A DNA stretch of 64,000 bases from Siphonodentalium dalli (taxonomy: Eukaryota; Mollusca; Scaphopoda; Gadilida; Siphonodentaliidae), in the NCBI GenBank assembly GCA_032622095.1, contig CP136068.1:48664443-48728442 (forward strand), written 5' to 3'. Shown in pieces: positions 1-64,000 of the stretch (positions are counted from its first letter, which is position 1; each line of letters starts with the position of its first letter). The notes beneath the pieces are model-generated. The model was not told the DNA's origin. It made no database searches and was given only the letters and a program-made list of their open reading frames with translations. Made by a program: the position numbers and the translations under genes.

Positions 1-2570
1 AAAAATAACACAAATCAACGGCCACGAATCAAAAATACATGAATGTCGGGACTATTTGCTAAAACAACTCCAGAACTAAAAAAAAGTTAAATGACATAAC
101 AAAACGATTGATCAGTTCCCCAGTACCGGCAGTAGTACCACCGCAGCCAAAACGAGCAAAGAGTAACACAATTCTACCACCAACCCCACCGAAACCCTCA
201 CGACCTTACACAGCCGTATTATTAGCTCCAACGATTGGCCAGTTGTACCCTAATTACAGTTGCCTGCAATCCAAATTCCGGTGATTCTTGATTTTAAACT
301 TTCGACCGCTCGTCAACAATCTACTTTATTTGTCGATTTGTGAATTTCTCTTCCGGTATAACATGACGTCATGGATACTATTTTAACAACATTTAGCCAC
401 ACCTTCGGAATTTCCACACCGAGAGCATGTGACATGTTACTAGTTTTTTATTGGGGCACACATTTCTTGGAGCTAAGTTTTGATTGGCGGTAATTACAAG
501 GAATCCCGGGTTTGGGAAATGAAAACTGAACGAAAGGTCGTCAGACCCACTATTTTTTATATGTGGGTATGTAGTTTACTCCAGACTGACTACCTACCTA
601 AAGCAATTTTTATTATAAGGAGATAATGTGCGGGTTTTTCGAGAACAGCATGGAGAATTTCACAGGATCTATCTTGCGAAATATCTCGAACTTCACATAT
701 TATCATCTTCATTTTATATCGAAACTGAGCAAGTATTTAGAGACGTCAAAACAATGGATTTTAATACACATGAGAGGTTGAAAATATTATCTTCTTCTGT
801 GTCCCTTTCGGTGTCAAGAACTGCTAGAATAATTAATAATTTAACACAAAATTATATATTAACCAAATAGCTTGTTGTCTTGGCTATATGAGAGGATGCT
901 TCGTTTGTATCATAATGTTGTTTTAAACTTATATTTGCACAATATAGTATCATCCCCTCATATATTAAAATGAAGACTAAAGAGGGCACAAATGTTCCAG
1001 CCCAATGAAAACAAATGTTGATTCAGTGTGGTCGCACCAATGAAGGAACAATCAACTGGAATTATGCCACATTGTTAAGAGATCTGGTGGTCAGCTTTAT
1101 CTTGATTTTGAACCCAAGACCCAAAGCTCATCTTAGCTCAATTTTTCATTGATCAGCAGGCATGACACGCAAATACTAAAAATGGGTAGTTGCCTTTCTG
1201 AATGAAAATAATCATTACATTTCACGAATTAAGAATAAATAAGTTTCCTCTCATGATCTTCAAATATGATATCATGGATATATGAACTGCACTTTTGACA
1301 AAACTATATTTGACAGTAGTTCGTGGTATATGAAAACAGTGAAATTTTAAATATTGTTCATACCAAGTAAGGATATAATTTCGAACGGGTTGGTGATTCT
1401 TAAATATTGTGTTATTATAATTGCTTGTATCAAATTTCAAAAATAAACTCCTCAGACTTTGAGAAAGTCCATTTTTGAAATACCAGGACATTTTAGCAAA
1501 ACGTGCGTCTCGCCATTAATTTATAACATGTATCGACGAGAAATTATTTATTTAATTTTTCGGCGAGCGAAACTTTGCATTTGGGGAGGATGGTGGGCCG
1601 AACGTTCCATCTTAATAAGTCGATAGTAATTTATTTTCCTGGTCTCCATATCTACAAGAAGTCGCCGACACTATTAAATTATTATATATCGAAGATTATA
1701 GTACTCAACATCTTCTACGCAGCTCAAATCATCGTATTTGTAATGTTATAGTATGGTCTCCAGGCTCTATAATATCACCTGATCCTTACAATGTTATAGA
1801 CTACCAGGGGAAACTGAACAAATTAAGCCAAACCGTCGCGTTTAACAGGTTTAATAATGTAAAGCATTTTTAAAACGCATTATCCCATGAGCACAAAGCG
1901 CTCAATGATACAATGAAAGACAGACTTCCTACACACACCTTCAAACACATGCGCATGTGCCCTGTACACACACGATAACTATATATATAATGAAATAAAT
2001 AAAACAATTCATACAAAAATCAGGATGAAGGCTGGGTGTATTGTATAAAACAATACAAGAAAGATGTGGTTAGCATTGGTTTCTCCTGATAACGTATCTC
2101 CTGGTAACGTATACCATTGCAAGGATCTGTGCACCAACACTATATGTGTACACGAGAAACTGATAGCGTCGTGATTTGTATCCTGATAGATCATAATAAA
2201 TACATAGTCCACGATCATTTGTTATGATTATCGACTGATTACGTTCAATGATCACCCCATCTACATGAAAACCAACACAAATATTAACCGTGCATCGTAA
2301 ATTGTGATAATGGGTCTATTAGATCTTATGAATAATACAAATATTTCATCCCCGATCGTTTGAATTGAGACGTAGTTGAATATGTGGCGCCGAATGAGTT
2401 TTTACAGAGTACATTGATCCAGGTTGTTATGTTTGGATTGATGCACCTCTACATTCGACAGACAACGGACAATAGTACTCAATATTCCGTGTGTGGCGAT
2501 GGGATTTTATCATTTTTGTTATGTATAATGGTAGATGTATTATATAGCCGGTGAACACCGCGTGTACATT
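1..2570. other. Anonymous non-coding sequence
   Basis: No convincing coding region, RNA gene or bounded repeat was recognised here. Open frames are short, lack family motifs and lack paired splice signals. It may be the 3' intronic or downstream part of the minus-strand PAN-domain gene, but no further exon could be supported. Confidence 0.4.
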
Positions 2571-2576
2571 CTATGG

Positions 2577-2830
2577 TGGCCTCATTTATTTAGGCTTATT
2601 TCGGCAAACATTTCTTTCGGTTTATTTCGGCGTCAGTAAGACACGAAACATGTCATTTGAGTATTAATTCATATCACATGTTTCATTTCTTATTGACGCC
2701 GAAATAAACCTAAATAAATGTTGCGCGGATACATGTAATACAATTAATACTTATATGACACGTTTCGTGTCTCGTTGACGCCGAAATCAACCGATTTGGA
2801 ATGTTGCACGGATACATCTAATATATACGT
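2577..2830. repeat. Inverted/direct repeat cluster with a GACGCCGAAAT core
   Basis: Three copies of a ~40-bp segment lie within 250 bp. A copy near 2,625 (reading ttcggcgtcag) faces a copy near 2,690 (reading ttgacgccgaaat), so the first two form an imperfect fold-back. A third copy near 2,776 is in the same orientation as the second. They share the words acacgaaac/gtttcgtgt and 'gcggatacat'. It looks like the remnant of a small fold-back element; no target duplication was identified. Confidence 0.5.
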
Positions 2831-3181
2831 CTAATACATTTAACATATATTTGATACTCATATTGCACGTTTCGTAACTTACTGGTGGCCAACTAAACGG
2901 CTGTGGAATAATACACGAGTTTGGTTGGAATAGAACATATCTGTCTCATTTGATAATTTAGGGGTATAGTCTGAGTGTGGTTTTGGCATACGGAGTTAGA
3001 AATTAATCAAATCTAAAGTTTTATTCAGGGTTCCAGCCCTACATTTACAACAACATAACATATCTACTCTATGAAGGCTTTTGCTTTTGATTGATACAGT
3101 GGAACATGTTGGAAACCAAATGTGACATATACACTTGACTACTAGTTACCCCGTGTGTGTTCATGTAATATGGGTGTTTCC

Positions 3182-3244
3182 TACCCGAAGCCAACCGTAT
3201 CCCAAGACGCCGAAGGCCGAATGGGATACGACTGGCTGAGGGTA
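3182..3244. other. 63-nt imperfect hairpin
   Basis: The two sides pair as TACCC..AGCCA.CCGTATCCCA and TGGGATACG.CTGGCT..GGGTA, leaving a ~17-nt loop. The stem is ~23 bp with a few mismatches, a size seen in both pre-miRNA hairpins and MITE remnants. No pol III boxes were seen close by. The identity is unknown. Confidence 0.5.
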
Positions 3245-3882
3245 TGTAAAAACCCCTACTGCGTCAAAAAATACGAGGTGGCGAGATTATCTTTAAAAGT
3301 AGATTCAACTCAACACAACCCTTCTTTTCTCCAATATAATGCATAGGGAAATTTCGGTATTTTTTAACTGCATAAAGATTAAATTCAAATTCGTGGACTG
3401 TTTGATATTTTTACCATAACATATTTCAGTATAAATAACTGAACACAAATTGAATTGTCACAAGTCTTAACAAATACTGATATCATTCTCTTGACTCAGA
3501 TTGAGACTCAAATCATTCCACTCCTTTGTTTGACTAATATACAAAACGGAAAAAAATTCGGTGTGGTTCCCAGAAATATCATGCGTTTATTTCCGCGGTG
3601 TGACATAAGCTACATTATGTTATTCCGCAATCGAAGCAGCTACACGAATACGGAAAATTTATGTGTGGTTCCCAGAAATAGCATGTTGACCATACAGTAC
3701 GGGTTTATCTTGTGTAGCTATCGACCAATCAAATTAAAGATAGCATACTAGTCAATAGGTAAATATAAATACCAATGAATATCATTTATATATTGAAAAT
3801 AAAAATATATATTATCGTTGTGCCTTAGAACATCAAAACTATACGAAATATACGATAACATTCAAAACTCTAGGTACATATA

Positions 3883-4450
3883 CACTGTTAGAAAAATGCC
3901 CGTCGCTTTAACGGTGTCATACCGCGCAACATCGTTGCAAACCTTGGACTGTTAAACATACGGTCAGGCTGTAGCATGTTCCACGGTACAAACCCGTTTA
4001 AGTTACTGACAGACTGTAACCAGTAACTGTCAGACCGTTGTATATTTTAAGGTTCAACACTATTTAATTAATATCAAGACCGTAACTAATAAAGGTCAGA
4101 CCAATGGTATTTACCACGCGTCACCGTCAATTGTTTGCTCTTAAGTTGCTAATTTACCGTATAATTAGCCAAGTTCCCATTGTAACAATATGATTTCCCG
4201 GTAGGCATTACGATTCATGTGTTTTAGAATGGTCAAAACTAGTATTATTCGTAACTAAAAAATACATCTTAGTTCTTCTATTACGATCATAGTTTTGATG
4301 ATACATAAATCCTCAATGCATAAAGTGATAGCCAATACTTATGAAACTTTGCAGTTTGCATAGGATCAAACTTGTTATCTCCCTCGTTCAATTAAACCGG
4401 AAAATGGCTGTGCACGCATAATGTGTTCACCTTTCACTAACTACTGTATA
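3883..4450. repeat. Solitary CACTGTTAGAAAA terminus
   Basis: CACTGTTAGAAAAA preceded by TA occurs at 3,883, the same terminal motif and orientation as the fold-back element starting at 4,451. The following ~250 bp (ACGGTC/GACCGT-rich) also resembles the ends of that element. No matching right terminus was found in this stretch, so it is either a truncated relative or the outer end of a nested insertion. Confidence 0.45.
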
Positions 4451-7400
4451 CACTGTTAGAAAATACTGTCGGTTCGACGATTTCGGGCCGTCATAATCGA
4501 CGGTCCCATACCGTTTCATCAGTTTGACGGTTTTTTACCGTTATTTTATGTGCCCATGAAAATTGTCTAAATTAAATATTTTCGTGATTCAAAGTCATGC
4601 CGTCAAAATTCAATAGTATCTTTATCGGCGACCATATTATGTACGGCAATGACTCCATACAGTATGTCTGAATCTTACTCTGCTGATATTTAATATGCAT
4701 TATTAATCCGGCATTCATGCTGTGTTAAGCAGATCCATACGTATATTCATGAGTACGGTACGTTATTCTCATTCCGGGGTTAAGTTCCCGCTTTAGCACT
4801 CAGCTCATTTATTCGCCATTTATCGTTGGCGTTGCGTATTTGATCGCAAACTATGGTTTTTTGGGAAGCTGTTACCTCTTCGATTGTGGACAGTTGTTAA
4901 GACGGTCTGATTTTGTTTCCTTTGATAACCGGACAAGTTTCAATTCTGCGAAAAGCGGCTTAATCATTGACAATTTCCACTAAATTCGAAAGTAGATATT
5001 CATGCCAAATCAATCATGGCATGATCCGGGGTCTGACTTCATTCGACTCAGTGCTGATGTTGCAATTGACAGTGTTGTGACTTAGTATCGAAACACTGGC
5101 ACATTTACTGACACAAGAGGATACAGGTACAATTAACACGGGCTTCGATGTCAACTAATAGTGACAATAATAACAACAACGACTCAACGAGCAGCTATTA
5201 CTATTAGAATGTAGACAGTCCAGTTGACAGTGTTCTGAATCTGAGTGCTTCAAAGCACATGCATGTACCTTTACAAGAGAGGATATACATGTATATGTAC
5301 TGTACGCACCAGTGTAATTCACAAGAGCTTCAATGTCAACAACAACACCATAAACAATGAACTGACGCAGCACAGTGACGGATGATCACATATCTACAAT
5401 TCCAACTTTACAATTACACGGACCAATTCATCCCGTGTTGATCAATTTTCATTGAAACGTGTGGATATGAGACATTGTCATCATTCGCCATGTTATCGTC
5501 AAGTTATTACGACAATTTACCGGGAGTACACTATTAGTTGGATGTTCTTATCATCAGCTGACTCACTGATATTGATCCTAAGTGTTGTGATACCAGTATA
5601 CAGTTTGATGCATCATGCTTTAGAATTTCATGGAAAATGTGCGACTACAGGAGAACATTTTCACCAAGCCATTACGCGCAGTTATTATGGGATCTGCTGT
5701 TGTCTTGAAGATTCCAATCCCAACTAGCTGTTATTGATATACAGTACCAATCAAAAGAAGTGGTATATTAAGTGCGCTATTTTCGCGCCCAATATCGCAA
5801 TAATATTGCAAGTGGAAACGCTTATATGCATGTCGCTTGTGATATTATTGCAATATTTTGCACTTAATATCTCAATATTTTGCGCTTAATATTGCGACAT
5901 CTTACGCTCAAAATCGTGACATTTAAATCAAATTATTGCTTCTCCTATATTGTTTATTGTATAAATAGAGACAATATTTTAGATATGTATATAATTATAG
6001 TTGTGAATGCTATGTGTACACTATATGTATACTATATGCACAGTATTTATCTATATAAATATAACACTATCGGGTCTGTTTAAAATTTAGCGCGAGAAAT
6101 GGCTGATAAGCCAACCCATCACTATTCAGTTATGAGTAATACTAATTTCGATCAATCTAAAACATGAACCGGCATGATCTTTTAAGATATAAAGAACAAA
6201 CTACGTGTATCACAGTTAAAACTCAAATTAATGTACATGTAAAAGTAAAACATCTTAATAGCATAATTTGGTAACATGTAAGGCGTGAAATTGTCCAGTC
6301 ACTTGTAAACACAGTTTTTGTTTTAACAGTTGAACCCTTATATCACGACAATACAACTGTATATCAATAACAGCTAGTTGGGATTGAAACCTTCAAGACA
6401 ACAGCATATCCCGATTTTCGATGAAATTTGACAGCGTGATGCATCAAATTGTGTATACTGGTATCACAACACTTAGTATCCATATCAGTGAGTCAGCCAA
6501 AGATAGTTTGATAAGAACATCCAACCAATAGTGCACTCCCGGTCCGTAAACTGTCGTAATAACTTGGCGATAACATGGCGAATGACGACAATGTCTCATA
6601 TTCACACGTTTCAATGAAAATTGATGAACACTTGTTGTTGTTGTTGTTGTTGTTGTTGTTGGTGGTGATGGTGTTGTTGTTGATATTGAAGCTCTTGGGA
6701 ATTACTCTGGTGCGTAGAGTATATCCGCTCGTGTAAATGTACATGTATGTGCTTTGAAACAATCAGAACACTGTCAAAAGGATTGAACAGTTCAAGTTAA
6801 AAACAACACTGTCAAGATTCTAATAGCGGCTGTTGCTGTTGGTATTATTGTCAACAGTGGTTGACATCGAAGCTCTTGTTCATTGTACCTGTATCATCTC
6901 TGTCAGTAAATGTGTCAGTGTTTTGACAGTCACGGCACTGTTAAATTCAACATGAGCACTGACGAATGAAGACAAGTCATAGCCGACAGCTCGAATAGGC
7001 GCAGCTCGAAGACAAACCCAGTTATCGCAATTTAGCGGGAAATATCAACGATTAAGCCGCTATTAGCAGATTTAGAACTTGTCCGTTCACATAGGAACGG
7101 AAGCTAGACAGTGTTAATATAGTGCAAACCTGTATAGCTTACATTTTTCCAAAAATACATTGCGATTTCAGCGCGGCAAGACAGAGAAAGAAATTAGTGA
7201 GTGATAAAGTCGGCTCACGAAAATAACGCAATTTAATTAAGGACGCAAGACAAGACGGAATGAATATACCGGATCAATGCACTGAATACAAACAATTAAT
7301 AATAAATATTAAATACCAGCAGAATCAGATTCAGTCATATTGTATGGAGTCACTGCCGTATATAATTTTGTCGCGGATAAATATATTGTTGAATTTTGAC

Positions 7401-7552
7401 GGCATGAACTTGGAAACGCGCACATTTTTAACTTTGACCATTTTCAGGGGGCATAAAACAACGGTAATTCACCGCACAACTGACGAAATGGTGTGGGACC
7501 GTCGGATTAGGACGGTCAGACACTGCCAAACCGACAGTATTTTCTAACAGTG
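4451..7552. mobile_element. 3.1-kb fold-back DNA transposon with CACTG termini
   Basis: The element starts CACTGTTAGAAAATACTGTC and ends with its complement (GACAGTATTTTCTAACAGTG), directly flanked by TA on both sides. The two arms (about 4,451-5,742 and 6,356-7,552) are inverted copies over most of their length. For example, 'ccaatcccaactagctgtta' near 5,715 faces 'taacagctagttgggattg' near 6,370. They have diverged clearly, which suggests an old insertion. A ~610-bp AT-rich spacer separates them. The right arm carries a GTT microsatellite near 6,634. No transposase coding is visible, so it is non-autonomous. CACTG ends suggest the CACTA/Chapaev (CMC) group; a TA duplication would equally suit Tc1/mariner, so the superfamily is left open. 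Confidence 0.75.
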
Positions 7553-7763
7553 TACCTTTATAGAAAATTAAATATCAAGAAGATAGCTTCTTTCATGTCA
7601 CATTTAATTTCAGACGTGTTGTGTCATATACAGTGGAATCTGAATAAAATAACAATAGGTGTCATAAAATATTGCGTGGAGCATACCTGAATGTACACAT
7701 TTAACTTCGCCATTATTATGTAGTTATAGGTACATATACATGTATAAGTATTTGTATACACAC

Positions 7764-7889
7764 CGAAACACGTCCCATCCGGTGAACCCAGCAGGAATTG
7801 TGCGCATATGCACTCTTGTTTTATTTCGTCACAGACAGTTCCATTTGCTTCACATCTGCTGCGACAGGCGGACCCATGGACAGTTCCAA
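7764..7889 (-). CDS. PAN-domain secreted protein, exon 3 (cysteine-rich module)
   Basis: On the minus strand a pyrimidine-rich tract ending in 'tcatccag' precedes 126 nt (2+123+1, a phase 1-1 exon) ending at a GTGTGT donor. It encodes a module with eight-residue-scale cysteine spacing: SACRSRCEANGTVC, then ECICAQF, then PDGTC. This resembles small extracellular disulfide modules, but I cannot name the Pfam family. Its entry phase exactly complements the exit phase of the exon at 8,874-8,955. Symmetric 1-1 exons are typical of shuffled extracellular domains. Further 3' exons are expected because no stop codon is reached. Confidence 0.65.
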
Positions 7890-8873
7890 CTGGATGACAA
7901 AGAGCATCGAAATAAAGATACGATGGAAAGTATGGTATACCACGGTAGAATTATATGCCTATTCCCGTCACCTCGGGATTCGTTGCTCATGTGGTATTCG
8001 AGTCGAACGGATGCAAGCAGCAGAATCACATTGCTGCTTTTACATTCCGATGTTGAACCAAACTCACCAAAATCATACTATATCCATTGTTTCCATACTA
8101 ATTAATAACATTCGAGAAAAGATCATGCATGAAATAAATTGTATTGGGAAACTTTGAAATGCTGTGCTTTCGGAAAGCCATGCAATTAGCAGACAAGTAT
8201 CCCGGTAATAAACTGGAAATCCCAAACATTGCATTACCCATAAGTCATAATCTTAGGGTGGGGTGTAGCTGTATAGTTTTCTCAAAATATCCCATTTATC
8301 TATTTGCGATCACTAGTTGACAATAGATATTATTTTATTAGAGGTAGTAGCATATAGCCACAACAAGCTCCTACTTCGTGTAACATATCGTTCAGAACGA
8401 GAATGTATACGAGACTATTGGAATTCCCGCTTTATATCGAGCGAAGATGCACTTAAATTTAACCAATCAATTTCAGACGTGGCCAGAGGGTCTTTGTGTG
8501 AAAGGTGGCCAACTATTTACCCCACTCGGAGCAGACCCATTCTATTACACCCTCCTTCTATAATATTTTCACAATTGTAACAACACAAGCTGTTGGAAAT
8601 GCCTAATCTGACAACATTTCACCCTACTATTATTGGAAATTTTCCATTCGATCAACCGATGGCCACTTTCAGTCAGTACAGTACAATTTATCAAAAGTAG
8701 AAACATATTCGAGGTATTTTACATTAATTACTCTCGGAAAATCAAACTAGCAGACTCATTTTGTCTGATATTCAATTCGAACTGATGTTGCGGCATGCAA
8801 GAAAGACATAAAGACTACCCCCGTCTCTCCATATGGCAACGTCGCTGATTGCTATACGAAATTAACAACGTAC
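7890..8873. other. Intron 2 of the PAN-domain gene
   Basis: The sequence between exons 3 and 2 is bounded by a GTACGT donor and a '...catccag' acceptor on the minus strand. Nothing else was recognised within it. Confidence 0.5.
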
Positions 8874-8955
8874 CTTCCGGCACAAAACACGTCTTCTCTC
8901 CTCCAGGTCCACTTTGAATGAGCAAGTCGTGTGCACCACAGTTGCTCGGGTAAAT
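8874..8955 (-). CDS. PAN-domain secreted protein, exon 2
   Basis: An 82-nt minus-strand exon follows 'tttttctcatgcag' and ends at G|GTACGT. It enters in phase 0, matching the phase-0 exit of the signal-peptide exon at 21,470, and leaves in phase 1, matching exon 3. The peptide begins IYPSNCGAHDLLIQSG and continues to KTCFVPE, with two cysteines that could pair across the segment. The phase agreement on both sides is the main evidence that this is a real internal exon. Confidence 0.6.
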
Positions 8956-9089
8956 CTGCATGAGAAAAATGTGTAAAACATACCACATGTTCAATGTCAA
9001 CTCAGTTATAAGAGTAGGGTGGTGTACCAATTCTAGTAGAACTATACGTACAGATAACCTCTTATATGCAAACATCATGTTTTTACTTT

Positions 9090-10033
9090 AAACACATTTA
9101 ATGTGTAATAAATTAGAAAAGGAATTTAGGCATGCATTGATAAAAACAATTTATTAGCTGATCGTACCCTTATTCCATTCAATAAACCATTCTATAAATT
9201 GTGATATGCAATAACAGGAAATACTGCCAGGTGACCTTTGACTTCCGGTTTGTCGTCTGTTTACTTTCCGTACGCTACGTCTCAAAATACTATGGCTTCC
9301 AATATTTTTCAAACAAATTCTAATGAATGAAAAGTCATTTCATTAAATATACGCATTATAAACGTCAAAGAGCCTTTATTTATAAGGGACTATTTCTTTA
9401 CGGGGGCAACCAACGCATAGTTACGCGAAACGTCATCGCAGGTCTTATAGAAGTCGATGTTGACAAAATCTGTATGCGTCATGATATGGAGACATCCCCG
9501 TAGTGGCTGCTACATATGACACCATTAATTAGTTGATAAATGAAAAAAAACTGTTGACAATTCCCTTCCTATAATAATTTCATTGTGAAAAAGTAAGGTA
9601 TATATATATATGTTTACTTATCATAACAAAATACCACATTGCACTGAGAGTTTTGTATGCTGTGCAATAACAGGATAAGTGTGGCAGGGGTAGAAACGAT
9701 ATATGAACTGCGCAATTAACCCTTTAGTTGTACTGAACATTCATTGAGCAGTAGATCCCATAGGACATGTTGAAATCATTAAGCAGATCAAACAAATTAA
9801 TATTGATTTCCTTACCACAACCAAAGAGGAAGTGAAGACACATTCAAGAATAAATATAGTCCATTTTAAATGTGTCTTTTCGTGTTAACAAAATTGTTCA
9901 ACCACCGTTATCACTCATGTGTATCTCACAGTCAACACTAAATAAACGCAACACAAATTGAATATCAAAAGTAAATTATAATTAACATTATAAAAGCATT
10001 TATCGATAGCATCTCGGTAAGCAGCTCGTCAAA
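9090..10033. other. Anonymous intronic sequence
   Basis: AT-rich sequence inside the first intron of the PAN-domain gene. No gene, RNA or bounded repeat was recognised. Confidence 0.35.
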
Positions 10034-10683
10034 GTGTCGGCGCACACGATCCCGATTGTCCCCAATTAATCCGGCTGCAGGATAAATCGGGGAGAATCGG
10101 GACCGTGTACGTCTAACTTTGGAGCAGTTTTTGTCGATCCGATTTAATCGGACCGATCAAACTGAGTTTTATTTAATCAGGAAAATCCGGCTCGTGACGA
10201 TGGCAACGCGCGTGTTTTGCTTGTCACATGACCGATCGTCACATGACCAAACCCTCATTCAAAATGTCGGAATAGTTAGCGGCCAACGCTATTCGAAACT
10301 GAATCAATAATTCTGATCGATCGACAAGTAACAACGGCTGCTAGACCTATGGGCATCAAGAGGGCGGCAGCTGTGGAAAGGTCTATTACGCCAATTTACG
10401 GTTATTGCTCATGACCTCAATATATTATTAATATATTTATTTAGTTTATTATTAATAAATATTAGACTTTAGAAATACATATTAATATAAACCACCATGA
10501 CTAGCTATAGTAACTGGCTAGATAGGCTGACCACACCAGTTGGCTGTATACTACAGTGGCCTCAGCATGCATATGACCGGAGTGAAAATCCGACTCGTGT
10601 GCGCTGACCCCCAGATTTTATCGGGCCCGATTTATCCGGTAGCCGGATTTACCGGGCACAATCGGGATCGTGTGCGCCGACAC
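10034..10683. mobile_element. 650-bp MITE-like element with nested hairpin ends
   Basis: The ends form a perfect 26-bp terminal inverted repeat beginning GTGTCGGCGCACACGATCCC. Each end is itself a fold-back of about 80 bp: 10,036-10,113 pairs gtcggcgcacacg with cgtgtacgtc, and about 10,597-10,681 pairs gtgtgcgctgac with gtgtgcgccgac. The flanks read caaa|...|aaata, so a 3-bp AAA duplication is possible. No coding capacity. Perfect TIRs suggest fairly recent activity. Superfamily unresolved. Confidence 0.75.
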
Positions 10684-10978
10684 AAATACATTGCCAACGT
10701 ACGTAACCGGTTTGTATTGTCCAATGCAGATTTTGTTGTTGACCGATCCTTCTCTATTTTGCTGCATTTCGCTAAAACATTGCGAATGGTGTACAATAAT
10801 AGATAATATTACAGCGTTATAAGTCACAGAGAAGGCGAGCGGTCGCTTGAACCAGCCTAACTGTATATGTTTTTGGACTTCGACTGATTCTAAAACAAAC
10901 ACCGAATGTATCGAGCTCGAATAAAATCAATTTGCTTGAGGTATATATGTTTACTGCATCTGAAATCGCTTGAACTCA

Positions 10979-11728
10979 TCTCATATATATTTTGAAGACC
11001 TCTGTCTGTCTGTATGTTTGTCTGTATGTTTGTCATTAATACAAATCTACGATTCTCGACTGATCGGGACGAAACTTGGTGCGTGGGTGTAGTTTGACCA
11101 GGCGGTGGACGTTGTCGTATTGGCGCGCCCGTGTGGCGCCCGCTTCGCGCATGCGCAGACGAGATCTCGGAAACGGGTGGAGCTATCGACTTGAAATTTG
11201 CTATGTGAATGTATCTTGCCCCGGATACGAATTTTATCGGGTCGCCGAGCCCGTGCGACGCCAGCTTCGCGCATGCGCAGACGAGATCTCTGAAACGGGT
11301 GGAGCTATCGACTTGAAATTTGCTATGTGAATGTATCTTGCCCCGGATACGAATTTTATCGGTTCGCCGAGCCCGTGCGACGACAGCTTCGCGCATGCGC
11401 AGACGAGATCTCGGAAACGGGTGGAGCTATCGACTTGAAATTTGGTATGTGAATGTATCTTGCCCCGGATACGAATTTTATCGGGTCGCCGAGCCCGTGC
11501 GATGCCAGCTTTGCGCATGCGCAGAACAGATCTCGGAAACGGGTGGAGCTATCGACTTGAAATTTGGTATGTGAATGTATCTTGCCCCGGATACGAATTT
11601 TATCGGGTCGCCGAGCCCGTGCGATGCCAGCTTTGCGCATGCGCAGAACAGATTTCGGAAACGGGTGGAGCTATCGACTTGAAATTTGGTTTATGAATAG
11701 CCCGGACAACGTCGGGCTTATCGGCTAG
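10979..11728 (+). mobile_element. Non-autonomous Helitron with internal minisatellite
   Basis: Helitrons start with TC after a host A and end CTRR before a host T, with a hairpin just inside the 3' end. Here the 5' end reads a|TCTCATATATAT, followed by a TCTG microsatellite. The 3' end has the hairpin AGCCCGG..CGTCGGGCT, then tatcgg and CTAG|T. About five ~122-bp tandem units fill the middle (listed separately). There is no Rep/helicase coding, so it is a passenger copy. The 3' end is well supported; the exact 5' end is less sure. Confidence 0.7.
11090..11696 (+). repeat. ~122-bp tandem repeat, about five units
   Basis: The units contain cgcatgcgcag, gagatctcggaaacgggtgg, 'agctatcgacttgaaatttg' and 'ttgccccggatacgaatttt' and recur every 122 bp. 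Units differ by few substitutions. Because 122 is not a multiple of three and both strands stay open, the overlapping open frames here are by-products of the repeat. Confidence 0.85.
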
Positions 11729-13190
11729 TCTATTATATATGTAACACGAAGATCTATAAAGCATGTATCACGAATGTCTGTGAAACAAATTTTAGCAGCG
11801 TGCACAGTAAGTCAAGGAAAAGTTAGGTATTCTGGGTACACTCCAACCGCCGTTTGGAAAGATTTTGTTAACTTAAATGGGGACCATTGCTACTTCCTGA
11901 AATCAGTACGAATTATATTGCGCCAAGTTCACTAGGCCTACCACCCTTGGCAACAAGTGCATTAACTTTTACTTTACTTACAAATGTAGTATTTCAACAA
12001 CATTCTAATGCACTTGTTTCCAATATACCCCCTGAAACATCACAGATTCAGTGTTCTAACTCTCCGGGTAATCACTGAGTAAACGTTAACAGAATGCCGT
12101 GATATTCGGTAGGGTATATATAGAAGGGGTAGTTCATATTCGAACATGGTAATGATCAGCGGTTGGTTTTTGACTAATGTTTATGCCCGTTTTCGGCTTG
12201 GAATTTATAAACCTTTGGTTATAGTTAATGTAAATTTGAGTTTAATGGCATGAAAGATTGATCCTGCCAATATAAATACATGTATATCAATTGTTTTGTT
12301 TTTTTTTGTTTTTTTTTGCCTTTCTGTTTTATGGCGCCAATTGTGGGTGAAATTCACGAAGTATGAACTAACTAACACTATTATATTTATGTTTATATAA
12401 TGTTTACGGGATACGAGAAAGCACGCAATGGTATGTTTGTGGGTATTGATATTGGTCGTGATTTATGAGGAAATACGTTCGGTTTTATGGTATTACATGT
12501 ATTATATGTTATATGGTTGTAAGAGACAATAAGCAATTCATGTGTTATGAGCCCGTGATATGCGAATGCGATGGGCTTGTCCAACTTTCTTTGACTTTAA
12601 ACAACTTGTTATATATCGGTCTGTATACTATTCAGTGCTTTGCTGAGCCGAAGACACTCTCTTGCTTTTTTCCACGATCTTTGTCCTACACATCAGTGTA
12701 TAATTACATAATCACCGGAAGTAGTGTTGTATTACGTCCACAATGATATGTTAGCATCAACAACATTTTTTGTTTGAATACGCATAGAATATGTTGCGTA
12801 ATGTTAAGGGTACGAATGCATAAACATGCTTTTATAATGAACTTGTACCACAGAAGAAAAAGCTATGTAGTTCCACTAGTAGCGATGCTATCGATATTTG
12901 CCTGTTTAATTTGCAATTATCTCGCAAGAATCAACCATTCATTTAGTTTAAGGCAATGTGTTATTAGCATCGTTACATGTGGAACTATCGAAATTTTCTT
13001 CTCATGTCGGTAGTTTTGGTAATTATGCATTGTATAAGCATGTTGCCGTTCATAAATTGGCAACATAGGGTTTTCTATGAGAAAATGTCTGCAAAACAAT
13101 CCGTGCAAACTTGCTAGTGCATGAACGTACCCTATATACTCACACACTGTATTTGTTTTGTATATGTTTTCTAAAAGTTCCGACGTGGTT
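11729..13190. other. Anonymous intronic sequence
   Basis: Intronic on the PAN-gene model. It contains a poly-T tract near 12,297-12,318 and short open frames on both strands without family motifs or splice support. Nothing further was recognised. Confidence 0.35.
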
Positions 13191-13202
13191 CGAAATATAA
13201 TC

Positions 13203-13512
13203 AGGGGCCTCGGTGGCTCAATCGGTTAGTAGTACCACTCCAAGCCGTTTCGCCCTCCAGTGCTGGCGATAAGGGTTCAAATCCACATGTTTCCATCGTG
13301 GACTTTGTAACTCGAAATCGTTATCTGGTGGAGTTGCCAGTTACTCGCCGATGGTCGGTGGTTTGCCGCACATGGTTGAGGAGTTTATCAGCCATTGAAA
13401 TCACTGTTAGATTAGTCGCAAGTGTGCGGATTTCCTCCACCACTAAAACTGGCAATGTCGTGATATGGCCTTAGTGGCTAAAGCGACAATAAACCCCAAT
13501 CAATCAATCAAT
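13203..13512 (+). mobile_element. tRNA-derived SINE with target-site duplication
   Basis: The head resembles a tRNA: GGGGCCTCGGTGGCTCAATC gives a good pol III A box (TGGCTCAATCGG), and GGTTCAAATCC at about 13,274 is a B box. The body ends 'gcgacaataaacccc', followed by a short AATC-repeat tail. The flanks are CGAAATATAATC (13,191-13,202) and CGAAATCTAATC (13,513-13,524), a 12-bp target duplication with one mismatch, as expected for LINE-mediated insertion. Head-body-tail organisation is complete. The LINE partner is not visible. Confidence 0.85.
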
Positions 13513-13759
13513 CGAAATCTAATCGGCAACATTCGGATAATTATTTCGACTCGGTGAACTCGAATGCACACACTAACATCAAATATTTGAATGCATGCGA
13601 TGTGCTTTTATTCCAATGTTCTATTGCTGTTGTAGACTTTTTAGAGTGTAAGCGTGGTATTAGTTAAAGTTTGTTTAACAGTATTTTTACTGGACGTCTC
13701 GAAATGTATCGATTTTCTAATTAACACAATATACTTTATCTGTACCCATAAAACCATGT

Positions 13760-16700
13760 ATGGTACACATAATGCCGACGTCCGGTCAACCATTCATCGT
13801 TCGCCCGTCGGTCCATCTGTCCGTCGAGCCGTCCACCTATGCGATAGTTGGAGTAGATTTATATCGGAATGCGTTCATATTTAATATGCAGGTTTATGAT
13901 TACGCACCAGTCAGCTGTATAGTTTTTGGTAGCGATCGGTTGACCGGTTTAGAAATTATTAACACATTGCACCAGCCACATACACATGTGCTAACCGATT
14001 CGATAACTTGAGTATTTTTATCGGATCGTGTTCATATTTTATGTGGTTTATAATGAGACGCCACTCCCCTTTATAGTTTTTGGTATCGATTAGTTGATCT
14101 GTTTATAAAAGAATTAAACCGTTCGCACACATTACATAAACACATGTTATCTGATACAATAATTCAGATCCTTTTCATGAAATCTTTCTCATACTTATCT
14201 AGTTACATTTTTGTTTTTTATTATTTGTATTTTCCAATGGTCTGCTCGGAAAAAGGTATAGTCGAATATTTTCGATCTTATCATTATTCTCATATCTCAC
14301 CTCTAGAGTTATCCAGGCCAATTCTTCACCTGTTTGGATGTTGTTATTGATTGATTAGTTTTGAAAACATTAACTCTATCCACTCATCATACATGTATCG
14401 ACACATTCTATCAATAACTCAAACTATTGCCAACTAGCGAATGTGAATAATTTTTTGCAACGTAAATGAGCAGATGAATAAACCTGTCTCAAATACGACT
14501 TGTTTTATTTTTATTTTGTTCGACTGGTCAGAAAATATTAAATTAACCCTTCTACTTCCAACCAGTTTATTAAAACAACTATTTATTATTCTTAAACCAG
14601 TAGCGGCTCTTAGGTGTGGTGTAAAATTATTAATTGCTATTATTACTTATACATTTAAAATGCCTTCTACAATATGTGGCCATTGGCTGTACACAAAACA
14701 AATAAAGCCCCATATATAGCTACAGTCACTTGAAACAGTAGCATACACAAGCAGATAGCATGTAAACTTCTGGATTCTACACAAACTAGTGATTATAACC
14801 GACATAAGATAAAAAAAAGTTTCAACATATAAGAGAAAACGTTAGAACTACCTCATGTAAAATACCAATAAAAATCATTAAAACCTTCATTAGCTCAAAC
14901 ATAGTTTTTATCTGATGATCGACATACTTCAACTCTAGGTTATTCAGACTCATCACCTGTGTTGGATTTAATTAATCTATTGGTTTTTGAAAATTAGCAA
15001 TTAATCGCCTACATCTCAGTTACCAGGAGCTTAAGTACCGTCACATCAAGTCTAATCAACCTTATATTTAAATACTGGAATCGTTGGATTAATTGAAATT
15101 GATTACAATCTCTTGGTCAGATAAACAGCCCATACAACATACACATGGCCTCCCATACAATAAACGATAAGCTACTGGTATATCTACCGATAATTTGTCC
15201 AATGCAGACATTAACTATGTTTGTCAGAATATGGCTCTGATGTGATATTATATATGTGTATCTTTTTCACAAACTCGTTGAAATGTTAGTGTTGAAACTA
15301 TAAACCACTCAATTGACATACCGGGTTCAGTCCCATCATTTGATGGGCTTGCAAAATATTAACAGCTTACATTCATACTTTTTTTTATTTTTCATTTGAC
15401 CATTCTCATATTATACCTCCATGTTCATGATGATCCACCTTTGACTGGCGTGGATTTTGGGATTAAAAATTAGCCATCCCCACCCATTCCATAGGCACAT
15501 GCTAAGTTATATAATAACTTAAATACATTTCATCGATCTTCATTATATTTCTTGATTTGTCTTTTCGCAATTATGGATTTTGGAAGTTGTTAACTGTTTT
15601 TTGTTTAATTATATCAACTCCCGCCACCTAACCCATAATAGAAACATGCTATCAATATAACACTCAAATATTGGCTCATAGCCAATACGAATTATCTGTG
15701 CTAGGTGCAACAAGCAGATAAATCTACATGTCTCAAATATGACTAGTGTTTCAACTAGGCAGAAATAACCCTTCAATTTTGAACCAGGTCTCTTTAATGA
15801 ACACTCTATAAAACGCATATTGAATATTCTTATATTAATAGTAAAAGATGTCATATTTTGACATTCCCTCAGTGATTATAACCGACATAAGATAAAAAGG
15901 CTCAACATATAAGAGACAACGTAAGAACTACCTCATGTAAAATACCAATAAAAATCATTAAAACCTCCATTAACTCAAAATAGTTTTCATCTGATGATCC
16001 CCATACTTCTACTCTAGGTTATTCAGACTCATCACCTCTGTTGGATTTGAATCACTTATTGGTTTTTGAAAAATAGCGATTAATCGTCTACATCTCAGTT
16101 ACCAGAAGCTTAAGTACAGTCACATCAAGTCTTATATTTAAATACTGACATCGCTGGATTAATTGAAATTCATTACATTCTGTTGGTCAGAGAAACAGCC
16201 ATGATAGTAAAACTGCTGGTATTCTTTGGTACTAACTTATTACATGGGTTTCTTAATCTAAGATCAGTGATATTATTTTATGAACTATTTTGTCTTGGTC
16301 AGATGATTATGTTGGGAACATTAACCCACTCCACCAACCATAGACATATCTGATTTGATAACTCTAATATTTGTCATCCGATTGTGCTTATATGTAACCC
16401 GCCATATCAAATCCAGTCGTAAGTCGGAATTTTTTTTACCCTGTGCCAATGCATTCTATTATATATGCTAGTCGACAATAGGTCGCCTCGCATATATAAG
16501 AGAATGCATTGGCCTAACAATTTTAATAATTTTTTCTTGTATTCTTTAACAATTTTATAATTTCACCCATACAGAGCCCCAGACAAACATGAGCAGACGA
16601 CACTCTTCTATATATGTGTGGGGCTCCCTGCAGGGTAATGGATGTTTTTTATTTTATGTCCTAAAAATTGTAAGAAACATTTATTTAAAAAAAATGATAA

Positions 16701-17080
16701 AAAATTGTTAGGCCAATGCATTCTCTTATATATGCGAGGCGACCTATGGTCGACTCGCATATATAAGAGAATGCATTCGCACAGGGTAAAAAAAATCCCG
16801 ACTTACGACTGGATTTGATATGGCGGGTCACATATTTGATGGAAGTGTTTATCATGACACACCCGTGACATGTATAGTTAGGGTCATTTGGTTGATTTGC
16901 TTCATCCGATCACTCTCATAATTAACATGAATATTAATCATGAAACATTCTTCACACGTATACATTTTGGTACTGATTGATTGGTTTTGAAAATACTAAC
17001 ACCACCTCTAACATGACCTCATTACGGCAATACTTTATCTGATCAGTCTTATATTTATACATATCCAAGTTAATGCTAAA
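13760..17080. repeat. Degenerate long-period repeat region
   Basis: Phrases such as 'tatagtttttggta.cgat', 'ggttttgaaaa..' and 'cttcatccgatca' recur loosely over 3.3 kb, suggesting an old tandem array. The clearest case is a direct duplication: about 14,791-15,165 matches 15,870-16,200, sharing 'gtgattataaccgacataag' and 'ctacctcatgtaaaatacca', with scattered substitutions and small gaps. The spacing is ~1.09 kb. A MITE at 16,394-16,831 has inserted into it. Confidence 0.55.
16394..16831. mobile_element. MITE with nested-palindrome TIRs, complete copy
   Basis: Terminal inverted repeats of about 110 bp begin GTAACCCGCCATATCAAATC (right end GTGACCCGCC on the complement). Inside each TIR is a second palindrome: ccaatgcattctcttatata paired with its complement around a gtcgacc/ggtcgcc core. 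The centre carries 'cagagccccagacaaac'. Flanks show ATAT on both sides, which is low complexity and weak as a target duplication. The two other copies are at 17,423 and 24,226. No coding capacity. Confidence 0.75.
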
Positions 17081-17422
17081 TATCTTTCTAGTCACCTCCA
17101 CAATATATTATGTGTAGGCGTATATTCAGTTCCAGATTGCAAATTTCGAGTCGGTATGGTTGAAGGTATGGGTTAAACATCTGCTGACCGTGATTGCCAT
17201 ATCGTTACAATTCGCACGGGCTTTGATTGTACACATGTTGGAACGACGGAATAGGCCAATGTGGTAAAAATATGTTTCACATCCTTTACCCAACAAACCG
17301 GCCAAAACCGACCAAATAAAGCTTCAACAGCCTAAAATATCTTCGGTCTGTCTCAATAGAACCATACAAATATGGATATAATTGGAACCGGCTCCTTCAC
17401 CACATTGTGATAGTTACAGTTA

Positions 17423-17643
17423 TGCCCTGTACCAATGTATTCTCTTATATATGCGAGTCGACCATAGGTCGCCTCGCATATATAAGAGAATGCATTGGCC
17501 TAAAAAAAAACATTTTTTACCATTTTTTCTTACATTCTTTAACAATTTTAGAATTTTTAATGTGTTAAGCCAATGCATTCTCTTATATATGCGAGGCGAC
17601 CTATGGTCGACTCGCATATATAAGAGAATGCATTGGCACAGGG
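17423..17643. mobile_element. Nested-palindrome MITE, short copy
   Basis: Two inverted copies of the 'caatgcattctcttatatat' hairpin, each itself a palindrome, face each other across a ~100-bp AT-rich spacer. The copy starts gccctgtacc and ends ggcacagggc. It lacks the outermost TIR segment and centre of the 16.4-kb copy, so it is an internally shortened family member. Confidence 0.7.
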
Positions 17644-17728
17644 CCCTTCTGTTGGGTACACAAATATCATGTTATTTTGGAATAAGCCGGTTGCTGTCAT
17701 AATTGTGAATTTAACATAACTATTACCA

Positions 17729-18473
17729 TTATTGATTAGTTTAGATGAGTCGTCAATAACGCTTAAAGAGGGACTGTACACTAAAACCTACCATTTATGT
17801 GACAATCTCCTTTTCTCCTCAACAGATTGTATGCAACAAATGAATGAATTTGAGCCATGGATGAGTGAAAAATACACTCATTTATTTAAAGACATATTAT
17901 GTACGTGTTCGTGTGCATGAAACTGATCAGTTAGTGTTGAGGCACTATGCCAACTGGAGGAATGTGGCATTCTACTAACATCGCCGAAAATCTCAGGCAA
18001 ATCGACCGTACCACTCCATATAAACCATCGTCGGAACTAAGCTCAATTGTAAATATTTACTACTCGATTCAGGACGCATCTATCGGCGATAAATTAACGA
18101 AAACGATTTCGCCATCAAAGAGTGACTGTATTTAATTAATATATAAGAAAGGCGGTGTGTGTGTTGTCAATTTGGATATAATATATGTAAAAATAACTAC
18201 TTTGAACAAGATTATTCTCCATTTATATTTGATCACCTATCGGAGTGTTTCACATCACTTTAACGAACGATTTTTAAAAACATGGTAATTACCATGTTGT
18301 TTACGTCGTTCATAGAACACATGAGTGTATTTTACACTCATCGTTGGCTTGAATTCATTCATGTGTTGCATATATGTTGTTGAGTATAATAGGAGATGGT
18401 CCCATAAATGGCCGAGTTTCGTGTACAGTTCTTCTTTAAGCGTTATTGACCGGCTCATCAAAAATAATCAATT
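17729..18473. mobile_element. Inverted-repeat element, ~745 bp
   Basis: Left and right arms of ~150 bp are inverted copies. 'gatgagtcgtcaataacgct' at about 17,744 faces 'aagcgttattgaccggctc' ending near 18,455, and the pairing extends outward to attgatta/taatcaat. The ~400-bp centre is a dispersed sequence also present at 28,553-28,880. No protein motif; non-autonomous. Confidence 0.6.
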
Positions 18474-18754
18474 AAAGACCCATTAAAGACCATGTTAGCA
18501 ATGGAACGAGACTTCGACATACAACAGCACTATAAAAACCGATGTCATTATAACAATATGTTTAAGTGGAAGGAATCTAGAACAAGATATGGGCGTACAC
18601 TATATCTCCTTGGCGCAATCTCATTGGCGCATGATGGTGACAAAACGGCAACTTGTGATGTTGCTATGCATTCAAAAATATGTCATGATATAGAGTAAAG
18701 TAATCACTGAGATCGCAAATATAGCCAAGCCTGAGTATAATGCATCTGTCGTCT

Positions 18755-18845
18755 GCAGAATGAGGTATCCAGGGGTGAATTAGTGACGCTATCCCGCATG
18801 GCGGGCTAGCGTCACCAAATTCACCCTCCAGGGGACTCATTCTGC
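18755..18845. other. 91-nt near-perfect hairpin
   Basis: GCAGAATGAG at the left pairs with CTCATTCTGC at the right, continuing through CCAGGGGTGAATT/AAATTCACCCTCCAGG and GTGACGCTA/TAGCGTCAC to an atg loop flanked by CCCGC/GCGGG. Stem of about 40 bp with few mismatches. It could be a tiny MITE or the precursor of a structured RNA. No target duplication was seen. Confidence 0.6.
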
Positions 18846-19854
18846 TTAGGGCTCAACTGCTATGGGAGACCTAATCTCAGATGGAAGTTCCACAATTTAA
18901 GTTGGTGATGTTCACCCTTAGTCCCCTCGATTATGCATTTTATCTTCTGCAATTTAGGGGATATAGAAACTTCCCAGAAGGGAAAAAGTGACTAAAAACA
19001 AGGAAAAGAATTTTAATTTTAGACTATAGGTACTTCGCAGAAGATGAGGCCTAAGCATCACTATATGCACCCCTCTTGGGGTTCGATCTGCAAATGACAG
19101 ACATACTATAATCAGTCTTAAATATAGCCAAACATGTTTTGTCGAATGGTGGTCCGGAACTGATTCGTTGCCAATTTTAACCCAATCCTGCCAAATAGTA
19201 CTCAGGAAATGTTGCGATAATATGTTCAACATAAGGCAATATGCCTCTTGTTGAATTTATTATCTGAACATTTCTCACATACGAATAGGAAACCTAGCGC
19301 TTGTATTATGAGGGCCACCCCCCCCCCTTTCGTACGCCGGATTCGACCCATTTGGACCCGTACGCCGGATTCAAGACACAAATTAAGCTGGATTCCGGAT
19401 TCATGTATTTATATAAACGGATTCCATTTCGGGTGATAAATTGCGATTTGGTTCCTCATTTGGTCATAATAGATCATAATATCATGAATTTTATATGGGA
19501 TCCAATCTGATGCACACTCTTATAGGACTTAGTCCGTATATATTCGTATATATACGGTGCTCTTTATCTTTCCGGTCATTATTTGCGGCGGTTGTCCGAA
19601 GTGTAGATTTACCGGAACCGGCAAGAGTTACGGTTTCTAATTAGTGTCAAGGCCATTGCATCGAAATTGGATTCCCATAAATTTCGCGTGTTTACCGGTA
19701 TGCTGCTAGAAACAGCGTGTAGGTTGTCATTTCGGGACGGAACTCGCCCCGAGATGAGGAGTTTTGTTGCTGAACTGAGCAACACTGTAAAACTGTCTGA
19801 GTTGAAAGCGATGTTAAAGGGGAAATATGCTATTGACTCCTGTGTGAATTCCAG

Positions 19855-20010
19855 GGGGGGTCAGCCTGTACCAAATGCACGTCGCTGTGCGAAGGATGGC
19901 CAGAGACGAAGATTACCCCAGTGGTCGGTTTCTTCTTGACAACACGGAAACGGAATGGACCAACGTCTGGGGATTACTTTCGAACACTCAGACCACCCAC
20001 AGCTTACACG
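19855..20010 (+). CDS. Candidate exon inside the 2-kb TIR element
   Basis: A 156-nt phase 0-0 segment lies between 'gtgtgaattccag' and ACG|GTGAGT. It encodes a peptide with SACTKCTSLCEGW near its start, then ITPVVGFFLTT, and YFRTLRPPTAYT at its end. No family was recognised. Two other frames are also open across it (from 19,667 and from 19,875), so the reading frame is uncertain. It could be part of an unknown element-encoded protein or a captured host exon. Confidence 0.3.
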
Positions 20011-20410
20011 GTGAGTACTGTTTACTGTCGTACTCACGCAGTCACGGTACCACGGGAGCTTGGAACGTCATCATCGACGGTCATGTATATGTACCCTGAG
20101 ACAGATTAGGGGTCGAATTAGGGGCTCGCGGGCGAAGCGAGCAGGGAATGATACGACCCTATAAATAGATGCGGCGTATCCATCACCACTTACCGATACC
20201 TTAATGATCAAATTTTTTGACTTCCTGTAGAAAAGGTGATGGATACGACACACTTTTTAAGAATGTTCATCTCGAAATTATAAATGATCAAAACACTACC
20301 GATCAGACAATTTGCTGGTAATAACCCAGTCCTTGTTGTTCAGTGGTACCTAGTTATGAAACAGGCCAACTATTGTTTATAAATATGCGAAAAAAGTACA
20401 CACCCACCAC

Positions 20411-21035
20411 CCCGTTACTAACCTCTATACTATGGGTGGCGGGATGGGGTGGTGGGTGGGTACTAACCTCTATACGAGCGCCTGCGGCGCATAAGATACT
20501 ATGGGTGGCGGGATGGGGTGGTGGTGGGTACTAACCTCTATACGAGCGCCTGTGGCGCATAAGATAATATGGGTGGCGGGATGGGGTGGTGGGTGGGTAC
20601 TAACCTCTATACGAGCAGCTGCGGCGCATAAGATACTATGGGTGGCGGGATGGGGTGGTGGGTTGATGACTAACCTCTATACGAGCGCCTGCGGCGCATA
20701 AGATACTATGGGTGGCGGGATGGGGTGGTGGTGGGTACTAACCTCTATATTAGCGCCTGCGGCGCATACGATACTATGGGTGGCGGGATGGGGTGGTGGG
20801 TGGGTACTTGGGGTGGTGGGTGGGTACTAACCTCTATATTAGCACCTGCGGCGCATAAAATACTATGGGTGGCGGGATGGGGTGGTGGGTGGGTACTAAC
20901 CTCTATATGAACGCCTGCGGCGCATAAGATAATATGAGTGGCGGGATGGGGTGGTGGTGGGTACTAACCTCTATACGAGCGCCTGTGGCGCATAAGATAA
21001 TATGGGTGGCGGGATGGGGTGGTGGGTGGTTAATG
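20411..21035 (+). repeat. ~69-bp minisatellite, about nine units
   Basis: Units contain 'tactaacctctatacgagcg', 'cctgcggcgcataagatact' and 'atgggtggcgggatggggtg'. Starts of 'actaacctctat' lie at about 20,417, 20,462, 20,530, 20,599, 20,668, 20,737, 20,824, 20,895 and 20,961. G-tracts (gggtggcgggatgggg) could form G-quadruplexes. Long open frames across it are by-products. Confidence 0.85.
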
Positions 21036-21469
21036 AGTATTAAAATATAAATAAATTATAAATAATAAAAAGCACAGTGTATTTAAAGATCTTTAAAACC
21101 AAGGATGACACCATAAAGCCAAAGGCTTGTTTCCATGGTGATCATGGTTCCTTTGTATTGAATATAAGATCTAGAATATCATGTAAACTGAGCGTGAAAT
21201 CGGTATTTGTTTCTTAAACTGGATTCCGGATTCCAGGGTCAATTTGAAGCTGGATTCCGGATTCCAGCGTCATTTTAAAACTGGATTCCGGACTCAATGG
21301 GGGAGGGGCCCTCTATTATCGTGTCGTCAGTCTGCTTATGTTTCACGAAGGTCCCTCGATGTGTATAATATATGCCATTACAATGTATAATTTCATTATT
21401 GAGTGGGAGAATCCATTCAGAAAATAAAGAGTTAAAGGGTAGCATTTAGGATTCTAGGTGCAGACCTAC

Positions 21470-21745
21470 CTCCGTTACATTTTTCATGATCCAACTCGCG
21501 TTGTCTCCAACAGAACTCTGCACTCTAAGAAGAACACACTCCCGTGATGTCCGCTGGTACGCGATTGACGTACATGTTCCTTGACGCTTGCACATAACTT
21601 CACATCGTAGATAATTAGCCACCACGTGCTGCATTATCACACCACGTGACATAATATCCACGTCCAATGCATGAACAGTTTGGAACAGAATTAATGCGCA
21701 GGACAAGAATAGCCAGCAAGTGGTTTGTTTGAGTGACGTATCCAT
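21470..21745 (-). CDS. PAN/apple-domain secreted protein, first coding exon
   Basis: This exon encodes the amino end of an extracellular protein. The preferred start (21,745) gives MDTSLKQTT then a hydrophobic stretch CWLFLSCALILFQTVHA, a classical signal peptide likely cut before LD. An upstream in-frame ATG at 21,760 and longer extensions are open but would bury the signal. The mature part carries RCEVMC, TCTSIAY and SRECVLL, a cysteine and aromatic spacing typical of PAN/apple domains, which bind proteins or carbohydrates outside cells. The exon ends ACGGAG|GTAGGT in phase 0. The next compatible exon is at 8,955, so the intron is ~12.5 kb and full of mobile DNA. The family call is good; the exact function is unknown. 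Confidence 0.7.
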
Positions 21746-21760
21746 CACGTGGTCCGTCAT

Positions 21761-23171
21761 CGCATTTCTCCGCCAAATAAACCGCATCGAGAAATATCCA
21801 CAATTACATGTAAACATGTATCTACCGGCGATTATAATAACAAGTTGTACAGAGTGGTGCGATGAGCGTGGTTGACGAAATTTACATCCATTGATTTTAC
21901 AGGTATCATATACAATATATGAATCTGCACCATCCACAATGAATGTTAAATGTGGCTATTATTAGTGTTGAAAAACTGCATATTCGCTGTTAGAAATATT
22001 GGAAATAATGTCTGACATATTGCAGTGATAAAAACAAGCAGCACGACTCACTAGTGTATCACTTCACAACCATATGAAACCTTTGTTCGGAAACTCCTTG
22101 GTGTCGTCACATATAACAAATGATCCACAATGTATCGGGGACGACGTCCTATTGGCTAAATGTTGGTTCTCATACTGAGGACCAATGGTGTAACCAAGCA
22201 GCGCCATAGGACAGATATCACGAATTCAACTACCCAAGGCTTATCACGCGTATACACACTCACATACGATAATCTCAAAACGTTAGGAGATAGGCGTGGT
22301 TCTGCGAATTGACAGGCGCTCCGTGTGGATATTTAACAGGTCCATTATCGAACAAAATATAGATCCGGTCTAAGCTGTAGAATCGCAAATACAAAACTAT
22401 ATATCTTTATCGAGTCGATAACAATGGTATACAGTTTATCTTAACATTCAACAGCAGAACCAGTCATGTAATATAATACATCTCTATACAATCCAACAAC
22501 CTTAATGCGGATATTTCACTGGTTGTTATCGAACAAAATATAGATCCTCCCTACGTTATAGCACCATAAATGCATTTTTATCTTGAATGTATTGAGAACA
22601 ATTCCCTGTAGCTTGGGTTCCCATTAGCAAACTGCAGTATACGTTGTGCCATGACATACAGAAAACTATATCGAATTTACCAGTAACAATGTTATACCGT
22701 ATAAGTCTTTATGATAGAAAGTACATTCACCCGGAACAGTTCACTGTCATTTGAAAGTTGTAAAACTGGATCTAAACGGGTATATTAACGACCGTTCAAA
22801 CGGCATGTTTATTATACCATCAATCGCCTTATGGGACACAATATGATATCGCGCTTATATGATATCGCGGTCGGTTTACTCTCTCTTTAACTATTGAACA
22901 TTAAAAATCACTAAGTGGGCATCAGTTTGTCACCCACGAGAGATCAATAAACAGGGCCCGCACCAGCAATTCCCAGGATATGCACGCATCATTCATTTCT
23001 AGTATACATTATACACCTATATATATATTGACTGCTTTGTATAATATCATGCGGGTTTACTCTGATTTAACAGGACCAGCCAAGTGTAAGTGTGTGAGCC
23101 AATATTGCCAAACAACAACAAAATAGAAAAATGAAATGTGAATTTCGCCAACGAAAAATGAACGGGTGATC
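21761..23171. other. Sequence upstream of the PAN-domain gene
   Basis: This should hold the promoter and 5' UTR of the minus-strand PAN gene, but no confident promoter element or transcription start could be marked. A small duplicated word (gatatcgcg) occurs near 22,847-22,868. Otherwise nothing was recognised. Confidence 0.35.
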
Positions 23172-23303
23172 TACAGTAATGCTCTAATTAATCGACTTCT
23201 TAACCACAGCATAATTATGGGTAACTTTTCAGGATTTAAATCCTGAAAAGTTACCCATAATTCTGCTGTGGTTAAGAAGTCAATTAATTAGAGCATTACT
23301 GTA
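23172..23303. mobile_element. 132-bp near-perfect palindrome (MITE)
   Basis: The sequence is symmetric about 23,237/23,238 (aggattt|aaatcct) with no gaps and about two mismatches. TACAGTAATGCTC faces GAGCATTACTGTA, so the element may be CAGTAATGC...GCATTACTG with a TA duplication, as in Tc1/mariner-type MITEs. A right-half copy (tcctgaaaagtta..., ctgctgtggttaag) is embedded in both arms of the Polinton-like element near 47,630 and 53,400. Confidence 0.8.
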
Positions 23304-23663
23304 TTTGGTTTATTGACCTGGCACCACGTGACGTATTTGTGACGTATTTGTGTCGCGTGAAGCCATGAACCGTATTTTACTTCCGTCTACATGCCGGCCT
23401 GTTTTATTTATATTTGTGAATCTTGCTACATCTATTGTTCTGGATATCGTCCATTGATTGCCTCGAATGCAGGTGGGCACCAGGTAATCATTTTCAGTGT
23501 GTGGTAGATATGTTAACTGTAAATCATTATAGAATGAGGTAGTTACTGACTTGACGATACTGACTATATGGTGGAGTTGTCGTTTAAATGTCCACTTAAT
23601 GTTCGAATGCCCAGATAACATTATACACAACATATTCCATAATATATACCCTTTGGAAGTGGA

Positions 23664-23668
<5 letters not shown>

Positions 23669-23713
<45 letters not shown>
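23669..23713. repeat. (TA)n microsatellite
   Basis: An uninterrupted TA dinucleotide run of ~45 bp. Open frames crossing it (IYIYIY) are artefacts. Confidence 0.95.
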
Positions 23714-23715
<2 letters not shown>

Positions 23716-24225
23716 CACCGGAATACGGAACAGCTGTGGCATGGAGGGTGAGTGATAGAGATTCTCAGATTCACACCAAGTCTTCCCCCGTTGTCAACCC
23801 AGAATGCATCATAATTCAATTCAATTCTTTATTCTCATCACCTAATACATACAGGTATGGAGAAACAAATTTACAATGTATTATTTACAATATCATAATT
23901 CAAACAAAGAGATAGAGTTATTCCACTTCCTTTGAGAATATTACACTGAAAAGTAGAGTCCTGATCAAAATTAAGCACAGAACAGTGAGAACACACATCG
24001 GTACCTCGACAAAAACAACATGTTGCCAGTTTATTCGACGGATCAGATCATTGTTTTGGAGCTTCCTCTTTCAAATATATAATGTGATCCGGTGATTCGT
24101 AAATTAAGTGGGACTTTATTTAGATGACAACCAACCGTCCAAACTGCCAAGAAAACCCGTTATTGAAGGATCCGGACATGTTTGGCAAATTATAATGATA
24201 TCGATATTGTTGTGAGTGTTTATTG

Positions 24226-24712
24226 TAAGTCGGGATATTTTTACCCTGTGCCAATGCATTCTCTTATATATGCGAGTCGACCATAGGTCGCCTCGCATAT
24301 ATAAGAGAATGCTTTGGCCTAACAATTTTTTATCATTTTTTTTAAATAAATGTTTCTTACATTTTTTAGGACATAAAATAAAAAAACATCCATTACCCTA
24401 CAGGGAACCCCACACATATATAGAAGCATATAAAAGAGTGTCGTCTGCTCATGTTTGTCTGGGGCTCTGTATGGGTAAAATTATAAAATTGTTAAAGAAT
24501 ACAAGAAAACAATTATTAAAATTGTAAAAAATTGTTAGGCCAATGCATTCTCTTATATATGCGAGGCGACCTATAGGTGAGCGGCAGAGACCCCAAAACA
24601 AAAAACGATTTAATATACCCACCGTACTTAAGGACAAATTTGTTATCTTTGGAAAGGTGAGGATGTAGGCTAATTGATATGACATACTATCGGATCTATG
24701 GTCGACTCGCAT
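24226..24712. mobile_element. Nested-palindrome MITE, third copy, with a nested insertion
   Basis: Starts gtaagtcggg, then the 'gccaatgcattctcttatat' hairpin, with a centre (cagacaaac / gtttgtctg) in inverted orientation relative to the 16.4-kb copy. The right hairpin is split by a ~121-bp insertion at 24,575-24,695, and the far right end runs into a TA tract. The outer ACCCGCC terminus of the 16.4-kb copy is absent. Confidence 0.7.
24575..24695. mobile_element. 121-bp insertion within the MITE, CTAT duplication
   Basis: The MITE sequence gcgacctatggtcgac is interrupted after CTAT (24,571-24,574) and resumes with CTAT (24,696-24,699). The inserted sequence begins aggtgagcggcagagacccc and contains 'ggacaaatttgttatctttg'. 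A 4-bp duplication suggests transposition; no TIR is obvious. Confidence 0.5.
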
Positions 24713-24719
24713 ATATATA

Positions 24720-26090
24720 TATATCTTTAATTCCTCCATATAAATGAAGATATGATATACACATGTAATACAAGAACATACAAAAACAATAGAACATAGG
24801 AACGAGAACATAACATATATACATGTACACACTTTATGTATGTGCAAAGCAAAACGAATATAGATGGAAACAGATCGGTCGGGTACACGAACAAGACAGA
24901 GAGAGAGATAGAGCGAGAGAGTTGACAGAACGCGGTGGTCCGTGTGTTAAGATTGTTTGGCTCGACAATATGGAGACGCTACTTCCAGGGATGTGGCTAG
25001 AGGGGGTGTGGGGTGTCTCACCCCCCCCCCCCCCAACAGAGAGCTATATTTTCAATAGTTGGAAATTCCTAATTTCAGGTAAAAACAATTTATTGGGGGG
25101 AATTTATTGTTTTTCGACCAATATTTGCATATGTTCCTATTTTTGGTCAAAAATTTGACAGAAATGGTCATCAGTTGGAAATTTTCCAACCTTAGGGGGG
25201 TGACAGGTTGGAATTTTCCAACACTTGGAAAGCTTGTGTCCTGGTCCCTCCCCCGTGGCCAGTCAAAAACTTCTAGTTAATTTAAGAAAACAATATTGTC
25301 ATACAATTGGTCAACATTGTCATTACGTGCGCTCGCGCAACAGTATGGCGATCAGACAGATTCGTAGGTTGGTGTCACTCTGTTCCGTTTCACTCCATGA
25401 CGTCACCAAAAACGACGTAAAACCTCGTGGCGTTCTGACATTTTTACTGTGCCGCGTTTTTGCTATATTTATTTTATGTATTGTTTTCGATTATTTGTTT
25501 GTCGCCGATATCGCCATTTGTCGGGATTCCCTGTTTCTATATTTAAAACTGGTATGCTCGTAGTGAGCCTCGATTTCGATTTTTTCTCCCAGGTCAAAAT
25601 ACGTCAGAGTTATGACAAAAATAGATCGACCTACATTTTCTCCATCAGAACTCTACATCAAAGAGTCTATAGACTCCTTCGGGACCTACATAGACTCCTT
25701 CACTTGGGTATTTTTACTTATAATTGGGAAGTTTTATCATTTTTGGTTCGTGCAAAGACCTCTTTTTATCGTGTGGGAAAAGAGAGACATTCAAAACGCG
25801 ATTTCGTAATTCGACGCAATAGGCTGAATAGCCTAACCTTCAGTCGAGTTCCGGGTCAAATACGACGAATGACGTAACACAAAACAAACGCATTTGTTGA
25901 CACAAACACCGTTTGAAGAGTTTATTATTACATAAAATGATCGTTATTGATTAATTATTGATTAATTATTCATATTTATTGTTGCATATTGGCTGCTATC
26001 AATATTTACACAAATGGTATTAATTATTTCTTATAATTGCTCCTTTGGTCAACTTTGACTATCGGAAAATGAAAATCAAAATATGCCGCT
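24720..26090. other. Anonymous sequence with poly-C/G tracts
   Basis: Contains a C-run at about 25,020 and paired words 'ttggaaattcc'/'ggaattttcc' around it. Open frames between 25,225 and 25,877 overlap in three frames and have no recognisable motif, so no gene is called. Confidence 0.35.
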
Positions 26091-26099
26091 GAAAAAAAT

Positions 26100-26590
26100 G
26101 TAATCGATATTAAAGGTACGGTTGGCCTTGGCGGTGGGTATCCTGTGAAAATATTTCCAACCGTCAAAAACCGCCACAAACAGAAAGAATATCACAATGT
26201 AGACAGACTTTGTCCGTATACAAATAAGAAATATCGCATAAACAGTATGTTATTGTCATATGGTTGACCATTGTTATGTAAACAAAAGCATAAAAAGTTA
26301 CTTTTCTGGTGTTTGTTTATATTATAATGGTAAACATAAAGAGCGTTCTTTGTGGGTGAATTCCTGATATGGAACTAATAAAGAGCGTTTATGCCATTTG
26401 TGTGTGATTAGCCAGTAGCATTGTGCCGTCTTCTGTAACACAATCAGGCTCTTGCTTAGGTAAAATATAGTAGGTCTTTATGATAACATGCTGTTTACGC
26501 GATGGTCTTGGTATATATGAACGAAACTGTATGCGTTTTACTGTTTTTTCTGTTTACGGTGATTGGAACAAATATGAATATTTTCGATAA
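26100..26590. repeat. Dispersed repeat, copy 1
   Basis: Matches 45,705-46,215 in the same orientation. Shared landmarks are ggcggtgg, 'gtcaaaaaccgccacaaaca', 'cagaaagaat', acataaagagcgtt and 'caaatatgaatatttt'. The two copies are diverged by many substitutions, so this is an old interspersed family of unknown class. Confidence 0.65.
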
Positions 26591-26779
26591 CTAAGGCCTC
26601 ACGTGCCTTTAAAGTATCATCCTTTCGGCAACATGGAATTGGTTTTAATTACTTAAATGATTAATATAGTAATTTGCCTTTTATCTGTGATGAAATGAGA
26701 AATGGTAATTGTCTTTTTTTGCTAACATTAAATTAAATTAAATAAATTAAGTAAAATACAGCCCCTTAGAAAATATCAT

Positions 26780-26965
26780 CGGGATCCCATCGGGATCCCG
26801 CTGGGATCCCGCTAATAGCTCGGGATCCCGATGGGATCCCGCTAATAGCCCGGGTGCCGATCGGGATAATTTATCCCGATTGGGATTCCGATCGGAATAA
26901 TTTATCCCGATTGGGATTCCGATGGGATATAAACGGGATCCCAGTCCGGACCTTTTCCCATATAT
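26780..26965. repeat. GGGATCCCGAT-type short tandem repeats
   Basis: Words cgggatcccat/cgggatcccg and gggataatttatcccgatt recur about ten times. Most are self-complementary, so the stretch is a run of small palindromes. Confidence 0.75.
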
Positions 26966-26999
26966 ATCCCGCTATTTGAAGAGACCTGCAACCCAAACA

Positions 27000-28085
27000 G
27001 CATCGAACCTCAATATATATAAACAAACCCAAAATTCCAAGAGAAAATATTCATATAGGATTTCCAAAACTGAATACTGTACAACATGGTAATTAAGCCT
27101 GTTATATATATATATAGTTTCATTTATGCATGATTATAGTTATCTATACAGGAGTTTCGTTGTCTCACTATACGTATAATTGAGATGCCACGTGAAAATG
27201 TGCGTTCACAAGTGGGAACTGTATATATGCATCCAAATCAGAATGTTTCGTTTCATTTGACTGCTTGATCTCCGGACTATATATACCGCATTATTATGTC
27301 GTTATTATAGTGTGGACAACAGTGCGCCAGGGACTGGTCAAACAATTCACCTGCTACAATGTATCCCAGTAGCCGGTCTATAAATCTGGAACGAGCCAGG
27401 GGCCATTTTGGAAGCCATCTTAAGATATGTTGTCAAATGTGGCCTTTTATTCACAAAACGTACTGTGCCCAATATGTGAATCAGATACACGTCGAACTCA
27501 CGTTAGCCTTGAACTAATTTATGAGTATAATTCTAGCCAACATGATTTCCATTATTCTTGGAATTATCATTTCCACAAAGCCTATTTTAGCAGATGTTAT
27601 ACCATCAAGGTTCTTCCAACAATATTGATTCTCTAAAAAAATATCCGTTTGGAGGGACGTTATGATAAAAGCAGATGACATAAAACAGTGCAGAATGGGC
27701 ACTATATATTTATTGATGGAAATGTTTAAAGTTTAAGAGCAGTTTGTTTAACATTTATATATTATCTGAACATTTCATATGGAATAACTACTTAATCTTG
27801 CTTTAGCAGGGTTAATTTCAAGTATGACCAGTAGTAAAACAAGCTGATCTCAGGGAAGGAATACCAACAGTAAATAATATTACTACAGATCTTGTGGAAT
27901 GGAGATGTCTACTTTGACAACAAGATGTACCAACACAATATTTAATGAAGCCATACTGGATTTTAACATAGTTATTGTTTCATTCAGTTTATTTCTGGAT
28001 AACATTTTCAAGCAAATGCCATCATTTACTGATTTTCATCACTCTTATTGGGATTTAATACTAAATCCACACATGAATGGGGTAA
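27000..28085. other. Anonymous sequence
   Basis: AT-rich, with short open frames and no recognisable motif. No repeat boundary or RNA gene was identified. Confidence 0.35.
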
Positions 28086-28154
28086 TCTCCTATTATAATC
28101 AACATAATAAATTAATTTGGGCCAGAAATGAGTGCAAAATATTATAATAGGAGA
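28086..28154. mobile_element. 69-bp tiny fold-back
   Basis: TCTCCTATTATAAT faces ATTATAATAGGAGA around a ~40-bp centre. The tataataggaga word also occurs near 18,400 inside the 17.7-kb inverted-repeat element, suggesting relatedness. Confidence 0.5.
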
Positions 28155-28552
28155 TGGCCACCTCAATACCAGGATATAATGTACATGCAGCCCCTCTTTA
28201 ATTATCAGAACGAAGAAGTCATTTCAAATTTCCACATAATTTATTGTATATAATTTACAATATAAGTAAGCAATGAATATAAGACAAATTAAACAAACAG
28301 TGACTGGAACAAAACAAAAATAACACAGCCATTGTTCCTATGAAAAGGCAAAGAATGGACTTGGCAACTCTGTGCAACAGATTATGATGCACTTGACTGA
28401 AAATACTCAATTCGTTCTCTCAGATAAATACGCATAAACAATCTAAATTAAAATAATTGTTTTCAATTTGTGCTGTTCAAAACAAAAATGTTAAGAACAC
28501 GATACTACATGCAAACTAGAACTCTAAATTCAAATATCATAGATTTTTGGTT

Positions 28553-28880
28553 AAAGACATATTATGGACTTGTTCGAGTGCAATTTACTTAAAGTTAGTT
28601 GCTCTATGCCAACCTGGGAAATGTAGCATTCTACTAACATCAAAATTCGATAGAAATAGACCATTCCACTCCATCTCAATTCGGGACACAACAATCAGCA
28701 ATACACTAACGTAAACGATTTTGCAATCTAGCCTCATTGCATTTAAGTAAAATATATAACAATGGCGTTGTGTGTTGTTAATTTGGATTAACATTCGTAA
28801 AAATGATACCTCATGTTGAGCAAGATTATTCTCCATTTCAATTTGATCACCATACCCGAGTGTTTCATATCACTAAAGCA
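28553..28880. repeat. Dispersed repeat related to the centre of the 17.7-kb element
   Basis: Shares in the same order 'taaagacatattatg', 'gcattctactaacatc', 'gattattctccattt' and 'gagtgtttca.atcac' with 17,885-18,256. It lacks the inverted arms, so only the core is present here. Confidence 0.65.
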
Positions 28881-30749
28881 TGTTTGGTTGAGAGCTACAA
28901 AACTGTCAATGTAAATATTATTCAGAGAATATATATGACTTTACTTCCTCCGTAAACGAAGATATAGTGTAGCTTGAGTGACTATTCACTGCCCGCAACG
29001 GTTTTGTTAATAGATTGTAGATTATTATACAAGTTGTTTTCTGTATTTATTACACATCCTTATGTTGGATAAGTCTGAATTATGGTTTGACTACCATGAT
29101 ACTACAACTACCCTAATTTATTGTGATTTAAGTATACATTGATTTGATATTGTCTTTTAGTCAATAACTAATATATAATATATATCAAAATACTGTTAAG
29201 TTAACTTTTACTAAAGGTACTGTATGTTCATAACAATCGATTTATACATGGATTGTTGTATTCCCAGACAGTGCACTGTTTCCAGGAGCAAGATTTCTAT
29301 TTGAATTTTACATAGGGGGTCTGTCAGTTGTTTTGGATATGTTAAAGACTAGAATTTGTGTTGACACAATACAACTTGAGCATGTGGATTTCATTGTAGC
29401 CTTATAAGAGACAAACAAAAAGTAATGTTAAACTCTCAACACAAGTCAACTGTATACTCTTCTGTTTATTGAAATAATGATGATATGCAAAGAACTAGAT
29501 TTTAACTAGAGGTGGGCTGCCCCACGAAGGATACCCCCCCCCCCCCTAGCAGTAGAGAAAAACTTCAATAAAAATGGCCCACTCAGCCTATGTGCAATGT
29601 TTTTAACAATTTACCAAAAAATGTAATCTGCATGTTGCGAAAATTCTGTAAGTCAAAAAAAGATGATAACTCCGCAAAACGATTGAACAAACCTCACTTT
29701 CGAATGTGCACAGGATCATATGGTACCAACTATCTGTGCTAAGTTTTAAATAATTTGACCGAAAAATGCTGGAATAAAAGATCAGGAAAAAGTTGAGTGG
29801 ATCGAGATGGACAGACAAGTATACCAAGTCTTTTTGGGCCACAACAGCTTGGGATATTGTTTGGGATGATTCGGTTTTTGGACCAGGTCCCATCACGAAA
29901 TTTGCTAATCTATAATGGACTGATATTCAAAAGACTTACAACATGTATATGTGGAGTGCAGGCATTCACGTGAACCTCTGACTGATTAAACATCTCACAT
30001 GTCCGCGATGAATCTTCAAAATGATATATCATATACGATTATACCGTGAAAGAAAACGGCAAAATGAAGATATCATTATTTAATATGTTGTGCAAATGCA
30101 TTTTCTGATAGCATGACAAATCAGAATAATCTGAAGCAAGGCTTTGTTTGCTTATAAATCTTGTTGTTGCTTTGACATTCTGATGGCGTCTGATATCACC
30201 ATGCGTGTTTGTGAAAGGCTGTCCTCTATATTCATATACGTAAATCTTCCATTTGATCGAATACAAAAACATATAAGCAAGATAACCCAAGAGTCTGGGT
30301 GGGAGTAACGGGAGGAGATTTGATCCAAAAACTGCATCAACTCAACCGATATCACAAGCTGATGTGTGCCAAGATAACTTGGTCTAACGGACATGTTGAA
30401 ACATATTGACCCCCATAACTTGTTACAGGGGGGGTGTATAATCAAAAGTACTTTGCACAATATATCCTCATCACCCCAAACACACATTTATATATATATA
30501 TTTATGTAGGAATAAAGCTCAGACAAAATTGTGCATTTTGAGAATATTTTCTAAGTAGAAAAAGGGGAATAACTCCACATAAATAAAAATCGAGCAAACC
30601 TCATTATTGCAGGTGTACAAGTACCCATGGTACCAAATATCTGTGCTAAGATTCCAATGAATTGACTGCAAAATGTTGGAATAAAATGTTTGAAAAAAAG
30701 CTCGGAACATCTGTTATGTGTGGAAACGAATGAAGCAAAATTTGGGCCA
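28881..30749. other. Anonymous sequence with fragments of intron-type repeats
   Basis: Two stretches (about 29,600-29,790 and 30,515-30,690) share 'gataactcc', 'gagcaaacctca', 'atctgtgctaag' and '.ggaataaaa', so they are diverged copies of one repeat resembling the Helentron-like arrays further right. No gene recognised. Confidence 0.45.
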
Positions 30750-31100
30750 AATTTTCTAGTCGGACATTAACTGGACACACCGACCAAAGGAATTTTCTGA
30801 GGGGACATCCATTTATCAATCTATTAGCTATTTATCTATCTAATAGATGACCCAAATTTCCACCACCTGTCATTATCAAGCTGTGGCTAAAATATATATT
30901 TCATGTTATTCACACTGTAATGCCTGTTTTGTTCAAGAAGAGTTATGGTTCAGTTTTGCACATCACCTGACATGATCAGATTATATCAAAAGTTACAGGC
31001 ATTGGAATAGCAAATTTTGGTCAAATTTTCTGGTCAGACATTTATTGGGCACACCGACTAAAGGAATTTTCTGAGGGGACAGCCATTTTTCATTGGTCAT
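30750..31100. repeat. Direct repeat pair, ~70 bp
   Basis: aaattttctagtcggacatt...ggaattttctgaggggacat near 30,750 matches aaattttctggtcagacatt...ggaattttctgaggggacag near 31,020, about 266 bp apart. Confidence 0.65.
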
Positions 31101-31641
31101 ACTCATCAAGACTTATTTTTCATGTAGATTTTGATTATTTCAACCCATTAAAGATGTTCTTATGGCACTATGTAGTTAGATAGCTGCCAAGAAAGTAAGA
31201 AGCGTAATTTGTCCCAAGGTCGCCAAAATGGAAGAGAAATTATGTTTCCCATTTTCAAGAGCAGATTCTTTGATGAGTTGAATTGAAATATACCAGAAAT
31301 TGATCCAATGTAAGTCTCAAAGAATGTTAAAGACAAAAACGGGCTGTACTCTATGATCTGATGGTAAATTGTTTCAGTCCATGTCTGCGGGTATGTCCAG
31401 TAAATTACCGACCAGAAATATTGGCCGTCTGCTCTGATGCCTGTAAATTTTGGTACAATCAACTGATGAAGTCGGTGATAAGCCAAAATGAACTATAGTC
31501 ATTCAGGGCCAAACACATGTTTAGTTTGAATACAATTATAAAAAAAAATTAGTCACAGCTTGACAAGTGGTAATTTGGGTCATCTGATATACATGTGTTT
31601 GTGGGGTCTATTGTGCCAAATACCTGCGAATATAATATACC

Positions 31642-32047
31642 TCAAGAATGTTCCAAGATATTAGATGGTTCCGATATATACAATAATTTCTTGACAGATA
31701 TATAGTGACATTTTTTCACGATATGGACCAAAGGAATAAAGATGGGATTTTTTTCAAAATAGATAACTTTGTGAATATGTTTACATAGTTTCAGAGTGCC
31801 AAACATCAGGCGAGTTTTCGCTTTTTCAATCGAGACAAAGATGTCGTCTTTCTTCTTAAAAAAATGAACGATCCTCCCCAAATCAACATCACCACCATCT
31901 CTGAACTGGACACAGCTTGAACAGGTTGCCTTTGCCTTTCCATACCCAATTCCTGAATATAATATGCCCCTCAACTCAGCACGATGGAATATATCTGTTT
32001 CATTAACATTATTACTTTTGCCAAGTGTTCTGGTCATCTTTGTTCCA
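31642..32047 (-). CDS. CACTA/EnSpm-derived protein, last exon
   Basis: A 406-nt terminal exon (1+135 codons including stop) follows 'tgatttctatttcag'. Entry phase complements exon 37,660-37,772. The peptide includes RAELRGILYSGIGYGKAKAT then CSSCVQFRDGG and LGRIVHFFKKK. This 'request-Y-S..Y......S..V.F.dG...G.I..F' pattern is the usual C-terminal segment of animal DUF4218-type CACTA transposase-like proteins. It probably encodes the C-terminal domain of a transposon-derived protein, and the open frame is undamaged. Confidence 0.65.
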
Positions 32048-33755
32048 CTGAAATAGAAATCATACCAATAATTAGCATTGCAAATTTCTCCAGTCTCTAA
32101 TTCTCAGAAATTAGCTTCATACAGTGAATTTTCACAACTCGTTGAGTTATAAGAACCAAAATAATTTCAAACTTTCAGGTGAATTGGTCAGTGTAATCTC
32201 AAAACAGAGAATATATTACTTTTTGTATAAGTTGTCATATTACATATGTATAGAAACAATAGCCTCACAATCAAGTCACTAATTTCTAAAGGCCTATTCA
32301 GATGGTGACGATGCGACTCCTGCATCAACACGCAATAAAGTCAAAGTTAATATCACTGACGAATTTGCATGTGTCACAAGCATCAATCGCCAGAATTTTA
32401 TGTGTTCAAATTGAGTGACACAATGTTCTTTATGTGACTTGAAATTTATGTTTAAGTTTAACTTACGAAGACACCGTGATGTACTGAACTCAGAAGAATA
32501 TTTGCAGGGTTAGCGCTGCCACTTGCCAATGGCAAAAATAGTTCACATTTGGCAAAAAATATTTTCATTCGGCGAAAGTTTTGACAAGTCACTTTTCAAT
32601 TCCTTCAGAAAGTTAAAAAAATTGGTCAATCAATACCATTCATTTCAGGAAACTCTTACAACATAATTATGTTACTTGTGTTTTATAAAGTTTGAGACAA
32701 GTTTACACCTATATTAAGATGCAGTTTACTCAAAGCATTAGTATCGATGGTTGGAAGGATTACAAGTATTTAGTGTGGTGGTGGTGCTTACATAGTTAAT
32801 CCTCATGTAATGTGCCCATTTATGATGAAGCAATCATTGTAGCATTGTATTGTTCGATGATTAGATTATTGTTGTATGATACCACAATTGAGATGTGTGT
32901 ATAACTAACTAACTGCTTGTCTATCAAGACCAAGAGTCGTTCAAACCGCGAGTGTCGAAACATAGGACAGAAGGTTGCAGAGAAGGATACTATCAGATAT
33001 AGCATTTGGCAAGTGCTGAAATAATTTGGCAAAAATATTTTCATTTGTCAATTTCTTGGAGGAAGATCAATAAATATTGCAAAGATTGAAAATTAGATCG
33101 AGATATTAATTCCTGAAATGAGCGGTAGGAATAGCTGCCTAACTAATGCATATATGTATGGAGTTCAGTTTTATGGAAATAAAAATTAATTTGCTTGTCA
33201 ACACGGTGAACATGTTTGCTGATTCTGAACTGGTGTTGCCTCTTAGAGACTTCTTGATGTCTCTTGGAGGACGCCTGCCTGCTGAGAGGAAGATTTCAGT
33301 TTTTACGATGCGATGATGTATGATTGTATTAATTGGTATAAAGAAAGAAAATATTCGCAGTCACGTGGCTATTATAAATGCACCCATGTGTTGGCAATGA
33401 ATGTGGGTTTGAGCAAATAATCCTTATTGTGGAAATATGGGGGACTAGTTTACTAATATACTAGTCATGTTCTTTGTCATGTTATGGAATTGAATGCATG
33501 TTCGACCTATGAGGCCCTATGACTAGGGGAAACTATTAGATATATACCATATATGTATGAGATGACTGCCAAGTTGCCATTTGAAACAAAACAAATGAGA
33601 AGAACCCCCAATGTTTGATGACACCAAATTTAATTGGGATGCACGCTGGGATTGACAGTCAGGTGGGCAGATGTAATTGTGGTATAATTTAACAATATGG
33701 TGATTATGCCGATATGAACAGCATGAACAGTATCGATTAGGCCAAAATGAATAAA
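32048..33755. other. Intronic sequence of the CACTA-derived gene
   Basis: Part of the ~5.6-kb intron between the last two exons. A pair of related words (ttggcaaaaat/tttcattcggc and ttggcaaaaatattttcatt) near 32,560 and 33,030 suggests a diverged repeat. Nothing else recognised. Confidence 0.35.
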
Positions 33756-33889
33756 AGTGTCAATGACACTGCAGCTCAACTCGGAAACAATTTCATGTGT
33801 TACAGTCACGAATCACACATGCGCACACACGGATCACAGATACCAAGCCATGACAATAGCTGAAACTTTACAAAGTAAAGTTGAGCTAA
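33756..33889 (+). mobile_element. Short Helentron-like element (family A, no array)
   Basis: Begins with the 15-bp hairpin AGTGTCAATGACACT and gcagctcaact, and ends with hairpin AACTTTACAAAGTAAAGTT then gagCTAA. These are the same termini as the 2.9-kb element at 34,138, but the tandem array is absent, so only ends plus ~80 bp remain. Confidence 0.65.
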
Positions 33890-34137
33890 AAGACCTGAGT
33901 TTCTGGTGACCCACACGCCCCTATTACGGTGCCCCCGACCATTTTCATTCTATTGATTTTGTAAAATTAGTATGCATTCAATTCTATTCTCCATGTTAAC
34001 CGATTCATTTCCGTGTAAAACGGACACATGGTGTGTACTGTTAAACCGAACATTATACCACACTTAGGTCACCGCCAAATCAAACTTATTTGTTCATGTT
34101 TTATTCAACAAAACAAGAAATTACACTATATTCTAAT

Positions 34138-37082
34138 ATGAAAGTGTCAATGACACTGTAGCTCAACTTGGAAAGGGAATAATTTAATGTATTACAGTCA
34201 ATGGAGCGATTAGGAATGTGGAAAGTTGAATGTCTAATACTAGTTTATAGACATGAAGAGAAAAGTAAAATCCAAGATGGCTGCTGGCGGCCATGTTTTC
34301 GGCCGAATGATCCCAAAATGAGTCGTTCCCATATACATGTCATCGTTAACATCCATGACAAATTTTATGATGATCAGACTAAAGGTACGACCTGTACCCC
34401 ATGCTAAAGAATTTAGTCATACAAAGAGTAAAATCCAAGTTGGCTGCTGGCGGCCATGTTTTTGGGCCGAATGACTTCAAAATTACTCGTTCCCATCTAC
34501 ATGTCATTATTAACATTCATGACAAATTTTATGATGATCAGACTAAAAGTAGGACCTGTAGCCCGTGCTAAAGGATTTAGTCATACAAAGAGTAAAATCC
34601 AAGATGGCTGCAGGCGGCCATGTTTTTTGGCCGAATGACCCCAAAATGACTCGTTCCCATCTACATGTCATTATTAACATTCATGACAAATTTTATGATG
34701 ATCAGACTAAAAGTAGGACCTGTAGCCCGTGCTAAAGGATTTAGTCATACAAAGAGTAAAATCCAAGATGGCTGCTGGCGACCCTGTTTTTTGGCCGAAT
34801 GACCCCAAAATTACTCGTTCCCATCTACATGTCATTGTTAATATCCATGACAAATTTTATGATGATCAGACTAAAGGTACGACCTGCAGCCCGTGCTAAA
34901 GAATTTAGTCATACAAAGAGTAAAATCCAAGATGGCTGCTGGCGGCCATGTGTTTTGGCCGAATGACCCCAAAATTACTCGTTCCCATCTATATGTCAAT
35001 ATTAACATCCATGACAAATTTCATGATGATCAGACGAACAGTACGACATGTGGCCTGTGATAATGGATTAAATTTTGAAATCCAAGATGGCCGCTGGCGG
35101 CCATGTTTTTTATCCGAATGACCCCAAAATGACTCGTTCCCATCTATATTCCAATTTCAACAGTCATGACAAATTTTATGATGATCAGACTAAAGGTACG
35201 ACCTGTAGCCCGTGCTAAAGGATTTAGTCATACAAAGAGTAAAATCAAAGATGGCTGCTGGCGGCCATATTTTTTGGCCGAATGACCCCAAAACGACTCG
35301 TTCCCATCTACATGTCATTATTAACATTCATGACATATTTTATGATGATCAGACTAAAGGTACAAACTGTAGCCCGTGCTAAAGGATTTAGTCATACAAA
35401 GAGTAAAATCCAAGATGGCTGCTGGCGACCATGTTTTTTGGCCGAATGACCCCAAAATGACTCGTTCCCATCTACATGTCAATATTAACATCCATGACAA
35501 ATTTTATGATGATCAGACTAAAGGTACGACCTGCAGCCCGTGCTAAAGAATTTAGTCATACAAAGAGTAAAATCCAAGATGGCTGCTGGAGGCCATGTTT
35601 TTTGGCCGAATGACCCCAAAATTACTCGTTCCCATCTACATGTCAATATTATCATCCATGACAAATTTCATGATGATCAGACGAACAGTACGACCTGTGG
35701 CCCGTGCTAATGGATTAAATTTTGAAATCCAAGATGGCCACTGGCGGCCATGTTTTTTGTCCGAATGACCCCAAAATGACTCGTTCCCATCTACATTCCA
35801 ATTTCAACAGCCATGACAAATTTTATGATGATCAGACTAAAGGTACGACCTGTAGCCCGTACTAAAGGATTTAGTCATACAAAGAGTAAAATCCAAGATG
35901 GCTGCAGGCGGCCATGTTTTTTGGCCGAATGACCCCAAAATGACTCGTTCCCATCTACATGTCATTATTAACATTCATGACAAATTTTATGATGATCAGA
36001 CTAAAAGTAGGACCTGTAGCCCGTGCTAAAGGATTTAGTCATACAAAGAGTAAAATCCAAGATGGCTGCTGGCGACCATGTTTTTTGGCCGAATGACCCC
36101 AAAATTACTCGTTCCCATCTACATGTCATTGTTAATATCCATGACAAATTTTATGATGATCAGACTAAAGGTACGACCTGCAGCCCGTGCTAAAGAATTT
36201 AGTCATACAAAGAGTAAAATCCAAGATGGCTGCTGGCGGCCATGATTTTTGGCCGAATGACCCCAAAATTACTCGTTCCCATCTACATGTCAATATTATC
36301 ATCCATGACAAATTTCATGATGATCAGACGAATAGTACGACCTGTGGCCCGTGCTAATGGATTAAATTTTGAAATCCAAGATGGCCACTGGCGGCCATGT
36401 TTTTTGTCCGAATGACCCCAAAATGACTCGTTCCCATCTACATTCCAATTTCAACAGCCATGACAAATTTTATGATGATCAGACTAAAGGTACGACCTGT
36501 AGCCCGTGCTAAAGGATTTAGTCATACAAAGAGTAAAATTCAAGATGGCTGCTGGCGGCCATGTTTTTTGGCCGAATGACCCCAAAATGACTCGTTCCCA
36601 TCTACATGTCATTATTAACATTCTTGACAAATTTTATGATGATCAGAATAAAAGTACGACCTGTAGCCCGTGCTAAAGAATTTAGTCATACAAAGAGTAA
36701 AATCCAAGATGGCTGCTGGCGGCCATGTTTTTGGGCCGAATGACCCCAAAATTACTCGTTCCCATCTACATGTCAATATTAACATCCATGACAAATTTCA
36801 TGATGATCAGACGAACAGTACGGCCTGTAGCCCGTGCTAATGGATTGAATTTTGAAATCAAAGATGGCGGCTGGCGGCCATGTTTTTTTTTCGAATGACC
36901 CCAAAATTAATTGTTCTGGTCTAAATGTTGATGTCAACAGCTATGACAAATTTCATAATGATCCGACCAAAGGTACGACCTGTAGCCTGCATTGTTGACG
37001 CCTTACGTACGCACGCACACACGGACGACGGACGACAAAGCCATGGCAATAGCTCAAACTTTACAAAGTAAAGTTGAGCTAA
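34138..37082 (+). mobile_element. Helentron-like (HINE/pearl-type) element with tandem array
   Basis: The 5' end carries hairpin AGTGTCAATGACACT and then tAGCTCAACTT. The 3' end carries 'caatagctcaaa', the hairpin AACTTTACAAAGTAAAGTT and gagCTAA|T. The inner words agctcaactt and aagttgagct are subterminal inverted repeats. Between them are about 17 tandem ~163-bp units and a CACGGACGACGGAC microsatellite-like stretch just before the end. Bivalve pearl/HINE elements are known to have this layout (ends, ~160-bp core array, microsatellite, 3' hairpin), so this is probably the same class. No Rep/helicase coding. Confidence 0.65.
34260..36990 (+). repeat. ~163-bp tandem array with four-unit higher-order structure
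   Basis: Each unit contains 'aaatccaagatggctgctgg', cggccatgttttttggccga, 'gactcgttcccatctacatg' and 'tttatgatgatcagactaaa'. Units fall into types: A (ggcggcc), B (ggcgacc), C (followed by the fcatgatgatcagacgaa variant) and D (preceded by attaaattttgaaatcc, with 'ggcc.ctggcggcc'). Their order is A-B-C-D near 34,600/34,763/34,930/35,087, 35,250/35,415/35,580/35,735 and 35,900/36,060/36,225/36,380, then A-C-D. The higher-order period is ~645 bp. Confidence 0.8.
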
Positions 37083-37191
37083 TTATGCACTTAGTTTATT
37101 AATTTATAGTACATTAAAAACAAAGAGAAGTAGTCTGAGGGCATTCATTTTGAGCAAAGTAGAAAATAAAGTGGTTACAATTATAAATGAA

Positions 37192-37600
37192 AGTGTCAAT
37201 GACACTGTAGCTCAACTTTGTAAAGAAGGTATTTTTTGTGATTGGCAATGAATAGAGAGAGATTAAAAAGGAGTGTAAAATATGAGCAGTAAAGGATTTA
37301 GTCATACACAGAGTAAAATCAAAGATGGCAACTGGCGGCCATGTTTTTTGTCCGAATGACCCAAAAATTACTCTTTCCCATCTACATTCCAATTTCAATG
37401 ACCCCATTATGACTCGTTCCCATTTACATGTCATTATTAACATCCATGTCAAATTTTATGATTATCAAACTAAAGAGACGACCTGTAGCTTAAAGGATTT
37501 AGTCATACAAAGAGTAAAATCCAAGATGGCTGCTGGTGGCCATGTTTTATGGCCGAATGACCCCAAAATGACTCGTTCCCATCTACATGTCATTATTAAC
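37192..37600 (+). mobile_element. Helentron-like family A, truncated copy
   Basis: Has the left-end hairpin AGTGTCAATGACACT and tagctcaactttgtaaag, then about two diverged array units, and stops near 37,600 without the right terminus. It abuts the exon at 37,660. Confidence 0.6.
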
Positions 37601-37659
37601 ATTAATATATTCTTGCAATTCACCAAAAACAAAGGACTCTTCTTTTTTTTTGGCCTTAC

Positions 37660-37772
37660 CTTCCACACTGATATGAGAGGCGATGAGCCAGTTGAACCAC
37701 TCGTCCATCCAATTTAGTAAAATCCTTCAGCAAACTGGGCACCATTCTATTCATAGTAACGGCAAATGAGAT
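37660..37772 (-). CDS. CACTA/EnSpm-derived protein, penultimate exon
   Basis: A 113-nt minus-strand exon follows 'tatttttcag', enters in phase 0 and leaves at GGAAG|GTAAGG with 2 nt over. The peptide runs ISFAVTMNRMVPSLLKDFTK to RLSYQCG. Both phases match its neighbours (exit of 41,230; entry of 32,047). It corresponds to the helical part after the DUF4218 motif in related proteins. It sits between two Helentron-like copies. Confidence 0.55.
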
Positions 37773-37937
37773 CTGAAAAATATACAAATAGCGATGTAAA
37801 ATTTTGTTTCAATATTTCAACCCAAGATAAAGTATATTAAAATATATCTGGTATCTGAACAAAACAAGGGATTACATAAAAGTATAGGGATGAACATTCC
37901 ACCATGTGATCACAACAATCAAGCAAACAAGGGGTAC

Positions 37938-38975
37938 GCATCTAAGATGCTTTTGTCGAGTTTTTTGGCAGTCGAAACAAACTTCTACCAATAAGGTGCA
38001 CAACCCCTGGGAAAAAAAGTTGGACAGTGGTATATTATTGCAATAGACCTATATACCAAATATCAATTGAATCCGTTAATATTTCATTGAGTTATCGCAC
38101 GAACAGTGATAAAATTGTGATTAAATTAGACAAACTAAGACCCATAACTCCAGATTTTTTTTAGGACAAACCAGGTTTTCGAACTCGTCAAAGATATTGT
38201 TGCAATAGACTCATATACCAAATATTGTTGAGATCGGTTAATATTTCATCGCGTTATCGCGCTAACGGTGATAACATTGCTAAAAATAGACAAACTAAGA
38301 CCCATAACTCTGCGAAAAAAATTCCAACAAACCTGGTTTTCGAACTCGTCCGTGATATTGTTGCAGGAGACTCATATACCAAATATTGTTAAAATCGGTT
38401 AATATTTCATCGAGTTATCGCGCTATCGGTGATAAAATTGCTAAAAATAGACAAACTAAGACCCATAACTCCGCGAAAAATATTTGGACAAACCTGGTTT
38501 TCGAACTCATCCGAGATATTGTTGCAGGAGACTCATATACCAAATATTGTTGAAATTGGTTAACATTTCATCGAGTTATCGCGCTATCGGTGATAAAATT
38601 GCTAAAAATAGACAAACTAAGACCCATAACTCCACGAAAATAATTTGGACAAACCTGGTTTTCGAACTCGTCCGAGATATTGTTGCAAGAGTCTCATATA
38701 CCAAATATTGTTGAATTGGTTAATATTTGCGTGAGTTATCGCGCTATCTGTGAAAAACTTAACTAAAAACCATCTAAGATGGATAACTCTTGTAAAAAAG
38801 TTCGGACATGACCCATTTTCTACAGGCAGTAAATAGTCATTGGGAGCAACTGCCATACCAAACTTTTTTTGAATCCGTTCACAAATGTCAAAGTTATAAG
38901 ACATTCTTTAGGTCCGCCCGCCCGCCAACCGTCCCTCGCCAAACCATAAGTCAAGTTTTTGAAAAACTCAACTAA
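37938..38975 (+). mobile_element. Helentron-like element (family B) with ~155-bp array
   Basis: The 5' end carries hairpin GCATCTAAGATGC followed by ttttgtcGAGTTTTTT. The 3' end carries hairpin AGTTTTTGAAAAACT followed by caaCTAA. The inner GAGTTTTT / AAAAACTC words are subterminal inverted repeats. The middle is an array (38,137-38,745). A 'gtccgcccgcccgccaacc' stretch precedes the 3' end, in the place of the GACGGAC stretch of family A. Non-coding. Confidence 0.6.
38137..38745 (+). repeat. ~155-bp tandem array, four units
   Basis: Units contain 'gacaaactaagacccataac', 'cctggttttcgaactcgtcc', 'atattgttgca' and 'cgagttatcgcgctatcggt', recurring at about 38,137, 38,291, 38,449 and 38,607. Confidence 0.85.
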
Positions 38976-39790
38976 AAACTATTGACAAAACATCATTCTG
39001 AATACCAAATTATCTACAACCCCTAATTCAGTCTGCAGTACATTTAACATACAGTTCCTACATTGTACCGGTATGCCTCCTTTTTCTGACTTTAATCAAT
39101 GTTCACACTTTTCAAAAGTTGAACTGACATTCATTCTTGTCAGTATTTCTGAGATGCACTGTTACCTTCATTAAGTGGATATACTACCTGAATTTTGAAG
39201 AATTATATAAAACATTAAAGGGGTACTGTATGCCAATTTCAATAAATTCCCGGTAACAATTGCAATCTAATATCAATATTATATTTTAAAATAACGTATT
39301 TGAGTCGACGATGTCTACTGAAAACATTCCGGTTAACAGGCTATCATAAAAGTCAAATTGAATTATTTAATATAAATGAATTTATGGCTGGAGTCATAAA
39401 ATGGTGAATTATGCCAATACGAGTTACCGTTCTTGAAATCTCACATGTTGGGTGTCTTTGATCGACGGCCGTTTACGACGAACATTATTGAGTTGCGAAC
39501 AAAACATGTTACATGCAAAAGGAAGTCCCGCTATAACCAATTTGGAAAAAAAGAGAAGAAACAAGATTCATAAAGCGTCAAGTATTTTCATAGGGGGTGA
39601 GATTGTTCGATGGACTAGATTGCGGGCATCAATTGAACTTCCGGTTCATCCTGCAACCTGCGTCTTCTCCGGTGAAGGTCAAAAACATGGCGCGTAGTTT
39701 GAAATCGTAATATTTTTATTTCCAAGATCAATATTTTCGTCTCTGTGTACAGTACCTCTTTAAGATAAGCACACTATATCTTCAAAGTCG
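38976..39790. other. Intronic sequence, nothing recognised
   Basis: Lies in the ~3.5-kb intron between exons 41,230 and 37,772. The 81-residue open frame from 39,452 has no motif or splice support. Confidence 0.35.
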
Positions 39791-40739
39791 ATTACAATTG
39801 TCATATTTGATTCAAACAGATATTCTGAAATGATTCACACGAAGTTTGATCAAGATGGTATCAGGATGTGACCTGTATGACGTGCCACAGGAATTAGTCA
39901 TGCAAATGGTAATATCCAAGATGACTGTTTAACAGAATCTGAACAAATTTGATATCTCCCATATTCAGGTTTCCCGAAGTTCCATATGAAGTTTGGAGAG
40001 GATTGGATCAGGGATGTGGCGTGCATGGTGTACCGAAGGATTTAGTCAAGCAAAGAGTAAAATTTATGATTGGTGCAGGTGGCCATATCTTTCAACAAAA
40101 TTCAGGAAAAATTGACAATGCCAATTGAGAAGGCACCCCGATGTTCCATATCAAGATTTGTGAAATCAGATGAAGGATGTGGCAAGAGTAAAATTCAAGT
40201 TGGCTGTCCGTGGCCATGTTTTTCATAAAATGTTATTCAAATTTAATAGCTCCCATCTGGAAGTCACCCCGAAGGTCCACATGATGTTTAGTAATAGTTG
40301 GATGAGGGATGTAGTCTTCGGCTGTGTCAAAGGGAATATAATCCAAGGTGGCCACCAGGGACCATGATTTTGAATGTTTTTCTGGTGGTAACCAAAAAGA
40401 TCCATATGAAATTCGGTATTGATCAGATGAGGGATGTGGACTGTATTATTTAGTCATGCAGAGTAAAATCCTTAGATGGCTGCCGGCAGCATGTTTTTCA
40501 TAAAAAATTGATAGCTCCCATCTAGAGGTGATCGTATACATCCCTTTAAATAGTGAAACATTTCTCCAATAGATGTGGGGTACAGGGTGTATCAATTTGA
40601 AAAAAATGAAGGGTCCTCTTGGACATCCCTATGAATTTTCAGGTGAGAGATGTGGCGTGCTGAAGAAAATTGTTGACAGATGCATGCACGGCAAAAACCC
40701 ATGGCAACAGCTCAAACTTGAATTTGTGAAGTTGAGCTA
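39791..40739 (+). mobile_element. Diverged Helentron-like family A remnant
   Basis: Contains degenerate array units ('agtcatgcaaatggtaatatccaagatg', 'ggccatgtttttcataaaat' type words) and ends with gcaacagctcaaacttg...gaagttgagCTAG, the family A right terminus. Older than the 34-kb copy. Confidence 0.55.
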
Positions 40740-41229
40740 GCCTAATAAATGTGAAACAACGCATTTAAACATTCATTTTTAATGGTAATCACCCATACAA
40801 ATTTAATTTAGATGCTATAACAAATTGATATTGACCAAAACAAATTATTTTCAAGAGAACAAAGAATGGTGAACATCCACACCAAATTTCAGTGAACCTC
40901 GTCTGAGATATCTGTTCAGGCAGACACAAAAAGACTTCCAGAAAATCAAAAGTAAGGCCCCTCTTTTCAAAGAAGTCATGAAGGTGAAACTTCATACAAA
41001 ATTTCATTCAGAACTGATGACCAATGGCTGAAATATATGCCCGGATAGACAGTCAGACAATGAAAATCAACTATACCCTCAAATTTTCTTCAAAAAAGTT
41101 GCAAACAGTGGTGGTAAACTCATCATTTGTTTCAGTACTTTACCTGATGGTAGGAAAAGATACTGCTATTTTCATAGGTCAATCCGATTCCATGCATGCA
41201 TTTTATTGATCTTGTAATATCAAACATAC

Positions 41230-41387
41230 CTGACTGTTCACATGTCTTGATCCGTGCACCAGGTGCTTCAACTCGGCATTCATGGACTCGAATGCATAGC
41301 AGGAAAAGTGGAAGAGTGGCCCATACATTTTGACCAAATCTGGTATATGCCTTAATAGGTGCAGATTCATTGTCTGTGAACGATCAC
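41230..41387 (-). CDS. CACTA/EnSpm-derived protein, DUF4218-motif exon
   Basis: A 158-nt minus-strand exon between 'tcatttcag' and CAG|GTATGT. The peptide begins DRSQTMNLHLLRHIPDLVKM and continues YGPLFHFSCYAFESMNAELK then HLVHGSR. This matches the DUF4218 pattern (HLL.H...V...GPL...S...FE..N..LK..VHG) of CACTA/EnSpm transposase proteins. It exits in phase 0 and is compatible with exon 37,772. Its entry needs 1 nt from an upstream exon, whereas exon 42,032 exits in phase 0, so at least one exon, expected to include the catalytic core, is missing or unrecognised between them. Confidence 0.7.
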
Positions 41388-42031
41388 CTGAAATGAATGA
41401 ACTTACTTAAATTTGTCTTTTAAAACAAGTAATGATATATATTGAAAATCTATAGCGTATTGTTGACTCTCTGTATCCCACTAGATCTGAGAATGCATTC
41501 TGCAAGAAATAAACAACATGAGAAAAATGGAAAAATAAGTGCAAAAAGGTATTTTCTGATTTGTATTCTTATCCAGCCCACTGACCCGAACCCTTTTTCC
41601 AATTTTCAAATCCCAAAGAAAGGAAAACTCTGCTTGGGTAAATACATGTACATACAGCATCTAAGCTGTCCTGAATCAAATAAAGTTCATGACCGGTATC
41701 TAAATTGGCAAAGCATGGTTATTGACTAACCTTTTGTACATGTAAATAGCAATTTCCCAATATATGCAATACTATTTGATGGCAGAATCATGTATTGGTC
41801 AAAAATTTCAAAGCATTTTGCATTCACCTATCAAATTATCATTAATTAGATCTTCACCAATTCGTTAGCAGGTAATCAGCGGTTGCTCGTCTTTGTGTAG
41901 GTTTTTTTCTCAAATTTACTGCACACACAACCAAGTATCGAACAACTACTAACTGGGTCCAATTACTAAACAGAGGATGGATGTCAACCTGGATTGCTGG
42001 TTTTCCTTGTTTATATCACAATAATCATTAC

Positions 42032-42294
42032 CTTTGATAGCTGATGTTTAGCAGCAAACAGATAAATTGAGGTAAAGAAAGAAGTTGTTGTGTGTTGGCT
42101 GCCTTTGTATAGTGGAGTGTCCCGGTGTTCTCTATCAGGTGACATGTCTCGTGTGGAATGGTAACATTCGTCAGGGGATGAGTCATCTGATGGGTCTGAC
42201 GTCTCTGATGAATCTGACGTGCAAGAACTATTTTCAGCAGGATTTTCACCGAGTATGACAGAAACAGACTCAATATCACTTGGCAAACTTTTTT
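42032..42294 (-). CDS. CACTA/EnSpm-derived protein, second visible exon
   Basis: A 263-nt exon (2+87 codons) after 'ttaacttttcag', ending AAG|GTAATG. Entry phase matches exon 45,091. The peptide is acidic and serine-rich (SDSSETSDPSDDSSPDE) and ends with PLYKGSQHTTTSFFTSIYLF then AAKHQLSK. The 'PLY.G......S...I..FA..H.LS' segment is a familiar N-terminal landmark just before the catalytic region in animal CACTA-like proteins. Confidence 0.65.
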
Positions 42295-42319
42295 CTGAAA
42301 AGTTAAATTAAAAGGGTCA

Positions 42320-43030
42320 ATTTAACAATAACAAGGTACATTTTGGTGGATGTTTATCAGCGAAATAAAAAAAATGATTCACCCCACCTGCATGTACAAC
42401 TAGGTGAAGAGCCCACCCCCTCTGAATATCCATGATGTTTGGTGAAGGATGCGGTCTGTATCCATTTATACAAAAAAATGTCATGCAATGAATAACATCC
42501 AAGATGGCCATTAGGTGCCATGTTATGTAACAAAAAACGTAAAAATGGTCTGGATGAGGGACATGGCCTGTATGGTGTGGCAAAGGATTTAGTCAGACAA
42601 AGAGTATTTAAAATCAAAGATGGCCACCAACAGCCATGTTTTTCATTAATAATCATCTAAACTATATAACGGTAGATTCCATCTAGAGCTGATCCTAAAC
42701 ATGCCTGTAGAAATTCAAAACATTCCTCCAACATCGACTGCAGGACCTGTGTGCCGATGGATTTAAATGTAAAATTCAAGATGGTCAGTGGTCATGTTTC
42801 TTAACATTTTGTGCATAATAATGTATTGCCACCACGAACAGCAATGTAATGTCTTGTAACATTCAAATGAGGTATGTGGCCTGCAGGGGGTGCCAAATGA
42901 TCTATTCAAGCAAAGAGTAAAATTGAAGTCCCATTACACAATCGGCGCCGTAACTCTGGAAATGAAAGTATCAATGACAATATACATGTACATGTACCGG
43001 TAGCTCAACTTTGGAAGGTGTTAATAAATT
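42320..43030. repeat. Diverged Helentron-like fragments
   Basis: Array-like words ('acatccaagatggccattag', 'aaatcaaagatggccaccaa') occur at 42,440-42,790. A left-end-like sequence (aatgaaagtatcaatgac, gtagctcaactttgg) lies at 42,962-43,018. These are degraded relatives of family A. Confidence 0.5.
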
Positions 43031-43559
43031 ATATATTATGATGAGAGGTCAATAGAATGATGACAAGGAAAGTCGTAAAGTTTAGTAAAGGGAATCTATT
43101 TTCTTTTCAAACATTTGTCAAATAAATGTGAGCTGCAGGGTGTTGACGGCCCTATTGTTAATGATCCCATAATCACAGATACATACATGTACTCATTGTA
43201 CTGTATACTGGACGGAAGTAAAGTCATTCAGCGTTCACTGTTGCTGTACTTAATTACATGTATAGTACCTGAAATATGACCTGGCAGTCATTCTAAAAAT
43301 GTCTGAGTCACTGGAAATTTTACCACAAGATTATACACCCATAGCCAAACGGAGAGGCTGATCAAGATCGGCAAATTTTTAACCCATACCTTGGTGATAG
43401 TGATTAGCTATAACTGATAACTGGTCAAAGATATGATCACAGTAATACATATATCAGTACCTAACTTAAAAACAAAAGCTTAAATAATTTGTCTTATGAA
43501 GGGCTTGAAGAATTTGGGGTGGGGGAAGAGTCGTTTTAAATCTCATAACTGTCCATCTT

Positions 43560-43750
43560 CACACAAGGACCTCGAACCGTATTTTGGGCTGAGTAACCTA
43601 TATACAAAATTTGGTTCCGATCAAATAGAAAATGTTTGAGTTATCGCATTATGCCCAAAGTGTCTATGGACGGACAGACAGATGACAAACGATGAGTGGT
43701 CAATCCGGATGTTGACACTATGTGTACCATACTATGGTATGGGTACACAT
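43560..43750 (+). mobile_element. Helentron-like family C, copy 1
   Basis: Ends with ggacggacagacagatgac, 'gtcaatccggatgttgacac' and the hairpin ACCATACTATGGTATGGGT followed by acacat. The same ending recurs at 45,008. Upstream is 'aaatttggttccgatcaaat', typical of the array units of these elements. Left end not located. Confidence 0.55.
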
Positions 43751-43959
43751 AAAAAGTTTTATCTCATGCAGAGTACAAGAAAAATATATCAAACCTGGTG
43801 TGCCCCTTTAATAGTCTGCTCTAGACTAAGTACAAATACGAAGACAACACATTTGTAGCAGATAGCCGCTGGCTTTATTGGTGACAAGGTGAAAAACAGA
43901 CATTCCAGCAACGGCCGTCAGAAACATTTGGAAGCAGAACACTTTTTAATTTCCGTGCC

Positions 43960-44600
43960 AATAGCATGGCTAGTAACTTCATACTGTCTTATTTGCTAAT
44001 GCAGTATACTCATACAGTTGGTAAATATCTTCTCAAACCAAGATTTTCAAACAACTTGATTGAACTGACAGCCGTTTACAGAAGGCATTCAGGCATTAAA
44101 ACAGAGATAAAACCACTGTGTGGAGAAAACAACTCTGAAAGCTTTGAATACTCTTGCCAGCATACATACAGAAAACCAAACATATGCAATTGATGCATTA
44201 TATGCATATATAAACATGATCAATATGAATCCTACGCGATTAGTTCCAATTCGTAATATAAATTTGATTCCAGCAAAGCACTGAATTCCAAAATTCAGAA
44301 AAAAATCTACACAATACGTGAGCTCCATTTATTTGAAATATCCACATGTTCTTTTGATTTAAATTAAAATTTGATACGTGCATCTTGCGAGACCAGACCG
44401 GCTAAAGTGACCAGAACATTAGCTCACCCGACTACGGATTACACTCATTAACACTAACCACATGCCTTTAGCATGAGATCCACAATGACAACGACTCAGT
44501 TGTACTCATACGTTACGCTTCAGACAAAAGTTTTGTACTATACTGCGAAACGTCCAAAACAAATATTCCAATTCACATTTGTAATCAATTGAAATCAATG
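43960..44600. other. Intronic sequence, nothing recognised
   Basis: Lies in the intron between exons 45,091 and 42,294 of the CACTA-derived gene. Open frames on both strands overlap and carry no motif. Confidence 0.3.
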
Positions 44601-44689
44601 TCGAAAAAGCTTTCCATTAATATATAAATATAACAAACTAGACCTACAGTTCTAAAAGTGTTATGAACAATTATTTTGTTCTCATAGAC

Positions 44690-45008
44690 TGATGCAGAGT
44701 TCTCAAATTTGGTTCTGATCAGATAAAAATGGTTTGAGTTATGACAGCATGCATGAATTCTGAGTCGTAAAAGGGCCATAACTCCATAAAAAAAACTTGC
44801 ATCAAACCCATACCGGTATTTGAATTGATCTGTATTTTGGTCTGTAAAACTCATATACAAAATTTGGTTCTGATCAGTTAGAAAATGTTCAAGTTATTGC
44901 ACCATGCATAAAGTGGCTACGGCTAGACAGACAGACAGACGGACGCACAAAGAGTAGTCAATCCGGAAAACGACACTATGTTTACCATACTATGGTATGG
45001 GTAAACAT
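44690..45008 (+). mobile_element. Helentron-like family C, copy 2
   Basis: Two ~150-bp units (tctcaaatttggttctgatcagat and catatacaaaatttggttctgatc) are followed by gacagacagacagacggacg, 'gtcaatccggaaaacgacac', and the hairpin ACCATACTATGGTATGGGT with taaacat. Same 3' architecture as copy 1. Confidence 0.6.
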
Positions 45009-45090
45009 AAAAACCATTATTGGCATCAGATGACATGGCTAAATATTAACTGAATACTTTAATATTTATTCAATTTATAATTTTACTCAC

Positions 45091-45282
45091 CCATAGTGCA
45101 TGCATCTGGTTGTGTCGGCTTCTTTAGATGATATTTCTGTTGCCTTTTGTTCATTCCATGATGTTTGGCCAAATGAAATTGGCGCTTCTTTGGGGTTAGG
45201 AAGGAAACCTGACACTCGTCATCTGATGTGTCACTGGGGGACGATGAAGAGATGTTTTGTCTGTACATTGCACTTGAAGTAT
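45091..45282 (-). CDS. CACTA/EnSpm-derived protein, first visible exon
   Basis: A 192-nt exon (2+63 codons+1) between 'aattaaccttcag' and ATGG|GTGAGT. Contains SSSSPSDTSDDECQVSF then a basic stretch (KKRQFHLAKHHGMNKRQQK). Exit phase matches exon 42,294. Because it enters in mid-codon, a further upstream exon is likely; an in-frame ATG at about 45,268 could also be a start. Low-complexity acidic and basic stretches are usual at the N-terminus of this family. Confidence 0.5.
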
Positions 45283-45704
45283 CTGAAGGTTAAATTAATA
45301 ATACAAAACAATGCTCAACTTTTTACAAACAAATGAAAGAATGATGTGGTTAAAACTTGACAAAAATTTGACGGAAATCATGAAAGAAAACAAACACCAT
45401 TTTCTAATGCTGTCAATAATTGTCTGTAACCTCTGTCACAATAAAATTAACCAGCTACCGGTATGCCCTAAGTAATTGACCCATTTAAGAAGGTTACAAG
45501 CCTTGTATTATTAATACCATAAGCCCACTACGGTCAAACCATCTCAATGTTTATATGGGGAATTTGAGACAACTTACCACTATCTCATTGAACGTAAATT
45601 TTATCAAGCGCCCAGAAGAGAATTAGGTATATGACTCCTACCAAATATTACCCTATCTGAGAATACTCTATTGCGGGCATTCGCAAAACAAACAAATATT
45701 TAAA

Positions 45705-46215
45705 GATATGGGCGGCATTGGCGGTGGCTATGCTGTTAAAATATTCACCTCTGTCAAAAACCACCATAAACAGAAAGAATACCAGTAGTAAAATATAGAC
45801 AGACTTTGCTCTTATACGAATCAGAAATATGACATAAACAGCATGTTATTGTCAATATTTGTTTTCCTTTGTTATGTAAACAAAGGCAAAAAACGTTATC
45901 GAACCTGGCTTTTGTTTAGATCCGAATATGATAACATAAAGAGCGTTATTTGTTACTGTTGTCCTGGTATGGAAATAATAAACAGTGTTTATATCATTTG
46001 TGTGTAATAGAATTGCGCTGTGTTATGTAAACAGAAGCAGAACTTCTGTAACACGAACAGACTCCTGTTTACGAACCGGTACAACATCGTGCATCTTGGG
46101 ACAATATACTATTTACACTCTGATTATGTTCGGCATATGAACAGAACTATATATTTGTATATTCCTTCTGTTGATGGCGATTCGAACCAATATGAATATT
46201 TTTGCAACGAACGTC
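45705..46215. repeat. Dispersed repeat, copy 2
   Basis: Diverged same-orientation copy of 26,100-26,590 (shared 'tgttatgtaaacaaa', 'acataaagagcgtta', 'ccaatatgaatattttt'). It forms the left flank of the Polinton-like insertion. Confidence 0.65.
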
Positions 46216-46322
46216 GCCCATGCATTTTATGCTGTACAGACATAAATTTATGCATATTATGAGAACAAAAAGATTCCCATGATTCTATCATTTGTATGGG
46301 TAACGAATTGCTTTGGATTCTA

Positions 46323-46328
46323 GTCGTG
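46323..46328. repeat. Target-site duplication GTCGTG, left
   Basis: GTCGTG directly precedes the first base of the 8.37-kb palindrome and is repeated exactly at 54,701-54,706 directly after its last base. Confidence 0.8.
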
Positions 46329-46360
46329 AGAAGAATAGATGTCTCGTTAGACCCACATCT

Positions 46361-46590
46361 AAAAATAGAATCTTTGGTTCTAAAATTGGTTGTACTAAAA
46401 TATTCCTAAAATATCAAAAACCCAAAAAAAAAATTTCAAAACTTCAAAAAAATGTTTTTTCCAAAAAATTTCAAAAACCCTAAAATTAATTTTTTCCACA
46501 AAAAAATTCAAAACCTCCAAATTTCAAAAAAAGAAAAAATTTCAAAACCCTCAAAATTATTTCTCTAAAAAAAAAGGTTAAATAAAAAAT
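46361..46590. repeat. Outer terminal repeat of left arm (TTCAAAA-rich)
   Basis: 'tctaaaaatagaatctttgg' and 'ctaaaattggttgtactaaa' followed by ttcaaaa-type tandem words. The same block recurs in the same orientation at the inner end of the arm (from 50,198), and in mirror image at 50,630-50,822 and 54,430-54,672. Each arm is therefore bounded by direct repeats. Confidence 0.7.
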
Positions 46591-47520
46591 TTATAACGAG
46601 TTTTTTCGGTTTCTGATAATCTCGATATTAAAAAATATCGAATGTTAAATTATTTGCTCGTAATATCTTTCGTTATTTTTTTGTTCAAATATTTTTCATG
46701 AATTTATTAATCGATGTTTAGAAATAGCTTTATACCAATTATATGTGTATGGACAGTCGCTGTAATGTTGGACATTGTGACCAACGGTATGAATGCATAC
46801 ATTCCAGTGTTTAACGGACGCAGTTCATATAAGCGTCATACCTGAAAATAGACACCATTACTTTTTACATAAATAATAAAGAGCGTTTATTCTTTACTTA
46901 TCTCTATATGAAGTTATTGAGTATATGACAGGCGTGTATTTTCGTCAATTATTGGAAGTATTGAAATGTACTATGTTGAATTACTAACGGTCGAAAATGG
47001 TAAGGCGAAATTACAACCCTCCAGAATGAATTGTCATATTGAATGAATGATGATATAATCTCAGCCATTTTTACATGGAACATGAGCGATGTACACTCAA
47101 TCACACACGCCACATTGGTGTTAACAATGTGTCTTTCACACCTTTGCTTTACCAAATGAATTCTATTATTTCCCCGGTCACAGCTATATGGTATTCAGAA
47201 AACAAATCGATTTAGAACAAAACGAGTTAGTATCAATTAAGGTTGATAAACTGTGTCATTCACGCGATAATTAGTTATCCATAAAACATGCATACATATT
47301 AAGTCAGGTCGTGAGACACTCAATTATACAAATTGCTTTGATCACATTGTTATAACAACATTACGTAATAACCCCTTATCACTCCAGTCACACTTACGAT
47401 CATTTTGTATGCCGAAAACTCCAGGTAGCACCGATGATGTAACATTATATCACTGCTATTGTACCAATGATAAATTCAGACATGTTCCATGTTTAGAAAA
47501 ATAGATAATGTGCAGGTTAA

Positions 47521-47600
47521 GCCACAACAACAACAACAACAACAACAACAACATCCTGCTTTCATGATCCAATGGCCAATGTCCATGAAGATTTTATTTC
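47521..47600 (+). repeat. Embedded fragment of the element's own ATPase gene, left arm
   Basis: A CAA run followed by 'acatcctgctttcatgatcc' and 'aatggccaatgtccatgaag' copies the glutamine-tract boundary of the arm's gene, but in the opposite orientation to that gene. It is joined to a half copy of the 23.17-kb palindromic MITE (47,622-47,690). The mirror copy lies at 53,429-53,508. Confidence 0.75.
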
Positions 47601-47849
47601 CGATGCAAGTCATATTTCCGACTAACTCCTGAAAAGTTAGCTATAATTCTGCTGTGGTTAAGCAGTCCATTATTTAGGGCATACCTGTATGTAGGCCTAC
47701 CAGTGGATGAATAGTCTGCCGGAGAAGTACTGTGTAGACAGGTCTTGTCGGTAAGAGAGTCAGCCGAGAAATGAAGGCTCGGCTATTAAAACATAGTAAT
47801 GCGATAGCGAACATCAAACGAGTCTGCGCACGCATATCTGTCAAAGGAT

Positions 47850-47942
47850 ACAATGGCAGTCATTGGTCAATTTATCCCCGGTGTCAGCTCAGTACAATAG
47901 CAGTCATTGGTCAATTTATCCCCGGTGTCAGCTCAGTACACA
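47850..47942. repeat. Tandem duplication, ~47 bp
   Basis: 'gcagtcattggtcaatttat' plus 'ccccggtgtcagctcagtac' occurs twice in tandem, here and in mirror image in the right arm (about 53,085-53,180). Confidence 0.85.
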
Positions 47943-48288
47943 ATCGACACGAAGCCGGAGGTCATAATTACTCTTACGAATGAAGAGCGTTAAACATATA
48001 CGAAATTATTACACGAATGAACTGAAATTTATATTTCACATCTTACCAACAACAGATACAGACATGGTCATAGTGTTATATTATCTTACATGTACCCATG
48101 CTATGACATACTTAAAGGGGGATAATGCACACACGGAGTGTGGAATGTTAAAGTGACACGAGGTAAGGGACGTTATGTAATATTGGTGTGTGAATATTAA
48201 AGGAGCATTCTCGCTATACAAACCCCCCTCCCCACTTATAGATATATAACGAAGACGAGAATAACATGTTGATGAAGTTTATTGAAAT

Positions 48289-50091
48289 TTAATCATTGTC
48301 TGAATCTTCGACCGTTAGATTTACTGCTAAGAGTTTCTTGAATTTTCTCATCGCTTCATCTGCAGCCCATTCATTATTATATCCGCGTTTGGTCAGTTTG
48401 ACCATTTTCTTCATGATCGTGTTATGTATGGGTGATGTTTTCAATCGATACTGGTATTCTATTAATCGTCTATAACTTTTGAGAAACAGAACAAAATCTG
48501 TGTCGATGGTATCCTCTTTTCCCGACATGCTCTCATCTCCCGAAATGCTCTCTTCTTCTTTCACATCATTGGTGACGCGTTTCATCATACTTTTGAATGT
48601 GTCCATCTCGTTGACACATCGCGCAGCTTTCTTAAGACCGAATACCGTTCTACTACCGACGACATTACCATCTTTTGAATCTGATAGCGTTCCCCGTTCA
48701 TCTTCATCTGTATCTTCTCCGAAGAGAGTTGTTTTTGTCTCGGACATAGCTCCGTGTTCATCCGGATCCTCAGTTAATTTTCGTTTTAACTTATTTTCTT
48801 GACACCAGTTTTTTACGTGTCTCTGAACATCATAATGATCTGCGAACAAAAGCCCGCATTCATTACAAGGGTACGACATGTCTTCTTGAATGTCTCTGTT
48901 TTGATGGTTCTTCTTATTAATTTCATCGAGCTCACCAGGTGGCCGTATGTCGTTAGTATAGTCATTATGTTGACCCTGGGGCGCAATATAATTATATGTT
49001 ATGCCCTTCTGCTGACCGGGGAGTTCTCTGTCATCGTATTTCATCGCATTCTGTTGACCCTGGGTCTCAGTGTCTTTTGTATGTTTTTTCATCCCATTCT
49101 GTTCATCTGGGTGTTCTCTGTCTTTTTGGAGATTATATTTCATGCCATTCCATTCACCCCTATGTTGGTTCGTGTCCTCTTTTAGTACATTCTGTCGCAG
49201 ACGTAATGCGTCCGGTGTTGCGGCTTTTAAATCCACCAGTAGGTAACCGTACGGTTCACTCGTCGCTTCCGAAAACTCTCGAACCATACGCTGAGGACAT
49301 TCAGGATACATCTGTCTTGATAATGTTGAAATTAATCCCTTGTCGATTGGGTTATTGAACAATACCAAATATTGACAATTTCGTCGTTGCGTTGGATCTT
49401 TGTTGTAGTAGAAATTCTGGTTCAAACTTATCAAAGATAAGTTCAAATGGTGACTTCCTTCGGAATGCAAATCATTAACTCTCTGGTCTTTTGATGAAGT
49501 TTGCATCAAGTCATCGAGTATAACTAGATTTTTATACCGGGGGTTGATAAGAGAATCCAAGTTTGCTGGTATTCCTCGTATAAAGTTGACCTGAGGGGTG
49601 ACTGTATACTTTAATTCGTCATATAGGGGCTGCCAATATTTATAAAACCATATTATTCTGTCAGGTGCGGGTGATATTTTTGAGGCAGACTTTTGTAGCA
49701 AGGTTTTCACGAAGTATGTCTTACCACAAGATGTAGGTCCACTTACACATGCCGTGAATGGATGCTTGAAAATAAAATCTTCATGGACATTGGCCATTGG
49801 ATCATTAAAGCAGGATGTTATGTCGCTTGGTGGCTGTTGTTGTTGTTGTTGTTGTTGTTGGTGGTGTTGTTGTTGTTGTTGTTGTTGTTGTGGCTGATGA
49901 TACTGTTGTTGTTGTTGTTGTTGTTGTGGCTGATGATACTGCTGCCTGTTGCTGCTACTGTCTGTTGCTGTTGCATGGTGCTGCTGCTGTGGTTGTCGGT
50001 TAACAAACTCAGTGTGCTTATATTGTACATGTCTTATCAAATCATGGTTCCGCACATACCCCCTAGAGCAAATTGAACACTGGTGCTTCAT
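48289..50091 (-). CDS. Zinc-finger P-loop ATPase, left arm (Polinton-like element)
   Basis: A whole 600-residue open frame. Domains in order: an N-terminal C2H2 finger (CSICSRGYV...H...H, residues 4-26); glutamine/histidine-rich tract (about 33-92); P-loop ATPase with Walker A GPTSCGKT (about residue 117) and Walker B NLVILDDLM; a second finger (YPCNECGLLF, about 420) of C2HC type; an acidic region; and a basic C-terminal helix region. The ATPase segment HPFTACVSGPTSCGKT with IIWFYKYWQPLYDEL resembles the DNA-packaging-type (FtsK/HerA, A32-like) ATPases of Polintons and adintoviruses; that is recognition from memory, not a search result. Transcription runs away from the GC-rich centre. AATAAA on the coding strand lies directly after the stop (48,278-48,283). 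Confidence 0.8.
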   Translation of the reverse strand: MKHQCSICSRGYVRNHDLIRHVQYKHTEFVNRQPQQQHHATATDSSSNRQQYHQPQQQQQQQQYHQPQQQQQQQQHHQQQQQQQQQPPSDITSCFNDPMANVHEDFIFKHPFTACVSGPTSCGKTYFVKTLLQKSASKISPAPDRIIWFYKYWQPLYDELKYTVTPQVNFIRGIPANLDSLINPRYKNLVILDDLMQTSSKDQRVNDLHSEGSHHLNLSLISLNQNFYYNKDPTQRRNCQYLVLFNNPIDKGLISTLSRQMYPECPQRMVREFSEATSEPYGYLLVDLKAATPDALRLRQNVLKEDTNQHRGEWNGMKYNLQKDREHPDEQNGMKKHTKDTETQGQQNAMKYDDRELPGQQKGITYNYIAPQGQHNDYTNDIRPPGELDEINKKNHQNRDIQEDMSYPCNECGLLFADHYDVQRHVKNWCQENKLKRKLTEDPDEHGAMSETKTTLFGEDTDEDERGTLSDSKDGNVVGSRTVFGLKKAARCVNEMDTFKSMMKRVTNDVKEEESISGDESMSGKEDTIDTDFVLFLKSYRRLIEYQYRLKTSPIHNTIMKKMVKLTKRGYNNEWAADEAMRKFKKLLAVNLTVEDSDND

Positions 50092-50384
50092 TTATACTTG
50101 ACTAAAATGTCTCGGTATTTCAAAATGTACAAGTCACTCTTTTTTCTGCATTTTATTTTAGAAAGTTTATCGTCTCTTATAAAAATCGATTATTGCATCT
50201 AAAAATAGAATCTTTGGGTCTAAAATTGGTTGTACTAAAATATTCCCAAAAACCCAAAACTTCAAAAATTTCAAAAAACTTCAAAAATTTCAAAAAACTT
50301 CAAAAATTTCAAAAACTTCAAAAATTTCAAAAATTTCAAAAACTTCAAAAAACTTCAAAAATTTCTAAAACTTCAAAAATAAGA

Positions 50385-50640
50385 CCCCGGCGGCGGCGGC
50401 GGCGGCGGCATTGCGGTAATGCCGGTATTTGCCGCCGGCGGCGGCGGCGGCATTGCGGTAATGCCGGTATTTGCCGCCGGCGGCGGCGGCATTGCGGTAT
50501 TTTACTGCGGGGGTCCGTCGGCGGCGGACCCCGGCGGCGGCTGCGGCACCGCCGCCGCCGCAGTAAAATACCGCAATGCCGCCGCCGCCGGCGGCAAATA
50601 CCGGCATTACCGCAATGCCGCCGCCGCCGCCGCCGTCTTA
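50385..50640. repeat. GGC/GCC-rich centre of the palindrome
   Basis: (GGC)n runs alternate with 'attgcggtaatgccggtatt' units on the left and their complement on the right, around a ggtccgtcggcggcggaccc apex. The left side carries more copies of the unit than the right, so the centre is not perfectly symmetric. It is CpG-rich and lies between the two divergent gene starts, so it may work as a shared promoter (inference). Confidence 0.8.
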
Positions 50641-50928
50641 TTTTTGAAGTTTTAGAAATTTTTGAAGTTTTTTGAAGTTTTTGAAATTTTTGAAATTTTT
50701 GAAGTTTTTGAAATTTTTGAAGTTTTTTGAAATTTTTGAAGTTTTTTGAAATTTTTGAAGTTTTGGGTTTTTGGGAATATTTTAGTACAACCAATTTTAG
50801 ACCCAAAGATTCTATTTTTAGATGCAATAATCGATTTTTATAAGAGACGATAAACTTTCTAAAATAAAATGCAGAAAAAAGAGTGACTTGTACATTTTGA
50901 AATACCGAGACATTTTAGTCAAGTATAA

Positions 50929-51128
50929 ATGAAGCACCAGTGTTCAATTTGCTCTAGGGGTTATGTGCGGAACCATGATTTGATAAGACATGTACAATAT
51001 AAGCACACTGAGTTTGTTAACCGACAACCACAGCAGCAGCACCATGCAACAGCAACAGACAGTAGCAGCAACAGGCAGCAGTATCATCAGCCACAACAAC
51101 AACAACAACAACAACAGTATCATCAGCC

Positions 51129-51164
<36 letters not shown>

Positions 51165-52740
51165 CCACCAACAACAACAACAACAACAACAACAGCCACC
51201 AAGCGACATAACATCCTGCTTTAATGATCCAATGGCCAATGTCCATGAAGATTTTATTTTCAAGCATCCATTCACGGCATGTGTAAGTGGACCTACATCT
51301 TGTGGTAAGACATACTTCGTGAAAACCTTGCTACAAAAGTCTGCCTCAAAAATATCACCCGCACCTGACAGAATAATATGGTTTTATAAATATTGGCAGC
51401 CCCTATATGACGAATTAAAGTATACAGTCACCCCTCAGGTCAACTTTATACGAGGAATACCAGCAAACTTGGATTCTCTTATCAACCCCCGGTATAAAAA
51501 TCTAGTTATACTCGATGACTTGATGCAAACTTCATCAAAAGACCAGAGAGTTAATGATTTGCATTCCGAAGGAAGTCACCATTTGAACTTATCTTTGATA
51601 AGTTTGAACCAGAATTTCTACTACAACAAAGATCCAACGCAACGACGAAATTGTCAATATTTGGTATTGTTCAATAACCCAATCGACAAGGGATTAATTT
51701 CAACATTATCAAGACAGATGTATCCTGAATGTCCTCAGCGTATGGTTCGAGAGTTTTCGGAAGCGACGAGTGAACCGTACGGTTACCTACTGGTGGATTT
51801 AAAAGCCGCAACACCGGACGCATTACGTCTGCGACAGAATGTACTAAAAGAGGACACGAACCAACATAGGGGTGAATGGAATGGCATGAAATATAATCTC
51901 CAAAAAGACAGAGAACACCCAGATGAACAGAATGGGATGAAAAAACATACAAAAGACACTGAGACCCAGGGTCAACAGAATGCGATGAAATACGATGACA
52001 GAGAACTCCCCGGTCAGCAGAAGGGCATAACATATAATTATATTGCGCCCCAGGGTCAACATAATGACTATACTAACGACATACGGCCACCTGGTGAGCT
52101 CGATGAAATTAATAAGAAGAACCATCAAAACAGAGACATTCAAGAAGACATGTCGTACCCTTGTAATGAATGCGGGCTTTTGTTCGCAGATCATTATGAT
52201 GTTCAGAGACACGTAAAAAACTGGTGTCAAGAAAATAAGTTAAAACGAAAATTAACTGAGGATCCGGATGAACACGGAGCTATGTCCGAGACAAAAACAA
52301 CTCTCTTCGGAGAAGATACAGATGAAGATGAACGGGGAACGCTATCAGATTCAAAAGATGGTAATGTCGTCGGTAGTAGAACGGTATTCGGTCTTAAGAA
52401 AGCTGCGCGATGTGTCAACGAGATGGACACATTCAAAAGTATGATGAAACGCGTCACCAATGATGTGAAAGAAGAAGAGAGCATTTCGGGAGATGAGAGC
52501 ATGTCGGGAAAAGAGGATACCATCGACACAGATTTTGTTCTGTTTCTCAAAAGTTATAGACGATTAATAGAATACCAGTATCGATTGAAAACATCACCCA
52601 TACATAACACGATCATGAAGAAAATGGTCAAACTGACCAAACGCGGATATAATAATGAATGGGCTGCAGATGAAGCGATGAGAAAATTCAAGAAACTCTT
52701 AGCAGTAAATCTAACGGTCGAAGATTCAGACAATGATTAA
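50929..52740 (+). CDS. Zinc-finger P-loop ATPase, right arm (Polinton-like element)
   Basis: A whole 603-residue open frame, the mirror copy of the gene at 48,289-50,091. It differs visibly only in a glutamine tract three residues longer. Same order: C2H2 finger, Q-rich tract, Walker A GPTSCGKT, Walker B ILDDLM, NQNFYYNKDP sensor-like segment, C2HC finger, acidic region, basic C-terminus. AATAAA at 52,746-52,751 begins five bases after the stop. Start chosen at the ATG giving MKHQCSICSRG, conserved in both arms. Two intact copies suggest recent duplication or continuing conversion between arms. Confidence 0.8.
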
Positions 52741-53428
52741 ATTTCAATAAACTTCATCAACATGTTATTCTCGTCTTCGTTATATATCTATAAGTGGGGA
52801 GGGGGGTTTGTATAGCGAGAATGCTCCTTTAATATTCACACACCAATATTACATAACGTCCCTTACCTCGTGTCACTTTAACATTCCACACTCCGTGTGT
52901 GCATTATCCCCCTTTAAGTATGTCATAGCATGGGTACATGTAAGATAATATAACACTATGACCATGTCTGTATCTGTTGTTGGTAAGATGTGAAATATAA
53001 ATTTCAGTTCATTCGTGTAATAATTTCGTATATGTTTAACGCTCTTCATTCGTAAGAGTAATTATGACCTCCGGCTTCGTGTCGATTGTGTACTGAGCTG
53101 ACACCGGGGATAAATTGACCAATGACTGCTATTGTACTGAGCTGACACCGGGGATAAATTGACCAATGACTGCCATTGTATCCTTTGACAGATATGCGTG
53201 CGCAGACTCGTTTGATGTTCGCTATCGCATTACTATGTTTTAATAGCCGAGCCTTCATTTCTCGGCTGACTCTCTTACCGACAAGACCTGTCTACACAGT
53301 ACTTCTCCGGCAGACTATTCATCCACTGGTAGGCCTACATACAGGTATGCCCTAAATAATGGACTGCTTAACCACAGCAGAATTATAGCTAACTTTTCAG
53401 GAGTTAGTCGGAAATATGACTTGCATCG

Positions 53429-53508
53429 GAAATAAAATCTTCATGGACATTGGCCATTGGATCATGAAAGCAGGATGTTGTTGTTGTTGTTGTTGTTGTT
53501 GTTGTGGC
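53429..53508 (-). repeat. Embedded ATPase-gene fragment, right arm
   Basis: Mirror copy of the fragment at 47,521-47,600, again opposite to the arm's gene and again joined to a half copy of the palindromic MITE. Confidence 0.75.
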
Positions 53509-54700
53509 TTAACCTGCACATTATCTATTTTTCTAAACATGGAACATGTCTGAATTTATCATTGGTACAATAGCAGTGATATAATGTTACATCATCGGTG
53601 CTACCTGGAGTTTTCGGCATACAAAATGATCGTAAGTGTGACTGGAGTGATAAGGGGTTATTACGTAATGTTGTTATAACAATGTGATCAAAGCAATTTG
53701 TATAATTGAGTGTCTCACGACCTGACTTAATATGTATGCATGTTTTATGGATAACTAATTATCGCGTGAATGACACAGTTTATCAACCTTAATTGATACT
53801 AACTCGTTTTGTTCTAAATCGATTTGTTTTCTGAATACCATATAGCTGTGACCGGGGAAATAATAGAATTCATTTGGTAAAGCAAAGGTGTGAAAGACAC
53901 ATTGTTAACACCAATGTGGCGTGTGTGATTGAGTGTACATCGCTCATGTTCCATGTAAAAATGGCTGAGATTAAATCATCATTCATTCAATATGACAATT
54001 CATTCTGGAGGGTTGTAATTTCGCCTTACCATTTTCGACCGTTAGTAATTCAACATAGTACATTTCAATACTTCCAATAATTGACGAAAATACACGCCTG
54101 TCATATACTCAATAACTTCATATAGAGATAAGTAAAGAATAAACGCTCTTTATTATTTATGTAAAAAGTAATGGTGTCTATTTTCAGGTATGACGCTTAT
54201 ATGAACTGCGTCCGTTAAACACTGGAATGTATGCATTCATACCGTTGGTCACAATGTCCAACATTACAGCGACTGTCCATACACATATAATTGGTATAAA
54301 GCTATTTCTAAACATCGATTAATAAATTCATGAAAAATATTTGAACAAAAAAATAACGAAAGATATTACGAGCAAATAATTTAACATTCGATATTTTTTA
54401 ATATCGAGATTATCAGAAACCGAAAAAACTCGTTATAAATTTTTTATTTAACCTTTTTTTTTAGAGAAATAATTTTGAGGGTTTTGAAATTTTTTCTTTT
54501 TTTGAAATTTGGAGGTTTTGAATTTTTTTGTGGAAAAAATTAATTTTAGGGTTTTTGAAATTTTTTGGAAAAAAATTTTTTTTGAAGTTTTGAAATTTTT
54601 TTTTTGGGTTTTTGATATTTTAGGAATATTTTAGTACAACCAATTTTAGACCCAAAGATTCTATTTTTAGATGTGGGTCTAACGAGACATCTATTCTTCT

Positions 54701-54706
54701 GTCGTG
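54701..54706. repeat. Target-site duplication GTCGTG, right
   Basis: Exact repeat of the six bases at 46,323-46,328, immediately outside the right terminus CTATTCTTCT. Confidence 0.8.
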
Positions 54707-56137
54707 TCATCTGGCAGCATGATATTCCCCAATATATATGTAGTTCAAACATTTATTTCGAAAACAAAGCGATTTTCATAATGCTATCATTTGTACAAAC
54801 TTTGTGAAAAGCATTGAAACACTGTTGAGCGCGAAACTTTACACCAGACCATCTGACATCTCATGGCGACGGGTATATCAATGACAAACATCTCTTCTAT
54901 CTTTCTGATTCTCTCACGATATCATCATTACTATTATTGTTATAATATATCCATTCCTTCCCATCGACCACCCCCATCTACATTTGAGTGGGCGCGAAAC
55001 AAAAGGGGAGCAAACTTAACAAAGCCCTTGGGCTTGTTGTTATATCCCCTTTCCAATCCATCAATCATCAATATATATAATTTATACTGTTCTATCTTAT
55101 TGTCAAAACTTTTTTCAAATGTATATATACCGGTATCTTATGATTGGAATAAATATGTTTACAGTAAACTATCTTACCGCAATGACTGGCAATTGACTTT
55201 CAGTACCAGAATGTATTCTGACCAAAACAACATCCCAATTTTATGCCATGATGTCATAATTATAACCACATGGGCATAGAGGTTTTCAGAAACTGCTAGG
55301 TGGATGTCACATTGTAACAAGAGCTGGTCCACGACCCCACCCGACATCACTGTTCACCATTGTTTTGTTTTACCGTATCAGAACAAAGTACTGAACAAGA
55401 AACGCTCATTTAATAACATGTTTCAATTTAAATTTTCGTACACTGTTTAATAACATGATTCAATTAAAATTTCGGCACACTTTGCCTGCATGTGCACCGC
55501 CAGGTACATACGCTAGTTACACATATACCGTACATGTAGTACGATGTACACATATTCTCGAAATGCCGTAAAATGTTCCTTTATACATGGGCCTCAGCCA
55601 TTTATGATGCAATCGGAACACCAGTGCAATGCAACATTGCGGTTGTTGAGTTTATAGTGCGTAGACACTGGCGTAGAAGGTAAAATATAAGTTTTCCAGA
55701 GGAATTGGCACAATTATTGACTTCGACTCAATTTTTGACTGTGGGGGGGGTGGCAAAATCCTAGTAGTTCCAATACTATACCCCGCTGGAGAAAACAAGT
55801 GTCCATTGGCACCATGGTGTATACTTTGCCATTCAGTCGTGGGGTCAGATTTTGTACCTGCAGCTGAGCAGTGCGGCCGAACGTCAAGTACATGTACACC
55901 GTGGCTGAATGACAAATTCACCATGGCCGAAAGGCAACTACAATGCGGTTAGATTTCTGGTTTGTATTGTCTTTTTCAGTTCGATGAACGTACACCGCAG
56001 CAACTACACCATGGCCAAATGACAAGAACACTGTGGCCAAACTGTTGTTTAAAAGCCAGTGGAGCCGCGGTGTTGTTGCATTTCGGCCGCGGTGGCAATG
56101 CTAACCTTATCGCGATTAAGTGGACACTTGTTTTGTC
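54707..56137. other. Right flank of the Polinton-like insertion
   Basis: Anonymous sequence. A ~45-bp imperfect tandem duplication (tttaataacatgtttcaattt / tttaataacatgattcaatta) lies at about 55,408-55,480. Words 'accatggcc.aa.gacaa' recur at 55,920-56,040. The 138-codon open frame from 54,863 carries no recognisable motif. Confidence 0.4.
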
Positions 56138-56361
56138 CACAGAAGTTGGAATCACTGACTGTTATGCTATTTTTTTAGATTTGTTTTTAGTTCTAGGTAC
56201 GGTATATAGTATTGTCATTACTATATACCTAGAACTCCAAAAAAATCTCAAAAAATAGCATAACAGTCAGTGATTCCAACTTCTGTGACAATACTATATA
56301 CCTAGAACTCCAAAATAATCTAAAAAAATAGCATAACAGTCAGTGATTCCAACTTCTGTGG
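56138..56361. repeat. Palindrome plus extra direct copy
   Basis: 'ccacagaagttggaatcact' starting at 56,138 faces its complement 'agtgattccaacttctgtg' ending near 56,288, with the 'tatatacctagaact' word near the apex. A second same-orientation copy of the right half follows to 56,361. It ends 15 bp before the duplication flanking the fold-back element. Confidence 0.75.
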
Positions 56362-56959
56362 TTTTTTGTCCAGCAAGGTGAAGGTTAGTCGAAAATCTAC
56401 GGGATACTAAAGATATCCCGTCGAAATTTCCCCCATGCCTGGCAACGGAGCTTTTTCTTCAAGTCCGGAAAGGAAGAATATGACACAAGATACGACCAAA
56501 CCGCGATGTTTCCCGGGTAATACATGTGCTACTGCATCACCGTGACATACCTTTCATCTTCCTTTTCCAAAAAAGAGACATTTATCGAGCATTTTGTGGC
56601 GAGGAGGCGGCCGATTTCAAACATGGTTGTGTTCGATCGAACGTCCGGTCACACCACACGGCGCTATCGTGGGAACAAGTCATTTCGTATCCTGACCAGC
56701 TCGTACCCTCCGAAAAAAGTCAACTCGTACCCTATTCTGAGTCAACTAAGGCGTGCGTTCAGTTTCTCATCTAATAACTTTGCTTATCTTATTTTTCACA
56801 TTGATTGAACATACTATGGAACCCACAGTGATCTCCTGGACGTAAAAGATACATAAATAGAACAGAAACATGCATGATCTCTTGGATGTAAAAGATACAG
56901 AAGTGGAACAGAAACATGCCTATATATATATACATACAAATAAAATAAAATAAACACAC

Positions 56960-57180
56960 TTACCTGTTTTCAATCGTCGTATTCCATCACGATGTGCCGT
57001 GTCGTAATCCAGTCTCTCATCTAATAACATAAATTAGTCCACCCTGCTTTAGGGAATGGGTCCTGGGTCTTTACCATTGGGAAACAAATTGCGTCATAGA
57101 GGTTTACACTTAATTGGTAATGTCTATGACCCATAACGATTATAGTATGGAAAGTTGTCAGTGTGAAGATAGTGTAATCA
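56960..57180 (-). pseudogene. Degraded inverted copy of the 58.48-kb exon
   Basis: The complement contains a splice-donor-like 'ttgaaaacag|gtaagt', 'gattacgacacggcacatcg' and 'tttgattacactatcttcac', matching the exon in the right arm. Small length differences break the frame here, while the right-arm copy stays open, so this is the decayed partner. Confidence 0.55.
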
Positions 57181-57358
57181 AATACTGTGATGTATATTAT
57201 ATTTCCAATAAAAACATCAAAACAATATTATACATAATTATGACCAACCAAAACAAAAGGAAGAATATGTTCATATATAATATTCACCACAGGCTCACGC
57301 GTTTGCCAATCGCACATACATTCCCTAAAACAGAAACTGCAGCAGTTGCAGGTGCACC

Positions 57359-57451
57359 CTAATGAACAACAATGTCGATATCAGGGATGTCCATCCCCAT
57401 ACCAAAAGCTATCATAGCGACAAGAACTCGCGTATTTCCATCTCTGAAATT
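57359..57451 (-). pseudogene. RecQ-like helicase fragment, motif V region
   Basis: After 'attcatatcag' the minus strand reads NFRDGNTRVLVAMIAFGMGM then DIPDIDIVVH, the motif V-VI approach of RecQ helicases (VLVAT.AFGMGID..D...V.H.G.P). A TAG stop at 57,359-57,361 sits where RecQ proteins have an aromatic residue before GAP; the frame continues as GAPATAAV. The downstream arginine-finger region (SGRAGRDG) is absent. Broken gene fragment. Confidence 0.65.
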
Positions 57452-58053
57452 CTGATATGAATATAGAATAAATTAACACGTACTATAAGTGATGTTTGTT
57501 GCCACAATTGTTTTGAATGACTTTATTGTATTTATAAACTATTATAAGACAAAGCATTTGAGAACAAGTTGTTTTCTTACTCGTGAATTTAACTGATTGC
57601 CAATGCATGATTGAATGATGAAACGTGAATTACTAATATATCATAGACCTAGTATACATTATGATTGGGTTCACATAGTATCATTGTGGCAGTGTACATG
57701 AACTTTCGTAGAGCAATTTTTTGGCCAAGCACCCCCTGTGTGGCGCCCCCAGCTCGTGTCTCGGATGATATATTAATTGTGCCCAATTGTCCATAAATGC
57801 CCACTACGCCCCTGTTTTCACATACATACACATACCAACTTCATCAATCGTGGCAATAAGCCATTCCATTTACACATATATTATAATACACATAAGCATA
57901 CAACCACTCCTTAATTATCCATACACCCCACACAAGATCATACATCCAGCCAACACATGTATACAAATACACCCATCCATGACAATAAAGCCACCCAATT
58001 TCGCGGAATTGACGGAAGATACTAAGGTGCCCAATTGGATAACTCATACCAAC

Positions 58054-58308
58054 CTTATTCAAAATTAATGGCGACAAAATATAACACATTGATTTCCCGT
58101 AACCAGTGGGCAAGAATGACACACATCTTCTCCACTTGACATCTAGCTGTTTGTCCTTCAAACTAGTAGCAAACATATTGGCACATATGTCTGAGAGGCT
58201 TGATTTGAGGAGGCGGTGGTGGCTCGCAAACCACGAAAGAAGAAGAAATAAAAACTCAGTTTTACACATGTTTTTGTGTTTTTCTGATAATATTTTTGTA
58301 TTATACAC
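58054..58308 (-). pseudogene. RecQ-like helicase fragment, motif I region
   Basis: The minus strand encodes SLKDKQLDVKWRRCVSFLPT followed by GYGKSMCYILSPLILNK, an ATP-binding Walker A (LPTGYGKS) in RecQ context, ending at AAG|GTTGGT, a possible donor. The helicase motifs between this piece and the motif V fragment (DEAH and others) are not present in the 600 bp between them. It is thus a partial capture or decayed copy, not a working helicase. Confidence 0.65.
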
Positions 58309-58483
58309 TTGATGGCTACACTTGGTATCGAACGATTACAGTCCATTTGGGCGAATAGGGAAAGCATACAGTTGTAAGAAAACTGTCCATTCCCATTTCC
58401 CAAATTCACGGAAAAGAAGAAAAATAGATCTGTCCCTTCCATTTACAAGATTTTCAAGTCTTCATACTTAATTTACATAACAG

Positions 58484-58696
58484 CATTTGATTACACTATC
58501 TGCACACTGACAGCTCTCCGTTCTATAATCGCCATAGCCATTACAGAGTGTAAACCTCTATGGCGCAATTTGTTTTCCAATGGTAAAGACCCAGGACCCA
58601 TTCCTTACAACAGGGTGGACAAATTTATAACGTTATTAGATGAGAAACTGGATTACGACACGGCGCATCGTGATGGAATTCGACGATTGAAAACAG
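58484..58696 (+). CDS. Exon-like segment in the right arm
   Basis: 213 nt (2+210+1, phase 1-1) between 'aatttacataacag' and ACAG|GTAAGT. The peptide includes FDYTICTLTALRSIIAIAIT, ECKPLWRNLFSNGKDPGPIP, YNRVDKFITLLDEKLDYDTA and HRDGIRRLKT. No family was recognised. The open frame plus consensus splice sites suggest a genuine exon, either from the element's own gene or captured. It is opposite in strand to the RecQ fragments. Confidence 0.45.
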
Positions 58697-59231
58697 GTAA
58701 GTATGTTTATTTTATTTTATTTGTATGTATATGTAGGCATGTTTCTGTTCTATTTATGCATCTTTTACGTCCAGGAGATCACTGTGGGTTCCATAGTACG
58801 TTCAAATCCGGTGAAAAAATAAGATAAGCAAAGTTATTAGATGAGAAACTGAACGCACGCTTTAGTTGACTCAGAATAGGGTACGAGTTGACTTTTTTCG
58901 GAGGGTACGAGCTGGTCAGGATACGAAATGACTTGTTCCCACGATAGCGCCGTGTGGTGTGACCGGACGTTCGATCGAACACAACCATGTTTGAAATTGG
59001 CCGCCTCCTCGCCACAAAATGCTCGATAAATGTCTCTTTTTTGGAAAAGGAAGATGAAAGGTATGTCAGGGTGATGCAGTAGCACATGTATTACCCGGGA
59101 AACATCGCGGTTTGGTCGTATCTTGCGTCATATTCTTCCTTTCCGGACTTGAAGAAAAAGCTCCGTTACCAGCGATGGGGAAAGTTGGACTATACATTCA
59201 ATGTATAGTCAATTTTGGACTAGGTGAAGGT

Positions 59232-60012
59232 ATATACCGCTAATGGACTAAATATAATTTTGATGTTCAATAAATGGAACATTTTTGTTTTCCAACAATT
59301 GTTGTATTGATATCGATCTATATACACTGCATTTGTGATACAATTAGGTTCAGAAGCATAAAGATGACAATTTACCGAATTTACGGATTCCATTTTGTTT
59401 AAGTTTCATCGAAAAATTTACGATTTACAATCTTAATAAAATAGACTTTTAAGAATTTTCCCCGAGTTGGACAAATTGTGACGGGGTACCGTGTTTAATG
59501 ATTCATAAATATATTACAATCATATTCCAGGGGACATTAATCTGTTCACATGATAAATCTTCATTGGTGACAACTGAAATCGGCTTTCTAAAACGTAGTA
59601 CGAATGTGACTCGACACAGTATTTACTGGCAATTTCAATCTAAGGAAACGAAGAACTTATGCATTTTCAGCGTACTTTAATCGGGTATGTTACTTCTAAC
59701 TAACCTGCTCTAAATAGGGAGACACATTAACAATTTACTAAGACAACACTTACCTGATAAAACGTCAAATAGTTAGCGCAGTTTTTCTGAAATATTTCGT
59801 GGCGTCTTTCGTTTGTCCTTCGTGTCACGTGACCATGCATACAATGTAAAAACTACGACGCGAACGCTGTGAATTATGCGGAACGAAGTTCTCATTCTTT
59901 GATTCTCCAAATAGTTGGTGGGACATTTTTAGTTTTTATACCTATAGACTGGCAATAGTAGTATTTTTTTTACTTTCGGTTTAAAATTAAAGTCACTTCG
60001 AAATTTCCCAAC
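59232..60012. other. Anonymous sequence before the satellite
   Basis: AT-rich, no gene or bounded repeat recognised. The 60-codon open frame from 59,498 has no support. Confidence 0.35.
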
Positions 60013-63000
60013 AGTGGATGTTCTCCAGTGGTGTGTGTAAAACTGAACAAATTAGTGAAATTTTATATTTAACAGCATCCATATCATATGATTTGGAGTA
60101 AACAATATTTATTTCAACAAATCAAACATAATATGACACAAACACAATATACATGAAGAAATATATAGATTTATGAAGAGGATTGGACAACAAGCAAAAT
60201 GCTTTTTTAAAGTCCTCTCCTCATGGAATAAATGTTACCTCAAGTGACAAAAATATCACTTGGGGTAAAGCAGACGGGATATATAGATCACAGTTCAGGT
60301 TGCTGCAACCTAATCTGATACGAGTATGATATATTTGGGCTTTCCTGGAATAACACTGAAGATAAAAATTTGCAATTTTCGCACGGTTAATGTTTAGTTT
60401 ACGCTTAAATTGTTTGACGATTTTATTGAATTCGAAAAATTCATATGATTTGACATCTTAAAGCACTGAATCTTGCACATTTCATTGCAGCAACATTCGA
60501 ATCAACAAATTATATCATTACTATTAACATGGAATGCATTGCTATGCTTCCAAATCCTTCCACTGTTGGTTTCATGCTAGAAACTTGTAAATTATCACCC
60601 CCTGAGTGACATTGAAAACATCCCTGGCTCCACAAATGGCTGTTATCTATGGTGTTTTGGTAAATTTTATCATCAGTGACATTGTTTCTTCTTAGAATTG
60701 CCAATTGTGTGTTGATATTGAATGCATTATTAGTTCTGAGGAGTGGATGTTCTCCAGTGGTGTGTGTAAAACTGAACAAATTAGTGATATTTAACAGCAT
60801 CCATAATTCCATATCATATGATTTGACATCTTAAAGCACTGAATCTTGCACATTTCATTGCAGCAACATTCGAATCAACAAATTATATCATTATTATTAA
60901 CATGGAATGCATTGATATGCTTCCAAATCTGTCCACTGTTGGTGTCATGCTAGAAAATTGTAAATTATCACCCCCTGAGTGACATTGAAAACATCCCTGG
61001 CTCCACAAATGGCTGTTATCTATGGTGTTTTGGTAAATTTTATCATCAGTGACATAGTTTCTTCTTAGAATTGCCAATTGTGTGATGATATTGAATGCAT
61101 TATTAGTTCTGAGGAGTGGATGTTCTCCAGTGGTGTGTGTAAAACTGAACAAATTAGTGAAATTTTATATTTAACAGCATCCATATATCATATGATTTGA
61201 CATCTTAAAGCACTGAATCTTGCACATTTCATTGCAGCAACATTCGAATCAACAAATTATATCATTACTATTAACATGGAATGCATTGATATGCTTCCAA
61301 ATCTTTCCACTGTTGGTTTCATGCTAGAAAATTGTAAATTATCACCCCCTGAGTGACATTGAAAACATCCCTGGCTCCACAAATGGCTGTTATCTATGGT
61401 GTTTTGGTAAATTTTATCATCAGTGACATTGTTTCTTCTTAGAATTGCCAATTGTGTGATGATATTGAATGCATTATTAGTTCTGAGGAGTGGATGTTCT
61501 CCAGTGGTGTGTGTAAAACTGAACAAATTAGTGATATTTAACAGCATCCATAATTCCATATCATATGATTTGACATCTTAAAGCACTGAATCTTGCACAT
61601 TTCATTGCAGCAACATTCGAATCAACAAATTATATCATTACTATTAACATGGAATGCATTGATATGCTTCCAAATCTTTCCACTGTTGGTGTCATGCTAG
61701 AAAATTGTAAATTATCACCCCCTGAGTGACATTGAAAACATCCCTGGCTCCACAAATGGCTGTTATCTATGGTGTTTTGGTAAATTTTAGCATCAGTGAC
61801 ATTGTTTCTTCTTAGAATTGCCAATTGTGTGTTGATATTGAATGCATTATTAGTTCTGAGGAGTGGATGTTCTCCAGTGGTGTGTGTAAAACTGAACAAA
61901 TTAGTGATATTTAACAGCATCCATAATTCCATATCATATGATTTGACATCTTAAAGCACTGAATCTTGCACATTTCATTGCAGCAACATTCGAATCAACA
62001 AATTATATCATTACTATTAACATGGAATGCATTGATATGCTTCCAAATCTTTCCACTGTTGGTGTCATGCTAGAAAATTGTTAATTATCACCCCCTGAGT
62101 GACATTGAAAACATCCCTGGCTCCACAAATGGCTGTTATCTATGGTGTTTTGGTAAATTTTAGCATCAGTGACATTGTTTCTTCTTAGAATTGCCAATTG
62201 TGTGTTGATATTGAATGCATTATTAGTTCTGAGGAGTGGATGTTCTCCAGTGGTGTGTGTAAAACTGAACAAATTAGTGAAATTTAATATTTAACAGCAT
62301 CCATATATCATATGATTTGATATCTTAAAGCACTGAATCTTGCACATTTCATTGCAGCAACATTCGAATCAACAAATTATATCATTACTATTAACATGGC
62401 ATGCATTGATATGCTTCCAAATCTTTCCACTGTTGGTTTCATGCTAGAAAATTGTAAATTATCACCCCCTGAGTGACATTGAAAACATCCCTGGCTCCAC
62501 AAATGGCTGTTATCTATGGTGTTTTGGTAAATTTTATCATCAGTGACATAGTTTCTTCTTAGAATTGCCAATTGTGTGATGATATTGAATGCATTATTAG
62601 TTCTGAGGAGTGGATGTTCTCCAGTGGTGTGTGTAAAACTGAACAAATTAGTGATATTTAACAGCATCCATAATTCCATATCATATGATTTGACATCTTA
62701 AAGCACTGAATCTTGCACATTTCATTGCAGCAACATTCGAATCAACAAATTATATCATTACTATTAACATGGAATGCATTGCTATGCTTCCAAATCTTTC
62801 CACTGTTGGTTTCATGCTAGAAAATTGTAAATTATCACCCCCTGAGTGACATTGAAAACATCCCTGGCTCCACAAATGGCTGTTATCTATGGTGTTTTGG
62901 TAAATTTTAGCATCAGTGACATTGTTTCTTCTTAGAATTGCCAATTGTGTGTTGATATTGAATGCATTATTAGTTCTGAGGAGTGGATGTTCTCCAGTGG

Positions 63001-64000
63001 TGTGTGTATAACTGAACAAATTAGTGATATTTAACAGCATCCATAATTCTATATCATATGATTTGACATCTTAAAGCACTGAATCTTGCACATTTCATTG
63101 CAGCAACATTCGAATCAACAAATTATATCATTACTATTAACATGGAATGCATTGATATGCTTCCAAATCTTTCCACTGTTGGTGTCATGCTAGAAAATTG
63201 TTAATTATCACCCCCTGAGTGACATTGAAAACATCCCTGGCTCCACAAATGGCTGTTATCTATGGTGTTTTGGTAAATTTTAGCATCAGTGACATTGTTT
63301 CTTCGTAGAATTGCCAATTGTGTGTTGATATTGAATGCATTATTAGTTCTGAGGAGTGGATGTTCTCCAGTGGTGTGTGTAAAACTGAACAAATTAGTGA
63401 TATTTAACAGCATCCATAATTCCATATCATATGATTTGACATCTTAAAGCACTGAATCTTGCACATTTCATTGCAGCAACATTCGAATCAACAAATTATA
63501 TCATTACTATTAACATGGAATGCATTGATATGCTTCCAAATCTTTCCACTGTTGGTGTCATGCTAGAAAATTGTTAATTATCACCCCCTGAGTGACATTG
63601 AAAACATCCCTGGCTCCACAAATGGCTGTTATCTATGGTGTTTTGGTAAATTTTAGCATCAGTGACATTGTTTCTTCTTAGAATTGCCAATTGTGTGTTG
63701 ATATTGAATGCATTATTAGTTCTGAGGAGTGGATGTTCTCCAGTGGTGTGTGTAAAACTGAACAAATTAGTGAAATTTAATATTTAACAGCATCCATATA
63801 TCATATGATTTGATATCTTAAAGCACTGAATCTTGCACATTTCATTGCAGCAACATTCGAATCAACAAATTATATCATTACTATTAACATGGCATGCATT
63901 GCTATGCTTCCAAATCTTTCCACTGTTGGTTTCATGCTAGAAAATTGTAAATTATCACCCCCTGAGTGACATTGAAAACATCCCTGGCTCCACAAATGGC
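60013..64000. repeat. ~373-bp satellite array, runs off the window
   Basis: About ten units with landmarks 'ggaatgcattgatatgcttc', 'caccccctgagtgacattga', 'tggctccacaaatggctgtt', 'gtggatgttctccagtggtg' and 'catttcattgcagcaacatt'. Unit starts are spaced 373-374 bp from 60,510 onward. A partial unit at 60,013-60,094 is separated from the rest by an insertion. The complement has a ~100-codon open frame in most units, but several units have an early stop and the period is not a multiple of three, so it is treated as non-coding satellite. Two variants (ccaatatat-type and ccataattcc-type junctions) are interspersed. Confidence 0.9.
60095..60440. mobile_element. 346-bp insertion in the satellite, 11-bp duplication
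   Basis: A satellite unit is interrupted at TCATATGATTT (60,084-60,094), which is repeated at 60,441-60,451 where the array resumes. The insert begins ggagtaaacaatatttattt and contains a stem-loop ACCTCAAGTGA...TCACTTGGGGT (about 60,237-60,268). No TIR or poly-A tail seen; class unknown. Confidence 0.6.

Follow-up and report, generated by a model that had tools for sequence, protein, structure and literature searches.

A palindromic element with Polinton-type ends and two mirror ATPase genes in Siphonodentalium dalli: a probable Polinton satellite

Polintons (Mavericks) are regarded as transposons and viruses at once. They have AG ends and 6-bp target site duplications, and to our knowledge their replication and packaging have been inferred mostly from gene content. 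Foldback elements and MITEs are non-autonomous, consist mostly of inverted repeat, have no coding capacity and are mobilised in trans, while the phage satellites PICI and P4 redirect the packaging of their helpers. We analysed a window of 64,000 nt from the scaphopod S. dalli and propose, with a probability of about 0.75, that it holds a copy of a non-autonomous palindromic Polinton (Maverick) satellite, which is replicated and integrated in trans by way of a self-folding strand. Like foldback elements and MITEs, this satellite is non-autonomous, mostly inverted repeat and, as we propose, mobilised in trans, but it has Polinton ends and an ORF of ∼600 aa that lacks an inner stop in 64 of 73 full-length frames among the matches listed. 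With PICI and P4 it shares a small size, a proposed use of helper machinery and a packaging-type gene of its own; it differs in being eukaryotic, and packaging redirection is suggested here by the ATPase gene alone.

The palindrome and its copies

Sequence comparison identified a near-perfect palindrome with AG...CT termini in the window, running AGAAGAATAG...CTATTCTTCT. Its features are:

46323..46328, no strand: target site duplication GTCGTG, left (sequence comparison)
46329..54700, no strand: entire palindromic element, 8,372 bp (sequence comparison)
46329..46358, + strand: terminal tip, consisting of two short blocks (copy-to-copy comparison)
46329..47517, + strand: left TIR, homologous to that of a 16-kb PolB element (91.9%, as far as bp 1,141 in the latter)
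47524..47599, + strand: junction of TIR and passenger, with (CAA)n and a partial duplicate of the ATPase gene; mirror at 53430–53505
48289..50091, − strand: ATPase ORF, 600 aa, in divergent orientation to its mirror copy
50196..50378, + strand: diverged (77%) inner copy of the TIR tip region, minus its last 27 bp; mirror at 50642–50824
50498..50570, + strand: central core, a stem closed by two small hairpins in a Y or T shape (predicted)
50929..52740, + strand: mirror copy of the ATPase ORF, 603 aa; AATAAA past the stop, at 52746–52751
53512..54700, − strand: right TIR, mirror of 46329–47517 (sequence comparison)
54701..54706, no strand: target site duplication GTCGTG, right (sequence comparison)

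The arms mirror each other with a coordinate sum of 101029. Positions 46329–49890 pair with 51139–54700 with four mismatches (46378, 46453, 46454 and 47055), and the symmetry is offset by indels at the polyQ tract and at the centre. One count gave 14 arm differences, and counts without polyQ and centre gave 4. The spacer between the two start codons (50092–50928) is also almost palindromic, the innermost listed arms lying 41 nt apart. The duplicated gene piece at the TIR/passenger junction is 85% identical to 49770–49855 and 51174–51259 in the ATPase gene. A chance origin of the palindrome is excluded by the length of an ungapped arm match (3,616 nt, 99%) and by recurrence of the structure at other loci.

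To find these, we searched the 2.23-Gb genome of the same species for copies and fetched 20 loci in addition to the window. Complete palindromes were found at 16 of them, 15 with an exact 6-bp duplication of their own, each different, and one with a mismatched pair (GATATT/GATAAT). Thus, with the window included, all 17 complete copies have a 6-bp duplication, 16 exact and one mismatched. The complete copies are 8.25–8.57 kb in length; at the remaining four loci (L021, L026, L038, L039) either an interruption affects the right end or the fetched stretch did not show one. Amplification and assembly are known to yield palindromes, and a single locus might be read as an artefact of assembly or as a simple inverted duplication in the chromosome. 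Complete palindromes elsewhere with their own 6-bp duplications led us to reject the artefact, and we give this reading a probability close to nil.

A first-pass annotation of the window had described a palindrome that reads AG...CT at its outer ends, is flanked by duplicated GTCGTG and carries two divergent ATPase genes. The mirror pairing and the 16 further loci bear this out, and both ORFs are present. The span given, 46323–54706, includes the duplication, the element itself being somewhat shorter. A genome search for copies with 6-bp duplications had also been suggested, and yielded the loci above; the many near-identical copies, which number in the dozens, were invisible at that stage because a single window was seen.

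The satellite shares with Polintons the 6-bp duplications and AG...CT ends, and its long TIRs also bound 16-kb elements with PolB elsewhere in this genome. It differs from them in gene content: apart from the ATPases no ORF exceeds 160 aa, no PolB or integrase (RVE) ORF is seen, there is no other long ORF for capsid proteins or a protease, and one ATPase gene is carried as two mirror copies. The palindrome is also half the size of a Polinton, whereas its ∼16-kb relatives fit the 15–25 kb reported for Polintons/Mavericks (PMC6431247) and match PolB (PF03175).

Ends shared with PolB elements

A terminus pattern matched the genome 538 times in forward and 516 times in reverse orientation, with no match for the reversed-pattern control. 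The first 100 matches listed, all on contig C1, formed 44 inverted pairs. A PolB match lies inside six of the ten C1 pairs of 15.6–17.4 kb and inside none of the 34 shorter pairs, among the matches listed (69 PolB candidates scored); the other four long pairs are without one among these matches. There are also further elements below 15 kb, of about 3 to 11 kb, that have the same tips. Elements of ∼16 kb with the termini of the palindrome thus hold an open frame of ∼952 aa matching DNA polymerase B (PF03175). A search for rve integrases listed other integrases, and by eye none of the matches listed lay inside a 16-kb element.

One ∼16-kb element was sampled (C5:183549662-183566025; 2.6 kb of its sequence read). 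It is flanked by the 6-bp duplication AACAAA and has a TIR of at least 1,121 bp, with 99.7% identity between left and right and 97.5% to an arm of copy L030. Against the window arm, identity is 91.9% and homology ends at bp 1,141 of the element; on the side of the arm, the match covers the outermost 1.19 kb, as far as 47517. Therefore the palindrome is TIR plus passenger and not all TIR: this comparison of sequences shows each arm to consist of a Polinton-type TIR (1.19 kb) and a passenger of ∼3 kb with one ATPase gene. The first-pass annotation had proposed an all-TIR, non-autonomous form with Polinton-type ends that may depend on another element. The ends and the non-autonomous nature stand, and same-terminus ∼16-kb elements with an open PolB frame, one of them sampled with a 6-bp duplication, fit the dependence. 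The idea of a TIR that had consumed the whole element does not hold, as the inner ∼3 kb is passenger.

The two parts differ in how far their copies have diverged. Copy-to-copy divergence is 2.4–11.5% in TIR segments and 0.20–0.21% in the passenger, with a stepwise change between them. Over 1,082 columns, the TIR of the C5 element differs from those of 17 satellites at 18–60 positions, and the satellite TIRs differ among themselves at 46 on average (range 7–78). By these counts the TIR of the PolB element falls within satellite TIR diversity. Because TIRs are 2–11% apart and passengers 0.2%, we see a single passenger of recent origin carried by many variants of the TIR, and the passenger, as judged from divergence, has a history separate from the TIR.

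This bears on a different origin, in which a Polinton end, with TIR and its own packaging ATPase, folded back and was copied, making the satellite a piece of its helper in the manner of defective-interfering genomes. Each arm does begin with 1.19 kb of Polinton TIR, packaging ATPases belong to the usual gene set of Polintons (PMC4028283), and snapback genomes are a major class in defective AAV particles (PMC8235507). Such AAV genomes are likewise self-complementary, carry mirror gene copies and need an intact relative; yet they derive from the virus itself, whereas here we find a dispersed inserted family whose passenger was not found in those ends of the helper that were read. On its left side, the C5 PolB element continues past the shared stretch into 307 bp unmatched in the window. 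Contig by contig, by eye, no ATPase match lay within 17 kb of a PolB match among the matches listed (nearest ∼113 kb). With the young passenger on diverse TIRs also in view, we consider a snapback origin unlikely.

The ATPase gene

The ORF consists of a C2H2 finger, a polyQ tract, an A32-like P-loop ATPase and a weaker second C2H2-like match. Family matches were obtained from the mirror copy (50929..52740): PF04665 (Pox_A32) scored 28.9 bits against the ATPase domain (cut-off 22.8), RNA_helicase matched weakly, under its cut-off, and the family search found no Rep or polymerase match. Among PDB sequences there were nine weak hits (E 0.016–0.93), all of them to the polyQ or zinc-finger parts; the ATPase domain itself had none. 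An AlphaFold model of this domain from single-sequence input had a pLDDT of 33.5. Two stretches in IMG/VR fit a pattern for relatives, neither confirmed, and a phage search found none.

At least 73 full-length ATPase matches were scored in the S. dalli genome, mostly as divergent pairs and 96–100% identical; the satellites include a group at 96–97% identity. All 150 ATPase-domain matches listed were at least 99% identical. The 150 matches listed in the Pox_A32 genome search belong mostly to a different family with 227-aa frames, and by eye none of those listed lay inside a PolB element.

Support for selection on the gene, from sequence variants, is mixed. The dN/dS ratio was 0.21 between copies versus 0.67 within copies. 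Variants on both arms were 8 synonymous and 5 nonsynonymous (p 0.001–0.02, with assumed neutral fractions), and those on one arm 7 and 9, respectively; this comparison excluded L031 and L037, in which the start motif was not matched, as well as the short ORFs on the right of L021, the left of L029 and the right of L034. Within the passenger, divergence was no lower in coding (0.211%) than in noncoding DNA (0.197%). We rejected strong selection as read from 0.21% coding versus 1.2% noncoding divergence, a contrast that is really passenger versus TIR.

Most likely, the ATPase would be a packaging-type motor, for the use of Polinton-made particles or for handling the satellite's own hairpin DNA. 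This is the weakest step of our proposal. A further-reaching version, which we put forward only tentatively and rather doubt, is a class of eukaryotic capsid pirates: palindromic Polinton satellites that would be copied as a single long self-complementary strand with an AAV-like two-armed hairpin tip, would have their ends renewed from the TIR pool of the helper through recombination and would use their own zinc-finger packaging ATPase to load the hairpin genome into helper particles. If the ATPase directs packaging, this would be strong evidence for Polinton particle formation.

Arm identity, the central core and copying

Within a copy the arms differ at 0–5 of 3,384 columns (polyQ and centre left out), as compared with 7–29 to the nearest other copy. 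In a tree the arms of the same copy are sisters in all 17 cases, with support of 0.90–1.0 and no value for two. The tip blocks behave similarly: they vary from copy to copy and agree at both ends of one copy, bar rare single-base exceptions. The tip variant was identical at both ends in 42 of the 44 C1 pairs, and the other two had a single-base substitution; the chance expectation of a full match is ∼0.03.

Arm identity could alternatively arise by gene conversion after insertion, as long chromosomal inverted repeats convert one another. The palindrome would then be both inherited and inserted as is, its arms kept alike by conversion on the chromosome only and no folded replication form involved. 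PolB element tips, however, match equally with their ends 16 kb apart (identical in five of the six PolB-bearing C1 pairs, one base off in the sixth), and in L029 and L034 one ATPase ORF is broken while that of the other arm is open, so one-armed lesions remain. We therefore consider conversion alone improbable.

In the satellite reading, a Polinton would supply PolB and, we infer, integrase in trans. Synthesis by PolB would begin at the AGAAGA ends by protein priming. Since the strand displaced in this way is self-complementary, it would fold into a hairpin of ∼4.2 kb with the conserved two-armed tip as its closed end, and passage through this form would keep the arms alike in every new copy. 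Recombination with Polinton TIRs would renew both satellite ends together, and the Polinton integrase would insert the product, making the 6-bp duplication. Such a family could serve as a natural assay, in which the likeness of the arms, slippage at the tips and exchange of TIRs show how a Polinton's DNA is copied, because it is recent, shares Polinton ends, has its arms in step and draws its TIRs from the same pool.

The central core of the window has a predicted fold of −86.1 kcal/mol (z −14.7). The hairpin core was found at all 21 loci, and its predicted fold is two-armed in 19. This predicted hairpin is absent from the first-pass annotation.

The predicted shape resembles the AAV terminal repeat, which is also a stem with two small tip hairpins. 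With the sub-threshold RNA_helicase match, it might suggest a self-sufficient parvovirus-like rolling-hairpin replicon, with the ATPase as replication helicase. Parvoviruses combine terminal hairpins with a Rep/NS1 gene, whereas the satellite hairpin lies at the symmetry centre, the ATPase ORF lacks a Rep or polymerase family match and the element ends are Polinton TIRs. The likeness is one of shape, and we regard such a replicon as very improbable.

With at most two mismatches, the core was present in 10 of 16 sub-10-kb terminus pairs of one set and in only 3 of the 34 shorter C1 pairs, and therefore marks part of the community. Finally, in two of the 17 copies (L033, L037) one end is longer by exactly AGA, as expected if a protein-primed origin had slipped.

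Genomic copies of the palindrome

The palindrome proposed in the first-pass annotation, with GTCGTG flanking it on both sides, was borne out: its bounds are exact in place at 46329-54700 (8,372 bp; mirror sum 101029), and its termini read AGAAGAATAG...CTATTCTTCT. Each arm consists of a 1.19-kb terminal inverted repeat (TIR) and a passenger of about 3 kb with an ATPase gene. One long ORF per arm runs outward from the centre (600 aa and 603 aa), with AATAAA directly past the stop. With the polyQ tract and the centre excluded, four arm-versus-arm differences are seen in the window copy.

The assembly of the window comprises 2.23 Gb in nine contigs. Because scoring covers the best candidates, the counts are minimum numbers of copies, and relatives at greater distance fall outside them. 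The protein query gave at least 73 scored matches, 96–100% identical; among the matches listed, 64 of 73 have no inner stop in the ATPase frame, and most form divergent pairs with starts ∼2.6–2.8 kb apart. Using the ATPase domain only, at least 150 scored matches were found, every one at least 99% identical. At C2:166228293-166241284 two ATPase pairs of the 96–97% group share an orientation and are spaced 8.55 kb apart; each of the four ORFs has one TAG, perhaps because the duplication came after insertion.

For the further copies with 6-bp duplications whose search the first-pass annotation had proposed, we sampled 20 loci of 10 kb each. Complete palindromes of 8.25–8.57 kb are present at 16 loci; in 15 of these the 6-bp duplication is exact and its sequence different each time, and in the remaining one it has a single mismatch. 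At the other four loci the right side either has an interruption or could not be located within the 10-kb stretch. Complete copies elsewhere with their own duplications rule out chance, artefact and local duplication as the source of the palindrome.

Ends shared with ∼16-kb PolB elements

A 92-bp terminal query gave 40 scored matches. Those listed resolve into 16 inverted pairs of less than 10 kb, the window copy being one of them, along with three 16.4-kb pairs and two singles. Genome-wide there are 538 forward and 516 reverse occurrences of the terminal pattern, against 0 for the reversed-pattern control. The first 100 places listed, all on contig C1, yield 44 inverted pairs of 3.1–17.4 kb. 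Among the matches listed for DNA polymerase B (PF03175; PolB), open frames in terminus-bounded pairs are mostly ∼952 aa; such matches lie inside six of the ten C1 pairs of 15.6–17.4 kb and none of the 34 shorter ones. Two of the three 16.4-kb pairs hold one (C5:183549662-183566025 and C7:116486934-116503331), and none was among the matches listed for the third (C2:369427-385795).

In slices of the C5 element, the duplication is AACAAA and the TIRs are 99.7% alike across the 1,121 bp compared. Its homology to the palindrome arm reaches bp 1,141 and then ends (97.5% to locus L030, 91.9% to the window copy); in the window arm this end falls at 47517. Just inside the TIR/passenger junction, at 47524-47599, a (CAA)n tract occurs together with another piece of the ATPase gene, 85% alike, which we read as a scar of rearrangement. 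Polintons have 6-bp duplications and AG ends, and the palindrome ends are those of a Polinton-type element. The closest precedents are AAV snapback genomes (PMC8235507) and the AAV hairpin repeat (PMC11575299), with foldback elements and non-autonomous transposons generally. Among the Polinton papers listed in the literature search, palindromic Polinton satellites were described in no title or abstract opening, which does not prove absence.

At C1:159746518-159783981, six same-orientation tips of one identical variant lie ∼5.3–5.4 kb apart and are followed by a single tip in inverted orientation; partial elements may be arrayed here in tandem. Among the PolB matches listed there is also a second type, whose open frames mostly measure 1,312–1,330 aa and which may represent another Polinton lineage of this genome.

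Divergence of arms, passenger and ATPase gene

Copies differ by 2.4–11.5% per segment in the TIR versus 0.20–0.21% in the passenger, with the step at arm position ∼1,190. Over 1,082 columns, the TIR of the C5 PolB element shows 18–60 differences to 17 satellites and so lies within the range of the satellite TIRs themselves (7–78, mean 46). A young passenger is thus carried on many TIR variants from a common pool. Within one copy, the arms show 0–5 differences versus 7–29 to the nearest other copy (3,384 columns), and they are sisters in 17 of 17 copies. The tip has two variable blocks, in 36 combinations among the 44 C1 pairs; the variant is identical at both ends in 42 pairs, the two exceptions being single-base differences. 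The tips of PolB-bearing C1 pairs are identical in five of six, the sixth having a single-base difference. Thus, within the lifetime of a copy, either one end serves as the source of the other or the two ends derive from a single template.

The ATPase ORF encodes, in this order, a C2H2 finger, a P-loop domain and a weaker C2H2 finger. In the homology search suggested by the first-pass annotation to place its family, the P-loop domain matches Pox_A32 (25.3 bits whole protein, 28.9 domain; cut-off 22.8); the adenovirus IVa2 match, at 17.0 bits, is below the cut-off of 21. Both are packaging proteins in their own viruses. Variants on both arms of a copy are eight synonymous and five nonsynonymous (binomial p 0.001–0.02 at assumed neutral synonymous fractions of 0.2–0.3), and those private to one arm seven and nine. 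dN/dS is 0.21 between copies versus 0.67 within copies, the latter from 3 and 8 changes. Because the coding part of the passenger is no less divergent than its noncoding DNA, these values are only suggestive of selection on the ATPase. A separate abundant family has a 227-aa A32-like frame in most of at least 150 matches, many of equal score; among the matches listed, none was seen by eye inside a PolB element.

Central core, proposed copying and neighbouring features

In single-strand DNA prediction, the 73-nt core at 50498-50570 lies within a longer stem and forms two small hairpins, one of 8 bp and one of 9 bp (z-score -14.7). All 21 loci (the window and L021-L040) have a core, and in 19 of them the predicted fold is two-armed on at least one strand; the two exceptions are L027, with a 59-nt core in which part of one arm is missing, and L030, with a substitution. 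When up to two mismatches are allowed, the genome has 82 occurrences of the core, against 0 for the control. Compared by hand, it lies within ∼50 bp of the midpoint in 10 of the 16 sub-10-kb pairs among the matches listed for the 92-bp query, in none of the three 16.4-kb pairs (up to two mismatches), and in three of the 34 shorter C1 pairs. The community sharing these ends therefore extends beyond ATPase palindromes that carry the core.

Polintons are described (PMC4028283) as replicating with a protein-primed PolB and having an RVE integrase. We infer that a displaced palindrome strand could fold on itself from end to end. Repair of mismatches in the folded hairpin, or a further round of copying, would keep the arms alike, and TIR exchange on the hairpin molecule would alter both ends together. 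At loci L033 and L037 one end shows 3-nt AGA slippage, the trace that a jump back by one terminal repeat triplet, as in adenovirus, would leave. The boldest surviving reading, and the least certain, is that the ATPase may be a motor packaging the satellite into helper particles.

The window also holds two repeat arrays:

34264-36987, tandem array, 164-bp unit; a 483-bp period is also called
60441-64000, satellite array with 9.5 copies of a 373-bp unit (96% matches), extending to the window end

A further inverted-repeat pair in the window (56425-59186; 372-nt arms, 98% alike) has no clear duplication at its outer ends, and encloses an ORF (57844-58308) with LPTGYGKS, which we take to be a helicase-like motif.
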